64,000 bases of DNA from Siphlonurus alternatus (Eukaryota > Arthropoda > Insecta > Ephemeroptera > Siphlonuridae): positions 11,877,628 through 11,941,627 of the forward strand of contig OX463783.1 of NCBI GenBank assembly GCA_949825025.1. The letters run 5' to 3'. The notes under the pieces are model-generated. The model ran no database searches, was not told where the DNA came from, and saw only the letters and a program-made list of their open reading frames with translations. A program made the translations under genes and the position numbers. Each line of letters starts with the position of its first letter. Position 1 is the stretch's first letter. Below, in pieces: positions 1 to 64,000 of the stretch.

Positions 1-1264
1 TTTAAAAAAAAATTGAATTTTTTAATAATTTATTTCATTTATATTTTTTTATAAAAGAAATTTTAATTGAAATTTAATTGCAAAAGAAGAAATTAATGAA
101 AAATCTATAATATAATTACTTTTTTAATATTTCATAAAATAATTAAAACAAGTGCTTATTAAAATTGAAAATAATTATTAAAAAAATTGAAATGTCAATA
201 AAATCTTAATGACAATTTTATATAAAAAAAACATCAAATAAAAAGCACAACGTTTGCAAATAACAGTAAAATGCTCTACATTTAAATTTGACAGTATTTA
301 TAACAAAAATTAAAGAACAATTTGAAATAACATTGGACGACAAATAAAAGACAATACTTAAGGTCATTGTATTTTTTTTTTTAAAGTATATGAAATTAAA
401 TATAATTATACAAACTTTATACAGTGTCATTCTATAACATATTATTATTGTTTGAAATTGAAGTAGGAAATTCATTAAATAATAAAAAAAAGAGTCACAT
501 ATACTGGTAACATATAATTAGAAATAAAAATTTCTCATATATTTCAATACAAATCATATGATGACGTGTATATTTATTTTTTGTATCAATAAAATTTAAA
601 AATATTGATGAAAACTATTGTTTGCATTTAATATAATAAAAAAATATATACATGCTAGTTGTTGACTATAATTATATATTAAATTATCAGCTATATTATC
701 AATTTACACGTCATATGCTCATATAGAGAATATAAAAATACTGTCTGTACTTTGACACTTGTATATAAACTTCATCAGAGGCTAATTTAAAACCTTAAAA
801 AAAAATCAATTATCTTATTGATTTAATAATTCGTATAATACAGACATGCTAATTATCATTATTTTACAGACGAGTGGAGAATATGACAAGTTACTTACTA
901 CAATATTATATACAGAGTTGGTCAAAAAGAGTGGAACCCATTGTCTTATTAATTTTGAATCAGAATTTAATACATTGTACACACTTACATAACTTTATAA
1001 AACTGCAACCCTAAATATAATATTATAATTATTCATATTAATTTCACAAAATCAAATGCAAAACATTATATACTTGCAAACAAATAATAACTGTACCATA
1101 TATATGCATGCATATATACAATTTGTATAGGAATTGACGTAAGTCCTCCTTTTCCCTGCATGTAATAGCATATAATATGGGGATTCTTCATACTCTGATT
1201 AACCTACAGTAAAAATGAAATAATTTTCAACATTGTTTCTCTACCCATTTTTCCATAAAACCCA
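1..1264. other. AT-rich, no gene seen
   Basis: Mostly A/T with short homopolymers; a small ATATATGCATGCATATAT palindrome near 1099-1116. No splice-bounded coding sequence recognised. Confidence 0.6.
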
Positions 1265-1266
1265 TA

Positions 1267-1590
1267 ATGAGATATTAGAATGTGAAAATTTTAGTGGCTT
1301 AATCAAAAGAAGGGGTAAAAATATGTTACTGTGAATTTTTTCAGATTTTTCTGAGACCGGGAACTATTTTTAAAAAATTATTGAAAGTCTATTTCATGAC
1401 ATCACGGGTGGCACTGCCCTATCCTTTTTCTTAAGGAGTGCCGCCCGTGACGTCATCAAAATAGACTTTCAAAAATTTTTTTAAAATAGTTCCCGGTCTC
1501 AGAAAAATCTGAAAAAATTCACAGTAACATATTTTTTTTTACCCCTTCTTTCGATTAAGCCACTAAAATTTTCACATTCTAATATCTCAT
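1267..1590. mobile_element. Foldback MITE, family A copy 1
   Basis: A 324-bp near-perfect palindrome. The left arm begins ATGAGATATTAGAATGTGAA and the right arm ends TTCACATTCTAATATCTCAT. TA flanks both ends (1265-1266, 1591-1592). The inner arm, GAGACCGGGAACTATTTTTA followed by AAAAATTATTGAAAGTC, is shared with copies at 17.4, 21.2 and (decayed) 52.0 kb. The centre contains TGACGTCA. No coding capacity. Confidence 0.88.
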
Positions 1591-1592
1591 TA

Positions 1593-2445
1593 GCACCCCC
1601 CAATTTTTTTTCAATATATTTCTTAATAAGGATTTTCATTTATAATATTTATTTTTCCATTGCTACATTTAAGCTGCTATGCATTAAAACAGACTGCTGC
1701 TTACCATGCATAAAACTTCCATTCTTATACATAGGAAAATATTAGATTTAAATATTTAAAATATATTTTTATGCTAAATTGTTATGTACTTAGTTCTGAG
1801 CATATCCACGACCTAGGTCAAGGCAGCACCATACAATATCATGTACTTTCAACCCCTGAGGGTATATGAAAAAAAAAAAAAGAGGGTGATGGCTTTTGTG
1901 TGACGATCAGACAAAACAGACCCCCTACCCTTCATGCAACACCTTTTTTTAATACACGAGGGGTTGTTAGGAGGTGGTGGCATCTCACAATAGTCCTTTG
2001 AACTAACACGTTTTATAATTATTATTTTTATTTTAATATTTATTTTAATTTTAAAAATTGAAATAATCATTTCGTATTTTTTTCCGTCGAATGAAAATAT
2101 GAAAATATTACATGTATGTACGTATACTTAATAATTTGAATTAAGGTTTATATCTATTGTTATTAATTTAATTTTAATTCAAATTATTAATTATTTTAAT
2201 ATTAATTTCAAACAAGGAAAACTATATGGAATTGTGAAAAATGCGAATAAAATATAATTATCAATTTACATTATAAGGTTATAAAAATAATATAATGTAG
2301 GATTCCAAAATTCCAAGGGAAAATTGGAATTAAGAAATAATTTATTTTATTAGTTATATACATAAGATCAAGTCGTCTTATATATAATATAATAGTATAT
2401 ATCTATTTATCAAATCATGATTGGTAGTATAATATATATGCTAAG
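1593..2445. other. AT-rich, no gene seen
   Basis: A short GC-richer patch (1800-2000) has no recognisable coding or repeat identity. Confidence 0.6.
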
Positions 2446-2548
2446 TTAAAGCTTAATTGGCAATTTAAACCATGACACATAAAATTTTAATAAATCATCA
2501 TTAATACTGGGAAATATTTAAAAAAAAATTTGCAGGTTCGATCCTTAG
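2446..2548 (+). repeat. Possible tRNA-derived SINE head (Pol III A and B boxes)
   Basis: AAGCTTAATTGG (2449-2460) fits the A-box consensus at 11 of 12 positions, and GGTTCGATCC (2535-2544) is a perfect B box. The 75-bp spacing is long for a tRNA, and no cloverleaf is evident, so a degenerate SINE is more likely than a tRNA gene. Confidence 0.35.
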
Positions 2549-4063
2549 TTCTAGTAACTTTTCATAAACCTTACAAAATAAATATAAATCACTTTAATGA
2601 CTATACACAAACTATAAAAATGTATTATTATTTTTCTGTTTTTCACCATAAAAGTACATTTTTATTGTTAAAAATATTTAAGAGCAAATCTTACGGAAAT
2701 TTTTACTTTTATTATATAAAAGTATTTGGTGTATAGATCAGTAATATCATGATATATTTGACAATATGTGGCAAAGAAAAGAAAAACACCTTTAGTTTAC
2801 TATATATGTGAATAGTTTTTAAGAAAAGAATGATATAGAATGTATAGAAAAATAAGAAAAATTAGTCTTAGAGTTAGGAGACAGTTTCGACGACCAGGTG
2901 TAAGGGTAGTTTCTACCCCCTACCTATGTCCAAGAACATTATTTTTCTCTACTCTAGCAATACATATCACAATGTATCATTCAAGCATCATATCTCTCAC
3001 ACTGTAAAGAAAAGAAAATAAATGAAAAAAAAAAAAATGTGACAAAAATATTTTAGTATAAAAAATATTCAATGTTATTTTTATAGTTACAAGAATTTAA
3101 ATTAGTTTTTATAAATTTAATTACTGTTATTTTATGTTAATAAAAACCTTATAAAATGATTGAATACGTAAATTAAATTTTTTTCAAGGAAGGATTCATA
3201 AGTTTATTAAGCAACAGATATTAATTTATTTTGATTTATTGAATAAAAAATTCATTTATAATATTTCAAAGTTATTGGAATCATTAAACATTGTACTGGA
3301 ATGGCATTTTTTTTTAATTGCACAACATTATCTCTATATTATTATTATAGGTATAAAACGTACAAAGAACCAGCAGGTTTGTCACTAACCACGGGTATAA
3401 TCTCATTGAATTTAGTCTGATATTAACCACATTAATAGCTGGCTGGCTATTATATAATAAAATATTATTGCTGGTTATTTTTTCCTACAATTTACTAATT
3501 TATGTAATTGTAATACATACTAAATATTTCCCAAACTTTCGATCAAAATTTTCTAAATAATCTAAACCTTATTGCAAATATATTCACACGTATATAACCA
3601 AGGCTTATGTCACAAACCATGATATATATAGGGCAGATGTGCCAAACATATAAGACCTTATAATGATAAAAATCTTAGAAAGCTTAGTATATCAATATGT
3701 AATCTTTGATTTCGATCTTCATATATATTCTCTTATTATACATAATAACAATAACCTTTTTTTTTTCTATAAACTAAGAATGAATTTTATTTTTAAAAAT
3801 ATAGGAGCTTAAAAATCTAGTGCTTCAATTCTTTCTACCCTCTAAATAATTCTATTGGACACCCTGGCAACCTCTAGAATTTCTTTTATGAAATTAACAA
3901 AGACTGTCACAGATTTAGTGGTTTAGGTTAGGTAGTAGGAGAGCATATATAGTGATTAACAGGGACCGATATATAAAATCTTTTCATTATAATAAAGTTG
4001 ACAACAATAACCTTTCTTGGACATTGATGTAAGATTTCCTGAGGATTCGTTCAATAATATATG
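2549..4063. other. AT-rich, no gene seen
   Basis: Unstructured AT-rich sequence with occasional short GC patches (2880-2930, 3880-3900); nothing identifiable. Confidence 0.6.
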
Positions 4064-4065
4064 TA

Positions 4066-4188
4066 CACTCGTCGCCTTGGAAAATTTCCCTTTACTGCCA
4101 TGTTAATCATCATACCCCCCGTAAGAATATCACAGGACATAGTGATTTAACAAGGCTGCAAATGAGAAATTTTTCAAAGCGACGAGTG
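4066..4188. mobile_element. 123-bp TA-flanked MITE
   Basis: Inverted ends of about 25 bp: CACTCGTCGCCTTGGAAAAT (left) and TTTTTCAAAGCGACGAGTG (right), with a few mismatches. TA on both sides (4064-4065, 4189-4190). Confidence 0.75.
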
Positions 4189-4190
4189 TA

Positions 4191-6179
4191 CAGTATCTTT
4201 CTTATTATTTTCTGTTGATTTTGGGTTCAGTAAATTGTACACTATTTTTCATATAATACTGTACATTTAGAAATTATTTTATAAATGAGACAAAAGTGCA
4301 ATTAAATTTAATTGCTTTCGTTGAAAAAAAAAAAATGATAAAATAATTTGCTCAAATTTTATCCACTGAAACATTCTGTACCTAATTTTAAATATAGCTG
4401 CTACTTTTGCTTCTAAGCTTTTAAAAAGTATCTTGTCTCAAATATTATATAATTGTGAAATAACATAATATTGTAAAATAAATAAATTTGGCGATACAAT
4501 GCAGTAAAAATTAAAATTTACAAACCAAAACAATGTTGCATGTTTTAATTTATCAAAAATAAATTTCAGAAATAAAAATGTATAGCAAACGAAAAGACTA
4601 ACATGCAAAGAAAATATCCCTACTTATAATCTCGTTTTAAACCCTTACAAACTAATACAATTGAAGTATATCAATCAATGATAAAAAATTGTAAAAAAAA
4701 AAATTAAGCATGAGAAAAAAGAAGTAAGGATTTATAGTGAATTTTTTTAAACTATCAAATATCAGGTATCAATACAATAGCTGTTCGTTACCTGCATCGT
4801 TATATAGTGGTGGTCTTATATATATAGGGTGCATCAATGTATTGAAAAAACACTTTTATATTAAACCATAGCAACATTTATAATGAATAGACAAGAATAT
4901 TGGCATGTACACCCCTACTCAAAAATATCTAGATTCCTTCCCTTATTTGCAAAGATATGAAGAATTTAGAAATGAAATTCGAAAGTAGTCTGCACCCCTC
5001 TGAAATTAATTGAGTCTCTTTTATAAGAAGTGTCATATTGTTAAAGAATTTAGAAACTTATGTCTATGGGTGTACTTATAAAGTTATAGAAAAGTAGATA
5101 GCAAAAATCTATTTATTTACAAATATAATAGTTTACAAAAATGATTAAATGTTATTTTTCTCTCACCAACGGAATTTTCTTTTATTATTAATATTAATGA
5201 TAAATTATTAACAAAATATAATTAATCCACACCACCACGTATATAATAAAAAAAGGAACTATTATGTTTAGTATAAAGAATATTTTTTTTATGTATACCA
5301 TAAATTTTAAATCTTACCTAATTTTGAAGATTTATTAAAGAAATTAAAAATATAATAATAATAATCCTTTAAAAAAAAAAGCAAAAGCATACTACTAAAA
5401 TTTATTGTATAGTATAGAACGTTAAAGAAAATAGCTTTTGTAAGATGCTTCTCTTCTTGAAAATTTCTTATACCATTTTTTTTTCTCTTCTCTCTTTCTC
5501 ATCTTTTCTTAAGAGATCTTTGGAGGTTATTATTATTATTATTTTTCCACCCTAAACCACCCCCAAGCAGTTTTCCTTCTTTTCTTTTCTACTAAGAAGA
5601 GAAATTTTTCTTTTCACTGAGCTTAACATAAATCCAAAGCAAACGTCACCTACGAAATAGCTCAACGATTTTAATGAACTATAATAGAAAAAAAAGAGGT
5701 TCTTTCTTATATTATTATTATTATATAAGATGCATAAAAATCTTGCACATGACTTACGCTATTGTATATTATACTCTTGATAAAAGAATAAAATATATAT
5801 TTTTTTAAATAATAAAAATGTATTGCGTATTATAATGAAAATATAGGGTTGCGCAAGATTTTTTTAATTTCAAATCTTAGGGTTTGCATTACCGTTTTAC
5901 TATAATGAAACTACTCATAATTAAAGTAACAAATACCCTAACGAATATTCATTAAATTTTGTAAGATATTTTATTTTTCCAAATATTTCTTTTAATAAAA
6001 TAATTTATGCAACTGGGTTCTTTATTTTAATTATTATATAATAATATTTTTAAAACATTATCTTTCAAATTATGACAGTAATTTTGTTTCAATTAATTAA
6101 AATTTCATGCAAAAAAGATTGAAATTTTGTCGATGAGTCCGTGTTTATTACTGCGAATTGATTTAAGTTTAAACATATT
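4191..6179. other. AT-rich, no gene seen
   Basis: Contains a pyrimidine-rich stretch (5450-5600). No feature recognised. Confidence 0.6.
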
Positions 6180-6357
6180 GGGGGGCATTCACAAAGCACT
6201 TTAACCCCCACTTTAGCCTCAATTTTTATCCCTGGTGCTAAACATGGTACTAAACCAGGGGCTAACCATGTTAAGCTCATAGTTTAGCAACATGTTTAGC
6301 ACCAGGGATAAAAATTGAGGCTAAAGTGGGGGTTAAAGTGCTTCGTGAATGTCCCCC
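6180..6357. mobile_element. Palindromic MITE, family B copy 1
   Basis: The left arm GGGGGCATTCACAAAGCACT and onward is inverted almost perfectly, ending GTGAATGTCCCCC. The arms are about 70 bp, with repeated GCTAAACATG-type motifs around a short loop. A second copy lies at 55.7 kb. Confidence 0.85.
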
Positions 6358-7189
6358 ATTGTTTTTAACCTTTGTTCAAGTTATCATAAAAGCAAGTAAA
6401 TGATTGTTGTTCACTTAATTTGCAGTTAAGATAATTCTTTTCCTCACCCCCCTTGCTATTTTTAAAAGAGGACAAAGTAAAAACAAGAATATATTTTTTA
6501 CCTTGAATTCTGTGAAATTGTAATTGAATATTTAATAAACTAAAAAAGTTTTTTTATGTTTTTACGTCATCGTATGTAATAATTATTGATGAACAGCTGT
6601 ACAAACTACTGTATGTTGTTATAGAAAATATTATATATTAACAAAAAAGGTATATATATAAAAAGAAAAAAAAAATAGTGCTATTATTTTTAATGTAATA
6701 CAGACGTAAGGATTAAGAATTGAAACCTTATAAAATTTGTCTTTGACATTTTTTTTTTATCATTCTTCTTCATAAGAGTTTCACCTTTATAATATGTATG
6801 GCATTCATTTAACGCGAGAAACCTTAGCTAATCACAAATCAATAAACGTAAAATATATAAAAGCAAATTTTTTTTATGTATACTTGAAAATTTTATAGAA
6901 GTACAGTCAAAAACACATAAAAAAGAATTTATACAAAAGAAAAGTTACGATTAGCAGTTAGAGCACTTCAAAATTTGACGATTATAATACACTTTTCAAT
7001 AAGCCCTTAATTAGTATCATAACACCTGAAAGGTAACCAAAATTGCACAGTTTTTAACATAAATATTATTTTAAAATTTAGATAGAAAAAAAGAAATATT
7101 GTTGGAAAATTGTAATTAAAAAATTAAAGGTAAGTACGCCTCTGGACTCCACGAACTTACTCCTGCTTTGTTTTTAAGCGTTGTATACC
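6358..7189. other. AT-rich, no gene seen
   Basis: No repeats or coding signals beyond short homopolymers. Confidence 0.6.
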
Positions 7190-7330
7190 ATGCCACGCAC
7201 TCACACAGTCTATGAATATCCAAAACTCTTTTGATATTGATAGACTGGGTGCTCTTCTTACATCTCCTAAAATTTCAAATCTGCATCTCTCTGTCTATTG
7301 AAGCTGCTGATGCAAGTAAAGCAGTATTTA
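7190..7330 (+). repeat. Dispersed repeat C, copy 1
   Basis: CTTTTGATATTGATAGACTG then GGTGCTCTTCTT, and the following CTGTCTATTGAAGCTG, recur in the same orientation at 53.05 kb. CAGTCTATG and CAAAAC also precede both. It is an unclassified interspersed repeat; an ORF covering it (7231-7503) is probably fortuitous. Confidence 0.6.
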
Positions 7331-7505
7331 GGTTCATGCTGTTCCATCAGTGGTGTGGCTTATTATGCATGCATGATGCAATTTTTAGGAGAAGCAAATG
7401 CAGCCTGTGCAACAAACCTCTTAATCAAACAAAATCTTTTGTTTGCTTATTGACTTGTGATATTTTCACACAAACATTATTACCAATATACATTTTATAC
7501 TAACA

Positions 7506-7746
7506 CAATCTTAAAAAAAATTGGCTGAATTTTGACATCTTATAATCAGTATATTTTTAACGCCTTAAATCACGATTTTTCAGGTGTTTCGTAGTCAATA
7601 TTCAGTAGTCAGCATATACTGTCAGTATATAGCTTATACTGACTACTGAAAATGCGCAACGAAACACCTGAAAAAAGCATGATTTAAGGCGTTAAAAATG
7701 CACTGATTATAAGATGTCAAAATTCAGCCAAATTTTTTTAAGATTG
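7506..7746. mobile_element. 241-bp near-perfect palindromic MITE
   Basis: The left arm begins CAATCTTAAAAAAAATTGGC and the right arm ends AATTTTTTTAAGATTG. Arms exceed 100 bp with few mismatches, including GTGTTTCGTAGTCA against TGCGCAACGAAACACC. The loop is near 7625. Confidence 0.85.
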
Positions 7747-10232
7747 ACAGTATATTTTCTATATACAATTACATAATATATAATATCTTTGCGACATTTC
7801 TATATAATATACTGTATATAAGCCAGACATCATCATATTATTTTTATATTGATTTTTATTATAACACAATGACAAATCAAGATTATATTTTCTTTCATTT
7901 TCTCTATATATACAAAAAGTTAAAGCTTGGATTTAGTCTGTCGTACCAAATTCTATTGTTCATTTTGTTGGAAGAAGAAAAAAAAAGAAAATCGTCACAT
8001 CATCATTGACGCCTGCTTCGATATAACAACAACCATTTATTAACAACTTATATAGTTTTATAAATTATAGAATAACACCGGAAACTAAAGTTCCAATTCA
8101 CCTTTTTTACTCTGAAAATTTGCAAAAAAGTACTTGTAATTTTAAGTTAAAGTATGGATAAAAAAAAACAGAAACCCATAACTTCCGGTTACTTCCAGTA
8201 ATAATTTTGTAATAATAAAACTATATATTTGATGATCATATATAAGGAGAGTAAAATACACATCATACATTAGGAACAATAAGATTGATACAATAGTACA
8301 AAGTTCAAAATATAACAATAGGAAATAATATATATAAAAATCTATACATTAAATTTATTATAAAGATATCATTTTTGTAATATGATAGATTACTTTTCGG
8401 TTGAAGAAATATTGTAGTGTAATATTATATACAAAAGTTAATTATAATAAGGTTCAAATTGTATTTATTTTAATATGAAAATCAGCTTTAAAGAATATAA
8501 ATCACATTTTGATGATGAGGGGTGTTTTCGAAATCATTGCTCATGAGTTTTAGTTGATTAAAATAGTGAAGGGTATATTTCTATATCAATAAAATTTTAG
8601 AAATACATTTTCTTTTTAAAAAGCAAGTTATGAACTTAAAAAAAAAATGTAAATGTATTTGAATGAATTTATTAAAAAAAATCACTGACAATTTTTATGG
8701 TTGTCATGAATATTGTTTCAACCTGATTTTTTTTTGTTATTTCATTGTTGAACAACAATATTGTCAATATTTATCATATATTTGCATCCGATTGATCATT
8801 AAAAATGAAGCTATAAAATTATTTAAACAATACCTCATTTCTAAGTAATTGGTATCATTGGCCTTCTATATATTTTTATTGTAAAAAAAAAACATATAAT
8901 TATATTTAATGACGTGTGTTTTACATCACAATATTTTACTGCGACTCAGGAAAAATTAAATTGTTTCAAATAAATGATAGAATTTTCTATGGGAGGTACT
9001 TGTTTCATTGAAATTTGAGTTTATGTCTTAAATAATGAATGATCTCTATACATTTTTTTAATAGAAATTGCATTCTTGTGACGCTATGAAATTAACTTTT
9101 GATATATTTTTAGTTAAATTGATGAAATTTTCAAGTGATTCCATATATATGATTTTCAACAGAACCTTGAAATCTTGAAAAAATTATAATGATGGTAATC
9201 AAGTTTTTGCTAGTATGGCCTATTATTGACTTGAATAATATTGATTTGAAATAGTTCTGCAACATAATATACAAATATTAATATAACCACAGTATATTAT
9301 ATAAAAAAAATAGCTCGTTTGCAATAAATGACCTTTTTTTTTACAGTATTGTTTTTTTTTCTGATGCATTCCAGCAATATAATAATTTATTCAAGTTAAA
9401 ATTTTTTTATATAAAACAAAACCCCATGCACAAATCCCAGATGTACATAACAAATCATTTTGTGAATTAAAAATAAAAATCTACATTGTTTTATGGTTTT
9501 TATTATAAAAAAAAACTTCACTACTTATATCCATAATTCACCGCAAGTTTTAAAAAATATCTTTAGTCAACGTAAATTTGATTTTAATCTATAATACAAA
9601 ATATATATATTTTTTTTTCTCTCTCTCTAACAAATTTATGTTAGTTCAGATTTTTACTAGATTGGCATACAGATCACGAGTTTTCTAATTAGTTTTATGT
9701 TATCCAAAAAGCTTATACTGTATAACCAATTTTACAATCTAGCTTTGGTTTTAGCATTTTCTCTTAATTAAGCTGCAAATCACAATTCTAATCGGTCGCT
9801 TGTTAGTCTTCTTTTTTTTTTTTTTTTATCATACTACTTCGTTAATATTAATGAGCTTTCAGGCACGGTTTATAATATACGTTGTTATATATTTAGATAA
9901 AGGTTACGTTACAATGTGTATATGGCTATATAAGAGAATATTTTATTTTTATTACAATTTTATAGATACCCTCAGACCAGTATAATATGTTTTCTAAACT
10001 CGATTTTTCTCTTATGTTAATATGTGCATGCAAAAAAAGAAAATTCGAAAAGATATACTGCAGGTAACTAAAAATTTCAAATTTATGATGAAATCATGCA
10101 AGTACTCATTTTATTTAAAAATCCATTTTAAGATATTTGATCAGTATTTGGGTTGAGCAGCTTATAGTAACAAATCATATAATACAGTATATATAAATAG
10201 ACAACCTGGCATGAAATTTTATTTATTACATT
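7747..10232. other. AT-rich, no gene seen
   Basis: Long featureless stretch; a possible weak shared segment with 20.2 kb (ACTTCCGGTT and CCCATAACTT) is too short to call. Confidence 0.6.
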
Positions 10233-10937
10233 TGAGTCTACTGGTTGCAAAAACCTCTAAAGACCAAATTTTCAAAAATGGTTTTATTATTGATACATAT
10301 TCTTTAAAACACATTTTATTTGGTATAAAAAAATTGGGTTGCAAAAACCTCTTCTTCCCATGCTAAATGGGCTATAAAGCAGAAAGTTGGTTGCAAAAAC
10401 CTCTACTTCCACGGCGGGAACGTTTAAAAATCACTTTTTCAAAATTTAAAAAATTCTACAACCCCCAATTATTTTTTGAGAATTTTTTGGTTGATGAATT
10501 CAGCTTCCTGGGGGCCACATTAGTATGGTTAGATACCTAGTTTGCCCAAAACTCGAAATTCATATTTTTATGGGTTCATGGGCAAAATTTTTAAGTTTTT
10601 CCCAAATGGAAAAGTTAGGTATCTGACTATACATTAATGACCTCCCTTAACCCAATTATTTTTTTAAAAAAATTCTCAAAAATTTTTTGACACAGATATG
10701 GGCAGATTTTCAAAAAGTTAGTTGCAAAAACCTCTACTTCCATTTTTGAAAATTTCCCTAAATTTGGTTTTTGGTTGAATGGGCATATTTTTGTTCTGAA
10801 TCTTATTTTTTTGATCCAATCAACCCCCAATAAAAATTTCAAGTTGATATGTTAAAAAATAAGCTTGCTACAGTTTTTTGCCCATTACCTAAAAAGTGAA
10901 AAACTGGATTTAGAGGTTTTTGCAACCAGTAGACTCA
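10233..10937. mobile_element. 705-bp non-autonomous transposon with repeated GGTTGCAAAAACCTCT motifs
   Basis: Terminal inverted repeats of about 29 bp: TGAGTCTACTGGTTGCAAAA at the left, TTTTGCAACCAGTAGACTCA at the right. The motif GGTTGCAAAAACCTCT recurs in direct orientation at 10243, 10337, 10389 and (first base changed) 10720, and inverted at 10912-10927. No long ORF. No clear target duplication, so the superfamily is unassigned. The repeated motifs look like transposase-binding sites (inference). Confidence 0.75.
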
Positions 10938-10989
10938 TTTCATGATTTTATATTTTGACTTCGAGTTTTTACTTTTAATTTTCTCTAAT

Positions 10990-11182
10990 ACACTTTTAAA
11001 ATAGAGAAGAGAGACGCTGTGACGTAATAGTCATTGCAGCACCTTTTTCTATGCTTCCATGTTAAATATTTGCATGACTATGACGTCACAGAATTTTGTA
11101 GAATGATTTTATGATGTTAGAAAGTTAAAAAAAAATCTGAAAAAAATTAACATTACATAACTCGAGGCCTTCTATCCAAATA
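10990..11182. mobile_element. Relic of a foldback MITE with a TGACGTCA core
   Basis: GCTGTGACGTAATAGTCAT (11016-11034) is inverted as ATGACTATGACGTCACAG (11074-11091). The right flank, with AAATCTGAAAAAAATTAACA and then CTTCTATCC, recalls the right arms of family A. Outer boundaries are not clear. Confidence 0.4.
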
Positions 11183-11859
11183 TAATAAAAAAACTCTAAA
11201 AATGCCATGCAGCCTGTCCATACCTACTCCCAGATTTACTATCAAACAATACTAACAAAATAATCGTGTTACATTATTAATCCGTGAATCTTTTTAATAT
11301 AATTTTTATTGTATCTTAGCCAAGTGATATTATACATACACACACCTTTCATATAAGCTCTTTTATAACCCTTTCTCTCACGAGTTTTAAAACAATAAAG
11401 AACTGAATTATTAATCAATTACTAATCAAAAATGCAAGACACATATTACTTATTGATACATACACACCTGACTTATGAAATTCTAGGAAATTTAATACTC
11501 TCTAAGAATAAATGAGGTAATTATGGAACATTGCCAATAATAATTGTAAACTTTTTTTTTATCAAAGCATAAAATTATACTTATTGTTTATACTTCATGT
11601 TATAGGTTTTATTAATATTTTAATAACGTATCAGAATATTTTGATCAAGGATTACAGATAACGTATACACGGATACACACGTTTTTATGTACGTATAAAA
11701 AAAAAAAAATTGTGTACACTTTAATAATTTTAATTAATTTTTATAATATTGATTGATTTTTATTTTAAACTTTGACATGTGACAGTATAATATTACTGCC
11801 AATGATTCTTAGAAATATTATCATAAAGAATCGTTCAGAATTAGGGGGGAGGGAGGGGG
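11183..11859. other. AT-rich, no gene seen
   Basis: Ends in a G-rich run (11843-11859) beside the hAT-like remnant. Confidence 0.6.
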
Positions 11860-12065
11860 CAGTGGCGTAGCCAAGACAAAAAATTCGGTGAGGGTTCTTT
11901 GCATTCGGTTGGTACTTTTCTAGAAATGCGAGTAAGGGTAAATCCTGATACATCCAAAGCTATATAATGTATATTTTTCTTATACCTTAATTAACTGACT
12001 CGGGTTTGGATGGCCATCTGCATGTAACCCCCTGAAAATTGAAAAAAAAAAAGTCTATGCCACTG
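11860..12065. mobile_element. hAT-like MITE remnant
   Basis: The left end CAGTGGCGTAGCCAAGAC and the right end GTCTATGCCACTG form an inverted pair of the CAGTGGCGTAGCC type known from many hAT MITEs. A G-rich run lies just outside the left end. I see no 8-bp target duplication, so the element may be rearranged. Confidence 0.6.
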
Positions 12066-13009
12066 CCACTGCATGGACAAAATCCACCTTGAATCGAATA
12101 ATCAAGCAGCCAGTAGGTGTGATTTTTATTAATCTATGTACACCACTATATAGTGTTTGATGAATAAAATATTATTATTATTTTTATTAATTCGTGAATA
12201 ATTTAATTTCGATGGTATTTCTATACATAGCTAATTAATTAAATACTAATTTCATCATTTATGACACTCATTCCCATTCTCCTCTTAGCCCTTACATAAA
12301 TTCTTTTAATGAGAAAAGGAATAAAAAATTCATGTTTTAATTTTTCATGTATATTTTTAATTTTCTTATTTATACTATAATCAAATTGAATATACATTAA
12401 TAAAAATATTATAATTAAGAATATTATTATATTAAAATAAAATCTACAAATTTTAATAATAAACAAAAAGTTACAATATATCACAGCAATGTAAATAAAA
12501 ATGCTGATTCTCCTTGTTTCAATTTCAATTCCTTCCCCTCCATGCATGCTGCTTCCCTCCCCTCATTCTCCCCCACCACCACCTTCTTTCTTCTGTTTCT
12601 CGCTCACAAATTACTGTGGATGAGCTGGACGGATCGCCGGTGTGTTTTTTAACGAATGTAACATGCATGTACGTCTTAGTGATTGTAAAATTCCTATCTT
12701 TTACTGTGAAATTTTGTAATTTGAACGTGGTAACGAGTATCTACAATCAAATATATAATGTAAGTTGTGAGATTTTAATTATAAATGCTAGAGTATAATG
12801 TTTTTATTCATAATGAGTGCTTGTTTGTTGATGTTTTATGATGAAAGAAACTTCTTTTTACTCTGAAAATATTAACATTACATTTTAATTATTAGAAACA
12901 ATGTTATATTATTGTGATGTTGATGGCAAATTATTGTTAATATGATACAGAAATTGTTAAATCTTTACAAAAGTTTTGTGTCGTATTATGAGCCAAGCTT
13001 GTAAAACGT
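12066..13009. other. AT-rich with pyrimidine island
   Basis: A C/T-rich island followed by a GC-richer patch (12530-12640) is open in one frame but has no recognised domain. Confidence 0.5.
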
Positions 13010-13500
13010 GTAAAATTACCGGTACATAACAAATTATTTCAAAATGGCATATTAAACGCGTAAATAAACAATAATAATAATGTTGTGCAGGAATTTTGAC
13101 ACTGAAATTTTTGACACGTGCGTCTTGTGACGTCAAATACCACGTGGTTTCCACGTGTTTTTTTGTTGATTATACTTGAACCCAGACTTTTAGAAACTTC
13201 TTGAGGCAGTATTGATCCATGGTTATACTTGAACCAAGATTCAAGATTATATAATAATAACACTATACCCTTTTTGTACCGGTAAAGACTGCACCGATTT
13301 TTGTATGTATGCATAGTTTTTTCAGCCTGCTTTGATACCCACTCTACTCTATACCGGTATCCATTACATACAGTACTATATGTATACGTTGATATGCATA
13401 TTTATAACTTACCAGCTACTGTATATACCATATACCGGTAAAACAATGGCTCTTCACAGAACACATTGGTAAATATTGAAAAGAAAAATATACCGGTACT
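13010..13500. other. Cluster of ACCGGTA motifs
   Basis: ACCGGTA occurs at about 13018, 13278, 13353, 13434 and 13492 in otherwise AT-rich DNA, mostly as the palindrome TACCGGTA or a close form, with irregular spacing. A lone further copy is at about 14840. No ORF or terminal repeats explain it. Confidence 0.5.
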
Positions 13501-15025
13501 AACAATTATTTTTTTATTGTTATTTCCTATTTTAAAATCAGAAATACAGTAATTTATTGCATTAAATATATAAATCTTGTTTTGTCATATCCTTAATTCT
13601 GGATAACCATGATATTTTATTAATAAAATTATAATTAATAAATACAACACGATTTTGTATATTGATTGAGTATATGTAATGACTTTTATTAACAATATGC
13701 ACAATATACCATATAGATTATAAAATATAATGACATATACCTTGAGAATTAATGTAATTTAAATGAATGTAGTATTTAGAATAAGAGTATAGATTGATTG
13801 CTGTTACTGCACGTGTAATTCTGTAATGTAAAAGAGCTCAAATACCTTTATATATATATATATCTATTTTACCTGCATCATATAGCTTGTTATATGGAAT
13901 CATTTAATTAATCCAGTTATATACAATGGCTAGTAACACTAGTTTGACTATACTATATCCATCTATGGATTTTACTGATTGATTTTTCTTTGAATTTTTT
14001 TTTAAAAAAAAAAGGTTACTGTTATATAATTTAATGAGGAATTTTAAATCCTATTATTAAGTTAATCTTATAATCTAATTATATAAATGAGAAGTATTTA
14101 GGACTAATATTGAATAATTATATTGTGTAATGAGTGTAGTTTTTCTTGTAATTGAGTATGTAAGGTTCAACTTATGTTGTTTTACATTTAATTAATTATA
14201 TGAGTCATGGTAACTTGTTACCGAGGTATTTAATATAAAATATCTGCGTTTTATAAGATAGTTGAAATAATATTATAATGTATACACGATTAGCAATAAA
14301 AATATTCTCAGCTTATAGAGGACATAAAGGACCAAGAGATGGCGCTGACGTCTACAAATTTTGCTCTTTGCATCGAGGATACGGTAATACCTAATAGCAT
14401 GGGGAGAATCACAAAAATTATCAAATATATAGGAAAGAAATCACTTACAAAGTTGAAATATTTTTTTATATTTGTCCGAAAGTGTTTGACAACTAATTAT
14501 GGTGTTGTCATTTCTATAAAATTATGCTGTGGCTACTGATAGAGCATTTACATGATTTTACAATGTTAATCATATACAGCAATCCTCGCCAGACGCACGT
14601 AGTTCCAGCAGTTACTACTACTAGTAGGGGGCGCACTAACTTTATGACGCCAATACGGGTATCGTTTTTAACTTTTTACCTATATTATAGTAGTTTTTCT
14701 ACTCTGTGTTTCCATAAACGCAAATAAAATGGTAAGGTGAATAAAGCATAAAGTCATGCAGGAAAAAAATTGGTATACAAACAAAGCAAAGGGGAGGAAC
14801 CCAACCACTTCTTATGTATTTTGCCCTATATGCGTAAATACCGGTACCCTAATTTTTGGAAGAGGGCCCACCGGAAAATTCATTCAAATGAATTCTTAGG
14901 CCCAAAAATGTAGTGAAATTTGAAGTTTTCGTATTTTTTTGATAGAGACAAATATTCAAATTAAGATTTCTGAACATTGTATTTTTACTTCTGACTTCCG
15001 ACCATTACACGATGGCATGAAATTA
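13501..15025. other. AT-rich, no gene seen
   Basis: GC-richer patches at 14330-14400 and 14585-14665 hold short open frames without recognisable identity. Confidence 0.55.
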
Positions 15026-15183
15026 AATTATTTGTAATTGATTTAGTGCTTTTTCGCCATCTAATTATTGGACTGTATATGTATACAAGTATCAACATTT
15101 GAAAGAAAAGAGAAGTATGCATCAGGCTACAATAATCATGCAGATGCATGGCGAAAAAGCACTATAAAATGAATTTCAAATAA
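15026..15183. mobile_element. 158-bp MITE
   Basis: Inverted arms of about 35 bp: AATTGATTTAGTGCTTTTTC then GCCAT on the left, ATGGCGAAAAAGCACT then ATAAAATGAATTTCAAAT on the right. The AGTGCTTTTTCGCCAT segment is identical in both arms. Flanking duplication not resolved. Confidence 0.7.
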
Positions 15184-15837
15184 GAGAAAAATAATTTGAT
15201 TTGCAATATTTTCAATATAAAGCTGGACAAAGCTCACCCCCTCCCCTTGCTGTAGATTTGCCCTCGATCACCTTAATATAAAGATTAGAAATTGAACAAA
15301 TATTTTGTTAATAGTTTAAATTAAATGTGAGCTTTGTTCTTATTTACTTTGTCATGGTAATAATAATAATAAGGAATCTGAAATACTTCTTATCTTTTAG
15401 TGTATAACAAAGACATACAAGTACGTCCTTTATCAACAATACACGTGTGTACATTTTTTATAATTGTTTTCTTTATAAAGAACAATACCCTTCCCTCTTA
15501 TATGTACTGCACAAAGTTGACTTACTTGACGTTGTGTACTTAAGCTTTTTTTTTTATATTACTTCAAGTGCATTTCAAAAAGAAACTTCAAACTTTTATA
15601 TAAAGAATAATATAATACTGCATGTAAATTATATATTATATTTTGCTTGTGGTAGTGTGGAATTATATCTTAGGTGTAAAGTTAAAAAAACGAATTTAAA
15701 TAGGAAAATATATTGAAACTCCATCCGTATAAATGAATTTAGGGAAATATATAGTAAAAGTAGATGACGCATATAGTGGTGTCGCTTCGGATTATAAAAT
15801 CCAGTACAGTATAAGTCTTGTTTATCTTGTTTAGTAT
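15184..15837. other. AT-rich, no gene seen
   Basis: An 89-codon open frame (15447-15716) has AT-driven composition and no domain. Confidence 0.55.
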
Positions 15838-16125
15838 CTGGGTGTATGGCTAAATAAAGCCTATTCTCAAAAACGGATCAAGAAGAAGAGTCTTGAGTTC
15901 GAGACTCAGTTGGGCAATAATTTTTATCTGTTTGATGAAGATTCCCATAATTTTGCATTATGTTGATATGCTATAAGTTTTGACCATCCTAAGTAAGCTT
16001 TTCATAGTTTCCTTAACTTAATGATCACACACCTCTGCTAATTATGTTCTATTAGAGGTTTAGTGACTGCACCGACCATCTTACCAAGGTTTCCATGGTT
16101 CTTTTAGTAAAAATTACAAATATGG
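15838..16125 (+). repeat. tRNA-derived SINE with two palindromic-core copies
   Basis: A-box-like TGGCTAAATAAA (15847-15858) and B-box-like GAGTTCGAGACTC (15895-15907) are followed by two degenerate copies of the GACCATCCT...TTCCATGGTT core (15985-16030 and 16074-16115). The doubled core suggests a nested or tandem insertion. Confidence 0.5.
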
Positions 16126-16949
16126 CAGGAAAAAAAAAATTATATATGCACTTTTATATATGCTCTCAATATGGACTTATTATTGTGATTTTTTCTCGTT
16201 GCCATAGTGATATACTGTAATATTACATGTATTTTTGGCTTCCAATCAAAAATATAATGTATTGATTACCATAAAATCTAGCACAAATTTAAATTATAAC
16301 TATATAGTAAACAAAAAAAAAAAAAATCTAAATTAAAATTTAGTTTTATTATATATGCATGATACTATATTTACATTAAGTAAATTATAAAGTCTTAATA
16401 ATAAATCAAGATAAAAATTAATGTTGTATATAATAATAAAATACAACATGTGCAGAATGTAATATTATTTTTTACTCTATCTATATACTTATTTATAGAA
16501 GTTGTTAAAAATTTGATTACGATAATTAATTTTATTACTCTAACATGTTTATACGGCTAACTAAATCTTTTAATTACTTTTTTTTTAAAAGAAAGGAGAA
16601 GGGAGGATCTATATTTAAAGACATTAGTAAGTAGAAGATGAAAAAAAAAATAAACTTTACATTTTAACTTGTTTAAATTAACAAATTCCTAAAGCAATAA
16701 TAACTTCTATAATTAGCATCCTGCATGATCTGAGAGTTTATATTTGGAGTCCACTCTCGTATCCTCAAAATAAAAAAAACTTAGTGCTTGAGTGTCCACG
16801 TTTAAAAGTAATCAAAAAATATAACTCTTAGTTTACTTTAACTTTTAATGGATGAGTACTTTAATTTTAATTGAAAATTTTTCTTAGTCATTCATGTGGG
16901 TAGTCATTGAAATTTTTATTTTTGTTTATCTACAGTAAAAGCCTGAATT
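16126..16949. other. AT-rich, no gene seen
   Basis: Featureless between two SINEs. Confidence 0.6.
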
Positions 16950-17255
16950 ATTATTGAATCTAGTCTTATTTATGCCAGGTAAAAAAATTTATAAGTTCGA
17001 TCCCAGGTATATTGCCACACACTTCCAAATGCTTATAAAGAACACCCACTCGTACATCCGAGAGGTGATTGATGGCATCCTCCATCAATTGTCGACTATC
17101 CTGACTGAGGTTTCCATGGTTTCCTCAGTCATAATCAGGTGAATGCTGGTATGGATTGCTATATGGCCGCTCCAGTTTGGAATAAGGGACTTATTAAATC
17201 CTAATAGGCATTGCTAGGTTGGGTCCAAAAGCTGGGAAGCTATAAATTCAGCTGT
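16950..17255 (+). repeat. SINE with GTTCGATCCC B box and palindromic core
   Basis: The B box GTTCGATCCC lies at 16995-17004. The best-preserved core is ACTGAGGTTTCCATGGTTTC then CTCAGT (17107-17132), preceded by GACTATCCTG and followed by GAATGCTGGTATGGATTGCT then ATATGGCCGCTCC. The same head-core-tail order is found on the minus strand at 48.6-48.9 kb, supporting a real SINE family. A-box poorly preserved. Confidence 0.6.
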
Positions 17256-17432
17256 TACTTTTGATCACCACATAACAATATTAAAGAGTTCAATTTAGGA
17301 TTTTAAAAAAAATCATATCACTGCATTGTTATGTCTGTTTCACGTTAGAATTAAACAAACATTCCATGGCATGCATGTGGCTAACTGTCTAGTAACTGAG
17401 CATGGGTTTTATGAAAATATGAATTGATAACA

Positions 17433-17742
17433 GAGTATTGACCTAATTTTTTTTATTGCAGAAATGGATAGAGCGTGCAAAGTTATGCTACCCTGATTTT
17501 TTTCAGATTTTTTAGAGCCCGGGAACTATTTTTAAAAAATTATTGAAAGTTATTTTTGTGAAGTCACGAGACGCCGCTCCTTAAGAAAAAGATAGGACTT
17601 GTCGCCGCGTGACGTCACAAAAAGGACTTTCAATAATTGTTTAAAAATACTTTCGGGGCTCTAAAAAATCTGAAAAAAATCAGGGTAGCATAACTTTGCA
17701 CGCTCTATCCATTTCTGCAATAAAAAAATTGAGGACAATACT
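17433..17742. mobile_element. Foldback MITE, family A copy 2
   Basis: Inverted arms run from GAGTATTG (17433) to CAATACTC (17742). A second, stronger boundary is TTGCAGAAATGGATAGAG (17456) to CTCTATCCATTTCTGCAA (17720), flanked by TA. The inner sequence GGGAACTATTTTTAAAAAAT matches copy 1 at 1.3 kb. The centre contains TGACGTCA. Confidence 0.85.
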
Positions 17743-20700
17743 CCACTGCGGAGAAAAAAACTAAATAGATTTGTTGTTGTTAAAAACGATATACACACAA
17801 GTTTAAAAGTTGAAATTTACAATCGCATGCATAGAATGTACTGTACTGTATATGCACTTGGTGCATGCTTATAATATAGCCATTCATGATTTATATATCA
17901 ATTTTGACAGATATCAAGTTTTGCAAACAATATATCGTGCCATAATGTCTATATCGTCTCATACTAACTGCAATACTGTTTTTTTTACATTCACGTAATA
18001 GTTTTAATGCATTTATTTTGCACTGATATAATAACAAAATATTATTAATGTGACTCGCATATTTAATAATTTTTATTAAATTAAAGAATTTTCTTTTTGA
18101 TCAAAAGAATATTTATACATAAAGATTTCTTTTTTCGTTCTTATTCTTTTATTTCAAGCTGGTAGTTAATTCAATTATAATATAATGTCGTAACCTCATT
18201 CTACTTTTTTATATTATTCTAATTTAATTTTCATTTTATCTAATCTAATTTTATTCTTTACTATATTCTCACACCCATATATTATAATATATATATTTTT
18301 TTATAAATCAAAGTTAAAAAATATTTAATTATCTAATTGTAAGTTACGTAAGCATATAAAATTAAAATTAAGTAGTGAGGGTTGTAAAAAAATAAATAAA
18401 TAATTGAGTAAGAAAAATATAGTTAGATCAAGACACGTTATAAGTACACTGTATAAAAAGATTGTTATGGAAAATGTGTCTTGATTTTTGAAGTTTAACT
18501 ATAAAAATATTGAAGCCGATATTAATACTTATTATTTACTGTTTAAATGGAATTACGCTCTCTTACTATACGGAATGAACTTAAAGTCTTTAAATTCATA
18601 ATCAAGCCTTTATATATTGATATTATAGAGCAAAATTTACATACACAATAAAAATTGTGCCTAAATATGATTAAAAAAATTATTACAAATAATTTGAATT
18701 TTTTCTTAATTAATAGCAAGAATAATTACCAGTAAAGATAAACAATTTATCTATTACATGGTGATATGTATAATATACTGCAGTCCAGAGTATTGGAAAC
18801 TCTTAAAACATCTCTTAACCTTTAAACAACCAAAATACATTAATTATATAAATAATTAAATCATACACAATCTCATGTTTTTTTTATACTATTTCCCATG
18901 CAATACTGTATGTTCACAATGGATACTTTTCTCACTATATGTCATCAGCCTAACTGAATGATACTAACTGATTACTAAGAAACTTGGTTATTTTTCTTGA
19001 TAACACATAAATCGCACCCTATATGAGAACAGCTGCAGATATAAACTTAAAAATTGTTTACATAATTTTTTCTCAGTGTAAAAAGTTTGTCATTACTTGA
19101 AAGTGACGGCGTCCGCGGGTTGCCAAAGTGTTTTGCCAAATGAGTCACAACAGTTACCTCCCCTCGGTAACTTCTCTTTATTACCTACCAAGACTTGGTA
19201 ATTAACGCTGTCACTGGCCCGTCAAAGTAAAAATGAAAGAATTATAAACTTAAGTCTTGAAATAAATATATTCAACCATATGATGTTGAGTCATACTCTT
19301 TTATTATTATTACCAGGATGTGTTTATTTAAATTAAGTGAAACTCATATGATTTATATGTTAATTATTTAATTAATTTCTTAATATGGACATTTTTTACT
19401 AAAAAAATAAGAAAAAAAAAAATGAAAAGTTGAAGTTAAACAGATGTATAAACTTTGTGCTTTTAAATTTTGATTAATTTTATGTTGAATCTTTTTATTT
19501 GAATTCTGATAACATCAATTAATGTTTGCTATTGTTTTAAAAGTTAATTAAAATTGAAATCATATTATAGGATATATGCAGTACGTACAATGCTAATTTA
19601 CTAAATTTAATATTATAAAATATCAACATGTTATATGAAGAGTAAAATTAATTCTTAATTGCTTAAAATAAATACAATTCTTACTGTTGATCGTGAAAAC
19701 TGAAAACTTTTTAGCATAAGGAGCGTTTACATAAATTGAAGTTTAGTTCTACATTTTGAATTATTCTTATTCATTTTTCAATGGTCATGTTTTTTTTTAT
19801 TTAAACATCCCCCTATATTTCTGTATAATTTATATAAATGTGATATAAAGATGATCCATCAAACTTTACATTTTAAGATATTTAATCATTGAGAAAAATA
19901 TAAACATTGGTCCACTCCTATATCACATTTTTTTACATCTGATTAAACTTGAACCGTCTTTTAAAAAAGTAATATTATTCTATATCAAAGATGCTGGAGA
20001 ACAATGAATGCCTTATAAGCTTTTATTGTGCAGTGTCATTGCTCCAACTATAGCTGAAAATTCATTATATACTTGGTCTTTATTAAAATTAATATCTGAA
20101 TTTATAGATTTATAATAATTTCCATACATGGTTTCAATATATTCCATACTCAGCTTTAAAAAAATTGTAGTTCCATGTCAAAACTTGTTAAGTATGGAGA
20201 GAAACATTGCACTTCCGGTTTCTTTTATAGGGAATGCAAGATAAATAAAAGTGTATATAACTATACGGATCACAGCCCATAACTTTTGGCTATGTTCCAA
20301 TGTATATATTTCTTATTTCCACTCTCTGTCACTACGGTTCTCCCACTAGATGTGTTTTCTTCTTTTGCAAGCTTCACTAAACCAAATTGTCATTACAGTC
20401 AAGTGTTATTATTATTCTTATTATCCTAGTAAGGTGCATGACTCTTACGTCATATGTAATAATATTCAAATGTATGTACAATAATATTTTTTTAAAATAT
20501 TATACATATCCAGTTCAATATCAATAAACCATAATATATATAGTACTTTATCGTGAAAATCTTAGTGGAAATGGTCAGTTTGGGTTTTGAGATTTTGAGT
20601 TTCATAATGCTCTATAATGTCGTTGGACTTTATAATATTACCATTTTATTGAAGAATATTTTCCCTGAACTTATGTATAATAATTCCGATAAAACATTGT

Positions 20701-20997
20701 AAAAGTTTCAAATCTTCAAATTATCAAGTACTTTATTCAATAATGATATTATCATTTATAAAAAAAATCGTTAAAATTACTATAATATGATGAGTCATTA
20801 CAATGCAGATATTGCATCATTATTATTGATTGCACTTGAAAGAATTGCATTGCACGCAAATTCAATAATAATAATAATTCAATAATAAATGTAAGTAATT
20901 GATAAATGCTGAGATATCATGTTATAATTTCATTTTACTTTATTCTCGGAAAAAAGTATAAATGTGGCCTACAATCCTTCACATCCTGCATTTACCT
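17743..20997. other. AT-rich, no gene seen
   Basis: A GC-richer segment (19094-19229) has weak inverted ends (GTGACGGCGT and ACGCTGTCAC) and may be a decayed MITE; otherwise nothing. Confidence 0.55.
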
Positions 20998-21048
20998 ATA
21001 CTGACTGAGGAAACCATAGAAAACTTCAGTTAGAATTGGTCGGTCATT
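20998..21048 (-). repeat. SINE-core fragment
   Basis: ACTGACTGAGGAAACCATAG and ACTTCAGTTAGAATTGGTCG are the reverse complement of the core seen at 17.1 kb. No head recognised. Confidence 0.5.
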
Positions 21049-21160
21049 TATTTGCAAAAAATATCTAAAAATTCTTCTATATTAAAAAACAAATTATATT
21101 ACAATAGGAAAGACAAAAAAGTTCTTGTTGCAAAATAATGTTCAAAAAATACTCTACCGA

Positions 21161-21495
21161 TAATGGACAACATACATGAAAAAATGTTATTGCAGAAATG
21201 AATAGAGGGTGCCAAATTATGCTACTCTGAATTTTTTTAGATTTTTTTGAGACCCGGAACTATTTTTTAATAATTATTGAAAGTCCTGTGATTTCAGTTG
21301 GCACCCCTGAGTTCTTAATAAAAAGGATGGAGACTGGACGCCTATTGACGCCTCCAGGGGCCTTGGCCGCACTTTCAATAATTATTTAAAAAATAGTTCT
21401 GGGTCTCAAAAAAATGTGAAAAAATTCAGATTAGCATTATTTGGTACCCTCTATTCATTTCTGCAATAAAAAATTTTCATTGTATGTTGTCCATT
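21161..21495. mobile_element. Foldback MITE, family A copy 3
   Basis: Outer inverted ends are ATGGACAACATAC (left) and GTATGTTGTCCAT (right). Inside them the TTATTGCAGAAATGAATAGA arm matches copy 2, and GAACTATTTTTTAATAATTA matches copies 1 and 2. A TA precedes the left end. The palindrome centre is more diverged than in copy 1. Confidence 0.82.
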
Positions 21496-22100
21496 CAAGG
21501 TTCTCTTGATTTTTCTCCAACTTTTTTCTGTTAATTAAATTATCATAAATCTTATTAGTATAGTGCAGTTAATCATTAAATGAAGGGAGTTTGAATTTCA
21601 TACCGAGGTAAATTATCATTCTTTCAAGTACGCAAATTGCATCTTATGTTTCATATTTAATTATATTTACAAGACAAGTGTATTATATTTATTGATATTT
21701 AAGTCATATGTGGGTAGTGTAATATAAGATTAACTTATAGACCTACTATATGTCTAGTTAGTATGCAGTGCGTTGGTTGTTATAATTGAAATATTATTGT
21801 TTTAATGTGAGAATTATAATGTATAAAAGAAAATATTTAATTAAAAATTATGTGTAGAGTTGTTTAAAAATATCTAGGCCAAGTTATTTATTGGAATTAT
21901 CTCATAATTATACTTATTATATATATATAAAAAATGTCATGCAAAAATCTTTCAAATGGCATCAATTAATGTCAATTTGTTATTGTTGCGCTGTAACAAT
22001 AAATTTTCTTATTGAGTTATTAACTGTTGTAATGCATAATTGGAAATATTTATTGCATATGATTGAATTCACTTGTCTTTTTGTGATTTTTTAACTTTAA
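21496..22100. other. AT-rich, no gene seen
   Basis: No repeat or coding feature recognised. Confidence 0.6.
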
Positions 22101-22140
22101 TTAAGGAAACCTCTGGAAACCTAATATAAAACGGTCGGTT
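22101..22140 (-). repeat. SINE-core fragment (degenerate)
   Basis: TTAAGGAAACCTCTGGAAAC followed by ACGGTCGGTT resembles the reverse-complement core; the CCATGG centre has changed. Confidence 0.35.
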
Positions 22141-22607
22141 GACAAAAATCATTCGTGTCCTTCAATACTGAATTTTAAGTAGTAAATAATAAAATATTTA
22201 TAAATTTCTGCCTATATATAATATATAGCCAAGTGTTGGCAAAAAATGAAATAATTTTATAAAAATACATATTAAAATTTATTATATGAAATATCAGTAC
22301 ATGGAAGTTAAAAGATACCTGGTGAGATATTTTCACCGCTATACCAAATCAATACCAACACCACCATGGTCCAGTCGTATCAGTAACATCTGTATATACA
22401 CAGAGATACTACCTGTTGCAAATGTTATACTGTGGTGATGGTATATACCCCCCTTATCCCTTCTTGTAACTACACGGACAAAAAATTTTACTAGGCAAAC
22501 TTGGTAAGAAATACACTTACTATCTTTTTGTTGAATTGTACAGCAAATCTTGTAAATTTTTACTACGGGCTTTGCAAAATTTACAATCTCAGCATTGTAA
22601 AAAATAC

Positions 22608-22880
22608 TTGGTAAAAGTTTACCATTTTGTAAGTTATATTTACAATGTTTGCAAGTTAGCGCTAGCATATTATAACGTCATAAAATGTTACTATCAAATG
22701 TTAGTAAAAGTTTACCACGTAGTAGCTAAAATCTACAATGCTCGCAAGTTGATGCTAGCATGTTATAATGTAGTAAATTGTTACTCGAGAATGTTGGTAA
22801 AAATTTACTATTATAAGTAGCTGATGTTTACAACGTCCACAGAACGTTGGCGCTAGCACGTCAAACGTTGTAAAAAGAAC
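22608..22880 (+). repeat. Subterminal tandem repeat, about 93 bp x 3
   Basis: Units start at 22608, 22701 and 22794 with TTGGTAAAAGTTTACC-like sequence and contain GCAAGTT then GCTAGCA...TTATAA segments. They lie inside the left end of the 2.3-kb element. Translation across them gives a repetitive peptide (MLVKVYH...), which is an artefact of the tandem array. Confidence 0.7.
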
Positions 22881-22919
22881 ATAACTGAATTGTAAAATCT
22901 TACCATACGTGGTAAAATT

Positions 22920-23821
22920 TTGCAAACTACAACATCCTGTTTTCAAAAAAACCGTTGGCCTTCTTCATTCGGCTTCTGTGATTTGAGCAAACTGGTTGCA
23001 AAAACTTTCTGTGCTGAAATATATCTAATTAAAAGTGCTCCAAGTACCCCAGGAATAAGCAACTTATCGAGAAATGACTATGATCATCAAGTTGATCATC
23101 AGGCTGATTATATTATAAGGTAAGCAAATATGATAATTTGTTGATTTTTCTTGTGTTTTAGAAGTATGCAATGTACATCATACTATAATACAGTCGAACA
23201 TTACAATTTTTGTAGAATTTCTTTGTTATTTCTGTTTAGTTACTTTAATTTGTCACAGGAGATATGTATTGCAAGTTTAGATATTGCAAAATTCACTACT
23301 ACGTTCACATGACGGTGTTTAATAAATATCCGTTGACGACGCCTCATAAGAATAACATGCACTATATCACACAATATCCGTTGTGTACGGATCCGTATTA
23401 AACAGCGTTATGTGAACGTAATTGTAACTTGTAAATGCACGTCATAGTACGAAAGGACTACAAAATTGGAATACAAAAGTACAGTGTACCATATCAAAAT
23501 TATTGTTGGATAATGTAACGTTCATTGCATTAATTGTACCGAGTCTAATTATTATCATGTTTGCAGGACAACGATGCGCAGTTTGGTGTGACATCGCGAT
23601 GTGGGATGAGTATTTTTTGTTGCGAACCGCAGACCTAGATCGCACTATCACCTTACAACGAACTATCCACGGCGTCGTCGGCGTCCACGAACATCAGTAA
23701 CCGACCCTCGCCCACTGATTGACCCACACGGCATCCACGACCCACTGACTGACCCTCGTACGGTACCCTCGCGGGGACATTCTTCTCTACACTGTGGGTA
23801 CTGTACTGGAGATACGACAGT
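22920..23821 (+). other. GC-richer centre of the 2.3-kb element, possible exon remnants
   Basis: A 67-codon open stretch (22920-23120) ends at a good donor, AAG|GTAAGC. A second open stretch follows TTTGCAG (23560-23566) and runs to 23700. Joined directly, the two do not give a long frame, and I recognise no domain. Between them lies the MITE at 23.30 kb. It may be a decayed ORF of the parent transposon. Confidence 0.25.
23302..23418. mobile_element. MITE, family D copy 1 (nested)
   Basis: Inverted ends CGTTCACATGACGGTGTTTA and TAAACAGCGTTATGTGAACG, flanked by TA. Internal CCGTTGACGACGCCTC-type sequence matches, in reverse, the 34.9-kb copy. It is nested in the 2.3-kb element. Confidence 0.75.
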
Positions 23822-24186
23822 CATCGTTTTGTTTCAAAAGACTTACATGGATTACATATAATTTTATTATTTAACATTTTAAAGTGATTTTAATTCATAC
23901 TTCATTTTTTTGTAAATCTGAGTATTCATCATCCAATAAATGCATTAACTTAATTTCTCAATTTTTGTTTTGTAATTATAAAAAAGTGTTCCCGTCCTTA
24001 ATAATTTGTAATTTTAATTAACTTATTAGCACTCGATGATTATTTTAAAGTATGATATCAAATACTTATTTTTAATACAAATTTCTTGTGAATTATGTGT
24101 GTGATCATGTGATCAATACATGACAATAAGTAGTAGTAATAAAAAAAACATTATTTTTAACATATTTAGCTCTTTTAAGTGAAAAT

Positions 24187-24436
24187 AATTTTTTGCGCAA
24201 AGATTCGGTTTTAAATTTTACATACTTATTTGTTACTAAATTTCTAACACTGATTTGCAAAGGTGAGGTCAAACTTAAAGTCCGGATTACTTTGTTGATT
24301 TTTATTGTTGCATCAATCGAAATCAACAAAGTTAATCCGGACTTAAAGTTTGACCTCATCTTTGCATATAGGCGGTAGATATTTAGTAACAATCAAAAGT
24401 ATGTAAAATTTAAAAGCCTAAGGTATGCAAAAAATT
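24187..24436. mobile_element. 250-bp near-perfect palindromic MITE
   Basis: Arms of about 110 bp: AATTTTTTGCGCAAAGATTC inwards on the left, ending in GGTATGCAAAAAATT on the right. GGTCAAACTTAAAGTCCGGA is inverted as TCCGGACTTAAAGTTTGACC. The loop is near 24305. Nested at the right side of the 2.3-kb element. Confidence 0.8.
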
Positions 24437-24756
24437 ACCAACATTTAGTTAGTAAAATCCTGCAGTAAAAGGAAGAATAATTTTACTAGCACTGCCAGTT
24501 AAATTTTACCAAGTTACTGACCTTCTATTTTACCAACATGCCGTAAAATTTTACTACGCAACGCATTTTTAACTTCTACATCATCAATGGTGTAATATTT
24601 TACTGCAAAAGTTAGTAAATTTTAGCTACTTTTCAGTATACAAAATTTAGCAAACTCAAATATTAAGTTTTTACACAGCTACTGTCTTAGTGAGATTCGA
24701 CCCGCCTTTTGTTAGTAAAATCTTACTAACCGTTGGCTAAATTTTTTGTCCGTGTA

Positions 24757-26574
24757 ACATGGACCATATATACCAGCAAAAGAGGGAAGTAAGCGTAACG
24801 TTCGGCCTATGTATGTGTATATATATATATTGATGGGGATAGCCACAACACAACAAACGTTTAGGGGTTGGTTTTTAGGGAGGGGGGTGAACTAACATCG
24901 AAAAAGAAGGGGTGGTGTTGTGGGGAGAGATAGATCTAAGCAGGTGTACTATATCCCCTTACAGACTGACCAGTAAGAGGAAGGGGGAGATTTGTCCTTG
25001 CATGCATGTAGGGGTATATATATGTGGTGAAAGTATTTTGTTTACTTGTATATTTTTATATATTATTTGTTACTATTTTTAAAATATTACATACTGAAAT
25101 TAAATGAAAATGGCACGTACATAATTTAGTTATGTTTTTAACATGGAAAAGTATATTTTTATGCATAAATTTATTATTATTTTTATTAGAAACTGGATGA
25201 ATTGAAAAAACAAAAAAAAATGGCATAACACCGTGTCACAGCAGTGCAAAACAAGACATCAAAACTAACATTTTGCAATAAAGGTCACTTTCAATGGTTA
25301 GAAATAAGGAAAATAGCTCTTATCAACATGCCTTACTTTGAATCTGGAAATCTTATATAAAATATTCCCTAGTAGAAAAATATAATGCATATCGGATTAT
25401 AAGCCTTGAGGTACATTATATATAATTAAGTTATAAATAAACAAAGTCTAAAGCATTGCATCTAGAAAGACGCAGAATTTTACTTGGAAATAAATCTTTT
25501 GAGGATTATGTACCGCAACATAACTCAGATTGTATTCGAGTTGTTTTATTTGTATGCAACCGCTGCATGCACTTTCGTGAATGAAAATTACAAAATAAGT
25601 TGTTAAATATAAAATAATGCACGTCTTGTATGCATTTTTGAATTATTATGTAGATTCCTACTTATAGTAATATGATGGTAGTATAGCCTCTACTTTATTG
25701 CAGTAATTTTAAATTTTCTAACGTATACACATAAGAATAGGACGAATGTTATATCTGCATGTGTGAAATTAGCGGTGGAGCTGCCAAATTAATTTACAAA
25801 TTTAGGGAATGCACTCAGTGTAGCCATCAAAATTAAGGTTCATCACACTTCATGCTTTGACAAGTCCACAATCAGAGCAAGGATAACGTTTTTGATGTTC
25901 GGAAGTGTAGTATACTAAAATATGCATATTAAAAATGCAGTAAAAAATATAGATCTTAAATAAATACATGAAATTTCGGTGGTTATTTATATGCTTGCAA
26001 TTGCAAGATGCATTTAAACCAACAAAAAAGCCATTCGATTTTATCCTTGCATTTAAACTAATAACGATGCCAAACTTTTTCACTAATTACGTGGTTAATT
26101 AAGGGGAGGAAAAAAAATCACGAATAGTTTTTATTTTGTAACAAACTTGATTTAAGACTTATAAATATGGATATATTGATTATATAATTAATTACATTTT
26201 GTAGGAAAAAGAAATCTCTTGTAGAAAATAAAGTTTTTAAGGGAAAATAAATCAAAATTCCAATCACACTCTATAAATTATTTTTTTTTCTTCCTTTTCC
26301 TCGTATATGATATAATAAATCAAATAAAGATTTAATAATATTTTTAATTTCCGATCGAAGAAAGAAAAGATAGAAATGAGGAAGTGAAAATGTCAATTAA
26401 GAGTGTGTTGGTAGGATATGTAATAAGCCAAGAGGATGTTGCCAATTGATTCCCCCCAGCAACCCTCTTATATGGTGGTGGTGTGTCTGACCGCTGCCGC
26501 CTTACTAAAGCCAACTAACTAAGTTAATACAACAGATTTGGTGTAGACAACACCGATGATATAATGTGTATATC
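24757..26574. other. Mostly AT-rich, no gene seen
   Basis: G-rich patch at 24860-24930. The remainder is unstructured. Confidence 0.6.
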
Positions 26575-27065
26575 TCTGTCTCTATCACTTTAGTTTATAA
26601 TTACTTGTATGCTCTGTCTCTGTCACTCTGCTAATCCTTGTTATTCGCGCTCTGGTTTCCTGTCTCTCTCGCTCTCTGTCTGTATCACTCTCTCTCTCTC
26701 TTTCGTCTGTCACTGTCTCTTTCATTCACTCTCTTTCCCTCTCTATTTTTGCCCATTGTCACTATTTCTGTCTTTGTCACTCTGTCTCTTCCTCACTCGT
26801 CTCTGTCTCTTTCTGTTTTCTGTTCCACCGTCAATCTTTCTGTCCCTCGTCTCTCTTTCCCTTCTATGTCTTTGTCTCTCTGTCTCTTCCTCACTCTGTC
26901 TCTTTCAGTTTTCTGTTCTACTGTCACTCTTTCTGTCTCTCGTCTCTCTGTCTCTTCTTCACTCTGTCTCTTTCTGTTTTCTGGTCCCACTGTCACTCTT
27001 TTTGTGTCTCTCCTTCTCTGTCACTATACTCCAGCTCTCTCCCTCTCTCTCTCTCACTATATTTT
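26575..27065. repeat. Pyrimidine-rich minisatellite (CTGTCTCT-type)
   Basis: About 490 bp of C/T-rich sequence with a loosely repeating unit of 70-95 bp containing CTGTCTCTTTCTGTTTTCTG and CACTGTCACTCTTTCTGTCT-like blocks (around 26808, 26903 and 26973). Overlapping long open frames on both strands are low-complexity and are not genes. Confidence 0.75.
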
Positions 27066-27984
27066 ACTCTAGTATGCGAGTCACGTTTACAGTGTGAGAA
27101 ACAACGCCAAGTCAAAGCTTGAAACCAAAAAGTTTAGCAACATTTTTCCACGAGTCCAGCAGTATAGAGAAGCTTGGCGGCTAACTTTTGCCACAATGAC
27201 AGGAAAATTAATACACACAATCGTACAATGAGAACATATAAAAAAATATATTGTGACAGATTAAAAATAAATTGGAACAAGAATGTATTTAATTTAAATT
27301 GGAGTAAAAGGTTTAAATATTTTATTATAAAACATAATTGTTTATCAATTATTTATTTAGATGTTGAAAATATTAATGCTATAAGATTTAAAATAAACAA
27401 TATAAAGTTATAATGATATTTAATTATTTTTAATTTATTCAAAAAAACTATCGACTGGAAATTACTGGAAATGTAACTTAAAGTTTTCAATATAACTTTG
27501 TTATTTAATTAAATTATAGCATGTATCATTGTGTCAATATATTTAAAGAATATTATCGGTGTATACGAGTTCTTCAAATATCACCTTATATTATTTCAAC
27601 TATTAGAATTAATTCGTTCTTGTAACTTACTTTAAAAATAATCAAGTTCTCAAGCTATATAATAATTGTATATGCATAAAATCTTTAAATAATTTAAAAC
27701 ATGTTTCTAAGAAAATTTAACGCTGTATAATATTATAAACTTTCATATCAATATACAGTTTAAAAAAAAAATAATTAAATTTCTCTTGATATAGTGTGCA
27801 GAAGTTTTTCTATGTAATCGTATATTTATTCTGAAACTTTGCGTCAAATGATTACCATGATATTAATACGTGGTAGCAAGGGTGTATGTCCACAATATTA
27901 GCGTTTTTTTATTGCATATTTTATGCAGAAGTCCTCAAGTTTTGAATTGTTTCAATAATTTTAAAACACTCTAAAATTCTTATA
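27066..27984. other. AT-rich, no gene seen
   Basis: A 79-codon N/K/I-rich open frame (27174-27413) reflects base composition. Confidence 0.6.
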
Positions 27985-28125
27985 ATTGTCCTGCAAAACG
28001 TTGTGACGTCATAGTCATATAAATATTTAAATAGACAAGCGTAAAGAAAGACGTCATTACTATGACGTCACAGCGTCTTTCAACTCGATTTTGGGGATGA
28101 TAGGGCTTCAAAATAATGTGACAAC
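27985..28125. mobile_element. Foldback relic with paired TGACGTCA motifs
   Basis: ACGTTGTGACGTCATAGTCA (27999-28018) is inverted as ACTATGACGTCACAGCGTCT (28059-28078), with an AT-rich loop. It has the same core motif as the 11.0-kb relic, so the two are probably related. Boundaries outside the core are uncertain. Confidence 0.45.
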
Positions 28126-28249
28126 TTTTTTTTTTTGTACATAACTGAAGGTATTTTTTTATTTAATTTTATTTTATTGGAACATTTATCCATGCAATAC
28201 AAGAAACTCATGCATTTGATACAATGCAGTTTCCTGTATAATTCTTATG

Positions 28250-28407
28250 CAGGCGCGGATCCAAAACTAAATTTCGGGGTGAAGGGGGAAGGGGGGTGGG
28301 GGAGGCTTCTTCATAAGGCCATTGTTACAAAAAAAAATAGAGTGGGGGAAATGCCCATATTGCCTATGTTAAATTCAAAATTTCGGGGGGGGGGGGGGTC
28401 CACGCTG
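28250..28407. mobile_element. hAT-like MITE with G-rich interior
   Basis: Ends are CAGGCGCGGATCC and GGTCCACGCTG. Imperfect 8-bp flanks TTCTTATG and CTCTTGTG agree at six positions, as expected for an old hAT duplication. The interior holds G runs at about 28275-28306 (four runs of at least four G, a canonical G-quadruplex pattern) and a 14-15-G run near 28385-28398. Confidence 0.65.
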
Positions 28408-28415
28408 CTCTTGTG

Positions 28416-30185
28416 TTTATACTGTAGAACATATACTACGTTCTAATATCAGTCAAAAACTCCTGCTAAAATAAAGTTTCAATTATTGAGTGACAAGAAA
28501 TTAACTCTTATAATATAAAAGCTATTTACCTAATATAACGTTTGAAGTATGTTATATAATTTTGACCTCAATATATCTTTTATATATTTCAGTCTAAAAT
28601 TTTGATAATTTGATTATCTAATAAGTTACAAGAAAAAGCTAAGTATAAAGCTCTAATAGTGTCGTGTATATATTATAAGACTCATGGTCATATATTATTG
28701 ATTGTCTATATAACAAGAATCAATAGCTCAATGACCTGTATAAGCTCTTACTATGCATAATTAGAATTCTTTAAAAAAAAATCAATATTAAAACCTATAT
28801 TGGTATTTTTTTTTTATAAGAAAATCTCCAGACTTTTATTATTATGAAGATCTTTAAAATATTTTAAAGGAAATGTACATTTGCGTGTTTCATATCAAAA
28901 ACATAATCTAATACAGTTTGAGAGTTACATTTGTGACTATCCTTTATATACTATGTTGTATATTATGATCTTAACATTTTATGTTTTAACTTATATCTTT
29001 TTAATTATTTATCACGATTAAAACATAGCAATATATTGCAATTTCTAATTATTTTATATATATAATGTTAAATGTTAATTAACGATTAGAAAGTGTTGAT
29101 ATGTAATGGTATATATATGTTGTTTTTCTTGAATATTACTAATAAATACAACATTTATTAATAATTACTCAACTTTTATAGATTTGATTTGTAATAAATA
29201 TTTTAATTAGAAATTAATTAAAAAGAAATATTATGTTATATTTTGCAATTAATACCAATTAATACATGAATATATAGGAATTTAAATAAAATGCAATTAC
29301 AATGTAGATAAAAATAACATTCGTACGTATATGCGTTATTAATTAAAAATATAAATATGATATAGCATATTATATAAGACAATTTTACCAATTAAATAAA
29401 CTAAACCGTGTTTTATAAATATATAACAAAATTTAACATATACAAATAAATTAATTTTTCTATACGTTTTTAATGTACAAATATATAAATCCATCTTCCA
29501 TTCTACCTTAATTAAATGTTAAATTTAATTTTCTATAGTATAAATGGCATGCAATTAAATATTTTACAGTTAAATGTTGAGATTCTCATGAAGAGAAAAA
29601 AAATCATCTCCATATATTATAATATAGTTAATTTATATTCATTATAAACTTTTGTTGATCATTGTTTATAATCATGTTCTTAAATCTCCTAATTCTTTTC
29701 TCTTATTTTTGAGTAGACAGGCACACCTGGTTATATAGTATAATATAGGACAAAACAATAGGTCCATGAGGTATATAACAAACGGACAGTTTTAAACAGA
29801 CGTTAAAAAAAATACCTTGACCACTTGAAATACATAAAAAAATATATATATTATATTATATAGCAAAGGAACCAAAGAATATTTTAGCACACATACTTAT
29901 TCTTAAACAATACAAAAAAGTATATGCTAAAAAAAAATCTCATCAAAGTAGATTCAAATTCAAGAAAAGTCAAATCAATCTAACGTAAACCCATCATCAA
30001 TCAATCAATCAACGATGTTATATATATGTAAGTTTATATATTATATATAAAAAAATAAAACTTGTATGGGTGAAAACTAGTTTCTCTCTTTTTCTTATGT
30101 CCTTAAACCTTTTTAACAATAAGCAACGTATGTAGAAAAAAAAAATTGGTTTATATATATATTTTTTTTATTATTTATTTTGTTT
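28416..30185. other. AT-rich, no gene seen
   Basis: Very AT-rich; a short TCAA repeat at about 29996-30012. Confidence 0.6.
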
Positions 30186-30450
30186 GATCAACGCGTTTGA
30201 AATGTTGTAGTATAGTTGAGAGGGTGGGTGAAGGAGGAGGAGGAGGAGGTTAAGGTAAAATCCTTCACGGCTACTGAAAAAGCACCTCTGTTCTGTGGCA
30301 TTACGAATTGTGAGGGCAAGACCAGGTGGGTTGTTTTTGCCAAAGACACAGACAAGAGGTCTAAAAGGTCTTTTTTTTTTATTTCTTTAAAAAAAAAAAA
30401 GAAGAAAAAAATACAAAAGATTTTCACTTATACACCTGGTTTTACCTAAT
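30186..30450. other. GC-richer island with possible coding fragment
   Basis: A (GAG)n run (30234-30249) is followed by an open frame reading SFTATEKAPLFCGITNCEGK then TRWVVFAKDTD, ending in low-complexity A/T. The middle 40 codons look more coding-like than the surroundings, but there is no recognisable domain, and the opposite strand is also open. Confidence 0.2.
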
Positions 30451-32689
30451 ACGGTATAATATAATTTTCTTGATTGATTTTTTTTTAAAATGTTTTAGAT
30501 TGTGTAGAATAAGCCTAATTGTATATACAATTTACAATAAAATAGGTACATTAAAAAAAATCAGAACATGATACAGTTATTTAGCATAAATTAAAAAAAA
30601 AAAAATCCTTTATAATTTCTAAAATTGTGTGATTTATATATTTAAAAATCTAATAATTTGATACTAATTTATTATAACTCAAAAATTAAGATATTTTATG
30701 ACAAGACAGTTCTTAATAAGTATAAGTTCCACCTACTGTTTTCTCTATGTATATTTTCTAAATATTAATTGACCTTTTCATAAAGGTAACTTGATCTTTT
30801 TAAACTTATGCCCTCAATAATATATATAAAAAAAACATCTGGACAATATATTATACCTTATTATAAATCTTAAAACATCTTTTGTTGAATTCATTAACTT
30901 TATTGTATAGTGCTCGATATTTTTATATTTTATCTATTGTAAAGGTATGAAAAGCAGGTGTTACTAAAAGAATATCACCTTGCCATAGCTATAAGTATTG
31001 TTTTATGATAGGTAGATGGAAAAAAGAGATGCCCTTTTTTTTTACACACCTTTGAACGGTCATGCTTTATTGGGGATTATCTAACTTACCTTTTTTTTAC
31101 CTATGTATAAAAAAGTTATACCTTGCAAATCAAGCAGTCATTAAAAATAGTACAGTCTTCATATTAAGTGTTGAGAAAATAGCAATTAATTTTTTTCATC
31201 AATAAAATCTTTATTTTTTTATAGTATAATTGTATTAAATTAATTTCTTTTTAATTTAGTATCTTGATTTTATCAAATAGTTGTAAATTAATTAAAGACA
31301 ACAATTTTCTTTATTAGCATAAATCTGATTAAAAATAGATTGAATTTTATTTGCGTTGAATTAATTGGGTTAAAAAACTTAATATATACAAACAGGAAAC
31401 AAATACTCTCATTTTCAAGAAAGGTTTGGTCATTTTTGTGACAGTAAGGTCCATATTCTACTTACATCAATGCTAAAATAAGACTTAAAAATCATATTTT
31501 ATAAATTTTTTTATATTAAAGACACCATGTAACTTACAAAATATGAATGCAATGTATATCGATTTAAGTAAAACAATTTTTTAGAAAATTCATTCAAATC
31601 ATTCTTTAGTTTGGTCTATTGTCTAAAGTTTTTTAGTGGTAATCGTCGAAACAGCCAATTGGAATTTAATGTGTGGGACTTGGTTTTTAACAAGCACTCT
31701 ATATTGTACTAACCACACCTGCGAGGTGTAACGAGTTTTTTTGAAAACACATACATGCTTGAAGGTGTATACAATTAACAAAGTTGTGTTGTATATAGTA
31801 TTGTAAGCATTATTGACTTAAAAATAATCAATTTCTCGTACCTGCATAAAATATATTATATAAAAAAAAAAAAAACATAATAGAAATTTACTATGAAGGG
31901 ATCTCTTTTTTTTAAAAAAAATAATTAAATTAATTAAATTTTTTTATAAAATTTTTGTTATCTCTTATAAAAGTTAATTAAATTAATAATATTATAGTTA
32001 TTTTATTCTTGGAAATAGACAACACATTTTCTAAATTAAAATCTGTTATTTCAATCTTTTTTCTTTTTATATCTATACTTAAATTAATTTTATATTAATA
32101 AAGGAAGTTATATAATTTTTACTTCTTTTTCTCATATTTTAAAATAAAAAATTAATTATTAGAAATATTGAAAATAAATGTTAAAATTTACAATTTCTAT
32201 AAAAATGTATAGTACTTTGTAAACTTACGGTAGAATTAATAATTTAATTTAACTGTAGCTAGGCAAGTTTTTTAGAGATCAATATTACAACATAGTCAAT
32301 CAATCATATTCACACTTTTGTTGACTTACAAACTTTTCCTTAGTAAATATTTTCAACCGTCTATAACATGATTTTTTCTTTCCATCATATATTTATCATA
32401 TAGATGGATATATATTTTTTTTACATTTACATTCAATTAGTAATGGTCAGTTTGTGTTTTTTCTTTTACTGCTCTTTCGTTTTTCATAACAAAAATAATT
32501 ATGTAATATTAAAGTGCCTTTTTTTCAATATATTTTCATTTGAGAGAAAAAATAAAATCAATGCATTTGTATGTGTGCATATTTTGATAATTGATGTTTT
32601 TAATTAATTTAAAGGTAAAAAGAATTGTTGTAACATGCGGTTATTCTATATAAATAAAACTCAAAATAGAATATTTTCAAAGATCATTT
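30451..32689. other. AT-rich, no gene seen
   Basis: Featureless apart from homopolymers. Confidence 0.6.
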
Positions 32690-33245
32690 TAAACACTATA
32701 AATTCAAAATTCAAATTCAAATTCAAATTTTTTTATTCGTCAATTTCCACACATACAAATACAAACATTAAAAGAAATGCAAGCACTTTGAATGAGAAGG
32801 TTTGACACGTCGACACAACAAAATATTATTATTAGAATTTACATTGTAAATAAGCCTCCATCTGTAGAAACAACAATCAGTTAACAACAATCTCACAGAT
32901 TTTTTAAAATTACTATAATTTGAAACTTGTTTGATACATATAGGTAGCTTATTATACAATCTAATACACATTGCGAGGGGACCTTTGTTACAAAGTTCGA
33001 GCCTGCATATTGAAGGAGTTATTGTTAAATTTTTGTTCCTAGTATGATAGTTGTAATTTTTTGGTACATTAAAATATTCTTCATATTGTTTCTTAACAAA
33101 ACATACACATTCTAGGATAAACTGGCAAGGTAGGGGTAACATTCCTTCTTCTGTAAATTTTGTAACACAAGTTTCAAACCTTTTAAGGTTAAATATAGTT
33201 CGAATTGCTTTTTTTTGCAAACATATGAATGCGATTCTCAAAAGA
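32690..33245 (-). mobile_element. 5'-truncated LINE (non-LTR retrotransposon) 3' end
   Basis: A 157-codon minus-strand ORF (33241-32768) has the sequence type found at the C-terminal end of non-LTR retrotransposon ORF2 after the reverse transcriptase: LQKKAIRTIFNL, then LPLPCQFILECVCFVKK, then HTRNKN, then GPLAMCIRLYNKLP. The catalytic domain is missing; the element is cut just before LQKKAIR. Its 3' end carries an AATTTG-type short tandem repeat (about 32701-32731), a common LINE tail. Clade assignment (Jockey/CR1-like) is tentative. Confidence 0.75.
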
Positions 33246-34925
33246 AGATGATATTAATCAGGTTTCTCGCTAATATTATAACCACGATTAGCGTCTGCCT
33301 AAAATTTAATGAGAGCAATCGCATGAGAAACTGAAATATCTTCATCAATTTATGAATGTGCCAAATTATATTTTGCATAATTATATTTGTTTATTATCTC
33401 TCAACTGCAAGTGTCGACCATACTTTATGTATGGTCGAAAAATCGAAATCGTAAACTTCAATATCCGCCTTTTTTACTATTTAATTAATACAAATTGATA
33501 TGCACATTTTTTACATTAAAAACATTAAAGTATATTTTTATCATTATTATATGTCAAGTTATAGTGTGTCAGATGTAAGTAGTTATAAGGTATGGAGGGT
33601 GTAAGGAGAGAGAAAGAATAAGAAAATAATAAAAACGCGAGGGTGGGTGTCTAATAATGAAAAGACCGCGCGCTCTTACGAGAGAGAATTTCTTCAAGCG
33701 TCGTCGTCGGCTGTCTCTGAGTAAAAGAAAACGTGGAACTACTCCCCATGTCTTTAAGGCAAAATTTCCATAAGAATAGCTTCTATAGATTTGGTGGACT
33801 TGGAGAAGAAGCTCACATAGAGGCCTTTTTTTTTTTCTCCTTCTTCGTCTTTCTTTCTAGTTCTCTAATACTAAAAATCCCCTTTACTTATATATCTGCC
33901 AGTAAGCAATACATATTATAAAAAAGAGAAGTAGGAATTCTTTTTCTTTTTTTTTTTTTTTTTACTATTAATGTGATATGTCTTTAATATAATTTGATTT
34001 TTAATTAAAAATTATAAATACAGAAGATTTAAATAGTCATAAATTATTTGTATATTTTGAAATTCCTACATTTTTTTAAAGTATCCTTACATTTATGCAA
34101 TTTTATTGCTTCAAAATTATGCAGGTTGCCTATCTTAAATTTTGCAGGCGTCTAAAAAAGTCTGTTATTTTTTTTTTTTTTTTTTTACAATATTGAAATT
34201 TTATATCCGTTGAATATATATTTTTATAAACAAAATATATTTTATATAACACGCCGTTTTGTTTTCACTATATTTGTGTATATATATTTTTTTTAATATT
34301 AAATATTTTTATATACATAAGATTTATTTTATGTCTGTACGTATATATATATATTTTTTTTATTTTAATCTACATAGTCTAGAAAAAAAGGCGACATCTT
34401 ATAACTCTAGAAAGGTTCCCTACGTCACCCCCTTGAAGAGGGGGTTGATTTTTTTTCTCCCTCTTTTTTACCCCCACATGCTTGCCCGGCACTTGGCTAG
34501 CAAGCGACACAACATATCGACCCGTTCAAGCTATATAATATGAGTATGAGAGAGAGGATAAAAAAAAAACCTTGCATGTATTCCAATTCTTTAATCCGTC
34601 TGATCGGTATTTTTTAACCTTCATCACTTATAATTTAGTATATTGTTAGCACAGGTGTAATTGTCTATATATATAATGCATAAAAAAATTGCAATTTTCT
34701 TGGAATGTATATAAGTTATTGTATAACCTTTAAATGTAATTGATGATTTCTAAGAAATTGTGCATTTTTGATGAAGCACATTGGTGAACATTACAGTTTA
34801 ATTGATAATTGTGTACTATGAGCATTGTGTGCTTTTCTTCAGTATGTTGTTGTTATTAAAGTATTTGCCTTTATGCGATTTAAGTAAGTTTTGATGATTT
34901 TTCAAATTTATTATTTTTTTTTTAA
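33246..34925. other. AT-rich with a CG-rich patch
   Basis: A patch at 33625-33740 containing GACCGCGCGCTC and GCGTCGTCGTCGG is promoter-like in composition, but no gene follows. Inverted GTGTCGACCATA...TATGGTCGA at 33411-33436 is a short hairpin. Confidence 0.5.
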
Positions 34926-35029
34926 CAATTACATGATGAATGTTTAATACGTTTTCGTATAATAAGGTAATACGTTATTCTTATTAGATGTCGTCAACGA
35001 ATCCGTATTAAACACTATCATGTAAACGT
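34926..35029. mobile_element. MITE, family D copy 2
   Basis: The left end TTACATGATGAATGTTTAAT is inverted at the right as ATTAAACACTATCATGTAAA. GTTATTCTTATTAGATGTCG then TCAAC is the reverse complement of the interior of the 23.3-kb copy, so the two insertions are in opposite orientation. Confidence 0.72.
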
Positions 35030-35792
35030 AATGAAAATGTGCAGTAGTATTAATTTCTTTGCACAATGAAAAACCCCACTATGAAATTTATGAGAGTAAA
35101 AAAATAATTATTATACAATTTCAAAGAAGTAATTTATTTAAAAATATGCACTTCTGTTATGAAATTAAAATTACGTAATATCAATAAATAATTAATAAAA
35201 GTTTTTTTTTTCTTAAGATATAAAAAATTAAATTTCTTAGTAAAAAATGTAAATTTTTTAGTGTTAAAAAAATCGCGTGATATGAAAATATATATATTTT
35301 AAGTTGAAGCAAATTAATGTAAGGTATTTAATCACTTGTATATATATATATTAGTATAGTTTGACCGCATTAACAAATTTGTCATAGCCAGGGTAGATGA
35401 CACAAAAGCAGCTAGTCTCTTTTGTTTGTTCTTTATTGTTGACACAAGCATCTCATACTATTGGTGTAATCTCAAGCTATTGTTACTATAAAGCTTAATT
35501 GTTAAAGCCACGATGACGCTCTTTTTTTTTTTTAGTGACAAAAACATCTGTGTATATATACATTGTTATAAAGCTTATAATACAAGGAGATTAATAATAA
35601 AACAAACAACTTTAGTAATATTGACTTTTTGTATTATATTTTATATTTATATAAATATTTATTATCATGAATAGTTGTTTTGATATAAGATCGTGTTAAA
35701 TGTATTGTCACATTTAAAAAAAAAATCAAATAATTAATCAATTTATATTTAGAGCTTAATTTACGAAGAAAGTTATCCTGGTTTTTCACTGA
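35030..35792. other. AT-rich, no gene seen
   Basis: No recognisable feature. Confidence 0.6.
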
Positions 35793-36231
35793 CCGCGGTT
35801 AGTGGCAGATTAAGGGCATTGGGTGTAGCACCGGTAGTTGGCAGCACTGACGTATCTTCACCATGTTAATTTTTTATCCTTGCTCCTCGGAGTAATTTTT
35901 ATGTTAGAGCTAATCTGATTGCTGTAGTATCAAGATAATTAGTAGCCCAAGTGCACAATTTGGCTAAATAGAGCCTGATTTAAAGAAAAGTATTTTTTTT
36001 ATATTTTAGAAAAATGCATGTAAATTTAAAAAATTACTAAAAAATACTTTTCTTTAAATCAGGCTTTATTTAGCCAAATTGTGCACTTGGGCTACTAATT
36101 ATCTTGATACTACAGCAATCAGCTTAGCTCTAGCATAAAAATTACTCCGAGGAGCAATGATCAAAAATTAACATGGTGAAGATACGTCAGTGTTGCCAAC
36201 TACCGGTGCTACACCCAATGCCCTTAACCGC
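35793..36231. mobile_element. 439-bp foldback element with arms of about 200 bp
   Basis: The left arm contains TTAAGGGCATTGGGTGTAGC, and the right arm ends ACACCCAATGCCCTTAACCG. Arms match over about 200 bp with very few differences around a loop of about 35-40 bp near 36010. The left end has a small extra segment (GTGGCAGAT) after CGCGGTTA. No coding capacity. If transcribed it would form a long hairpin RNA. Confidence 0.85.
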
Positions 36232-36276
36232 GTGCATACTGCCTGGAGTGTGCAATAGAGGCTTCAAGTGTTCCCC

Positions 36277-36480
36277 AGCGGATTTTTTTTTTCCATTAGC
36301 CACCATGTTAGAAAATTTGATTTTTTTTCTCAGTAACTTTTGAAGCTATTGATTTGAAAACATATCTTACCCCCCCCCCCACCCTACACACCTTCATTTA
36401 GGGATCTTCCTATAATGAATAAAAAACTTACTGTCCTGTAAAAAAATTCTTTTATGCCAAAAAAACAATTTCGGATTTTT
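36277..36480 (-). repeat. Dispersed repeat E, copy 1
   Basis: GTTAGAAAATTTGATTTTTT then TCTCAGTAAC, a poly-C run, TTTAGGGATCTTCC and ATAATGAAT match the reverse complement of 51.12-51.30 kb. Non-palindromic, so perhaps a piece of a larger element. Confidence 0.6.
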
Positions 36481-36540
36481 TTTTTTTTACGTAGGTTTGG
36501 ATAGTACAGTGGGAACATCGCAAAATCAGCTGATTTTAAG

Positions 36541-39500
36541 CCTCTATATAATATATAATAGTGTATTTAGCATTTTGTTTTATTTTTGCTTAGTAATGTC
36601 TATACAATAGCAATTATTGTCAATCATAATTATAAACAAATTATCATTTTTATTGCCAATATAATTTTTGTATACTATTTTTTTTTTAAATAAAAAATAA
36701 CTATTTAATGTTTTTTTTATGTAATCATGCACATGACAACACCTGTTTTACACCATATATATACCAGTCAGCATATACAAGAGTTGCGTGTACTACAGAT
36801 AATGTGTTTAAAACTTAAGCTTTAGTTAGGGGTTGATAATCATGACTCATCCCCCCCCCCCTCTCTCTTTCTTTTCCTTATATATACCTTATACATAAAC
36901 TACACCCTTGTATTTTTTTTTCTGCTCATCATTTTTTAAGCAGGTTTTCTCCCTTAATTTCAAAAAAAGAAGCCGTCGCTTTAACATTTGTGTGTTGCTC
37001 TCTTATAGCACAAACACAGTGCGTGACTGGTTACATCAATGAGTCTTATAGTAGTTACCCCCACCCCCTTTCCTACTACAACCCCCTCTAACCGACACGA
37101 TTGGATAAACCACCCTAAAAAATATATATACTCGAGAAAAAAATAATTATTCATTAATTAATGAACTTTTTTTTATATCACATGTCTGAAACAAATGCTT
37201 TTTTTTTATACTTTATAGCTAAAGGGAATATTTTTATTATATATAGTCTGTTATATATGAAAATATCATGACGTCATTTTAATTAGGTATATTTTTGTAG
37301 GGTGTTGTTTTTAAGAGGGAGAGTATTATATTGTAAAATATTTTGTTGGTGTTTATTATAGGTAAATAATTTTTGTTTTGAAAATAAAAATTGCAATTAA
37401 ATGAAATGATAATGAATCAACTGTTTCAATAGCTGTTTCTTCAGTTACTCCAATACTTAAATTTTATTGAAGTAATTTAAGATTTAATTTAATCCACTAA
37501 TATAATAATAGTAAATAAAAAATAGAAATATTTTCAGAGATACGTATAACGAAAAAAACTAAAAAGCATTATTTAAGAAATGAAAGAATCGCTCATTAAA
37601 AGCTATTTTATTAAAATACCTTTTCCAAAATTTCATATTCCATGTAGATAAAATATTTAATTATTTTTGTACCTTTAATTTTACATATATTTTTTTAGAA
37701 AGTTATAGTTTAAAATGATAATATAATTAAATAGCATATGAAAATTTTAGTTCCTAGTATGAGAACCAACCTCACCTGATATTTAACTAACATTATCCTG
37801 TATAATTACATGTAACATTATATATTATATAATAGTAGTAGTAATCATTAATTGGCTTATTATAATTGACTTAATTGTCGTATAGTCAACTGTCATTATA
37901 TAAGAAAACTCATTATCTAAGTAGAGTATTAAAAACATCTATCTAATCCCCTATATTTAAATATCATGTTATACATGACATTTTTTACTGTAGTGACGTA
38001 GTTATTTAAATTTTATTCCATAATTACTTTTTTTAAGTTCATATTACATTATTACTAATGAAAAAAAGGCTTCATTTTTGTATCATATATTTTTCTTTTT
38101 ATGTTCATTTTAGAATGTTATAATATAGTAAAATAAACTTTATGGTCCTATTTTTGTGATGCTAAAGTACCTAATATAAACATTTACAAATACTCATTTC
38201 TAAAATTCATAATAAAGAGGGATATATTTTTTTTTTTGTTTTTCATGCATACCAAAAGATAGAATTTAATAAGTTTTTGAGATTATTTATTTGACCATCA
38301 GACAGTATATAATATAAAGTCATTTCATATATTGCATAGTTGGCTTGTCAAGTTATTTTTTTGTAAATAAAATGTAAAATATAGCAATCAAGACAAAATA
38401 ATATTGATATAATATTCTTTTAAGATAAATATCATTTTATGCTATAATATTTTATGCCTAAAAATTTTCTAAAATATCAAAACGAGATTATTGGGTTGCC
38501 TACTTACAAGATAACGCTCAGCTGTTTACCTCCTCTCCCTTCCCCTACTGTTGTCATACCGTACGCTTAAAATCATTGAAAAAAGATAATAAAAAAATTA
38601 GAAAAATTGACTTTGTTAATTGCCAGGTATAATTATTTAAGAACACGAAAATGTAGTTTGTGTATTCTTTATAAACTAGCAGATGATATGGAAACGATAT
38701 AAATGTAATAATTGCCGTATATAATTTATAATTATTATTTTTCTATATTTCTCCTCCCCTCACACGCTGCTGATGTAACACAACACTATGGCGTGGCAGG
38801 CTCCTGTGAAGTATGCAATATACATTGCAGTGACATCACGTGGGCCTGGCCTATAGTCTAAAAGCCATGTGAAGCTCTTCATGCCCCCCCCCCCCTCCTT
38901 GTCTTTTGAAACAGGAAAAGTTTTGTTATTAAAAATTTAAAAAATGTATTCAAATCACAATATTTAATTTTTTAACATACTATTTTTAAATACTATTTTT
39001 AAATACTATTTTTTCAAGCGCAGTTAAAAGAGATCTACATTTTTTACAGTAAAATATTTTCTTGCAATGTTAGTATTCCCTAAAGTGTTGGAGACTTGTC
39101 TTAGTTTATACCACTTTCACGCTGCTAGCATGGTCAATTGAACTTGGAGCTAGCTGACCATCCCTCCCCCATTTCTCTCTTTTTTCTCCCCCTCTCTCAC
39201 ACACGAACCCTCTCTCTTTACCCCACCCCAAATCAGCTGACTTCTACTGACCCAAAGAACTCACCACACATGTCGATATTATACGATCAGCTGTTTGTAA
39301 TATGACCTTTTTAACGTAATATATACTTTGATGAATTATATTTTTTGATTACTTAAAATATTCATATTAAATAATTCATAAGATAAGTTGAAAAGGTCGT
39401 AAATTATACTTTAATTTCTTTAAAAAATGACGTGAGTAGAATTAGTTATAATATAATATGACGTTTTTTTAGTTATTATTAAGGTGACATCAATGATATA

Positions 39501-39706
39501 AGCAGTTGACAACGTCGTATCTTATGCTTATTACGTTGAATTTAATGTAAAGGATGTTGGGGAATCTTACAGTCACATACGATTATTGACAATCGATAAG
39601 TTGCTATGTCTTGAGGAAATTCTAGATTCTCTTCTGAAAATAGGGTCTAAAAATAATTGATAAAACGACAGCCTTACCAAAGATTTCCTCGCCTCGTAGT
39701 TTTATG
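36541..39706. other. AT-rich, no gene seen
   Basis: C-runs at 36850 and 38883 and pyrimidine-rich patches at 37055 and 39165-39240; a lone TGACGTCA at 37269. Confidence 0.6.
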
Positions 39707-39758
39707 TAACGACCATTTTATCCTTAAGTTTCCATGGTTCTTTCAGTTAATAAAAATT
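39707..39758 (+). repeat. SINE-core fragment
   Basis: CGACCATTTTATCCTTAAGT then TTCCATGGTTCTTTCAGTTA is a core copy in the same orientation as at 17.1 kb. Confidence 0.5.
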
Positions 39759-41012
39759 AAGAGGCCTGTGAACTCGATTTCAGTAAACATCAGACACCAA
39801 TTAAATTATTGTAATTAATTTAATTCTGCCTACTGTTCTTGATTAAACGTGGGATAATTTTTCAGCTAGTCTCTGAACTACAGGTAAAATCTGGATCACA
39901 AATGGACCATACAAACTAGAGAGATATCTTATTATAATTATATCTGCATGTATTCATAAAATGAAATATAGTTACATACAAAACAATTCATTGCATATAT
40001 TTGTTCATAATAAAATATACATAACAAATTCATTGGCAAACATTTATAATAATAAAAGAATACACCCAAACAACAAACTTGACTTTTGCATGATATGAAA
40101 TCAAATCCCTTTCCATTTATTGTAATCCACATATAACAAGGTTGAACTCTATGGTTGTTTTTTTTTCTCATATATATAGCTATGCAAGCAGGAGGGAAGG
40201 AGTTTACATGAGTATGGTCTACCATCAGAGAGGTTACGTGAGGTGGTCTCTTGCTGCTTGATTAATGATGTAGCGACCCGCTGGTTACCAGCTAGCTATA
40301 TAACGTTGTGTGGGGATCAAGTTGGGGGGGGGGGAGGGAGGGGGGACTTCACTTCAAGTGGCCAGTCCCATAAATCTGATTGTCTATCTTTACCTTTACA
40401 CCCCTCTCTTTGATTTCGTCTTGTCAATATAGACACACTATGCAGCAAAAGGATTTGATAATTTTCTATGTTAAATTGGATTGGATATTTTTTTTATCTG
40501 TTGTTGGGTGGTTTTAATTTTTTTTAAACGTATCTTTTTAAATATTACACACCCTTGTCTATTGTATAAAGACTTGAGGATGATTCTAGAGATGCTTTGA
40601 TTTGACAGATAAAAAAAAATGTTCATAAGTGTCAATTTCATATTAGTTTAGATTAAATAATGATCCTTATAATGGTAAAAAATAAATTTTAACGTAATTT
40701 AATTAAAAAAGTATAATATGCATTTTCTCCTAAAATGTGTTTTGTACATGCTAAGAGGAAAGAGCTGTCACCTTTTTGAGTCCTATATTATTCAATTAAA
40801 TGAAACCTTATTTCATTTTTTTTTAACAAAGTTGTAGTTTTATTCAATTATTAAGCTGATTTGATTCATAATTTGGAATTTCTGTTCATAAACGTTGAAT
40901 AGTGCATGGAAAGTTATGTACTGCAGTACAGATTGGTGAATATTATGTGTTATAATATACTGTTTCAATGTATGTAATTTGACTAACGAATTTCGTTCTT
41001 CTTTTGTTACAG
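39759..41012. other. AT-rich, no gene seen
   Basis: Apart from the G-run at 40.3 kb, nothing recognised; pyrimidine tract at the end leads into the candidate exon. Confidence 0.55.
40322..40346. other. G-run, possible G-quadruplex
   Basis: A run of about 13 G followed by AGGGAGGGGGG forms a G-quadruplex-capable tract. Similar C or G homopolymer runs occur at 36370, 36850, 38883 and 58835. Confidence 0.6.
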
Positions 41013-41056
41013 GCGGTGAGTACTACATTTGATGAGATGGTGTACCTTAGTATTAA
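41013..41056 (+). other. Candidate 44-nt internal exon
   Basis: A strong acceptor (pyrimidine tract then TTTTGTTACAG, ending 41012) and a donor AA|GTGAGTAA (41057) bound 44 nt that read AVSTTFDEMVYLSI in the open frame. An internal GTGAGT at 41016 would leave only GCG between acceptor and donor, resembling a recursive splice point with a 3-nt insert. No gene context is visible within several kb, so it may belong to a host gene with very long introns or be chance. Confidence 0.25.
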
Positions 41057-42300
41057 GTGAGTAACATTATTTTTACAATTGCAAACCCAGTAGGCATTTT
41101 TTTCCCCCCGGCTTTCAAATTTTGCAATTAAAGAGACTTAAAAATGGCGAACAAATTTTACTGAAAGTATTTGATCTATAAAAATTAAAATGTCGAAATT
41201 AGGTGTGTTTTTTGTCGAGTCTGTAACGTGGACAATTTGTAACGAACATTCTCATTGGCCGAACAGGGGCCGAGAATCTCCGAACATATACGACAAAAAT
41301 GTGACTTGATCGTGAGTTATAAAATTAATATTAAATTACGTAAAAGAAATTTAAAAATAATTTTTTCCGTGTAACGTGAATAATTATTTTCTTTTTACAA
41401 CGTTTCTCTTTGTGATTATATTCTACAAAGGATAAAAAAAAAAATATATCACGCCTGGACTTTTAAAAAATAACAAAAGTCATTAGTAACACCCCCGTCG
41501 TCGTAATTTTTTTGTTCTTTGATCTTAAAGCAATATTTGCATATCTGGAAAGATAAAATAATGAATGTTTATATAATTATCAAAGTAATTTTATTCAAAT
41601 CTTTCAAAATAATAATGTCTTTTTTTTTCTTCTTATTATATCACATTATATTTAGATTAGATTTTGAAAAAATTAAAAATAATAAATAGGTTTTGTATAA
41701 TAACAAAGATAATATATAACAATGTTATAATTATTAAAACATTATACTATATTATATTTAAAAAATTGAATATTTTTGTAGCTTAATATAAAAAAAAATT
41801 ATTTAAATTAAGTTGAAGGAGATTCATTTTAAAGATGTAATGTTTAGTAATTATCTACTGTAAATTCTTAATACATTGATTTTTATTATGTCTTGCTATA
41901 AATACACAAACGACTTATCCACATGATATAAAATTAGCATAAGAACAACAATTACTCTTATCTCAAATTCTAATACATAACGTTATACGTTAGAAAATGG
42001 TTATTATAGCGTAGACCCAAGTACGCCGATTTTTTATAATAAAAAAATATACAATCCGTATCTCAACATGATATAATATATAAAAATATGACATAACATA
42101 CTCAAACGATGTTATCTAATTAATCTTGATACTTACGCCATCATCTGTAGAAATTGGTACCACATTTTTGTGTACTATTAAAGTAAGTTAGAATTTAAAG
42201 TACAACATCTCATATTTCTTTTTACTATATTCGTGTTTTTTTTTTACAATCAATATTTATTATTTGAAGCGTATCTAAAATATTGATTTTATTATTTTAG
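41057..42300. other. AT-rich, no gene seen
   Basis: A GC-richer hairpin-like patch at 41250-41285 (CTCATTGGCCGA...GGCCGAGAA); otherwise featureless. Confidence 0.55.
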
Positions 42301-42545
42301 TTAGGGGTACGACAACTTACAAGAAAAAGAGGGTGGAGGATAAGGAGGGGTGTTTTTTAGATAAAATATATAAGAAGAAGTAAGGGTAGAAAAAAATACT
42401 AGAAGGGGGGTGAGTAAGGTGAGGGGTGGTGGAGTTAAAGAATATGAAAGACAGGGTGGGGTGGGGGTGTAAGACATAAAAAAGAATTGGGGGTGAGACT
42501 GTCTGAGGGGGTGGGATATAGTTGAAATTCGTAATGTCACCCCCC
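42301..42545. other. Purine/G-rich tract
   Basis: About 245 bp strongly enriched in A and G on the + strand, with GGGGTGG-type runs (for example GGGTGGGGTGGGGG near 42454-42467). The minus-strand open frame across it is proline/serine low complexity and not a gene. Confidence 0.6.
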
Positions 42546-43621
42546 TCCTTTCTTTTTTTTAAATAAAAAAAAATCCCTTCAAAGTTTTTATTTTTTACCA
42601 GCTGATGTCGCTAAAAGCAAATGTGTGGGGGGTGAGTTTTAAGGGTGGTTGATAGGAGGTAGGGGGATGATATCGATCTGTTAGGCAGAATCACTCGAGG
42701 ACCACAGAGAGTACAATTTTTTTTTACGTCCATACTTGAAAGTTCAGCGCTTTTTTTTTAAATGTATATTTAACACCTTTTTAAAAATAATATATATTTT
42801 TTTAATTAAAAAAATATCGCTCTATTGCTCAAAATTAATTGTTTTTGTCTGTAAATTATTATCTTTTAAATGTAATTTCTTTTTTATTTATTTATATATA
42901 AAATATTTCTACTGGATTTTAATATTCTGTTCAGAAAGAGTGTTTTTTTTTTTTTTTTTTTTTTTTCGTATCACGTCATTGAGTACAAAATCCACCCCTC
43001 ACTTTTTTCGTGTACAAATTTTAGTAGCTACTTTATAATCTGATATACACGAGTTCACTCTGTTTTTTTTATGTTATTTTATTTTCAAAATACTGATATA
43101 TACTGAAAATATTGAATAGTGTATTAGGCAACTGATGTATTCAAGTCTGTGTATCTTTTGGCAGCAGAAAATCAAGATAATCACAGTATATAAATACACT
43201 AAAATATAGTGTAGACAAGTTATTAATAAATCTTCGACATTTTTATATAAATTTCCTATATATGAAATTAAATAAATCTATATTTCGTTTGCCTTATTTT
43301 CGGAGAGAGTATAGTATATAATACGACCAAAAGAGCTTCATGTCTAATCTAAAAATTTGGTAAATTCCATGTATATTTTTTAAACAAATTTGTATGCATA
43401 CAATATATTGATCATTTAAAACGATTAAAGTTTCATAAAATTAAGTTTCCCTATTAAAGTTTCAAATTTTTAGAATATGTAATTAGTGTAAAATACTGAC
43501 AATAAATTATTTATAGCTACAAAATTTCAAACTTAAATATCAGTAAAAATCTCCAGTATAGAAAATCTTTAATTTGCAGCAACTGTAGTGTACCGTATTC
43601 GAAATGTAGATAATGATTAGA
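42546..43621. other. AT-rich, no gene seen
   Basis: Includes a 22-25-T run near 42943-42966. Confidence 0.6.
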
Positions 43622-43650
43622 ATTTTTTTTTTTTTTTTTTTTTTTTTTAC
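43622..43650. repeat. Poly-T tract
   Basis: Nearly 30 consecutive T. Another homopolymer, about 24 A, lies at 52578-52601. Confidence 0.9.
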
Positions 43651-46068
43651 ATTGGGGACGAATGACTATAGCTAGAAGGACGACGCTAGAGTTAAAGAAT
43701 TGTTACTAGAGACTTAAGTTTAGACCTAGCTTACAATCGAAGGAAGGGCGGGATAAAGCGATTGGAACTGATGTTGGGGAGGAATGAATCTGATAGAAAC
43801 TGACTGACTTAAACTTTTACTTTTTCCAATGCAAATGGCCGCGAAGATTCATTACCTTTTTTTGTACAGTTGCAAATTCTAATATGCATATATAATTAAA
43901 ATTCATGTTATTTTAATTATATTATTTATTAATTACCATTTTAAGTGTAAATTTCATATGTTATATTTTATAATTAAAAATTTTACCATACTTACATTGT
44001 TATAAAATATATTGTATAATTTTCTTTTTTTTTTCTATTTTATACAGTATTAAATATAATAAATTTATTCAAATTTTCATTAAATAAATAAAAAAAAAAG
44101 GGGGCATACATGACCAAAATGTGCATGTCAATTGCCCCAAAATACCAACCAACCAAATAAAAAAATGCAAAGTAGGTAGATTTGTATAATAATAATAATA
44201 ATAATATCTCATTATTAATGTATTAATGACGTCATTTTCTCAATATAAGATTCTTTTTTATATATTTTATTTTTTCTTTCTACCTAATTCTCACAAAAGC
44301 AGCTCTCGTGTCTGGTCGATCAATACGTAGAATAGACGATGACGACGAACAGAGAGCACACCACCACCGACTTTTTCTATATACTGTCACACTCAGTCAA
44401 TTCGTCGCATTTGACACCACATAAGTATTTATTATAAATATAACTTATTATACTTCTCTATATCAATATTGATCGAATCATAAATGTACAATGAAAATTA
44501 TCTTGTATGAAATTATTTATATTTAATTTTGGTGCATTGTAGGTGTTAAACTGTATTTTTTAATTTCGTAATTCATAAAATTTTAGATTCGTTATATAAT
44601 TAATTACGAATTTCGTTAAATTGAGGTTTGTTAATTATGAAATTCTAATATAGTTTAAAATAAATTTACATGTTATAAAATTCAAAATTAGATGTATTAC
44701 ATAATTATGATAACACCTACATAGTTTTCTGGGAATAATATAGTAAATTGAGTGAAATATGTAAAAAAATTCTTACCATAAGCGGTGTTTTAAATAGATA
44801 TATTTCCTATTAATGATAATACGATTTAAATATTAATACCTTGTAATATATTTAAAACATAGTTAAAATTTAAAAATATTCAGTTAACAAACTAGCATGC
44901 ATGCTTTAATATGATTAAATTATTTATTTTTTCTAAAAAAAGATAACAAATTGTTTGCATATCCCTAAAGATTTTTTTTTTTTTTTTTTTTTTTTCCTTT
45001 ATATAACATATTATTCGATTTTTATCAAGTTTATAGCTAAACATACTTCTTCACTTTCGATTTAATTTTTGTTTTGTTAAGGGTTGATTGGATATAAAAA
45101 ATGGCGTCTGAATTTTCTTTGAAGAAAGGAAAAAAAACTGTTCAATATTGATCAATATGGATGTGAAAAAAAAAACTCGAAAGAAGAGGGCGAGGGGTGA
45201 ATAGAAAGACGGGGGTAGGGGAGGGTGAGCTAGAAGACTACTCTCCTTTTTTTTTTTCTCGTCTTCTTCAGGGGGGTAAAACGCGACGCCGTGTTTTTAA
45301 ACCGTAATGTCTGTTCGCGTTTAGCTTGAGAAACTATACAATGATTCACAACTTTTAATCATCGATGTTAATTTTTAATTTGGTTGATATCTTCTTAATT
45401 AATTAACATATTTAAATAAAAATTTAATCATAAGATAAATTATGTTATAAAGTATCTTCAATAATAATTTAAGATAATTTATTATGTAAATATTTGATTT
45501 TATGTAAGATTTAAATAATTTGTTGTCGTTCTAGTTACATTTGAATCTGACTTTATATATAAATGCTTTTTCTTTACTCTTTAGGAGAGAGAAGAGTTTT
45601 CTGTTTCTGTTGGTGCAAAAAGATGCCTCTTTCTAGTTTCCACTACTAGAGAAAGACTCGCGCATGTGAAGTGTATACGTCACAATCGTAAAAATCTCCC
45701 CCCCCCCTCCTCCTCATTCCTCCCTTACACCCCCTTTCTCCCCTTTTCTTTTTCTCTCTTTGCCCCTTCATTTCGTCCACCCGCTCTCTCTCTCTCTCGT
45801 CTTTCCCTTAATTTCTTTCCCTCACTCTCGCATTTTTTTTTTTTTTTTCCTTCTTTACCACACACACACCAACCTATTTTCTTATTTATTTATTCGCATC
45901 ATAAAAAATGTTGATTTATTTTTTATTTATACAAGACTAATAATTTATATATTATATATTTTATTGTAACTTTTGGTATACTAAAACAATTCAATTTATA
46001 AGAAAAAAATTATATAAAATGTAACCTGTAATAATTTTAATATACATTTTTTAAAATTTCAGAAGGTT

Positions 46069-46070
<2 letters not shown>
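43651..46070. other. AT-rich with CG and pyrimidine patches
   Basis: CG-containing patch at 44290-44420, a purine tract at 45160-45240 and a C/T-rich tract at 45695-45870. A lone TGACGTCA at 44227. No gene recognised. Confidence 0.55.

Positions 46071-46111
<41 letters not shown>
46071..46111. repeat. (TA)n microsatellite
   Basis: About 40 nt of alternating TA with one interruption, followed by an A-rich stretch. Confidence 0.9.
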
Positions 46112-46113
<2 letters not shown>

Positions 46114-46213
46114 AAAAAATAACGTTTCAATGGTGTAAAAGATTTTTCTATATACCACTCGCTCGCGTCACATTTTAGCTTCTTCTGCTTGCTTAGTCCC
46201 GTGAGATTTTAGC

Positions 46214-46215
<2 letters not shown>

Positions 46216-46262
<47 letters not shown>
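46216..46262. repeat. (GA)n microsatellite
   Basis: About 47 nt of GA repeats, preceded by a CG-containing segment (46146-46210) that could be promoter-like but has no gene beside it. Confidence 0.9.
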
Positions 46263-46265
<3 letters not shown>

Positions 46266-48654
46266 GAGAAAGAGCACTCTGAAAATTTTTCTTCTCGTTG
46301 CTGCATGCCAACATCTTCTTTAAATCCCTCACTCACTCCGCACCATAGTATAAAGATAAACGCAGGTTACTCACATAAGGTCTATGTACTTTATGAATGA
46401 AGTATAAAAAAAAGAGGGGGGCAATCCATACAATAATACTCCTTCATATATACCATGTATATCTTCATAACAACATAATTTACATAAATGTTTCCTGTAT
46501 TTTGGTAACTTATATAAAGAAGCTGTTTTTTTATCATGTTTTTTTTTAAGGATTAAATTTTCAATTGCAGTGTATTGTTATATTTTGAGTTCATTGAGGA
46601 TATCACTGATTGATTGTATAATACCAAAGTCGATACACATCAGTTGTTTACTCCAAAATCTGTGTGGTCCTTACAGTATTGAGTACCTAAAACTTAAGCT
46701 AATACTATATAGTATTATAGTATTTATAGTATTAAGTTCTTCTATCTCTCTTATTTTTTATAAGATTGTTCACGTTTCGCCTTGATATTTATTTATTAAA
46801 TTTATACGTATGATAGTACATAGAAAGTTCAAACATTCTCAAACGCATTTAATTGTATGGTCGATAGAGCTACCGTCGAAGATTTTAGACTTCGATATTT
46901 AAGCACATAATAAACTTTCCGAGATGAATCTTTTACTGCTACCTAGCTACTATACCACCCCCTTCTCCTATATTTTCCTTTTATAATGCAGTCTTGCAGG
47001 TTTGTATAAAAAAAAGTAAAAAATGGAAACTTTTCAAAGTGTGTCGTGTTACCTTTTTTTATTAATACTTTGGACGCGAGGCGTGTTGTACACAAGCTGC
47101 AGGGCGGAGATGAAATGACAGGTACGGGAAATGCAGCCCTCCCTTCTTTATATACTGTATCCAACGTGTGCAACTAAAAATTTGTAAGCAATATCATCAT
47201 AGGAGGTACAAATTTGCATTATATGACAAAAAAAAAAGTTGATTCAAAATGTACTATTTTTTTTATTCTAAAACAATTGAGTAATAAAATTCGTCTTTAT
47301 GTTATACGATAAATTCAAAGTGCTTTGAACCGCGAAGTTCAAGTACATGATACATCAACGAACGTGTTTTGTTTTGTTACCCCTGTAAACTAGATTGTAT
47401 AGGCAACACTCTATACTTGGATATGTTGTATACCAATGTATACTATATATTGCTATATAGATGAATTATATAATGCTCATCTGAAAATTGAAATTAATAT
47501 TTTCGTTAAAATTTATGATATAAGAAATTAAAATTAAAATTTTACAACTGTATAAAATTCTAAAAGAAAATCGAAAAATGCTCAGAATAATATTAATGAT
47601 TTTTTTTAAATGAAATTAAAGATAAATTATTTATATTAAAATAATTTCATTAAAAATATATAATTAAAAAATTGTAATTAATCTACATCATCAAAATTAC
47701 AAGTAATCTCAGTTTTTTAACAAAAGATAAATTCATTTATCATCTATATTCCTTCTTCTTCTTTTTTTTATAATACAAATATAAATAAACAATTCAAGTT
47801 CTTCTTCTTTTTCTCAAGATGATAATTATTTATATCTAAGTATAAGTAGTCTTCTTTTCTTTTCATATATAACAATATATATTTATTAATAATATGATAA
47901 AGTAAAGAAATCCATTAAAATAAATGAAAGAATATAAAAGAGAGAGAGAAAAAAAAAAGTAAACAAAAGAAAAGAAATATTTTATATCTTATACATTACA
48001 AGTGTATAATAACACAGGAATATTGTATTAAGCACTCAGTATATATTCTCTTGTTAATCTCTATACAGTATAAGTATGGAGGGTGGAAAGAGGGAAAAAA
48101 AAAAGTATATAGTGGAAAGAAGAAACTTGTATTGTTTTCTGGTTGTAAGGGCTGAAATGAGAGAGAGAGAGAGAAGGGAGAAAATGATGAGTGTTTTGTA
48201 TTTTTGTGGTGATGAGTTGAAGACTAGAGTAGCTCTGGCAATAATCTGCTAATTTCAACTGATGGATTTTTTGGATAGCAGTAGCAGCAGCTATAGGCGT
48301 ATATAATAAGAAGTGGAAGAAAATGCCATCAACTTGCAAGAAAACTAAGTTTTCTTGTTTTTTTTTCTTGTGGGTCAAAATGGGTCTCTCTTTCTCTCTA
48401 CGTTTTCATACTCTCTTCTCATTTCTCTTATGAGTTAAAAGAGAGAAGACAAAAAAAAAATAATGATACAAGCTTACATACAACAGATACCACACACCAA
48501 AACTGTCACTCCTTTCTTATAAACACTCTTTCTAAAACATTTTCCAAGCTACTATAATAACATTAAGTATAAATCATTAGAAAAATAATTATATTAAACT
48601 AGCTTTATTTTAGTAGCATATGTATTTTATTAGCTAATTAATTTATTCTTGATT
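46263..48654. other. AT-rich, no gene seen
   Basis: Short GA repeats at 47940 and 48155-48178; no coding signal. Confidence 0.6.
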
Positions 48655-48905
48655 GCATTAGAGTGGCAACCATGCCATCATTATAATCCATAACAATTCC
48701 CTTATATTTGTGATTGAGAGAACCATGTAAACTTAAATAAGGATGGTCAGTTAATGATAAAAGATGTCATTCTTGGATGAAGCATGACAGTGCTTTAAAA
48801 AAAAATTGAATATAATTCAATGGTACTTGCATGGGATCGAACTCACGACCATTCTATCCATGCCAATGCTAATACAGTGCATGCCCTTCAGCTATAGCTA
48901 CTTTT
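48655..48905 (-). repeat. SINE of the palindromic-core family (minus strand)
   Basis: Read on the minus strand: A-box-like TAGCTATAGCTG (48900-48889), B-box-like GAGTTCGATCCC (48844-48833), about 45 bp apart as in a tRNA, then GACCATCCTTAT and AAGTTTACATGGTTCTC (core, 48755-48712), then TTATGGATTATAATGATGGC, matching the tail of the 17.0-kb copy. Confidence 0.6.
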
Positions 48906-49664
48906 TATAAAACGTATTTCATTATGATATATTCTAAAGTTAAAGTATCATAATTATAAAGCAGCATATAATCAGAAATCTTGCATAGTTAAAATTGAAT
49001 GCAGGTATGTTCCATATATATGACATTGATTTTACTATATAATAAAGATTTATAAAGTTGATTAAATGTTTCGTATGATGACGTCATTAAATATTAAATG
49101 ATCGTTACTATATATAGATTTTACTTGAATGTACTAGCTGTATATCTGCAAAAGTTAAAGAGAAAAGAAATAATAAGAAAAAAAAATAATAATAATAAAG
49201 AAAGGTGATTATTTGAAAACCTTTAGTGACATCTGCCAAGATATAACGCACAGAAAAGAGAAAAAAAATATATATAAAGAATAAGTTTTTTGTTGTTGTG
49301 TTTGTTTATTATAGAAAAATAAGAAATGAAAACCGTGAAAATGAAAAGAAAAAGAAAATAATATATATCTGTGTGAAAAGAATAATAGCTTTCTTTTTCT
49401 TATAATCAATAAATTTCATGTTTTTGTCATCAACAGAAAAAAAAAACATCGTCATACGTGCAAAAATTTTAACAATTTATTCTTAATTAATGAAAGTAGT
49501 ATGTACATAGAAAAACTATTTATTCTTTACCTATGTGCATATAGTTAAGTTGCATTCTGTATCCTTATATAATATACATATTATTATTGCAATGTCTTGC
49601 TTGCTACTCAAGCATTGAAGATTTTAAGTTTAAGAAATGTACATTGAGTCCATAAAGCCAACGT
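48906..49664. other. AT-rich, no gene seen
   Basis: A lone TGACGTCA at 49079; otherwise featureless. Confidence 0.6.
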
Positions 49665-49758
49665 TAAAAAAAAATTTAGTTGGGAAAATGCCTATATTGA
49701 CCATGTTAAATCCAAAATTTCGGGGGAAGGGGGGCTGCAGCCCCTGTATCCACGCCTG
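49665..49758. mobile_element. Partial copy of the 28.3-kb hAT-like MITE
   Basis: GGGAAAATGCCTATATTGAC and TTAAATCCAAAATTTCGGGG match the right half of the 28.25-28.41-kb element, and the end is TCCACGCCTG, the inverted CAGGCG(T/C)GGA terminus. The left half is missing. Confidence 0.6.
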
Positions 49759-51109
49759 CTAAGAGACATATAATTATACGGTCTCGTATACGATTTTGGG
49801 CAATGATACTGTCAGTAAACTGTCCTTGAATTTTGGGAGGAATAAGATGAATATCACGTGTATATATAAAAAATAATAAAAAATAGATATAAAAATAGTT
49901 CAAGTTCACCACTAAATTCATAAACTACGTGACTCAATGAACAGAATAACGTTCGTGGTGTCCCGAGGTGTACGAATATAAAATAAATTTTATAAATTGA
50001 TTGAAATTCTAATTTTAATTTGGTAAATATTTGATAATGTAAATTAAAAATATATTTTTGAAGTCTAACAATGTATTTAATCCATTTAGAAAACTGATTT
50101 CATTAAAAAAAAACATAAAATATTTATAATCTCAAGTGCAGATATATTTATTTATAATATTATTACAGAAGTAACTAAATAAGTATGTACATAGTGCGTG
50201 TTTATATACAATGACACGAACATAATAATATTATATTATATATATTTTTGAATGAACTATGCATGCATATTATTATATAATATACTATAAGTATAACAAC
50301 TCATTCAGGTGATATATCCACATTCTATTTTATATATATATAATATTCATTGTTTAAGTTGTAGTATAATAATATAAGCATTGCATGTTTTGTCATCGGT
50401 AGTTATAAAATGTCACTTTTATGTATTATATAGTGCCATCGTATTGCATGAGTGTTTTATTTTTTTTTTCAAGGATTATGACCCCCTCTATATATACTAT
50501 ATAGAAGATGTAGAGTATACTATTTCATGTTGTTTAGTCACCATGTTACATGAAAATTGTCCTCCTCTCTACTATGCATGCATTTATATATAACACGCAA
50601 ATGTTATAACTTGAGTACCGTTTTGTCACTTAACATTATGATTTAACTATGAGAAAATCTCTATAATAATAATGTAATATATTTTTTAGTAGTTGTATTG
50701 TTTTTATATTTTTTAATAAAATAATAAGTACAATGGTAATAATATAAGTTCATATGTGTATAAGGGTTCAGTGAACTGTGAAAAAAAAAAAGATATGATT
50801 TTCTTAAAATTTTATTCAAATCATGGTTTTTAAATGGAGAAACGTGTTGATAGATTTATGCTTGGATCATAAATATATTATAAGTAAACGTTTAATTTTT
50901 AGAGAAAGAAAAATTGTAATTCATTTATAATAACTGGATTTTATGACATTTTCGATTAAAAGGTATGAGTTGTGATAAGATGTATATTTAAAATTTTGAG
51001 TTGCCTTATTTTATATCAGGAAAAAAAAATCAGTTTGTCTTTCGGAGGTTAAGGGGTGATATGTATTTTGCCCATGCAATACTGCGGTCCCACCGTCCTA
51101 TCCATATGT
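49759..51109. other. AT-rich, no gene seen
   Basis: No recognised feature. Confidence 0.6.
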
Positions 51110-51300
51110 TAATGAAACTGGAAATGGCTTTTTTTGACATTAAATAATTTTTTTTAGAGGAAAATAAGCTCTTGATTCATTATCAGAAGACCCCTAAAAT
51201 GAGGGGGTAGGAGATGTTTTTAAATTAATAGCTTTAATATTAGTTACTGAGAAAAAATTAAAATTTTCTAACATAGTGGCTTATGGAGAACATTTTCCTG
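51110..51300 (+). repeat. Dispersed repeat E, copy 2
   Basis: Contains, in the opposite orientation to 36.3 kb, ATTCATTATCAGAAGACCCC, GTTACTGAGAAAAAATTAAA and ATTTTCTAACATAGTGGCT. Order and spacing are conserved between the copies. Confidence 0.6.
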
Positions 51301-51529
51301 CCGGGGAAAACTTAATTGTCTACCTCACTGCACATTTAAAAATATTTAAAAAAAAAAAAACAAGTATGTTTTTTCGAGTCACCTGTAAAGAACTTTCTTT
51401 TTTCCTGCATTTTATTGTATTTTTTTCCACACTTGCACATTCCACATCTTGTTGTTGAAGGTATATAAATAACAAGGTGAGATGCACCATACATCAATAG
51501 ACATTGGCAAGCAGCAGCATCAGGTGGCT

Positions 51530-51745
51530 CTAGCAAGCTGCATGGCGGACAGTGGTCTAGCATGCAGGGATTGCGGGATTAGTAGCGTCTTTGTTGGACC
51601 AGCTCTTGGTCACTGATACTCTACCTTGTCCCAACCATAATGCAACCTCCGTGGGTTGGAGAACTCGTAAAGAGACGAGGTGGAATATTGAACTCCCGAG
51701 TATACCTGTCTGAGGAACAAGTTAAGCTAATACCACGTCCAGGCA
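51530..51745 (-). repeat. Candidate tRNA-derived SINE (different family)
   Basis: On the minus strand, A-box-like TTAGCTTAACTTG is followed about 30 nt later by B-box-like GGGAGTTCAATATTCC, then about 150 bp of relatively GC-rich sequence including CTCCAACCCACGGAGGTTGC. It lacks the palindromic core of the other SINEs. No second copy in the window, so only a candidate. Confidence 0.35.
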
Positions 51746-51984
51746 TTTAATCGTCTTTCTCTCGCCTTTGTTCACACGATGTGTTGCTACAGTAATTATA
51801 CGCAGCAGCAGTGTATTTAGATTACAAAGACATAATAAGATGTCACACTCTCATTGCTGCAATTTACTGTACGCTGATTATATGGACTGAGGTATTTCGT
51901 TATCATCGAGTGAAATAAATACTATATTTGTAATATATTTACTGTTTATTAGACTTTTTATATGAAGCCTGAAATTATATTACC

Positions 51985-52286
51985 AAAGAAATACATACAT
52001 GTATGAAATTTTTTATTGTAGAAATGAATAGAAGGCTTTTTTTTTTTTTTTTTAAATAAAGGCCAGGAAGTATTGCTCAAAATGTTATCAAATTTAAACC
52101 CACGCCCTTTTTAGGTCCTATCCTTTTATTAAGAAATGACGCGTATTGACTCTTCTCTCTGTGCTTTCAATATTTTTTAAAAAAAATTATAGTTCGCATG
52201 ATTTCTAAAAAATGAAACAGAAGCATAAATTAGTACCCTCTATTCTTTTTGCAATAAATTTATTTCATGCAGGTTGTCCATTATGT
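51985..52286. mobile_element. Decayed foldback MITE, family A copy 4
   Basis: The left arm has TTATTGTAGAAATGAATAGA and the right arm CCCTCTATTCTTTTTGCAAT followed by GGTTGTCCATTA, the same outer order as copy 3. The inner arms are heavily mutated and a T tract has expanded near the left end. It is an old copy. Confidence 0.6.
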
Positions 52287-53016
52287 TTCTTCGTTAATTA
52301 TAAATTTAGATTATTCTATTGCAGTCAAAATTATCGGAAGGACGTGTATGTGCTGAAATAATTGCTCTTTATTAATATAATTAACTCTGTACATTAAAAT
52401 TAAATTGTTTCTACATTCATAAATTCTTACAAAATGTACTAGTAAGAATTTATGAAGTTTTAATTTATATTTATATATAGTGTATTCATATATATATCCA
52501 CTGTACTATACGGAATTTTTGTAAAAATAATATTAAATTTGTTATTTTTAATTAGACATTTCATGCTCTTTGAAGCAAAAAAAAAAAAAAAAAAAAAAAA
52601 CTTGGCATTAAATTCATTTCATTTTTATATTAATAAAATATAAATAATAAAAAAAAAAACTAGATTTTTTTATTACATCTCTATTATATAACTCAACTGA
52701 CTTAATAAATGTTGACGCTGCAAATTGTAAAGAATTAACAACGCTCTAATTAATATTTCCCTATGAAAAACAACATTTGGTAAAAAAAAAGTTATATTGT
52801 GGTAGTTCGCAAAAAAAAAAAATGTGTAAAATATTACACTTGAGTGTTTTATTAATAACTTTTTATTTTCGCACGCAAATTTTATATATTAGAGTTTATG
52901 AATGTTAAAATAAAATATTAAATAATTTATTATTAAAACATTTTAAACAAACTGGCTAAATTTATAGTGAAAGAATTGGGAGCGAAGATTTGCAATTTTT
53001 TTGGATTTAGGTTTAA
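52287..53016. other. AT-rich, no gene seen
   Basis: Contains the poly-A run at 52578-52601. Confidence 0.6.
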
Positions 53017-53160
53017 GGTGTTACCACGCAGTCTATGGAGGTGTGGTGAACCAAAACGCTTTTGATATTGATAGACTGGGTGCTCTTCTTGCCTCTATAT
53101 ACCGAAATTACAAATCTGTGCTCTGTCTATTAAAGCTGCAGCTAGTAAGTGAGGCTGTTC
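53017..53160 (+). repeat. Dispersed repeat C, copy 2
   Basis: Shares CTTTTGATATTGATAGACTG then GGTGCTCTTCTTG and CTGTCTATTAAAGCTG with 7.19-7.33 kb. No terminal repeats seen. Confidence 0.6.
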
Positions 53161-54237
53161 CGAGGTGTTCATAAAAATTAAGTAATTTAATAATTAATTG
53201 TTTAATTATTATTTCAATTAATTACAAATGGACTTGCGTCCTTTTTCCTATACTAGCTTTCATGTTTTTAAATATTGGAGCAAGGAAATTATCAAGCAAT
53301 TCTCGATTCAAAAACATATCTTTAATATTTTCATATTAACATATAGAAAATAAGCTGAGGAAAAGAATATCCCATAATATGATATGGGATAAATATAATA
53401 TCATCTACCTATCATATATAATATAAAAAAAAATATCCCCATGAAAGGTTGATGATGGATGGTTCTGGCGGTCAGGCACATTTTCATAACGAGCTGAGAT
53501 GTGACATCGTAGCACCCTGCAGCTTAGAAACAAGCACACTCTGCTGTAGCTTTTTTAATCCATGCTGAGATCGATATAAAAAAAACATGCGCATATTCTA
53601 GAGTGTTAATATATTTTTTTTTTTATTATAATCCCATGCGTTGGAATTTTTTAAGGAAAAAGGAATGTCATTTTTGGCGAAAAGAATTTGCTTGAGAATT
53701 TATTGGTTTAAGTTTTTCGTATATTATTAATTGCTGTATATTTTATATAATGATATAGGTCTGCTATATATTATAAGATATATAATCTTTTATATATCTT
53801 TTAGATATTCTTTTGGTATCAGTACTTTTGTATAATTATAGATGGTATTTTGTGACTGTATTTATATTATATTTAAAATAATTTTTAAATGCCTTGATGA
53901 GGATCAATGCATATTTAATATATTTTTAAATTCATGTTTTTTTTATTGTATATTTTTGTTCCTTTATGAAATTTATTTCAAAGTTGTGTACGTCAAATTT
54001 TTTTTTAAAGAAAATCTCGTTTTATACCCACTGCATGGGATCTATACAATTTATATTAAATATTATATAATTTACCTTGTAAAAAATGTAACATTTTTGA
54101 ATAAGATATTAAAAATTCTATTCCATACAAATTTTTAATGTCGATATTTTTAGTAACAATAGTTATATAAAAAAAAATATAAATAACAAGAAAAAGAAAA
54201 GGTATCATCTTGAATATTATTTCTTTTTTTCCGCGAG
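53161..54237. other. AT-rich, no gene seen
   Basis: A GC-richer patch at 53450-53560 has no identity. The F/I/Y-rich open frame at 53842-54138 is a composition artefact. Confidence 0.55.
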
Positions 54238-54424
54238 ATGTTTGCAACTTTGCTTGCCTGCTGAGTTTTGTGAGGGAGATGTTTGGCTAGTTGATGAGCA
54301 CGACAAGATAGTCTTTGTTGCTATGGCAACTGCTCCTGTGTTTGGATGCTGTGCAAAAATATACTACGACAGATACTTAAGTTATAAATGGAAGTGCTAC
54401 TTATTCGCGTGCTGTCAACTTTGA
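54238..54424 (+). other. Unassigned open frame of 60-70 codons
   Basis: After a pyrimidine tract ending CCGCGAG, a frame reads LPAEFCEGDVWLVDEHDKIV and then FVAMATAPVFGCCAKIYYD to a stop at 54422-54424. The amino-acid composition is less biased than in neighbouring chance ORFs. No ATG in frame and no domain recognised; it could be a single exon, a repeat fragment or chance. Confidence 0.2.
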
Positions 54425-55658
54425 AAATTTGGAGACATTTTTTTTTAAATATGCCATAACCTTGTATTTTATATTTTAATATAAAAATGTATATACTGAT
54501 ATTTAGGTGGTACTTCCGCTTATAAGATTGTTATATTAAGTAAACTATTTTTATAGTTACTACAGGATTTTTCTTTACTAATGACGGGTGCATGAGAAAT
54601 GTCCCCAGATATTATTTTTCTTATATATAGACCTTTGTCCTTATTATAGTCAATGTGTACCCTAAAGGCTGCTTTTTTTTTGTCTCTATTTAAAAATATG
54701 TCAAGAATATATTTTTTGGTATAGTGTCGTTTTTCTGTTATTTTTCTTATATTTTAAGTAAAATATGAGGATGTTTTTAATTTGTCTTCTTTCATACTTT
54801 GACACTTCTTCAGAATTATTTTAATATTTTTGCTCAAGAGTTTTTAGAATTTTTATAAATATTCATTTCTAGAATTTTTCACTCGTTGAAGTAAAATGGA
54901 GAAAGGGGGGTTGACAAATTTGAAGATATGTTGAATATTTTTTGTTATAAATTTGACTTTTTCAGAGCAAATTTGAATTATTTATTGTAAATTTCATCCT
55001 TATAATATTTATGGAATATACGACACAATTTCCTCATCATTTTTATGTTATAAAAATCTTATTATGAAAATTCTTCCTCTTTTTCGGTGAATTAACCAAC
55101 GAACTATACAAAATATCAAGGATATAAAATTACTTAAAAAAAAAAATCTTTGTATGGATTCATTCTCATTTTGGATACATAAAAGACCAACAAAACGAAA
55201 AAAGGAAGATAGATATTGGGCGTCACAGGAATAAACTTGATTATATTTCAGTAAAAAAAAATTTCGTCGAGTCTAAAAAAAAAGGTGTTAGGGTAGAAAA
55301 AGAATATTATGACATGCGCACATTTTTTTTTTCTCTCACTTTGAGTATGTGAACTCATAGCGGTAAAAAATCAATACTGTATATTATATATATATATAAA
55401 AAAATATATATATAATGATGGTTCGGTTTTGCTTTAATGATCTTCGCTCCTTTCTGCCTTGAACGTTTGAGGGTGGAGTTTTTGTGACGTCATCTGTACA
55501 CAAACTTAATGAAGCAAAATAAATCTTAGTGACGAATTTTTTTGTTGTATTTTCTTAATAAATATTTTTTATTATACAAAATTAATGTAGTGTATAGGTA
55601 GAGATTTTGAATTATTTAGTTTTTTCCTCAAGGATTATATTCAAATTCATAAATTCTT
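54425..55658. other. AT-rich, no gene seen
   Basis: A lone TGACGTCA at 55485; AT repeats near 55380-55415. Confidence 0.6.
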
Positions 55659-55937
55659 GGGGGGCATTCACAAAGCACTTTTGCCTCACTTCGGCCTTAA
55701 TTTTTATCCCGGTACTAAACATGGTGCTAAACCAAGGGCTAAACATGGTACTAAAAAATGTAAGCTATAAATCGGTGCTAAGCAATGTTAAAACAGATAC
55801 GCGCATTAGCATCGATTTAGCCCAAATATTTTTAGTACCTTGTTACTCCCCCTGGTTTAGGACCATGTTTAGTACCGGGATAAAAATCGAAGCTAAACTG
55901 AAATGGGGCCCTAAAGTGCTTTGTTAATGCACCCCCT
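55659..55937. mobile_element. MITE, family B copy 2 (older)
   Basis: Starts GGGGGGCATTCACAAAGCAC, identical to the left end of the 6.2-kb copy, and ends with AAAGTGCTTTGTTAATGCAC then CCCCC. The arms differ at many sites, and the interior is longer, with several GGTGCTAAAC or GGTACTAAAC motifs. Confidence 0.75.
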
Positions 55938-57306
55938 TATTTTTTTAAATTTGATATATATATATATATATATATAATGTTATGCAGGCAAGCATAATCA
56001 AAATACTGCCATTTAATTTAATTGACAACATGATATTAGGAAAATTACACGAAAATTCGAGTTTTTTAATTGCTTTAATTACATGATTTACAATGCACTT
56101 TGTTCACAATAAAATATATTTTTAAGGTAATTAAAAATTTAACACAAATTATATAGATAGCTATAATTATGTGGTAAAAATATACCACAAATTATTATAA
56201 ATGTTATAATTACACATTTGTGCTATTAAGAAATGTTAAATAATGAAAACACTATTATATAGGTGTGTTGTTATCTTATAAAAACTTTGTTACACTTTAA
56301 AAACCGGCTTTACTTTAACACAATAACAACAACAGACTAAAGGTTTGGTTTACCATCATGGTTGGGTTTTCTTTGCATTTAATTAATTACAGTACTAAAC
56401 GTTTCAAGAGAAACATTAATTAAACTCAATTAAAATCTAAAGCGATCTGTTGCTGAGGGCAAAACTCTCAAGTTCTAACTCGACCCCACTCCTTTTCTCA
56501 TCTGATCTGAATACTAATTAGAATCTCTCACAATAAAATATATATAATAGAGGGAGTGAAAAGTGAAAGTCATTGAATTTACATTAGAAATTGTTATTAT
56601 TTTTATATGTGTAAATATTTAATTTATGGTTAAAATTTTACTGTATTTTAAAATAGGTTGTATATGTATAAGAATATTTTTATAGATTAATTGTAGATGG
56701 TCGAAGCATTAATTAAATTTATAATTATACTTCCTATCTGAGAAAATGTAAATAAAAATGATGATTTTAATACATGGCTGCGTATTTTATGCAAGATAAA
56801 AGTGATGATTTTAAATTGAGCGATTTTTTCTTTATTTATATTGAAGTGACAGCGATGCAGAATTATATTAATATATTATATATAACTCTATCGTGTCTGG
56901 AATATGGAATTAATATCGATAGTCTTAATTTGTTTCGCTAAATATTATCATGGCACTTACTGCATGATGGTAATACACTAACAAAGTATTGAATTTGGTA
57001 AGATACGATATACTGTATAATAACAATATGTAAAGATAATGAATAATCGTGATGGTTGCATAAAATTTAGGGTGACCATAAGATGTTAAAGAAAACAATT
57101 AAAAAGTTATATAACAAATCAATGACGTTGCAAAGAAGTTCTGTGGTTTTCAGTATATAGACGACTCATTGACAGAAAACTCTAGTATATGGTATAAAGT
57201 GGTGAAGATTTAAAAGTGTCTCGTCTTGAAAGTCGATTCTACTACAACTGCAGAGGTATTTTGCTCTTTTTTTTTATTCTTTTTCGTCGTCTTGTGTCGT
57301 AAGACG

Positions 57307-57310
<4 letters not shown>
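55938..57310. other. AT-rich, no gene seen
   Basis: No recognised feature before the GA microsatellite. Confidence 0.6.

Positions 57311-57389
<79 letters not shown>
57311..57389. repeat. (GA)n microsatellite, 79 nt
   Basis: Uninterrupted GA dinucleotides. Apparent RERERE and SLSLSL reading frames over it are artefacts. Confidence 0.95.
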
Positions 57390-57392
<3 letters not shown>

Positions 57393-59507
57393 AGACAGGG
57401 AGACTTCAGATCCATTTCCTTAATTGATGCTCGGCTAAACACGGTGCGATTAATCCGTAGGGACCGAGCCAATGCTTTGCTGCTGCTCTCTTCTCTATAC
57501 TATACACCCCCACCCCCTAAAAAAAAACTCCCTTATATAGTAAGCTTAAAGTAAAATCTATAGTAAATTTATGTCGATCTCTTAATCTTAATTTCACATA
57601 TATCTTCAAATGTAATTATAATAAATAAAACTTTTAAACTAATACTATAAATACTTTGGTATATTAACTAAAAGAGAGTTAAAAGTACTGGAGATATTTA
57701 CAAAATCGTAATTTTGTATCGTAGATAAAGTGTTGAGGTTTCGACTATGCAAGTCAAGTTATATGAGACTCTTCTTTATCGTCTTATTTTCTCTCATTCG
57801 GACCTTTTATATTTATATAAGATTCTTCGCTATAGAACATTAAATGTTTTTTCCAGTCTCTGCATGTAGTTTTATATCGAGTCTAGCATTAATTACTTTT
57901 ACTGCATTCATTATTTAGTTAGCTATACATATACTAGTCGGATTGTTTATGCTAGATTTTTAAATTTCACCTTTTATATTTTGTCCAATGTATTTTAGAT
58001 CTCTCAATTTCTAATTACTATAATGTTATACTTCAGTGTAAAGGGTACTATATGATACTTAAACTTCCGGCTCATCGAAGATATTGTATGTAGCATTCAT
58101 TTAGTTGTGACTGAGGGAACCATGGAAACCTCAGAATGGATGGTCGGAAATGAAAGAGGATGCATTTAAATAGCGGAATTTGATATTATGTATTTCTATA
58201 TTGTATAGGCACTTTTTTCATTATAAATTCGTTCTGCCTGCGTTTGTACTTAAGAGAGAAATATTCATTTATTTTTTCATGATATTGTACAAAGTATTAA
58301 TATAACAATAAGCTCTTTTATTACAATTAAAAAAAAATGTAAAGCAAAGAGAAAGGAGAGAACATTTTTAATACCTTGTAAAAACAATAAGGTGTATGTT
58401 TAAATTATAATTTAAAAATAAAGTCAAGTAGTTAAAAAAAGCGAATATTTACTGATGTTTTTACATTTTCATTAAAGAAAAAGCTTTTCTCACTTTTTAT
58501 TTTAATTTTGTGGTGTTACGCAAAGTGTTTTAATAGTAATATTAAAAAAAAAGAGAACATTTTATATAAGCGTCAAGTAATTAACACGGTTAATTAATGA
58601 GAAAATTTCCTTCCTTGCTTTTACAAAAGCTTTTTCTCTCTCCCCTTCTTTGCTTTTCAATGTCTTTTCTTACATCTTTTTAACCCTTTTAGTAAATTTC
58701 TCTCTCCAGCTTCTGTTTAATGAAGTCAAGCCTTCATTGAGCTGTTTTACCACCACGAGACACCAGAAAGCCAAGAATAAGGAGGGAGGGAGAGAATAAA
58801 TGAAGATTCCAGATTCCTTACAATAAAGGATTTCCCCCCCCCCCCCTTTTCCTTTTCTCTTTAAAGCAATATTCATCGTCTCATTGTCTTACAACATCTT
58901 GTAAGATTTCTCATAATAATTTAAACTCTCCCTTCTATTTAATACCGTGCTAAAAAAAAAAGGGTAGTTATAAAAAAATAATATTATGAAAGAAGCAAAA
59001 AACCCATTATGGTTCGTTGACTCAATTAAAAAGATGGGGTTAAATGTCTACCATGATTATAATCACTTATTATTAAAACCATTTTTTTTTTATTAAAGAT
59101 TATATAGCTTCCTTAAAGTTAATTTCATTTGCATATAAAAAAAATTTACATTGTTTTTTTTTTTCTTCTTCCTTTATTATAATTCAGTGTTAATTTGTCG
59201 CAAATTACTTTACTTTTAATTAAGTAATAATAATGAAGATGATGCTATCAGATTATTAAAGTAGAGGTAACGACATTAGTAGGCATGGCATCTAGAAAAT
59301 AAAAAAAATATGTATTTCATTAAATGATGTTTTCCTTTCCTCTTTTTGGATTTTTCTAGAAACGTATATCACATTACTTACGGTTTTAGATGCAACTATT
59401 ATTTATAAATATACTTTATTATACCCACTTTGACTAGCTAGCTTAAAATGCTACGATTTAATGAAAACTATGGCAACACTGGAAGACATTTTTTTTGCTC
59501 GCTCAAG
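57390..59507. other. AT-rich, no gene seen (except the SINE core at 58.1 kb)
   Basis: The upstream flank of the transposase-exonuclease gene. I searched it by eye for a terminal inverted repeat partner and found none. Confidence 0.5.
58106..58150 (-). repeat. SINE-core fragment
   Basis: GACTGAGGGAACCATGGAAA then CCTCAGAATGGATGGTCGG is a well-preserved reverse-complement core copy. Confidence 0.55.
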
Positions 59508-59582
59508 CTCCGCCCACGCGCGTGTGAGCGGGAAGTTTTTTACGTGTTTTGGCGCCAAAATCAAATAGAAGAAAATAAAGAA
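59508..59582 (+). promoter_or_regulatory. CG-rich proximal promoter/5'UTR with E2F-type sites
   Basis: This is a short CG-rich island in AT-rich surroundings just before the transposase-exonuclease start codon. It holds a CCGCCCACGCG GC-box-like stretch (59510-59520), GCGGGAA (59529-59535, an E2F-type half site) and the perfect 14-bp palindrome TTTTGGCGCCAAAA (59547-59560), which matches the classical E2F/DP consensus. The palindrome ends 22 bp before the ATG. Known E2F sites drive G1/S transcription; S-phase expression of this gene is inferred, not shown. The segment is also open in the coding frame from 59448, but its composition and motif density favour a promoter/leader. Confidence 0.5.
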
Positions 59583-62500
59583 ATGCCTGGAAAAGGCGTC
59601 AAAGGTGAACCCTTTCCTAATTCAGGACAAGCACCGAGACGGCATGGACGTTTTGTTAAAACGTCAATGTATGGTAGGATCAGTAAGCTATGCAAGGGTA
59701 GACCAGTTAAGACTCAAGCTATAAATGCAGGGCATGAAGGTATTATAACTGGAAGGCGGGTTGTAGAACTACCTTACCTAGGCAGTCAACTCTTTTGCAA
59801 GTTCTGTCAGTCTAACTTATTTTTAGTAGACATCAAAGAAGAAATTCAACATGGCCTAGCTTGTACATTGGGCATTCAATGTCGTAACTGCGAGTTACGA
59901 AATTATGTTTATACATGTAAGAAAGCTCCACTGCAAACCAGAAAGAATACTTTTGAAATCAACATGAAAGTTGCAATGGGTACGTATAATACTCAAAGTC
60001 AATGCTATAATATATACTTATTTTGTCAAAAACTATTATAGCCATGTATATAATTAACTTGATCTATAATTATTATAAGTTACGTAGTCATAAACATGAT
60101 GCTATTTAATACTGCAAGACCTGATGATGCTGACGGATGCCAATGGATAATTTTCCTTTCCAGCAATGATTGATGCAGGTGTGGGCCCAACGCATATGAA
60201 TGCTCTACTTTCGTCCATTAATGTACCTACACTTTCTACCCCACTTCTAAGGAGACATGAAAAGATGGTAGCCGAGGGTTTAGAAAGAGCGGCAAAAAAA
60301 AGTTGTCTAGAAGCAGCAAAACTTGAGGGAGCACTTACCAGGTATACATATTATTATAATTAATAATTCTACAAAGAGATAATTCAGGATGCGTAAAACT
60401 GGCAATTTAAAATATTATGTAGGTTGCCTACGAGCTTTAACTTTTCTTTACAGTACAGTAAAATCTTGTAATTACGTCGAGTCAAAAGGGACCCAGGAAA
60501 TTAGGTTTACCTTATACTGAGTACTACCTTATATCAAGTTTTTCCTATACCTGCAATGTTAATTATTTTTTACGGGACCTTTACTCCTTTACTCAATATT
60601 GAGTTTTTACCTAAAAACAAGTTGCGTAATAACGAGTTTTTACTGTCTTATAAGCTCTTTATCAAAAAAAAAAAAAAAAAAGAAATAATAATTAAACATG
60701 AAACCATTATAGTACTATTTCTTTTATTATTTTTATTTTGCAGAGCTGCGAAAGCTGCGGCAGCCATTGCTGCGCAGTGCGATCACACTGTCACTGAAGA
60801 TACACTCTCAACCGCTGAAGAACCTCAGTCGTTGGTGTCTGGCGACGAGCCTCTCCTCAGCGCTGTCGCCCCTCAGACGCCCATGATAGACAAGGAGATC
60901 TCTCAGTCGTTGGTCTCTGGCGACGAGCCTCTCCTCAGCGCTGTCGCCCCTCAGTCGCCCATGATAGACAATGATGAGGAGATCTCTCAGTCGTTGGTCT
61001 CTGGCGACGAGCCTCTCCTCAGCGCTGTCGCCCCTCAGTCGCCCATGATAGACAACTACAAGGAGAATCTACCTTATCAGGATGAAATGGATATAACCAT
61101 TTCTCTTATGGAAGACGAATGGTGTAGCAATGATATAACCATTCCTGATGAAAGGTGTGAACCCATATTGTAAGTTGTTGACCATTCAGTCAGACCTGAA
61201 ATGTAAAGTATATCAAATTAATTATTAAAAAAAAAAAAAAAAAAGAAAGAAAGAGAGAGAGGAAAAATACTGATTGTAAAATATTAGTGAAGGCTTCAGT
61301 TATTCAGTTACCAGAAAGGATTTGTTTTTAGAGTTCCTCTTTTTTCAAACACATGCATAATTACAGGAACACGACCTCAGTCCGACTGGCGGGGAATACA
61401 GCATCCATCACAACGGACTTACCTCAGGCTGCCTCGCCAAGCTTTAGACAGCCCATGACCTCTACACCAAGCAGCAAGGTCCACGTCCTCATGTCCCCAA
61501 GGTATGATAGACTGCAATAGTACCTACAGAAAAAAATAAAAATTAGACACAAAAATTTACCTTGACATAATATAATTTAAATATACTGTATACTAATTAA
61601 AATTCAAGAAACATACAGTTAAACAGATTTTAGTTTACGGGTGAATGTTCGCACAGACTAGACAGCGTGGATTCTGCAGGGGGGCGTGACTAGAGTGTGC
61701 CTCGGATTATCTCGGATATAATTGGTTGCGAATTTTCGCAGCCGTAAACTAGGATCTGTTTAACTCTACAATAGCTTTTTATACTATGTAGTATAATGAT
61801 GAAATTATTATTATCTGCCCACATTTTTTTTTTAATTACGCGAAACTATTTAAAACATATTATAACAGTGTACTTTTTTATTGCAGAATTGCCTTACCAA
61901 CCTCACCAACTGAAATTACTGGATCAGCAGACATGGGCTGGCAGAAACGAGGGAATGGGAGGAAGTACGATAGTTTGACTGGAAATTCTTCTCTAATAGG
62001 AGCTCTGAGTAGCAAAGTGTTGGCAACCAAGACCATGATTAAGTCTTGTAAGCAGTGCAAGATTGTTGGTGGATGGTGCAACAAAAAGAACTGTAAGCGA
62101 AACTGGACTGGTAGCGCAAAGTCCATGGAAGCTGCCGCAGCGGTCAGTATGCTACGCAGTGAAACTCTTAAGGAAGCTAACGTTAAAATCACTGTGCTGG
62201 TAGGAGATGAAGACTCGAGCACCGCAGCTGCCATTAGAGAAGAATTTGGAGATGAATGTGAGAGAGCCTCGGATCTCATGCACACCCAGAAGAATTTGCG
62301 TAGTGACTTGTACCTTGTAAAGGCAATGCATCCACTACTGGATGTTGCAGCTATTACTTACTTGGTAGCTACAGTAGGAACTGTTGTTAAAAAGAATAAA
62401 GGAAATGCAGATAAATTATTAGTTTCTATGAAAAATATACCTGAACATGCGTTTAACAACCATAAAAACTGTGGCACATGGTGCACATATCAACAAGCTC

Positions 62501-63891
62501 CAGAGTTATACAGGAATAAATATTTGACAAAAAGTCTTGGCGAGGTTGGGTGTGAACTTTACAAGGAAGTTTGTCGTGTGTTTGAAAAGGTGATTAGGAG
62601 TGTTCCGCGGCTTGCACCATGTGGCTCGACACAGTGCAACGAGTCATTTAACAACACCGTGGCTAGCAAAGCAGTAAAAAGCAGGCACTACGGAGACACA
62701 GAATCCCTGGTCAATAGGGTGAATGCTGCTACATTGCAGTGGAATGAAGGCGTTGGTTACCCAAGCCTTGTGTTCAAAGAGCTGAGCTTGTCACCAGGTA
62801 ATCTAAAATATAAGATGGCCTTGAACAGGAAAAGGAAAGCAGAAGCAGAACGTCGAAAACACCCCGACTATAAGCGTAGAAGGAAACTGAATTATCTGTC
62901 ACGTAATTCAAAGACTGCAAGACAAGAGCGATCAGAAGGAGAAACTTATCGCTCTGGCATGGGTCTTGATCCACCAAACTTAGAGAAAACTGTTGTACAA
63001 ACCAAGAAAAAAACAAAACCAAAGTTATGGAAACCACCTGCTTTATCAACATTGCCTCGAGCTTCCTCAAACAACCCATGTTATGTATACATTGATCTTG
63101 AAACCTCTGGAAGATGTCACAAGTTTTCTGAAATCCTTCAGATTGCTGCAATTTCTCAAGAGCATGGCCAGTTCAGTACCTACGTTAGACCTACAAGGTA
63201 CATCTCCGCAGCAGCTTCAAACGCTAACCAGCTTACATACAAGTATGGTAATCTTCGCTACAAGAACTCGGTTGTAGCAACAGTATCACTGAAAGAAGCC
63301 CTGTGCAAATTTATGGAGTTCCTTAAAAAGCACAGTGAAGTTGTGTTGTTGGCTCACAATGCCAGCTTTGACCTAAGGTTCCTTGCACAAAATCTTACAA
63401 AACAAAACATGATTGGAGATTTTCAAACCACAGTGATTGGATTGGTGGATACTCTGGGACTGTTTCGGAAAACTTTCCCCAAGAAAAATAATCCAGGCCT
63501 AGCAAATCATACTCAAGAAACACTATCTAAGTTTCTCTTGGGCAAGGACTATACATTTGAGGCTCACAACGCAATAGCAGATGTAGATACTCTTAAACTT
63601 ATGACAGAAAAATTAAAACTGTCGAGCAGAGATCTCATGCTCAATAGCTTCACATCGAAAGCTTACTTTGAAAGGTTTGAGAAGAGCGAACGAGCCCAGC
63701 TCATGGAAGTTCTCGCAGACCACGGACTCGACAGGGCCGGAATGCTCAACCTGGTGAAGGGAGGCTGGTCGTTGGAGAAACTGCGGACGTTGTGCAAGGA
63801 AGGCACCGAAGCCAACACCGTGAACCTGCTGGGAAACATGATTAAGTGTCATGATACTATTGCCAAAATCCATAAATTCTTGATAGCCTAA
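59583..63891 (+). CDS. Five-exon gene: Mutator-like DDE transposase fused to a DEDDh 3'-5' exonuclease (1,046 aa)
   Basis: Exons at 59583-59979, 60164-60341, 60744-61169, 61367-61501 and 61887-63891 join in frame across GT-AG introns of 184, 402, 197 and 385 nt; the split codons restore VAMAMIDAG, GALTRAAK, ILNTTS and SPRIALP. Domains in order: zinc ribbon (C72, C75, C100, C103), helical segment (about 133-205), low-complexity linker with three repeats (220-295), Mutator-like RNase H-fold transposase core (about 380-680; D394 in DMGWQKRG, D486/D488 in VGDEDSST, E631 in CNESFNN), basic NLS-like stretch (about 692-713), DEDDh exonuclease (about 777-956) and a helical tail. The expected role is DNA cleavage/transposition in the nucleus coupled to trimming of 3' ends; the coupling is inference. 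The start chosen is the Met of MPGKGVKG, after a CG-rich promoter-like segment; an upstream in-frame Met at 59448 would add 45 residues. Base composition is clearly richer in GC than the flanks. No frameshift or stop is visible. It could be an autonomous transposon or a domesticated gene. Confidence 0.88.
59796..59891 (+). other. Zinc-ribbon-like CxxC...CxxC module of the transposase
   Basis: Encoded in exon 1, residues 72-103: CKFC, then 24 residues, then CRNC. Members of this Mutator-like family often begin with such a ribbon, which probably binds DNA or stabilises the N-terminal domain. All four cysteines are present. Confidence 0.6.
60456..60645. mobile_element. Pogo/Tigger-like MITE in intron 2
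   Basis: The left end reads CAGTAAAATCTTGTAATTAC after a TA (60454-60455), and the right end reads GTAATAACGAGTTTTTACTG. The CAGTA(A)AA...CTCGTTAT-type ends and the internal GGGACC motif are typical of pogo/Tigger (Tc1/mariner superfamily) MITEs. The right flank is TC, so the TA duplication is only half preserved. Too short (190 bp) to encode anything. Confidence 0.6.
60826..61056 (+). repeat. Three in-frame 78-84-bp coding tandem repeats in exon 3
   Basis: The unit encodes QSLVSGDEPLLSAVAPQ followed by S/TPMID. Copies start at 60826, 60904 and 60988 (periods 78 and 84 nt; residues 220-241, 246-267 and 274-295). The copies are nearly identical at nucleotide level, so the expansion is recent. 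Each unit contains an S/T-P dipeptide in a Q(S/T)PM context, and the second and third also have an SQ dipeptide. The block lies between the N-terminal DNA-binding part and the catalytic core, probably as a flexible acidic linker. No function is known to me. Confidence 0.85.
61616..61766. mobile_element. 151-bp TA-flanked MITE in intron 4
   Basis: About 25-bp inverted ends: left CAGTTAAACAGATTTTAGTT and right AACTAGGATCTGTTTAACTC, with few mismatches. TA dinucleotides flank it at 61614-61615 and 61767-61768, which suits a Tc1/mariner-type insertion. It sits between exons 4 and 5 and does not touch the splice signals. Confidence 0.75.
61887..62962 (+). other. Mutator-like transposase catalytic core (exon 5, N-terminal part)
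   Basis: Family signatures in order: DMGWQKRGNGR with the first catalytic Asp (D394); a Cys cluster C433, C436, C443, C448; GSAKSMEAAAAV; VGDEDSST with the second acid (D486 or D488); HKNCGTWC (H571, C574, C578), typical of the family's insertion; and GSTQCNESFNN with E631, followed by ASKAVKSRHYG. This order and wording match the Mutator-like transposase domain (Pfam PF20700 as I recall it) of many invertebrate genomes. All three acidic residues of a DDE triad appear to be present. Which of D486 and D488 is catalytic is not certain from sequence. Confidence 0.8.
63079..63888 (+). other. DEDDh exonuclease domain and PLEX9-like C-terminal tail
   Basis: ExoI is YVYIDLETSG (D782, E784); ExoII is LAHNASFDLRFL (D874); ExoIII is AHNAIADVDTL (H939-x4-D944). 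All five DEDDh residues are therefore intact, indicating a metal-dependent 3'-5' exonuclease of the DnaQ/TREX-like class. About 90 residues follow, with the pattern FERFEKSERAQLMEVLADHG and GWSLEKLRTLCKEG. This tail resembles what follows the exonuclease in PML exon 9 and fish PLEX9 proteins; the comparison is from memory. It is fused in frame to the transposase within a single exon. Confidence 0.8.
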
Positions 63892-64000
63892 TTGACAATT
63901 AGTATATTACTGTATGCAAATTGTGCCAAAGTGTGCATAATATATGTTGGTATATGCATACAGTATATATACAGTCAGTATCTTTCTTTTTGTGTAAACT
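63892..64000. other. 3' flank of the transposase-exonuclease gene
   Basis: 109 bp of AT-rich sequence to the window end. No AATAAA seen. Any right-hand terminal inverted repeat would lie beyond the window. Confidence 0.5.

Follow-up and report, generated by a model that had tools for sequence, protein, structure and literature searches.

Kolobok DNA transposons are defined by a TTAA target site, by termini that start with 5'-RR and finish with YY-3', by a C/DxxH motif located between the second D and the E of the DDE transposase and by a zinc finger that follows this motif ahead of the E. A Kolobok lineage carrying a DEDDh exonuclease was published in 2022 as KolobokD (Kojima and Bao, PMC9587614), and that paper gives its range as arthropods, molluscs and cnidarians. 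The combination of a transposase and a DEDDh exonuclease is therefore already in print, and the name KolobokD was found in this paper only in the literature searched. Its authors liken the exonuclease to Exuperantia, TREX and ERI1 and suggest that it acts in transposition by digesting DNA intermediates from their 3' end (PMC9587614); the finger following the first D is described as CCHC with hardly any variation (PMC9587614). The MULE groups listed in the accessible text of PMC6446971 are characterized by target site duplications of 8-11 bp, and the word "exonuclease" has 0 occurrences in the accessible text of two MULE surveys, this one included.

Results

The window analyzed here is a stretch of 64,000 nucleotides of the mayfly Siphlonurus alternatus (contig OX463783.1, positions 11,877,628 to 11,941,627). 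The original prediction described a continuous frame of 1,046 residues over five in-phase exons, encoding a Mutator-like DDE transposase fused to an intact DEDDh 3'-5' exonuclease. This frame was reproduced by predicted splicing: the five exons join in frame to encode 1,046 aa and all four introns are GT..AG. The catalytic residues D394, D486/D488, E631, D782, E784, D874, H939 and D944 were all found at the positions predicted, and both nuclease folds lie in a single exon, as had been proposed. The following features were assigned.

59256..59259, strand not assigned: TTAA target site on the 5' side; the 3' TTAA lies beyond the window (L009:7390-7393)
59260..59274, plus strand: 5' terminal inverted repeat AGTAGAGGTAACGAC; agreement with the reversed 3' end at 15 of the first 20 bases
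59583..59979, plus strand: exon 1, N-terminal part of PF20700 (splice prediction, Pfam, alignment to relatives)
60164..60341, plus strand: exon 2, N-terminal region alignable with relatives (splice prediction, alignment)
60744..61169, plus strand: exon 3, in-frame linker containing three tandem repeats, without homology support
61367..61501, plus strand: exon 4, linker, in frame, homology support almost nil
61887..63891, plus strand: exon 5, transposase core, exonuclease, C-terminal helical domain and stop codon
61906..62643, plus strand: DDE transposase core to E631 (Pfam, alignment, predicted model, fold matches)
within 61906..62643, plus strand: Cys finger (residues 433-448), DxxH (508-511) and HHCC finger (566-578)
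63085..63591, plus strand: DEDDh 3'-5' exonuclease domain, residues 779-947 (Pfam, model, fold matches)
63655..63888, plus strand: C-terminal helical (SAM-like) domain, residues 969-1046 (helices in the predicted model)

Exons 1, 2 and 5 are backed by homology. The N-terminal part and the core both align in 4/4 relatives compared, each relative being one predicted protein, and an N-terminal match was present upstream of the core at 5 of 7 other loci of the genome within a flank of 1.5 kb. Residues 193-369 aligned in none of the four relatives. The lengths of exons 3 and 4 are each a multiple of three, so that either may be skipped with the frame kept, and 24 splice combinations are in frame; the two exons are thus not fixed by frame continuity alone and are the weaker point of the gene model.

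A domain search of the spliced protein, the check proposed with the original prediction, gave a PF20700 match in two stretches (E 1.2e-61) and an RNase_T match (E 1.5e-12). The PF20700 match places the N-terminal part among transposases, and not outside them as had been considered in the event of a misreading. In an alignment of 18 rows that includes the window copy, D486, D488, D508, H511 and E631 are kept in every row and the first D in the 13/13 rows with a residue at that position. The finger located between the second D and the E is similarly constant (H566 in 18/18 rows, H571 in 17/18, C574 and C578 in 17/17 rows with a residue). In the finger after the first D, three positions are conserved in 17/17 rows; the column of the fourth ligand holds Cys in 5 of 16 rows, among them the window copy, which reads C-C-C-C. 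The best Foldseek match of the transposase model was the ISCth4 transposase, whose bacterial family has often been likened to MuDR.

For the DEDDh set, the same alignment shows D782 kept in 15/15 and E784 in 16/16 rows with a residue there, and D874, H939 and D944 in 17/18 rows, the odd row (P0017) being the only one of the 18 without an RNase_T match. The exonuclease model has a pLDDT of 93.4 with Plex9.1 and Exuperantia as structural matches, and in sequence its nearest relatives of known structure are Plex9-type chains. Combined, sequence and structural matches place the domain in the PML/Plex9 exonuclease family. Coverage by the structural aligner was mostly confined to residues 2-214 of the model, so that the C-terminal helical domain is assigned from sequence matches in relatives: the PML C-terminal domain (PF25244, PML_C) was matched in 9/18 family rows at E 0.01, with 9.4e-25 for the Mytilus protein P0012, and proteins of this kind may have been among those from which the Pfam model was made. 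The protein of the window copy gave no PML_C match at E 0.1.

The window stops 109 bases past the stop codon and, as the 3' end lies outside, the element cannot be closed in the window alone. Its ends were therefore defined with a search of the S. alternatus genome (455.7 Mb, 102 contigs), which returned 15 match rows, grouped here into 12 places. The 3' end of the window copy is GTTATCTCTACT followed by TTAA, 1,370 bases downstream of the stop codon; the element measures 6,002 bp, spanning 59260 to a position equivalent to 65261, and finishes 1,261 bp past the window. Its termini read 5'-AGTAGAG...CTCTACT-3' between the TTAA sites, and TTAARGTAGAG occurs a single time in the window (0.14 occurrences expected by chance).

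TTAA on both sides, 5'-RR/YY-3' termini, a DDE transposase with DxxH and a finger between the second D and the E are all present, and together with the exonuclease they make the window element very probably an autonomous and apparently intact DNA transposon of the KolobokD type, compared here with the published description of that lineage. The label "Mutator-like" of the original prediction stood as far as the PF20700 match is concerned, but the TTAA target site and the RR..YY ends identify the element as a Kolobok and not a Mutator. A genuine Mutator (MuDR/MULE) element with a captured exonuclease would account for the Pfam title of PF20700 ("Mutator-like transposase"), for the C/DxxH signature that MuDR and Kolobok have in common and for the ISCth4 match; it is nevertheless very improbable, as the target site is a 4-bp TTAA and not a duplication of 8-11 bp as given in the accessible MULE text, MuDR lacks the zinc finger seen here between the second D and the E, and the spliced protein has no match at E 0.01 to the MULE-domain model that Pfam holds. 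Membership of MuDR/MULE was rejected on the target site together with the termini. The piggyBac superfamily has a TTAA site but termini other than RR..YY are expected, and with AG..CT in the window copy it was ruled out.

Other copies of this family were then compared. One open frame runs over core and exonuclease in 8/8 best loci of the S. alternatus genome, with the DDE and DEDDh sets all kept, so that the intact fusion announced from the window is found throughout these loci; in one of them (L007) part of the first finger is missing though its catalytic sets are kept. Another copy, on C9, is disrupted by stops and an interruption. The continuous frame bears on whether transposase and exonuclease are two separate genes, the latter transcribed alone from exon 5. 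Such an arrangement could be read from exon 5, which on its own lies in an open frame of 699 codons from stop to stop, and from the L020 copy, in which most of the transposase core is gone and a 404-codon open frame with a complete exonuclease and intact DEDDh set remains (59% identical to the L002 copy). Against it, core and exonuclease share exon 5 of the window copy without a stop, as they share one frame at the eight loci, and separate genes are most unlikely.

Three copies located at different places are 98.1-99.5% identical over stretches of 4.2-6.4 kb, which indicates that the family moved recently. They have equal scores and different flanks, begin with TTAA followed by AGTAGAGTGAGTGAC, and measure 7,925, 6,793 and 7,971 bp from their end positions. 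Two further copies, L013 (5,084 bp) and L016 (6,937 bp), have TTAA on both sides and inverted ends agreeing at 11/20 and 14/20 positions, respectively. Of the eight loci examined, six have both ends (TTAA, AGTAGAG-type); the pattern search for ends gave one usable end for L015 and found none for L014. The window copy, L013 and the three near-identical copies have AG...CT termini, and L016 has GG...CC. No other copy in this genome belongs to the subfamily of the window copy, the next copies having 47% protein identity. This isolation, and the imperfect inverted ends (15/20), could reflect domestication of such a transposon into an immobile host gene. However, both TTAA sites and both ends are present, which a domesticated gene need not keep, and sister subfamilies were mobile recently; we consider domestication unlikely and retain the transposon reading.

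A search for the same two-domain architecture in other genomes had been proposed, and it was found in insects and mussels. Residues 380-1046 were used as query, with scoring of the best 7,992 candidates only, and 19 proteins were retrieved. PF20700 and PF00929 occur together in 15 of them, including sequences from Ischnura, Diprion, Cotesia, Eretmocerus and Mytilus. No carrier was confirmed on viral contigs with the exon 5 or A1 query, nor any prokaryotic carrier on genome contigs with the A1 query, in searches based on 1-6 short patterns by which distant carriers can be missed. Trees of the transposase and of the exonuclease (20 rows) have 11 of 17 splits in common, and 0/9 well-supported transposase splits conflict with a well-supported exonuclease split, indicating that the two parts travelled together. 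The two domains have been co-inherited for long with the exonuclease kept intact, and this is the best evidence here of its importance to the element.

To place the exonuclease, a tree of 65 rows was built from P0001-P0016 of the 19 proteins, 18 family and 5 bacterial rows of 31, 22 of the 119 further proteins listed (20 from fish), two PDB fragments and one fragment of Exuperantia. All 24 fish-type rows cluster together (99/95) inside the transposon-borne rows. The fish Plex/PML group is joined (86/84) by P0041 and by the transposase-linked P0006, P0011, P0012, P0013 and P0016; P0041, which adjoins the fish group (97/92), has no transposase match and a long branch. The Exuperantia branch amounts to 3.1 changes per column and its position is therefore not trusted. 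The grouping of fish and transposon rows was found at 85/87 in a reduced tree that left out Exuperantia, P0048, P0013 and P0016, then at only 52/89 in a second one additionally without P0041, P0038, P0031 and P0014 and with five genome copies added; the alternative of one clade of transposon rows was not rejected in these two row sets (p 0.29 and 0.215, respectively). We tentatively favour a move of the exonuclease from transposon to host (PML/Plex9), at about even odds, because the transposon-borne form is widespread in insects and mussels and because the L020 copy shows that the exonuclease can be left behind without its transposase. The reverse, capture of a host gene by the transposon, may have occurred instead.

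Discussion

The transposase would bind the AGTAGAG ends and cut at TTAA, and the tethered 3'-5' exonuclease would trim or remove 3' DNA ends arising from excision or integration. Trimming of 3' ends, either where the element was excised or on the transposon itself, is the mechanism that we tentatively prefer as the most likely; as the main alternative, the exonuclease may digest stray transposon DNA, or DNA that alerts the cell. The same genome contains two distant transposases (L021 and L022, 25-26%) with a YqaJ (lambda-type) nuclease at the position of the DEDDh domain. The pairing of Kolobok transposases with unrelated nucleases (DEDDh, YqaJ) in one genome points to a genuine function in transposition and would fit a requirement for digestion of DNA in that process.

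The window copy adds a new and well-preserved element to KolobokD; its kind is ordinary, though it is useful. KolobokD is a known type, and it now comes with a genome that offers defined ends and recently moved copies, so that the role of a transposon-borne 3' exonuclease becomes directly testable. The kinship of the exonuclease half to the PML/Plex9 domain is less charted, and this link is testable as well. PML has 0 occurrences in the main text of PMC9587614, and a KolobokD-PML link is absent from the accessible text of PMC9587614, PMC12934764, PMC11602975, PMC13359780, PMC6446971, PMC10309189 and PMC12206365. Should the vertebrate PML/Plex9 exonuclease truly descend from such elements, the origin of an odd domain of a much-studied tumour suppressor would be explained.

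Among exonucleases without a transposon, the Plex9.1/PML-like proteins of fish have a related exonuclease domain and no transposase, and most among the matches listed are ~190-240 aa long, too short for the C-terminal domain. Exuperantia is an insect pseudo-nuclease with EXO-like and SAM-like domains, whereas the transposon copies keep DEDDh. TREX1 and TREX2 are weaker by sequence (E 4.1e-10 and worse) and rank below the bacterial PolC-type 2p1j (8e-15). Among transposons, KolobokE likewise has a nuclease downstream of a Kolobok transposase, and L021 and L022 with PF20700 and YqaJ are probable members; its nuclease is of the lambda type (PMC9587614), whereas that of the window copy is DEDDh. 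KolobokD shares with the window copy the Kolobok-type DDE transposase, the C/DxxH motif, the finger between the second D and the E and the DEDDh exonuclease. The two differ in the finger after the first D, CCCC in the window copy and CCHC as published, and the window copy has a predicted C-terminal helical domain, none being named in the accessible text of PMC9587614.

Exonuclease with little or no transposase

An open frame of 404 codons, on the contig C9 of the same genome, belongs to a transposon copy in which most of the transposase core is gone and the exonuclease is retained with its DEDDh set intact:

L020:4447-5658 (C9, about 2.87 Mb), minus strand, transposase-poor copy

This copy may represent domestication under way, or possibly a deletion that arose by chance. 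A related protein of Acanthoscelides obtectus (P0031, 315 aa) combines the exonuclease with a domain like PML_C, and a transposase match is absent within the protein; it could be a host gene derived from a transposon.

Repeats within transposon copies

In exon 3 of the window transposon, a unit of roughly 26 residues occurs three times in tandem (60824-61066), and the repeats are about 93% identical at the DNA level. Of the three near-identical genomic copies, L010 (7226-8059 and 8367-9204) and L012 each contain a segment of about 0.84 kb that is directly duplicated; this duplication was not found in the third, L011.

Short elements and hairpins

A near-perfect palindrome of 418 bp, self-complementary at 388 of its positions, lies at 35810-36227 of the window (start TTAAGGGCATT, end AATGCCCTTAA). 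This short element of the TTAA kind has RR..YY ends, but its terminal sequence differs from that of the window KolobokD transposon. In intron 4 of the latter, a short element lies between TTAA sites (61619-61763), and its inverted ends agree at 20 of 22 positions, TTAA counted. Six further stretches of the window, with arms 78-89% alike, are probably short transposons of hairpin type:

1265-1592, self-complementary
6165-6372, self-complementary
7506-7746, self-complementary
17433-17743, self-complementary
21162-21495, self-complementary
24186-24437, self-complementary

The window also holds another open frame, whose product appears similar to a non-LTR reverse transcriptase tail:

32768-33253, minus strand, open frame of 161 residues

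Elsewhere in the genome, additional [AG]GTAGAG / CTCTAC[CT] ends at TTAA (L012:247, L015:1195, L020:1637, L020:2841, L024:8884 and L024:9290) do not bound the gene-bearing elements described here and probably belong to short non-autonomous relatives.

Transposases with a YqaJ-like nuclease

At two genomic loci, a PF20700 transposase is followed by a YqaJ-like nuclease within one open frame:

L021:4433-6640, minus strand, 736 codons
L022:2821-5439, minus strand, 873 codons

Their domain order makes both elements probable members, within the Siphlonurus alternatus genome, of KolobokE, the published type with a lambda-type (YqaJ) nuclease.
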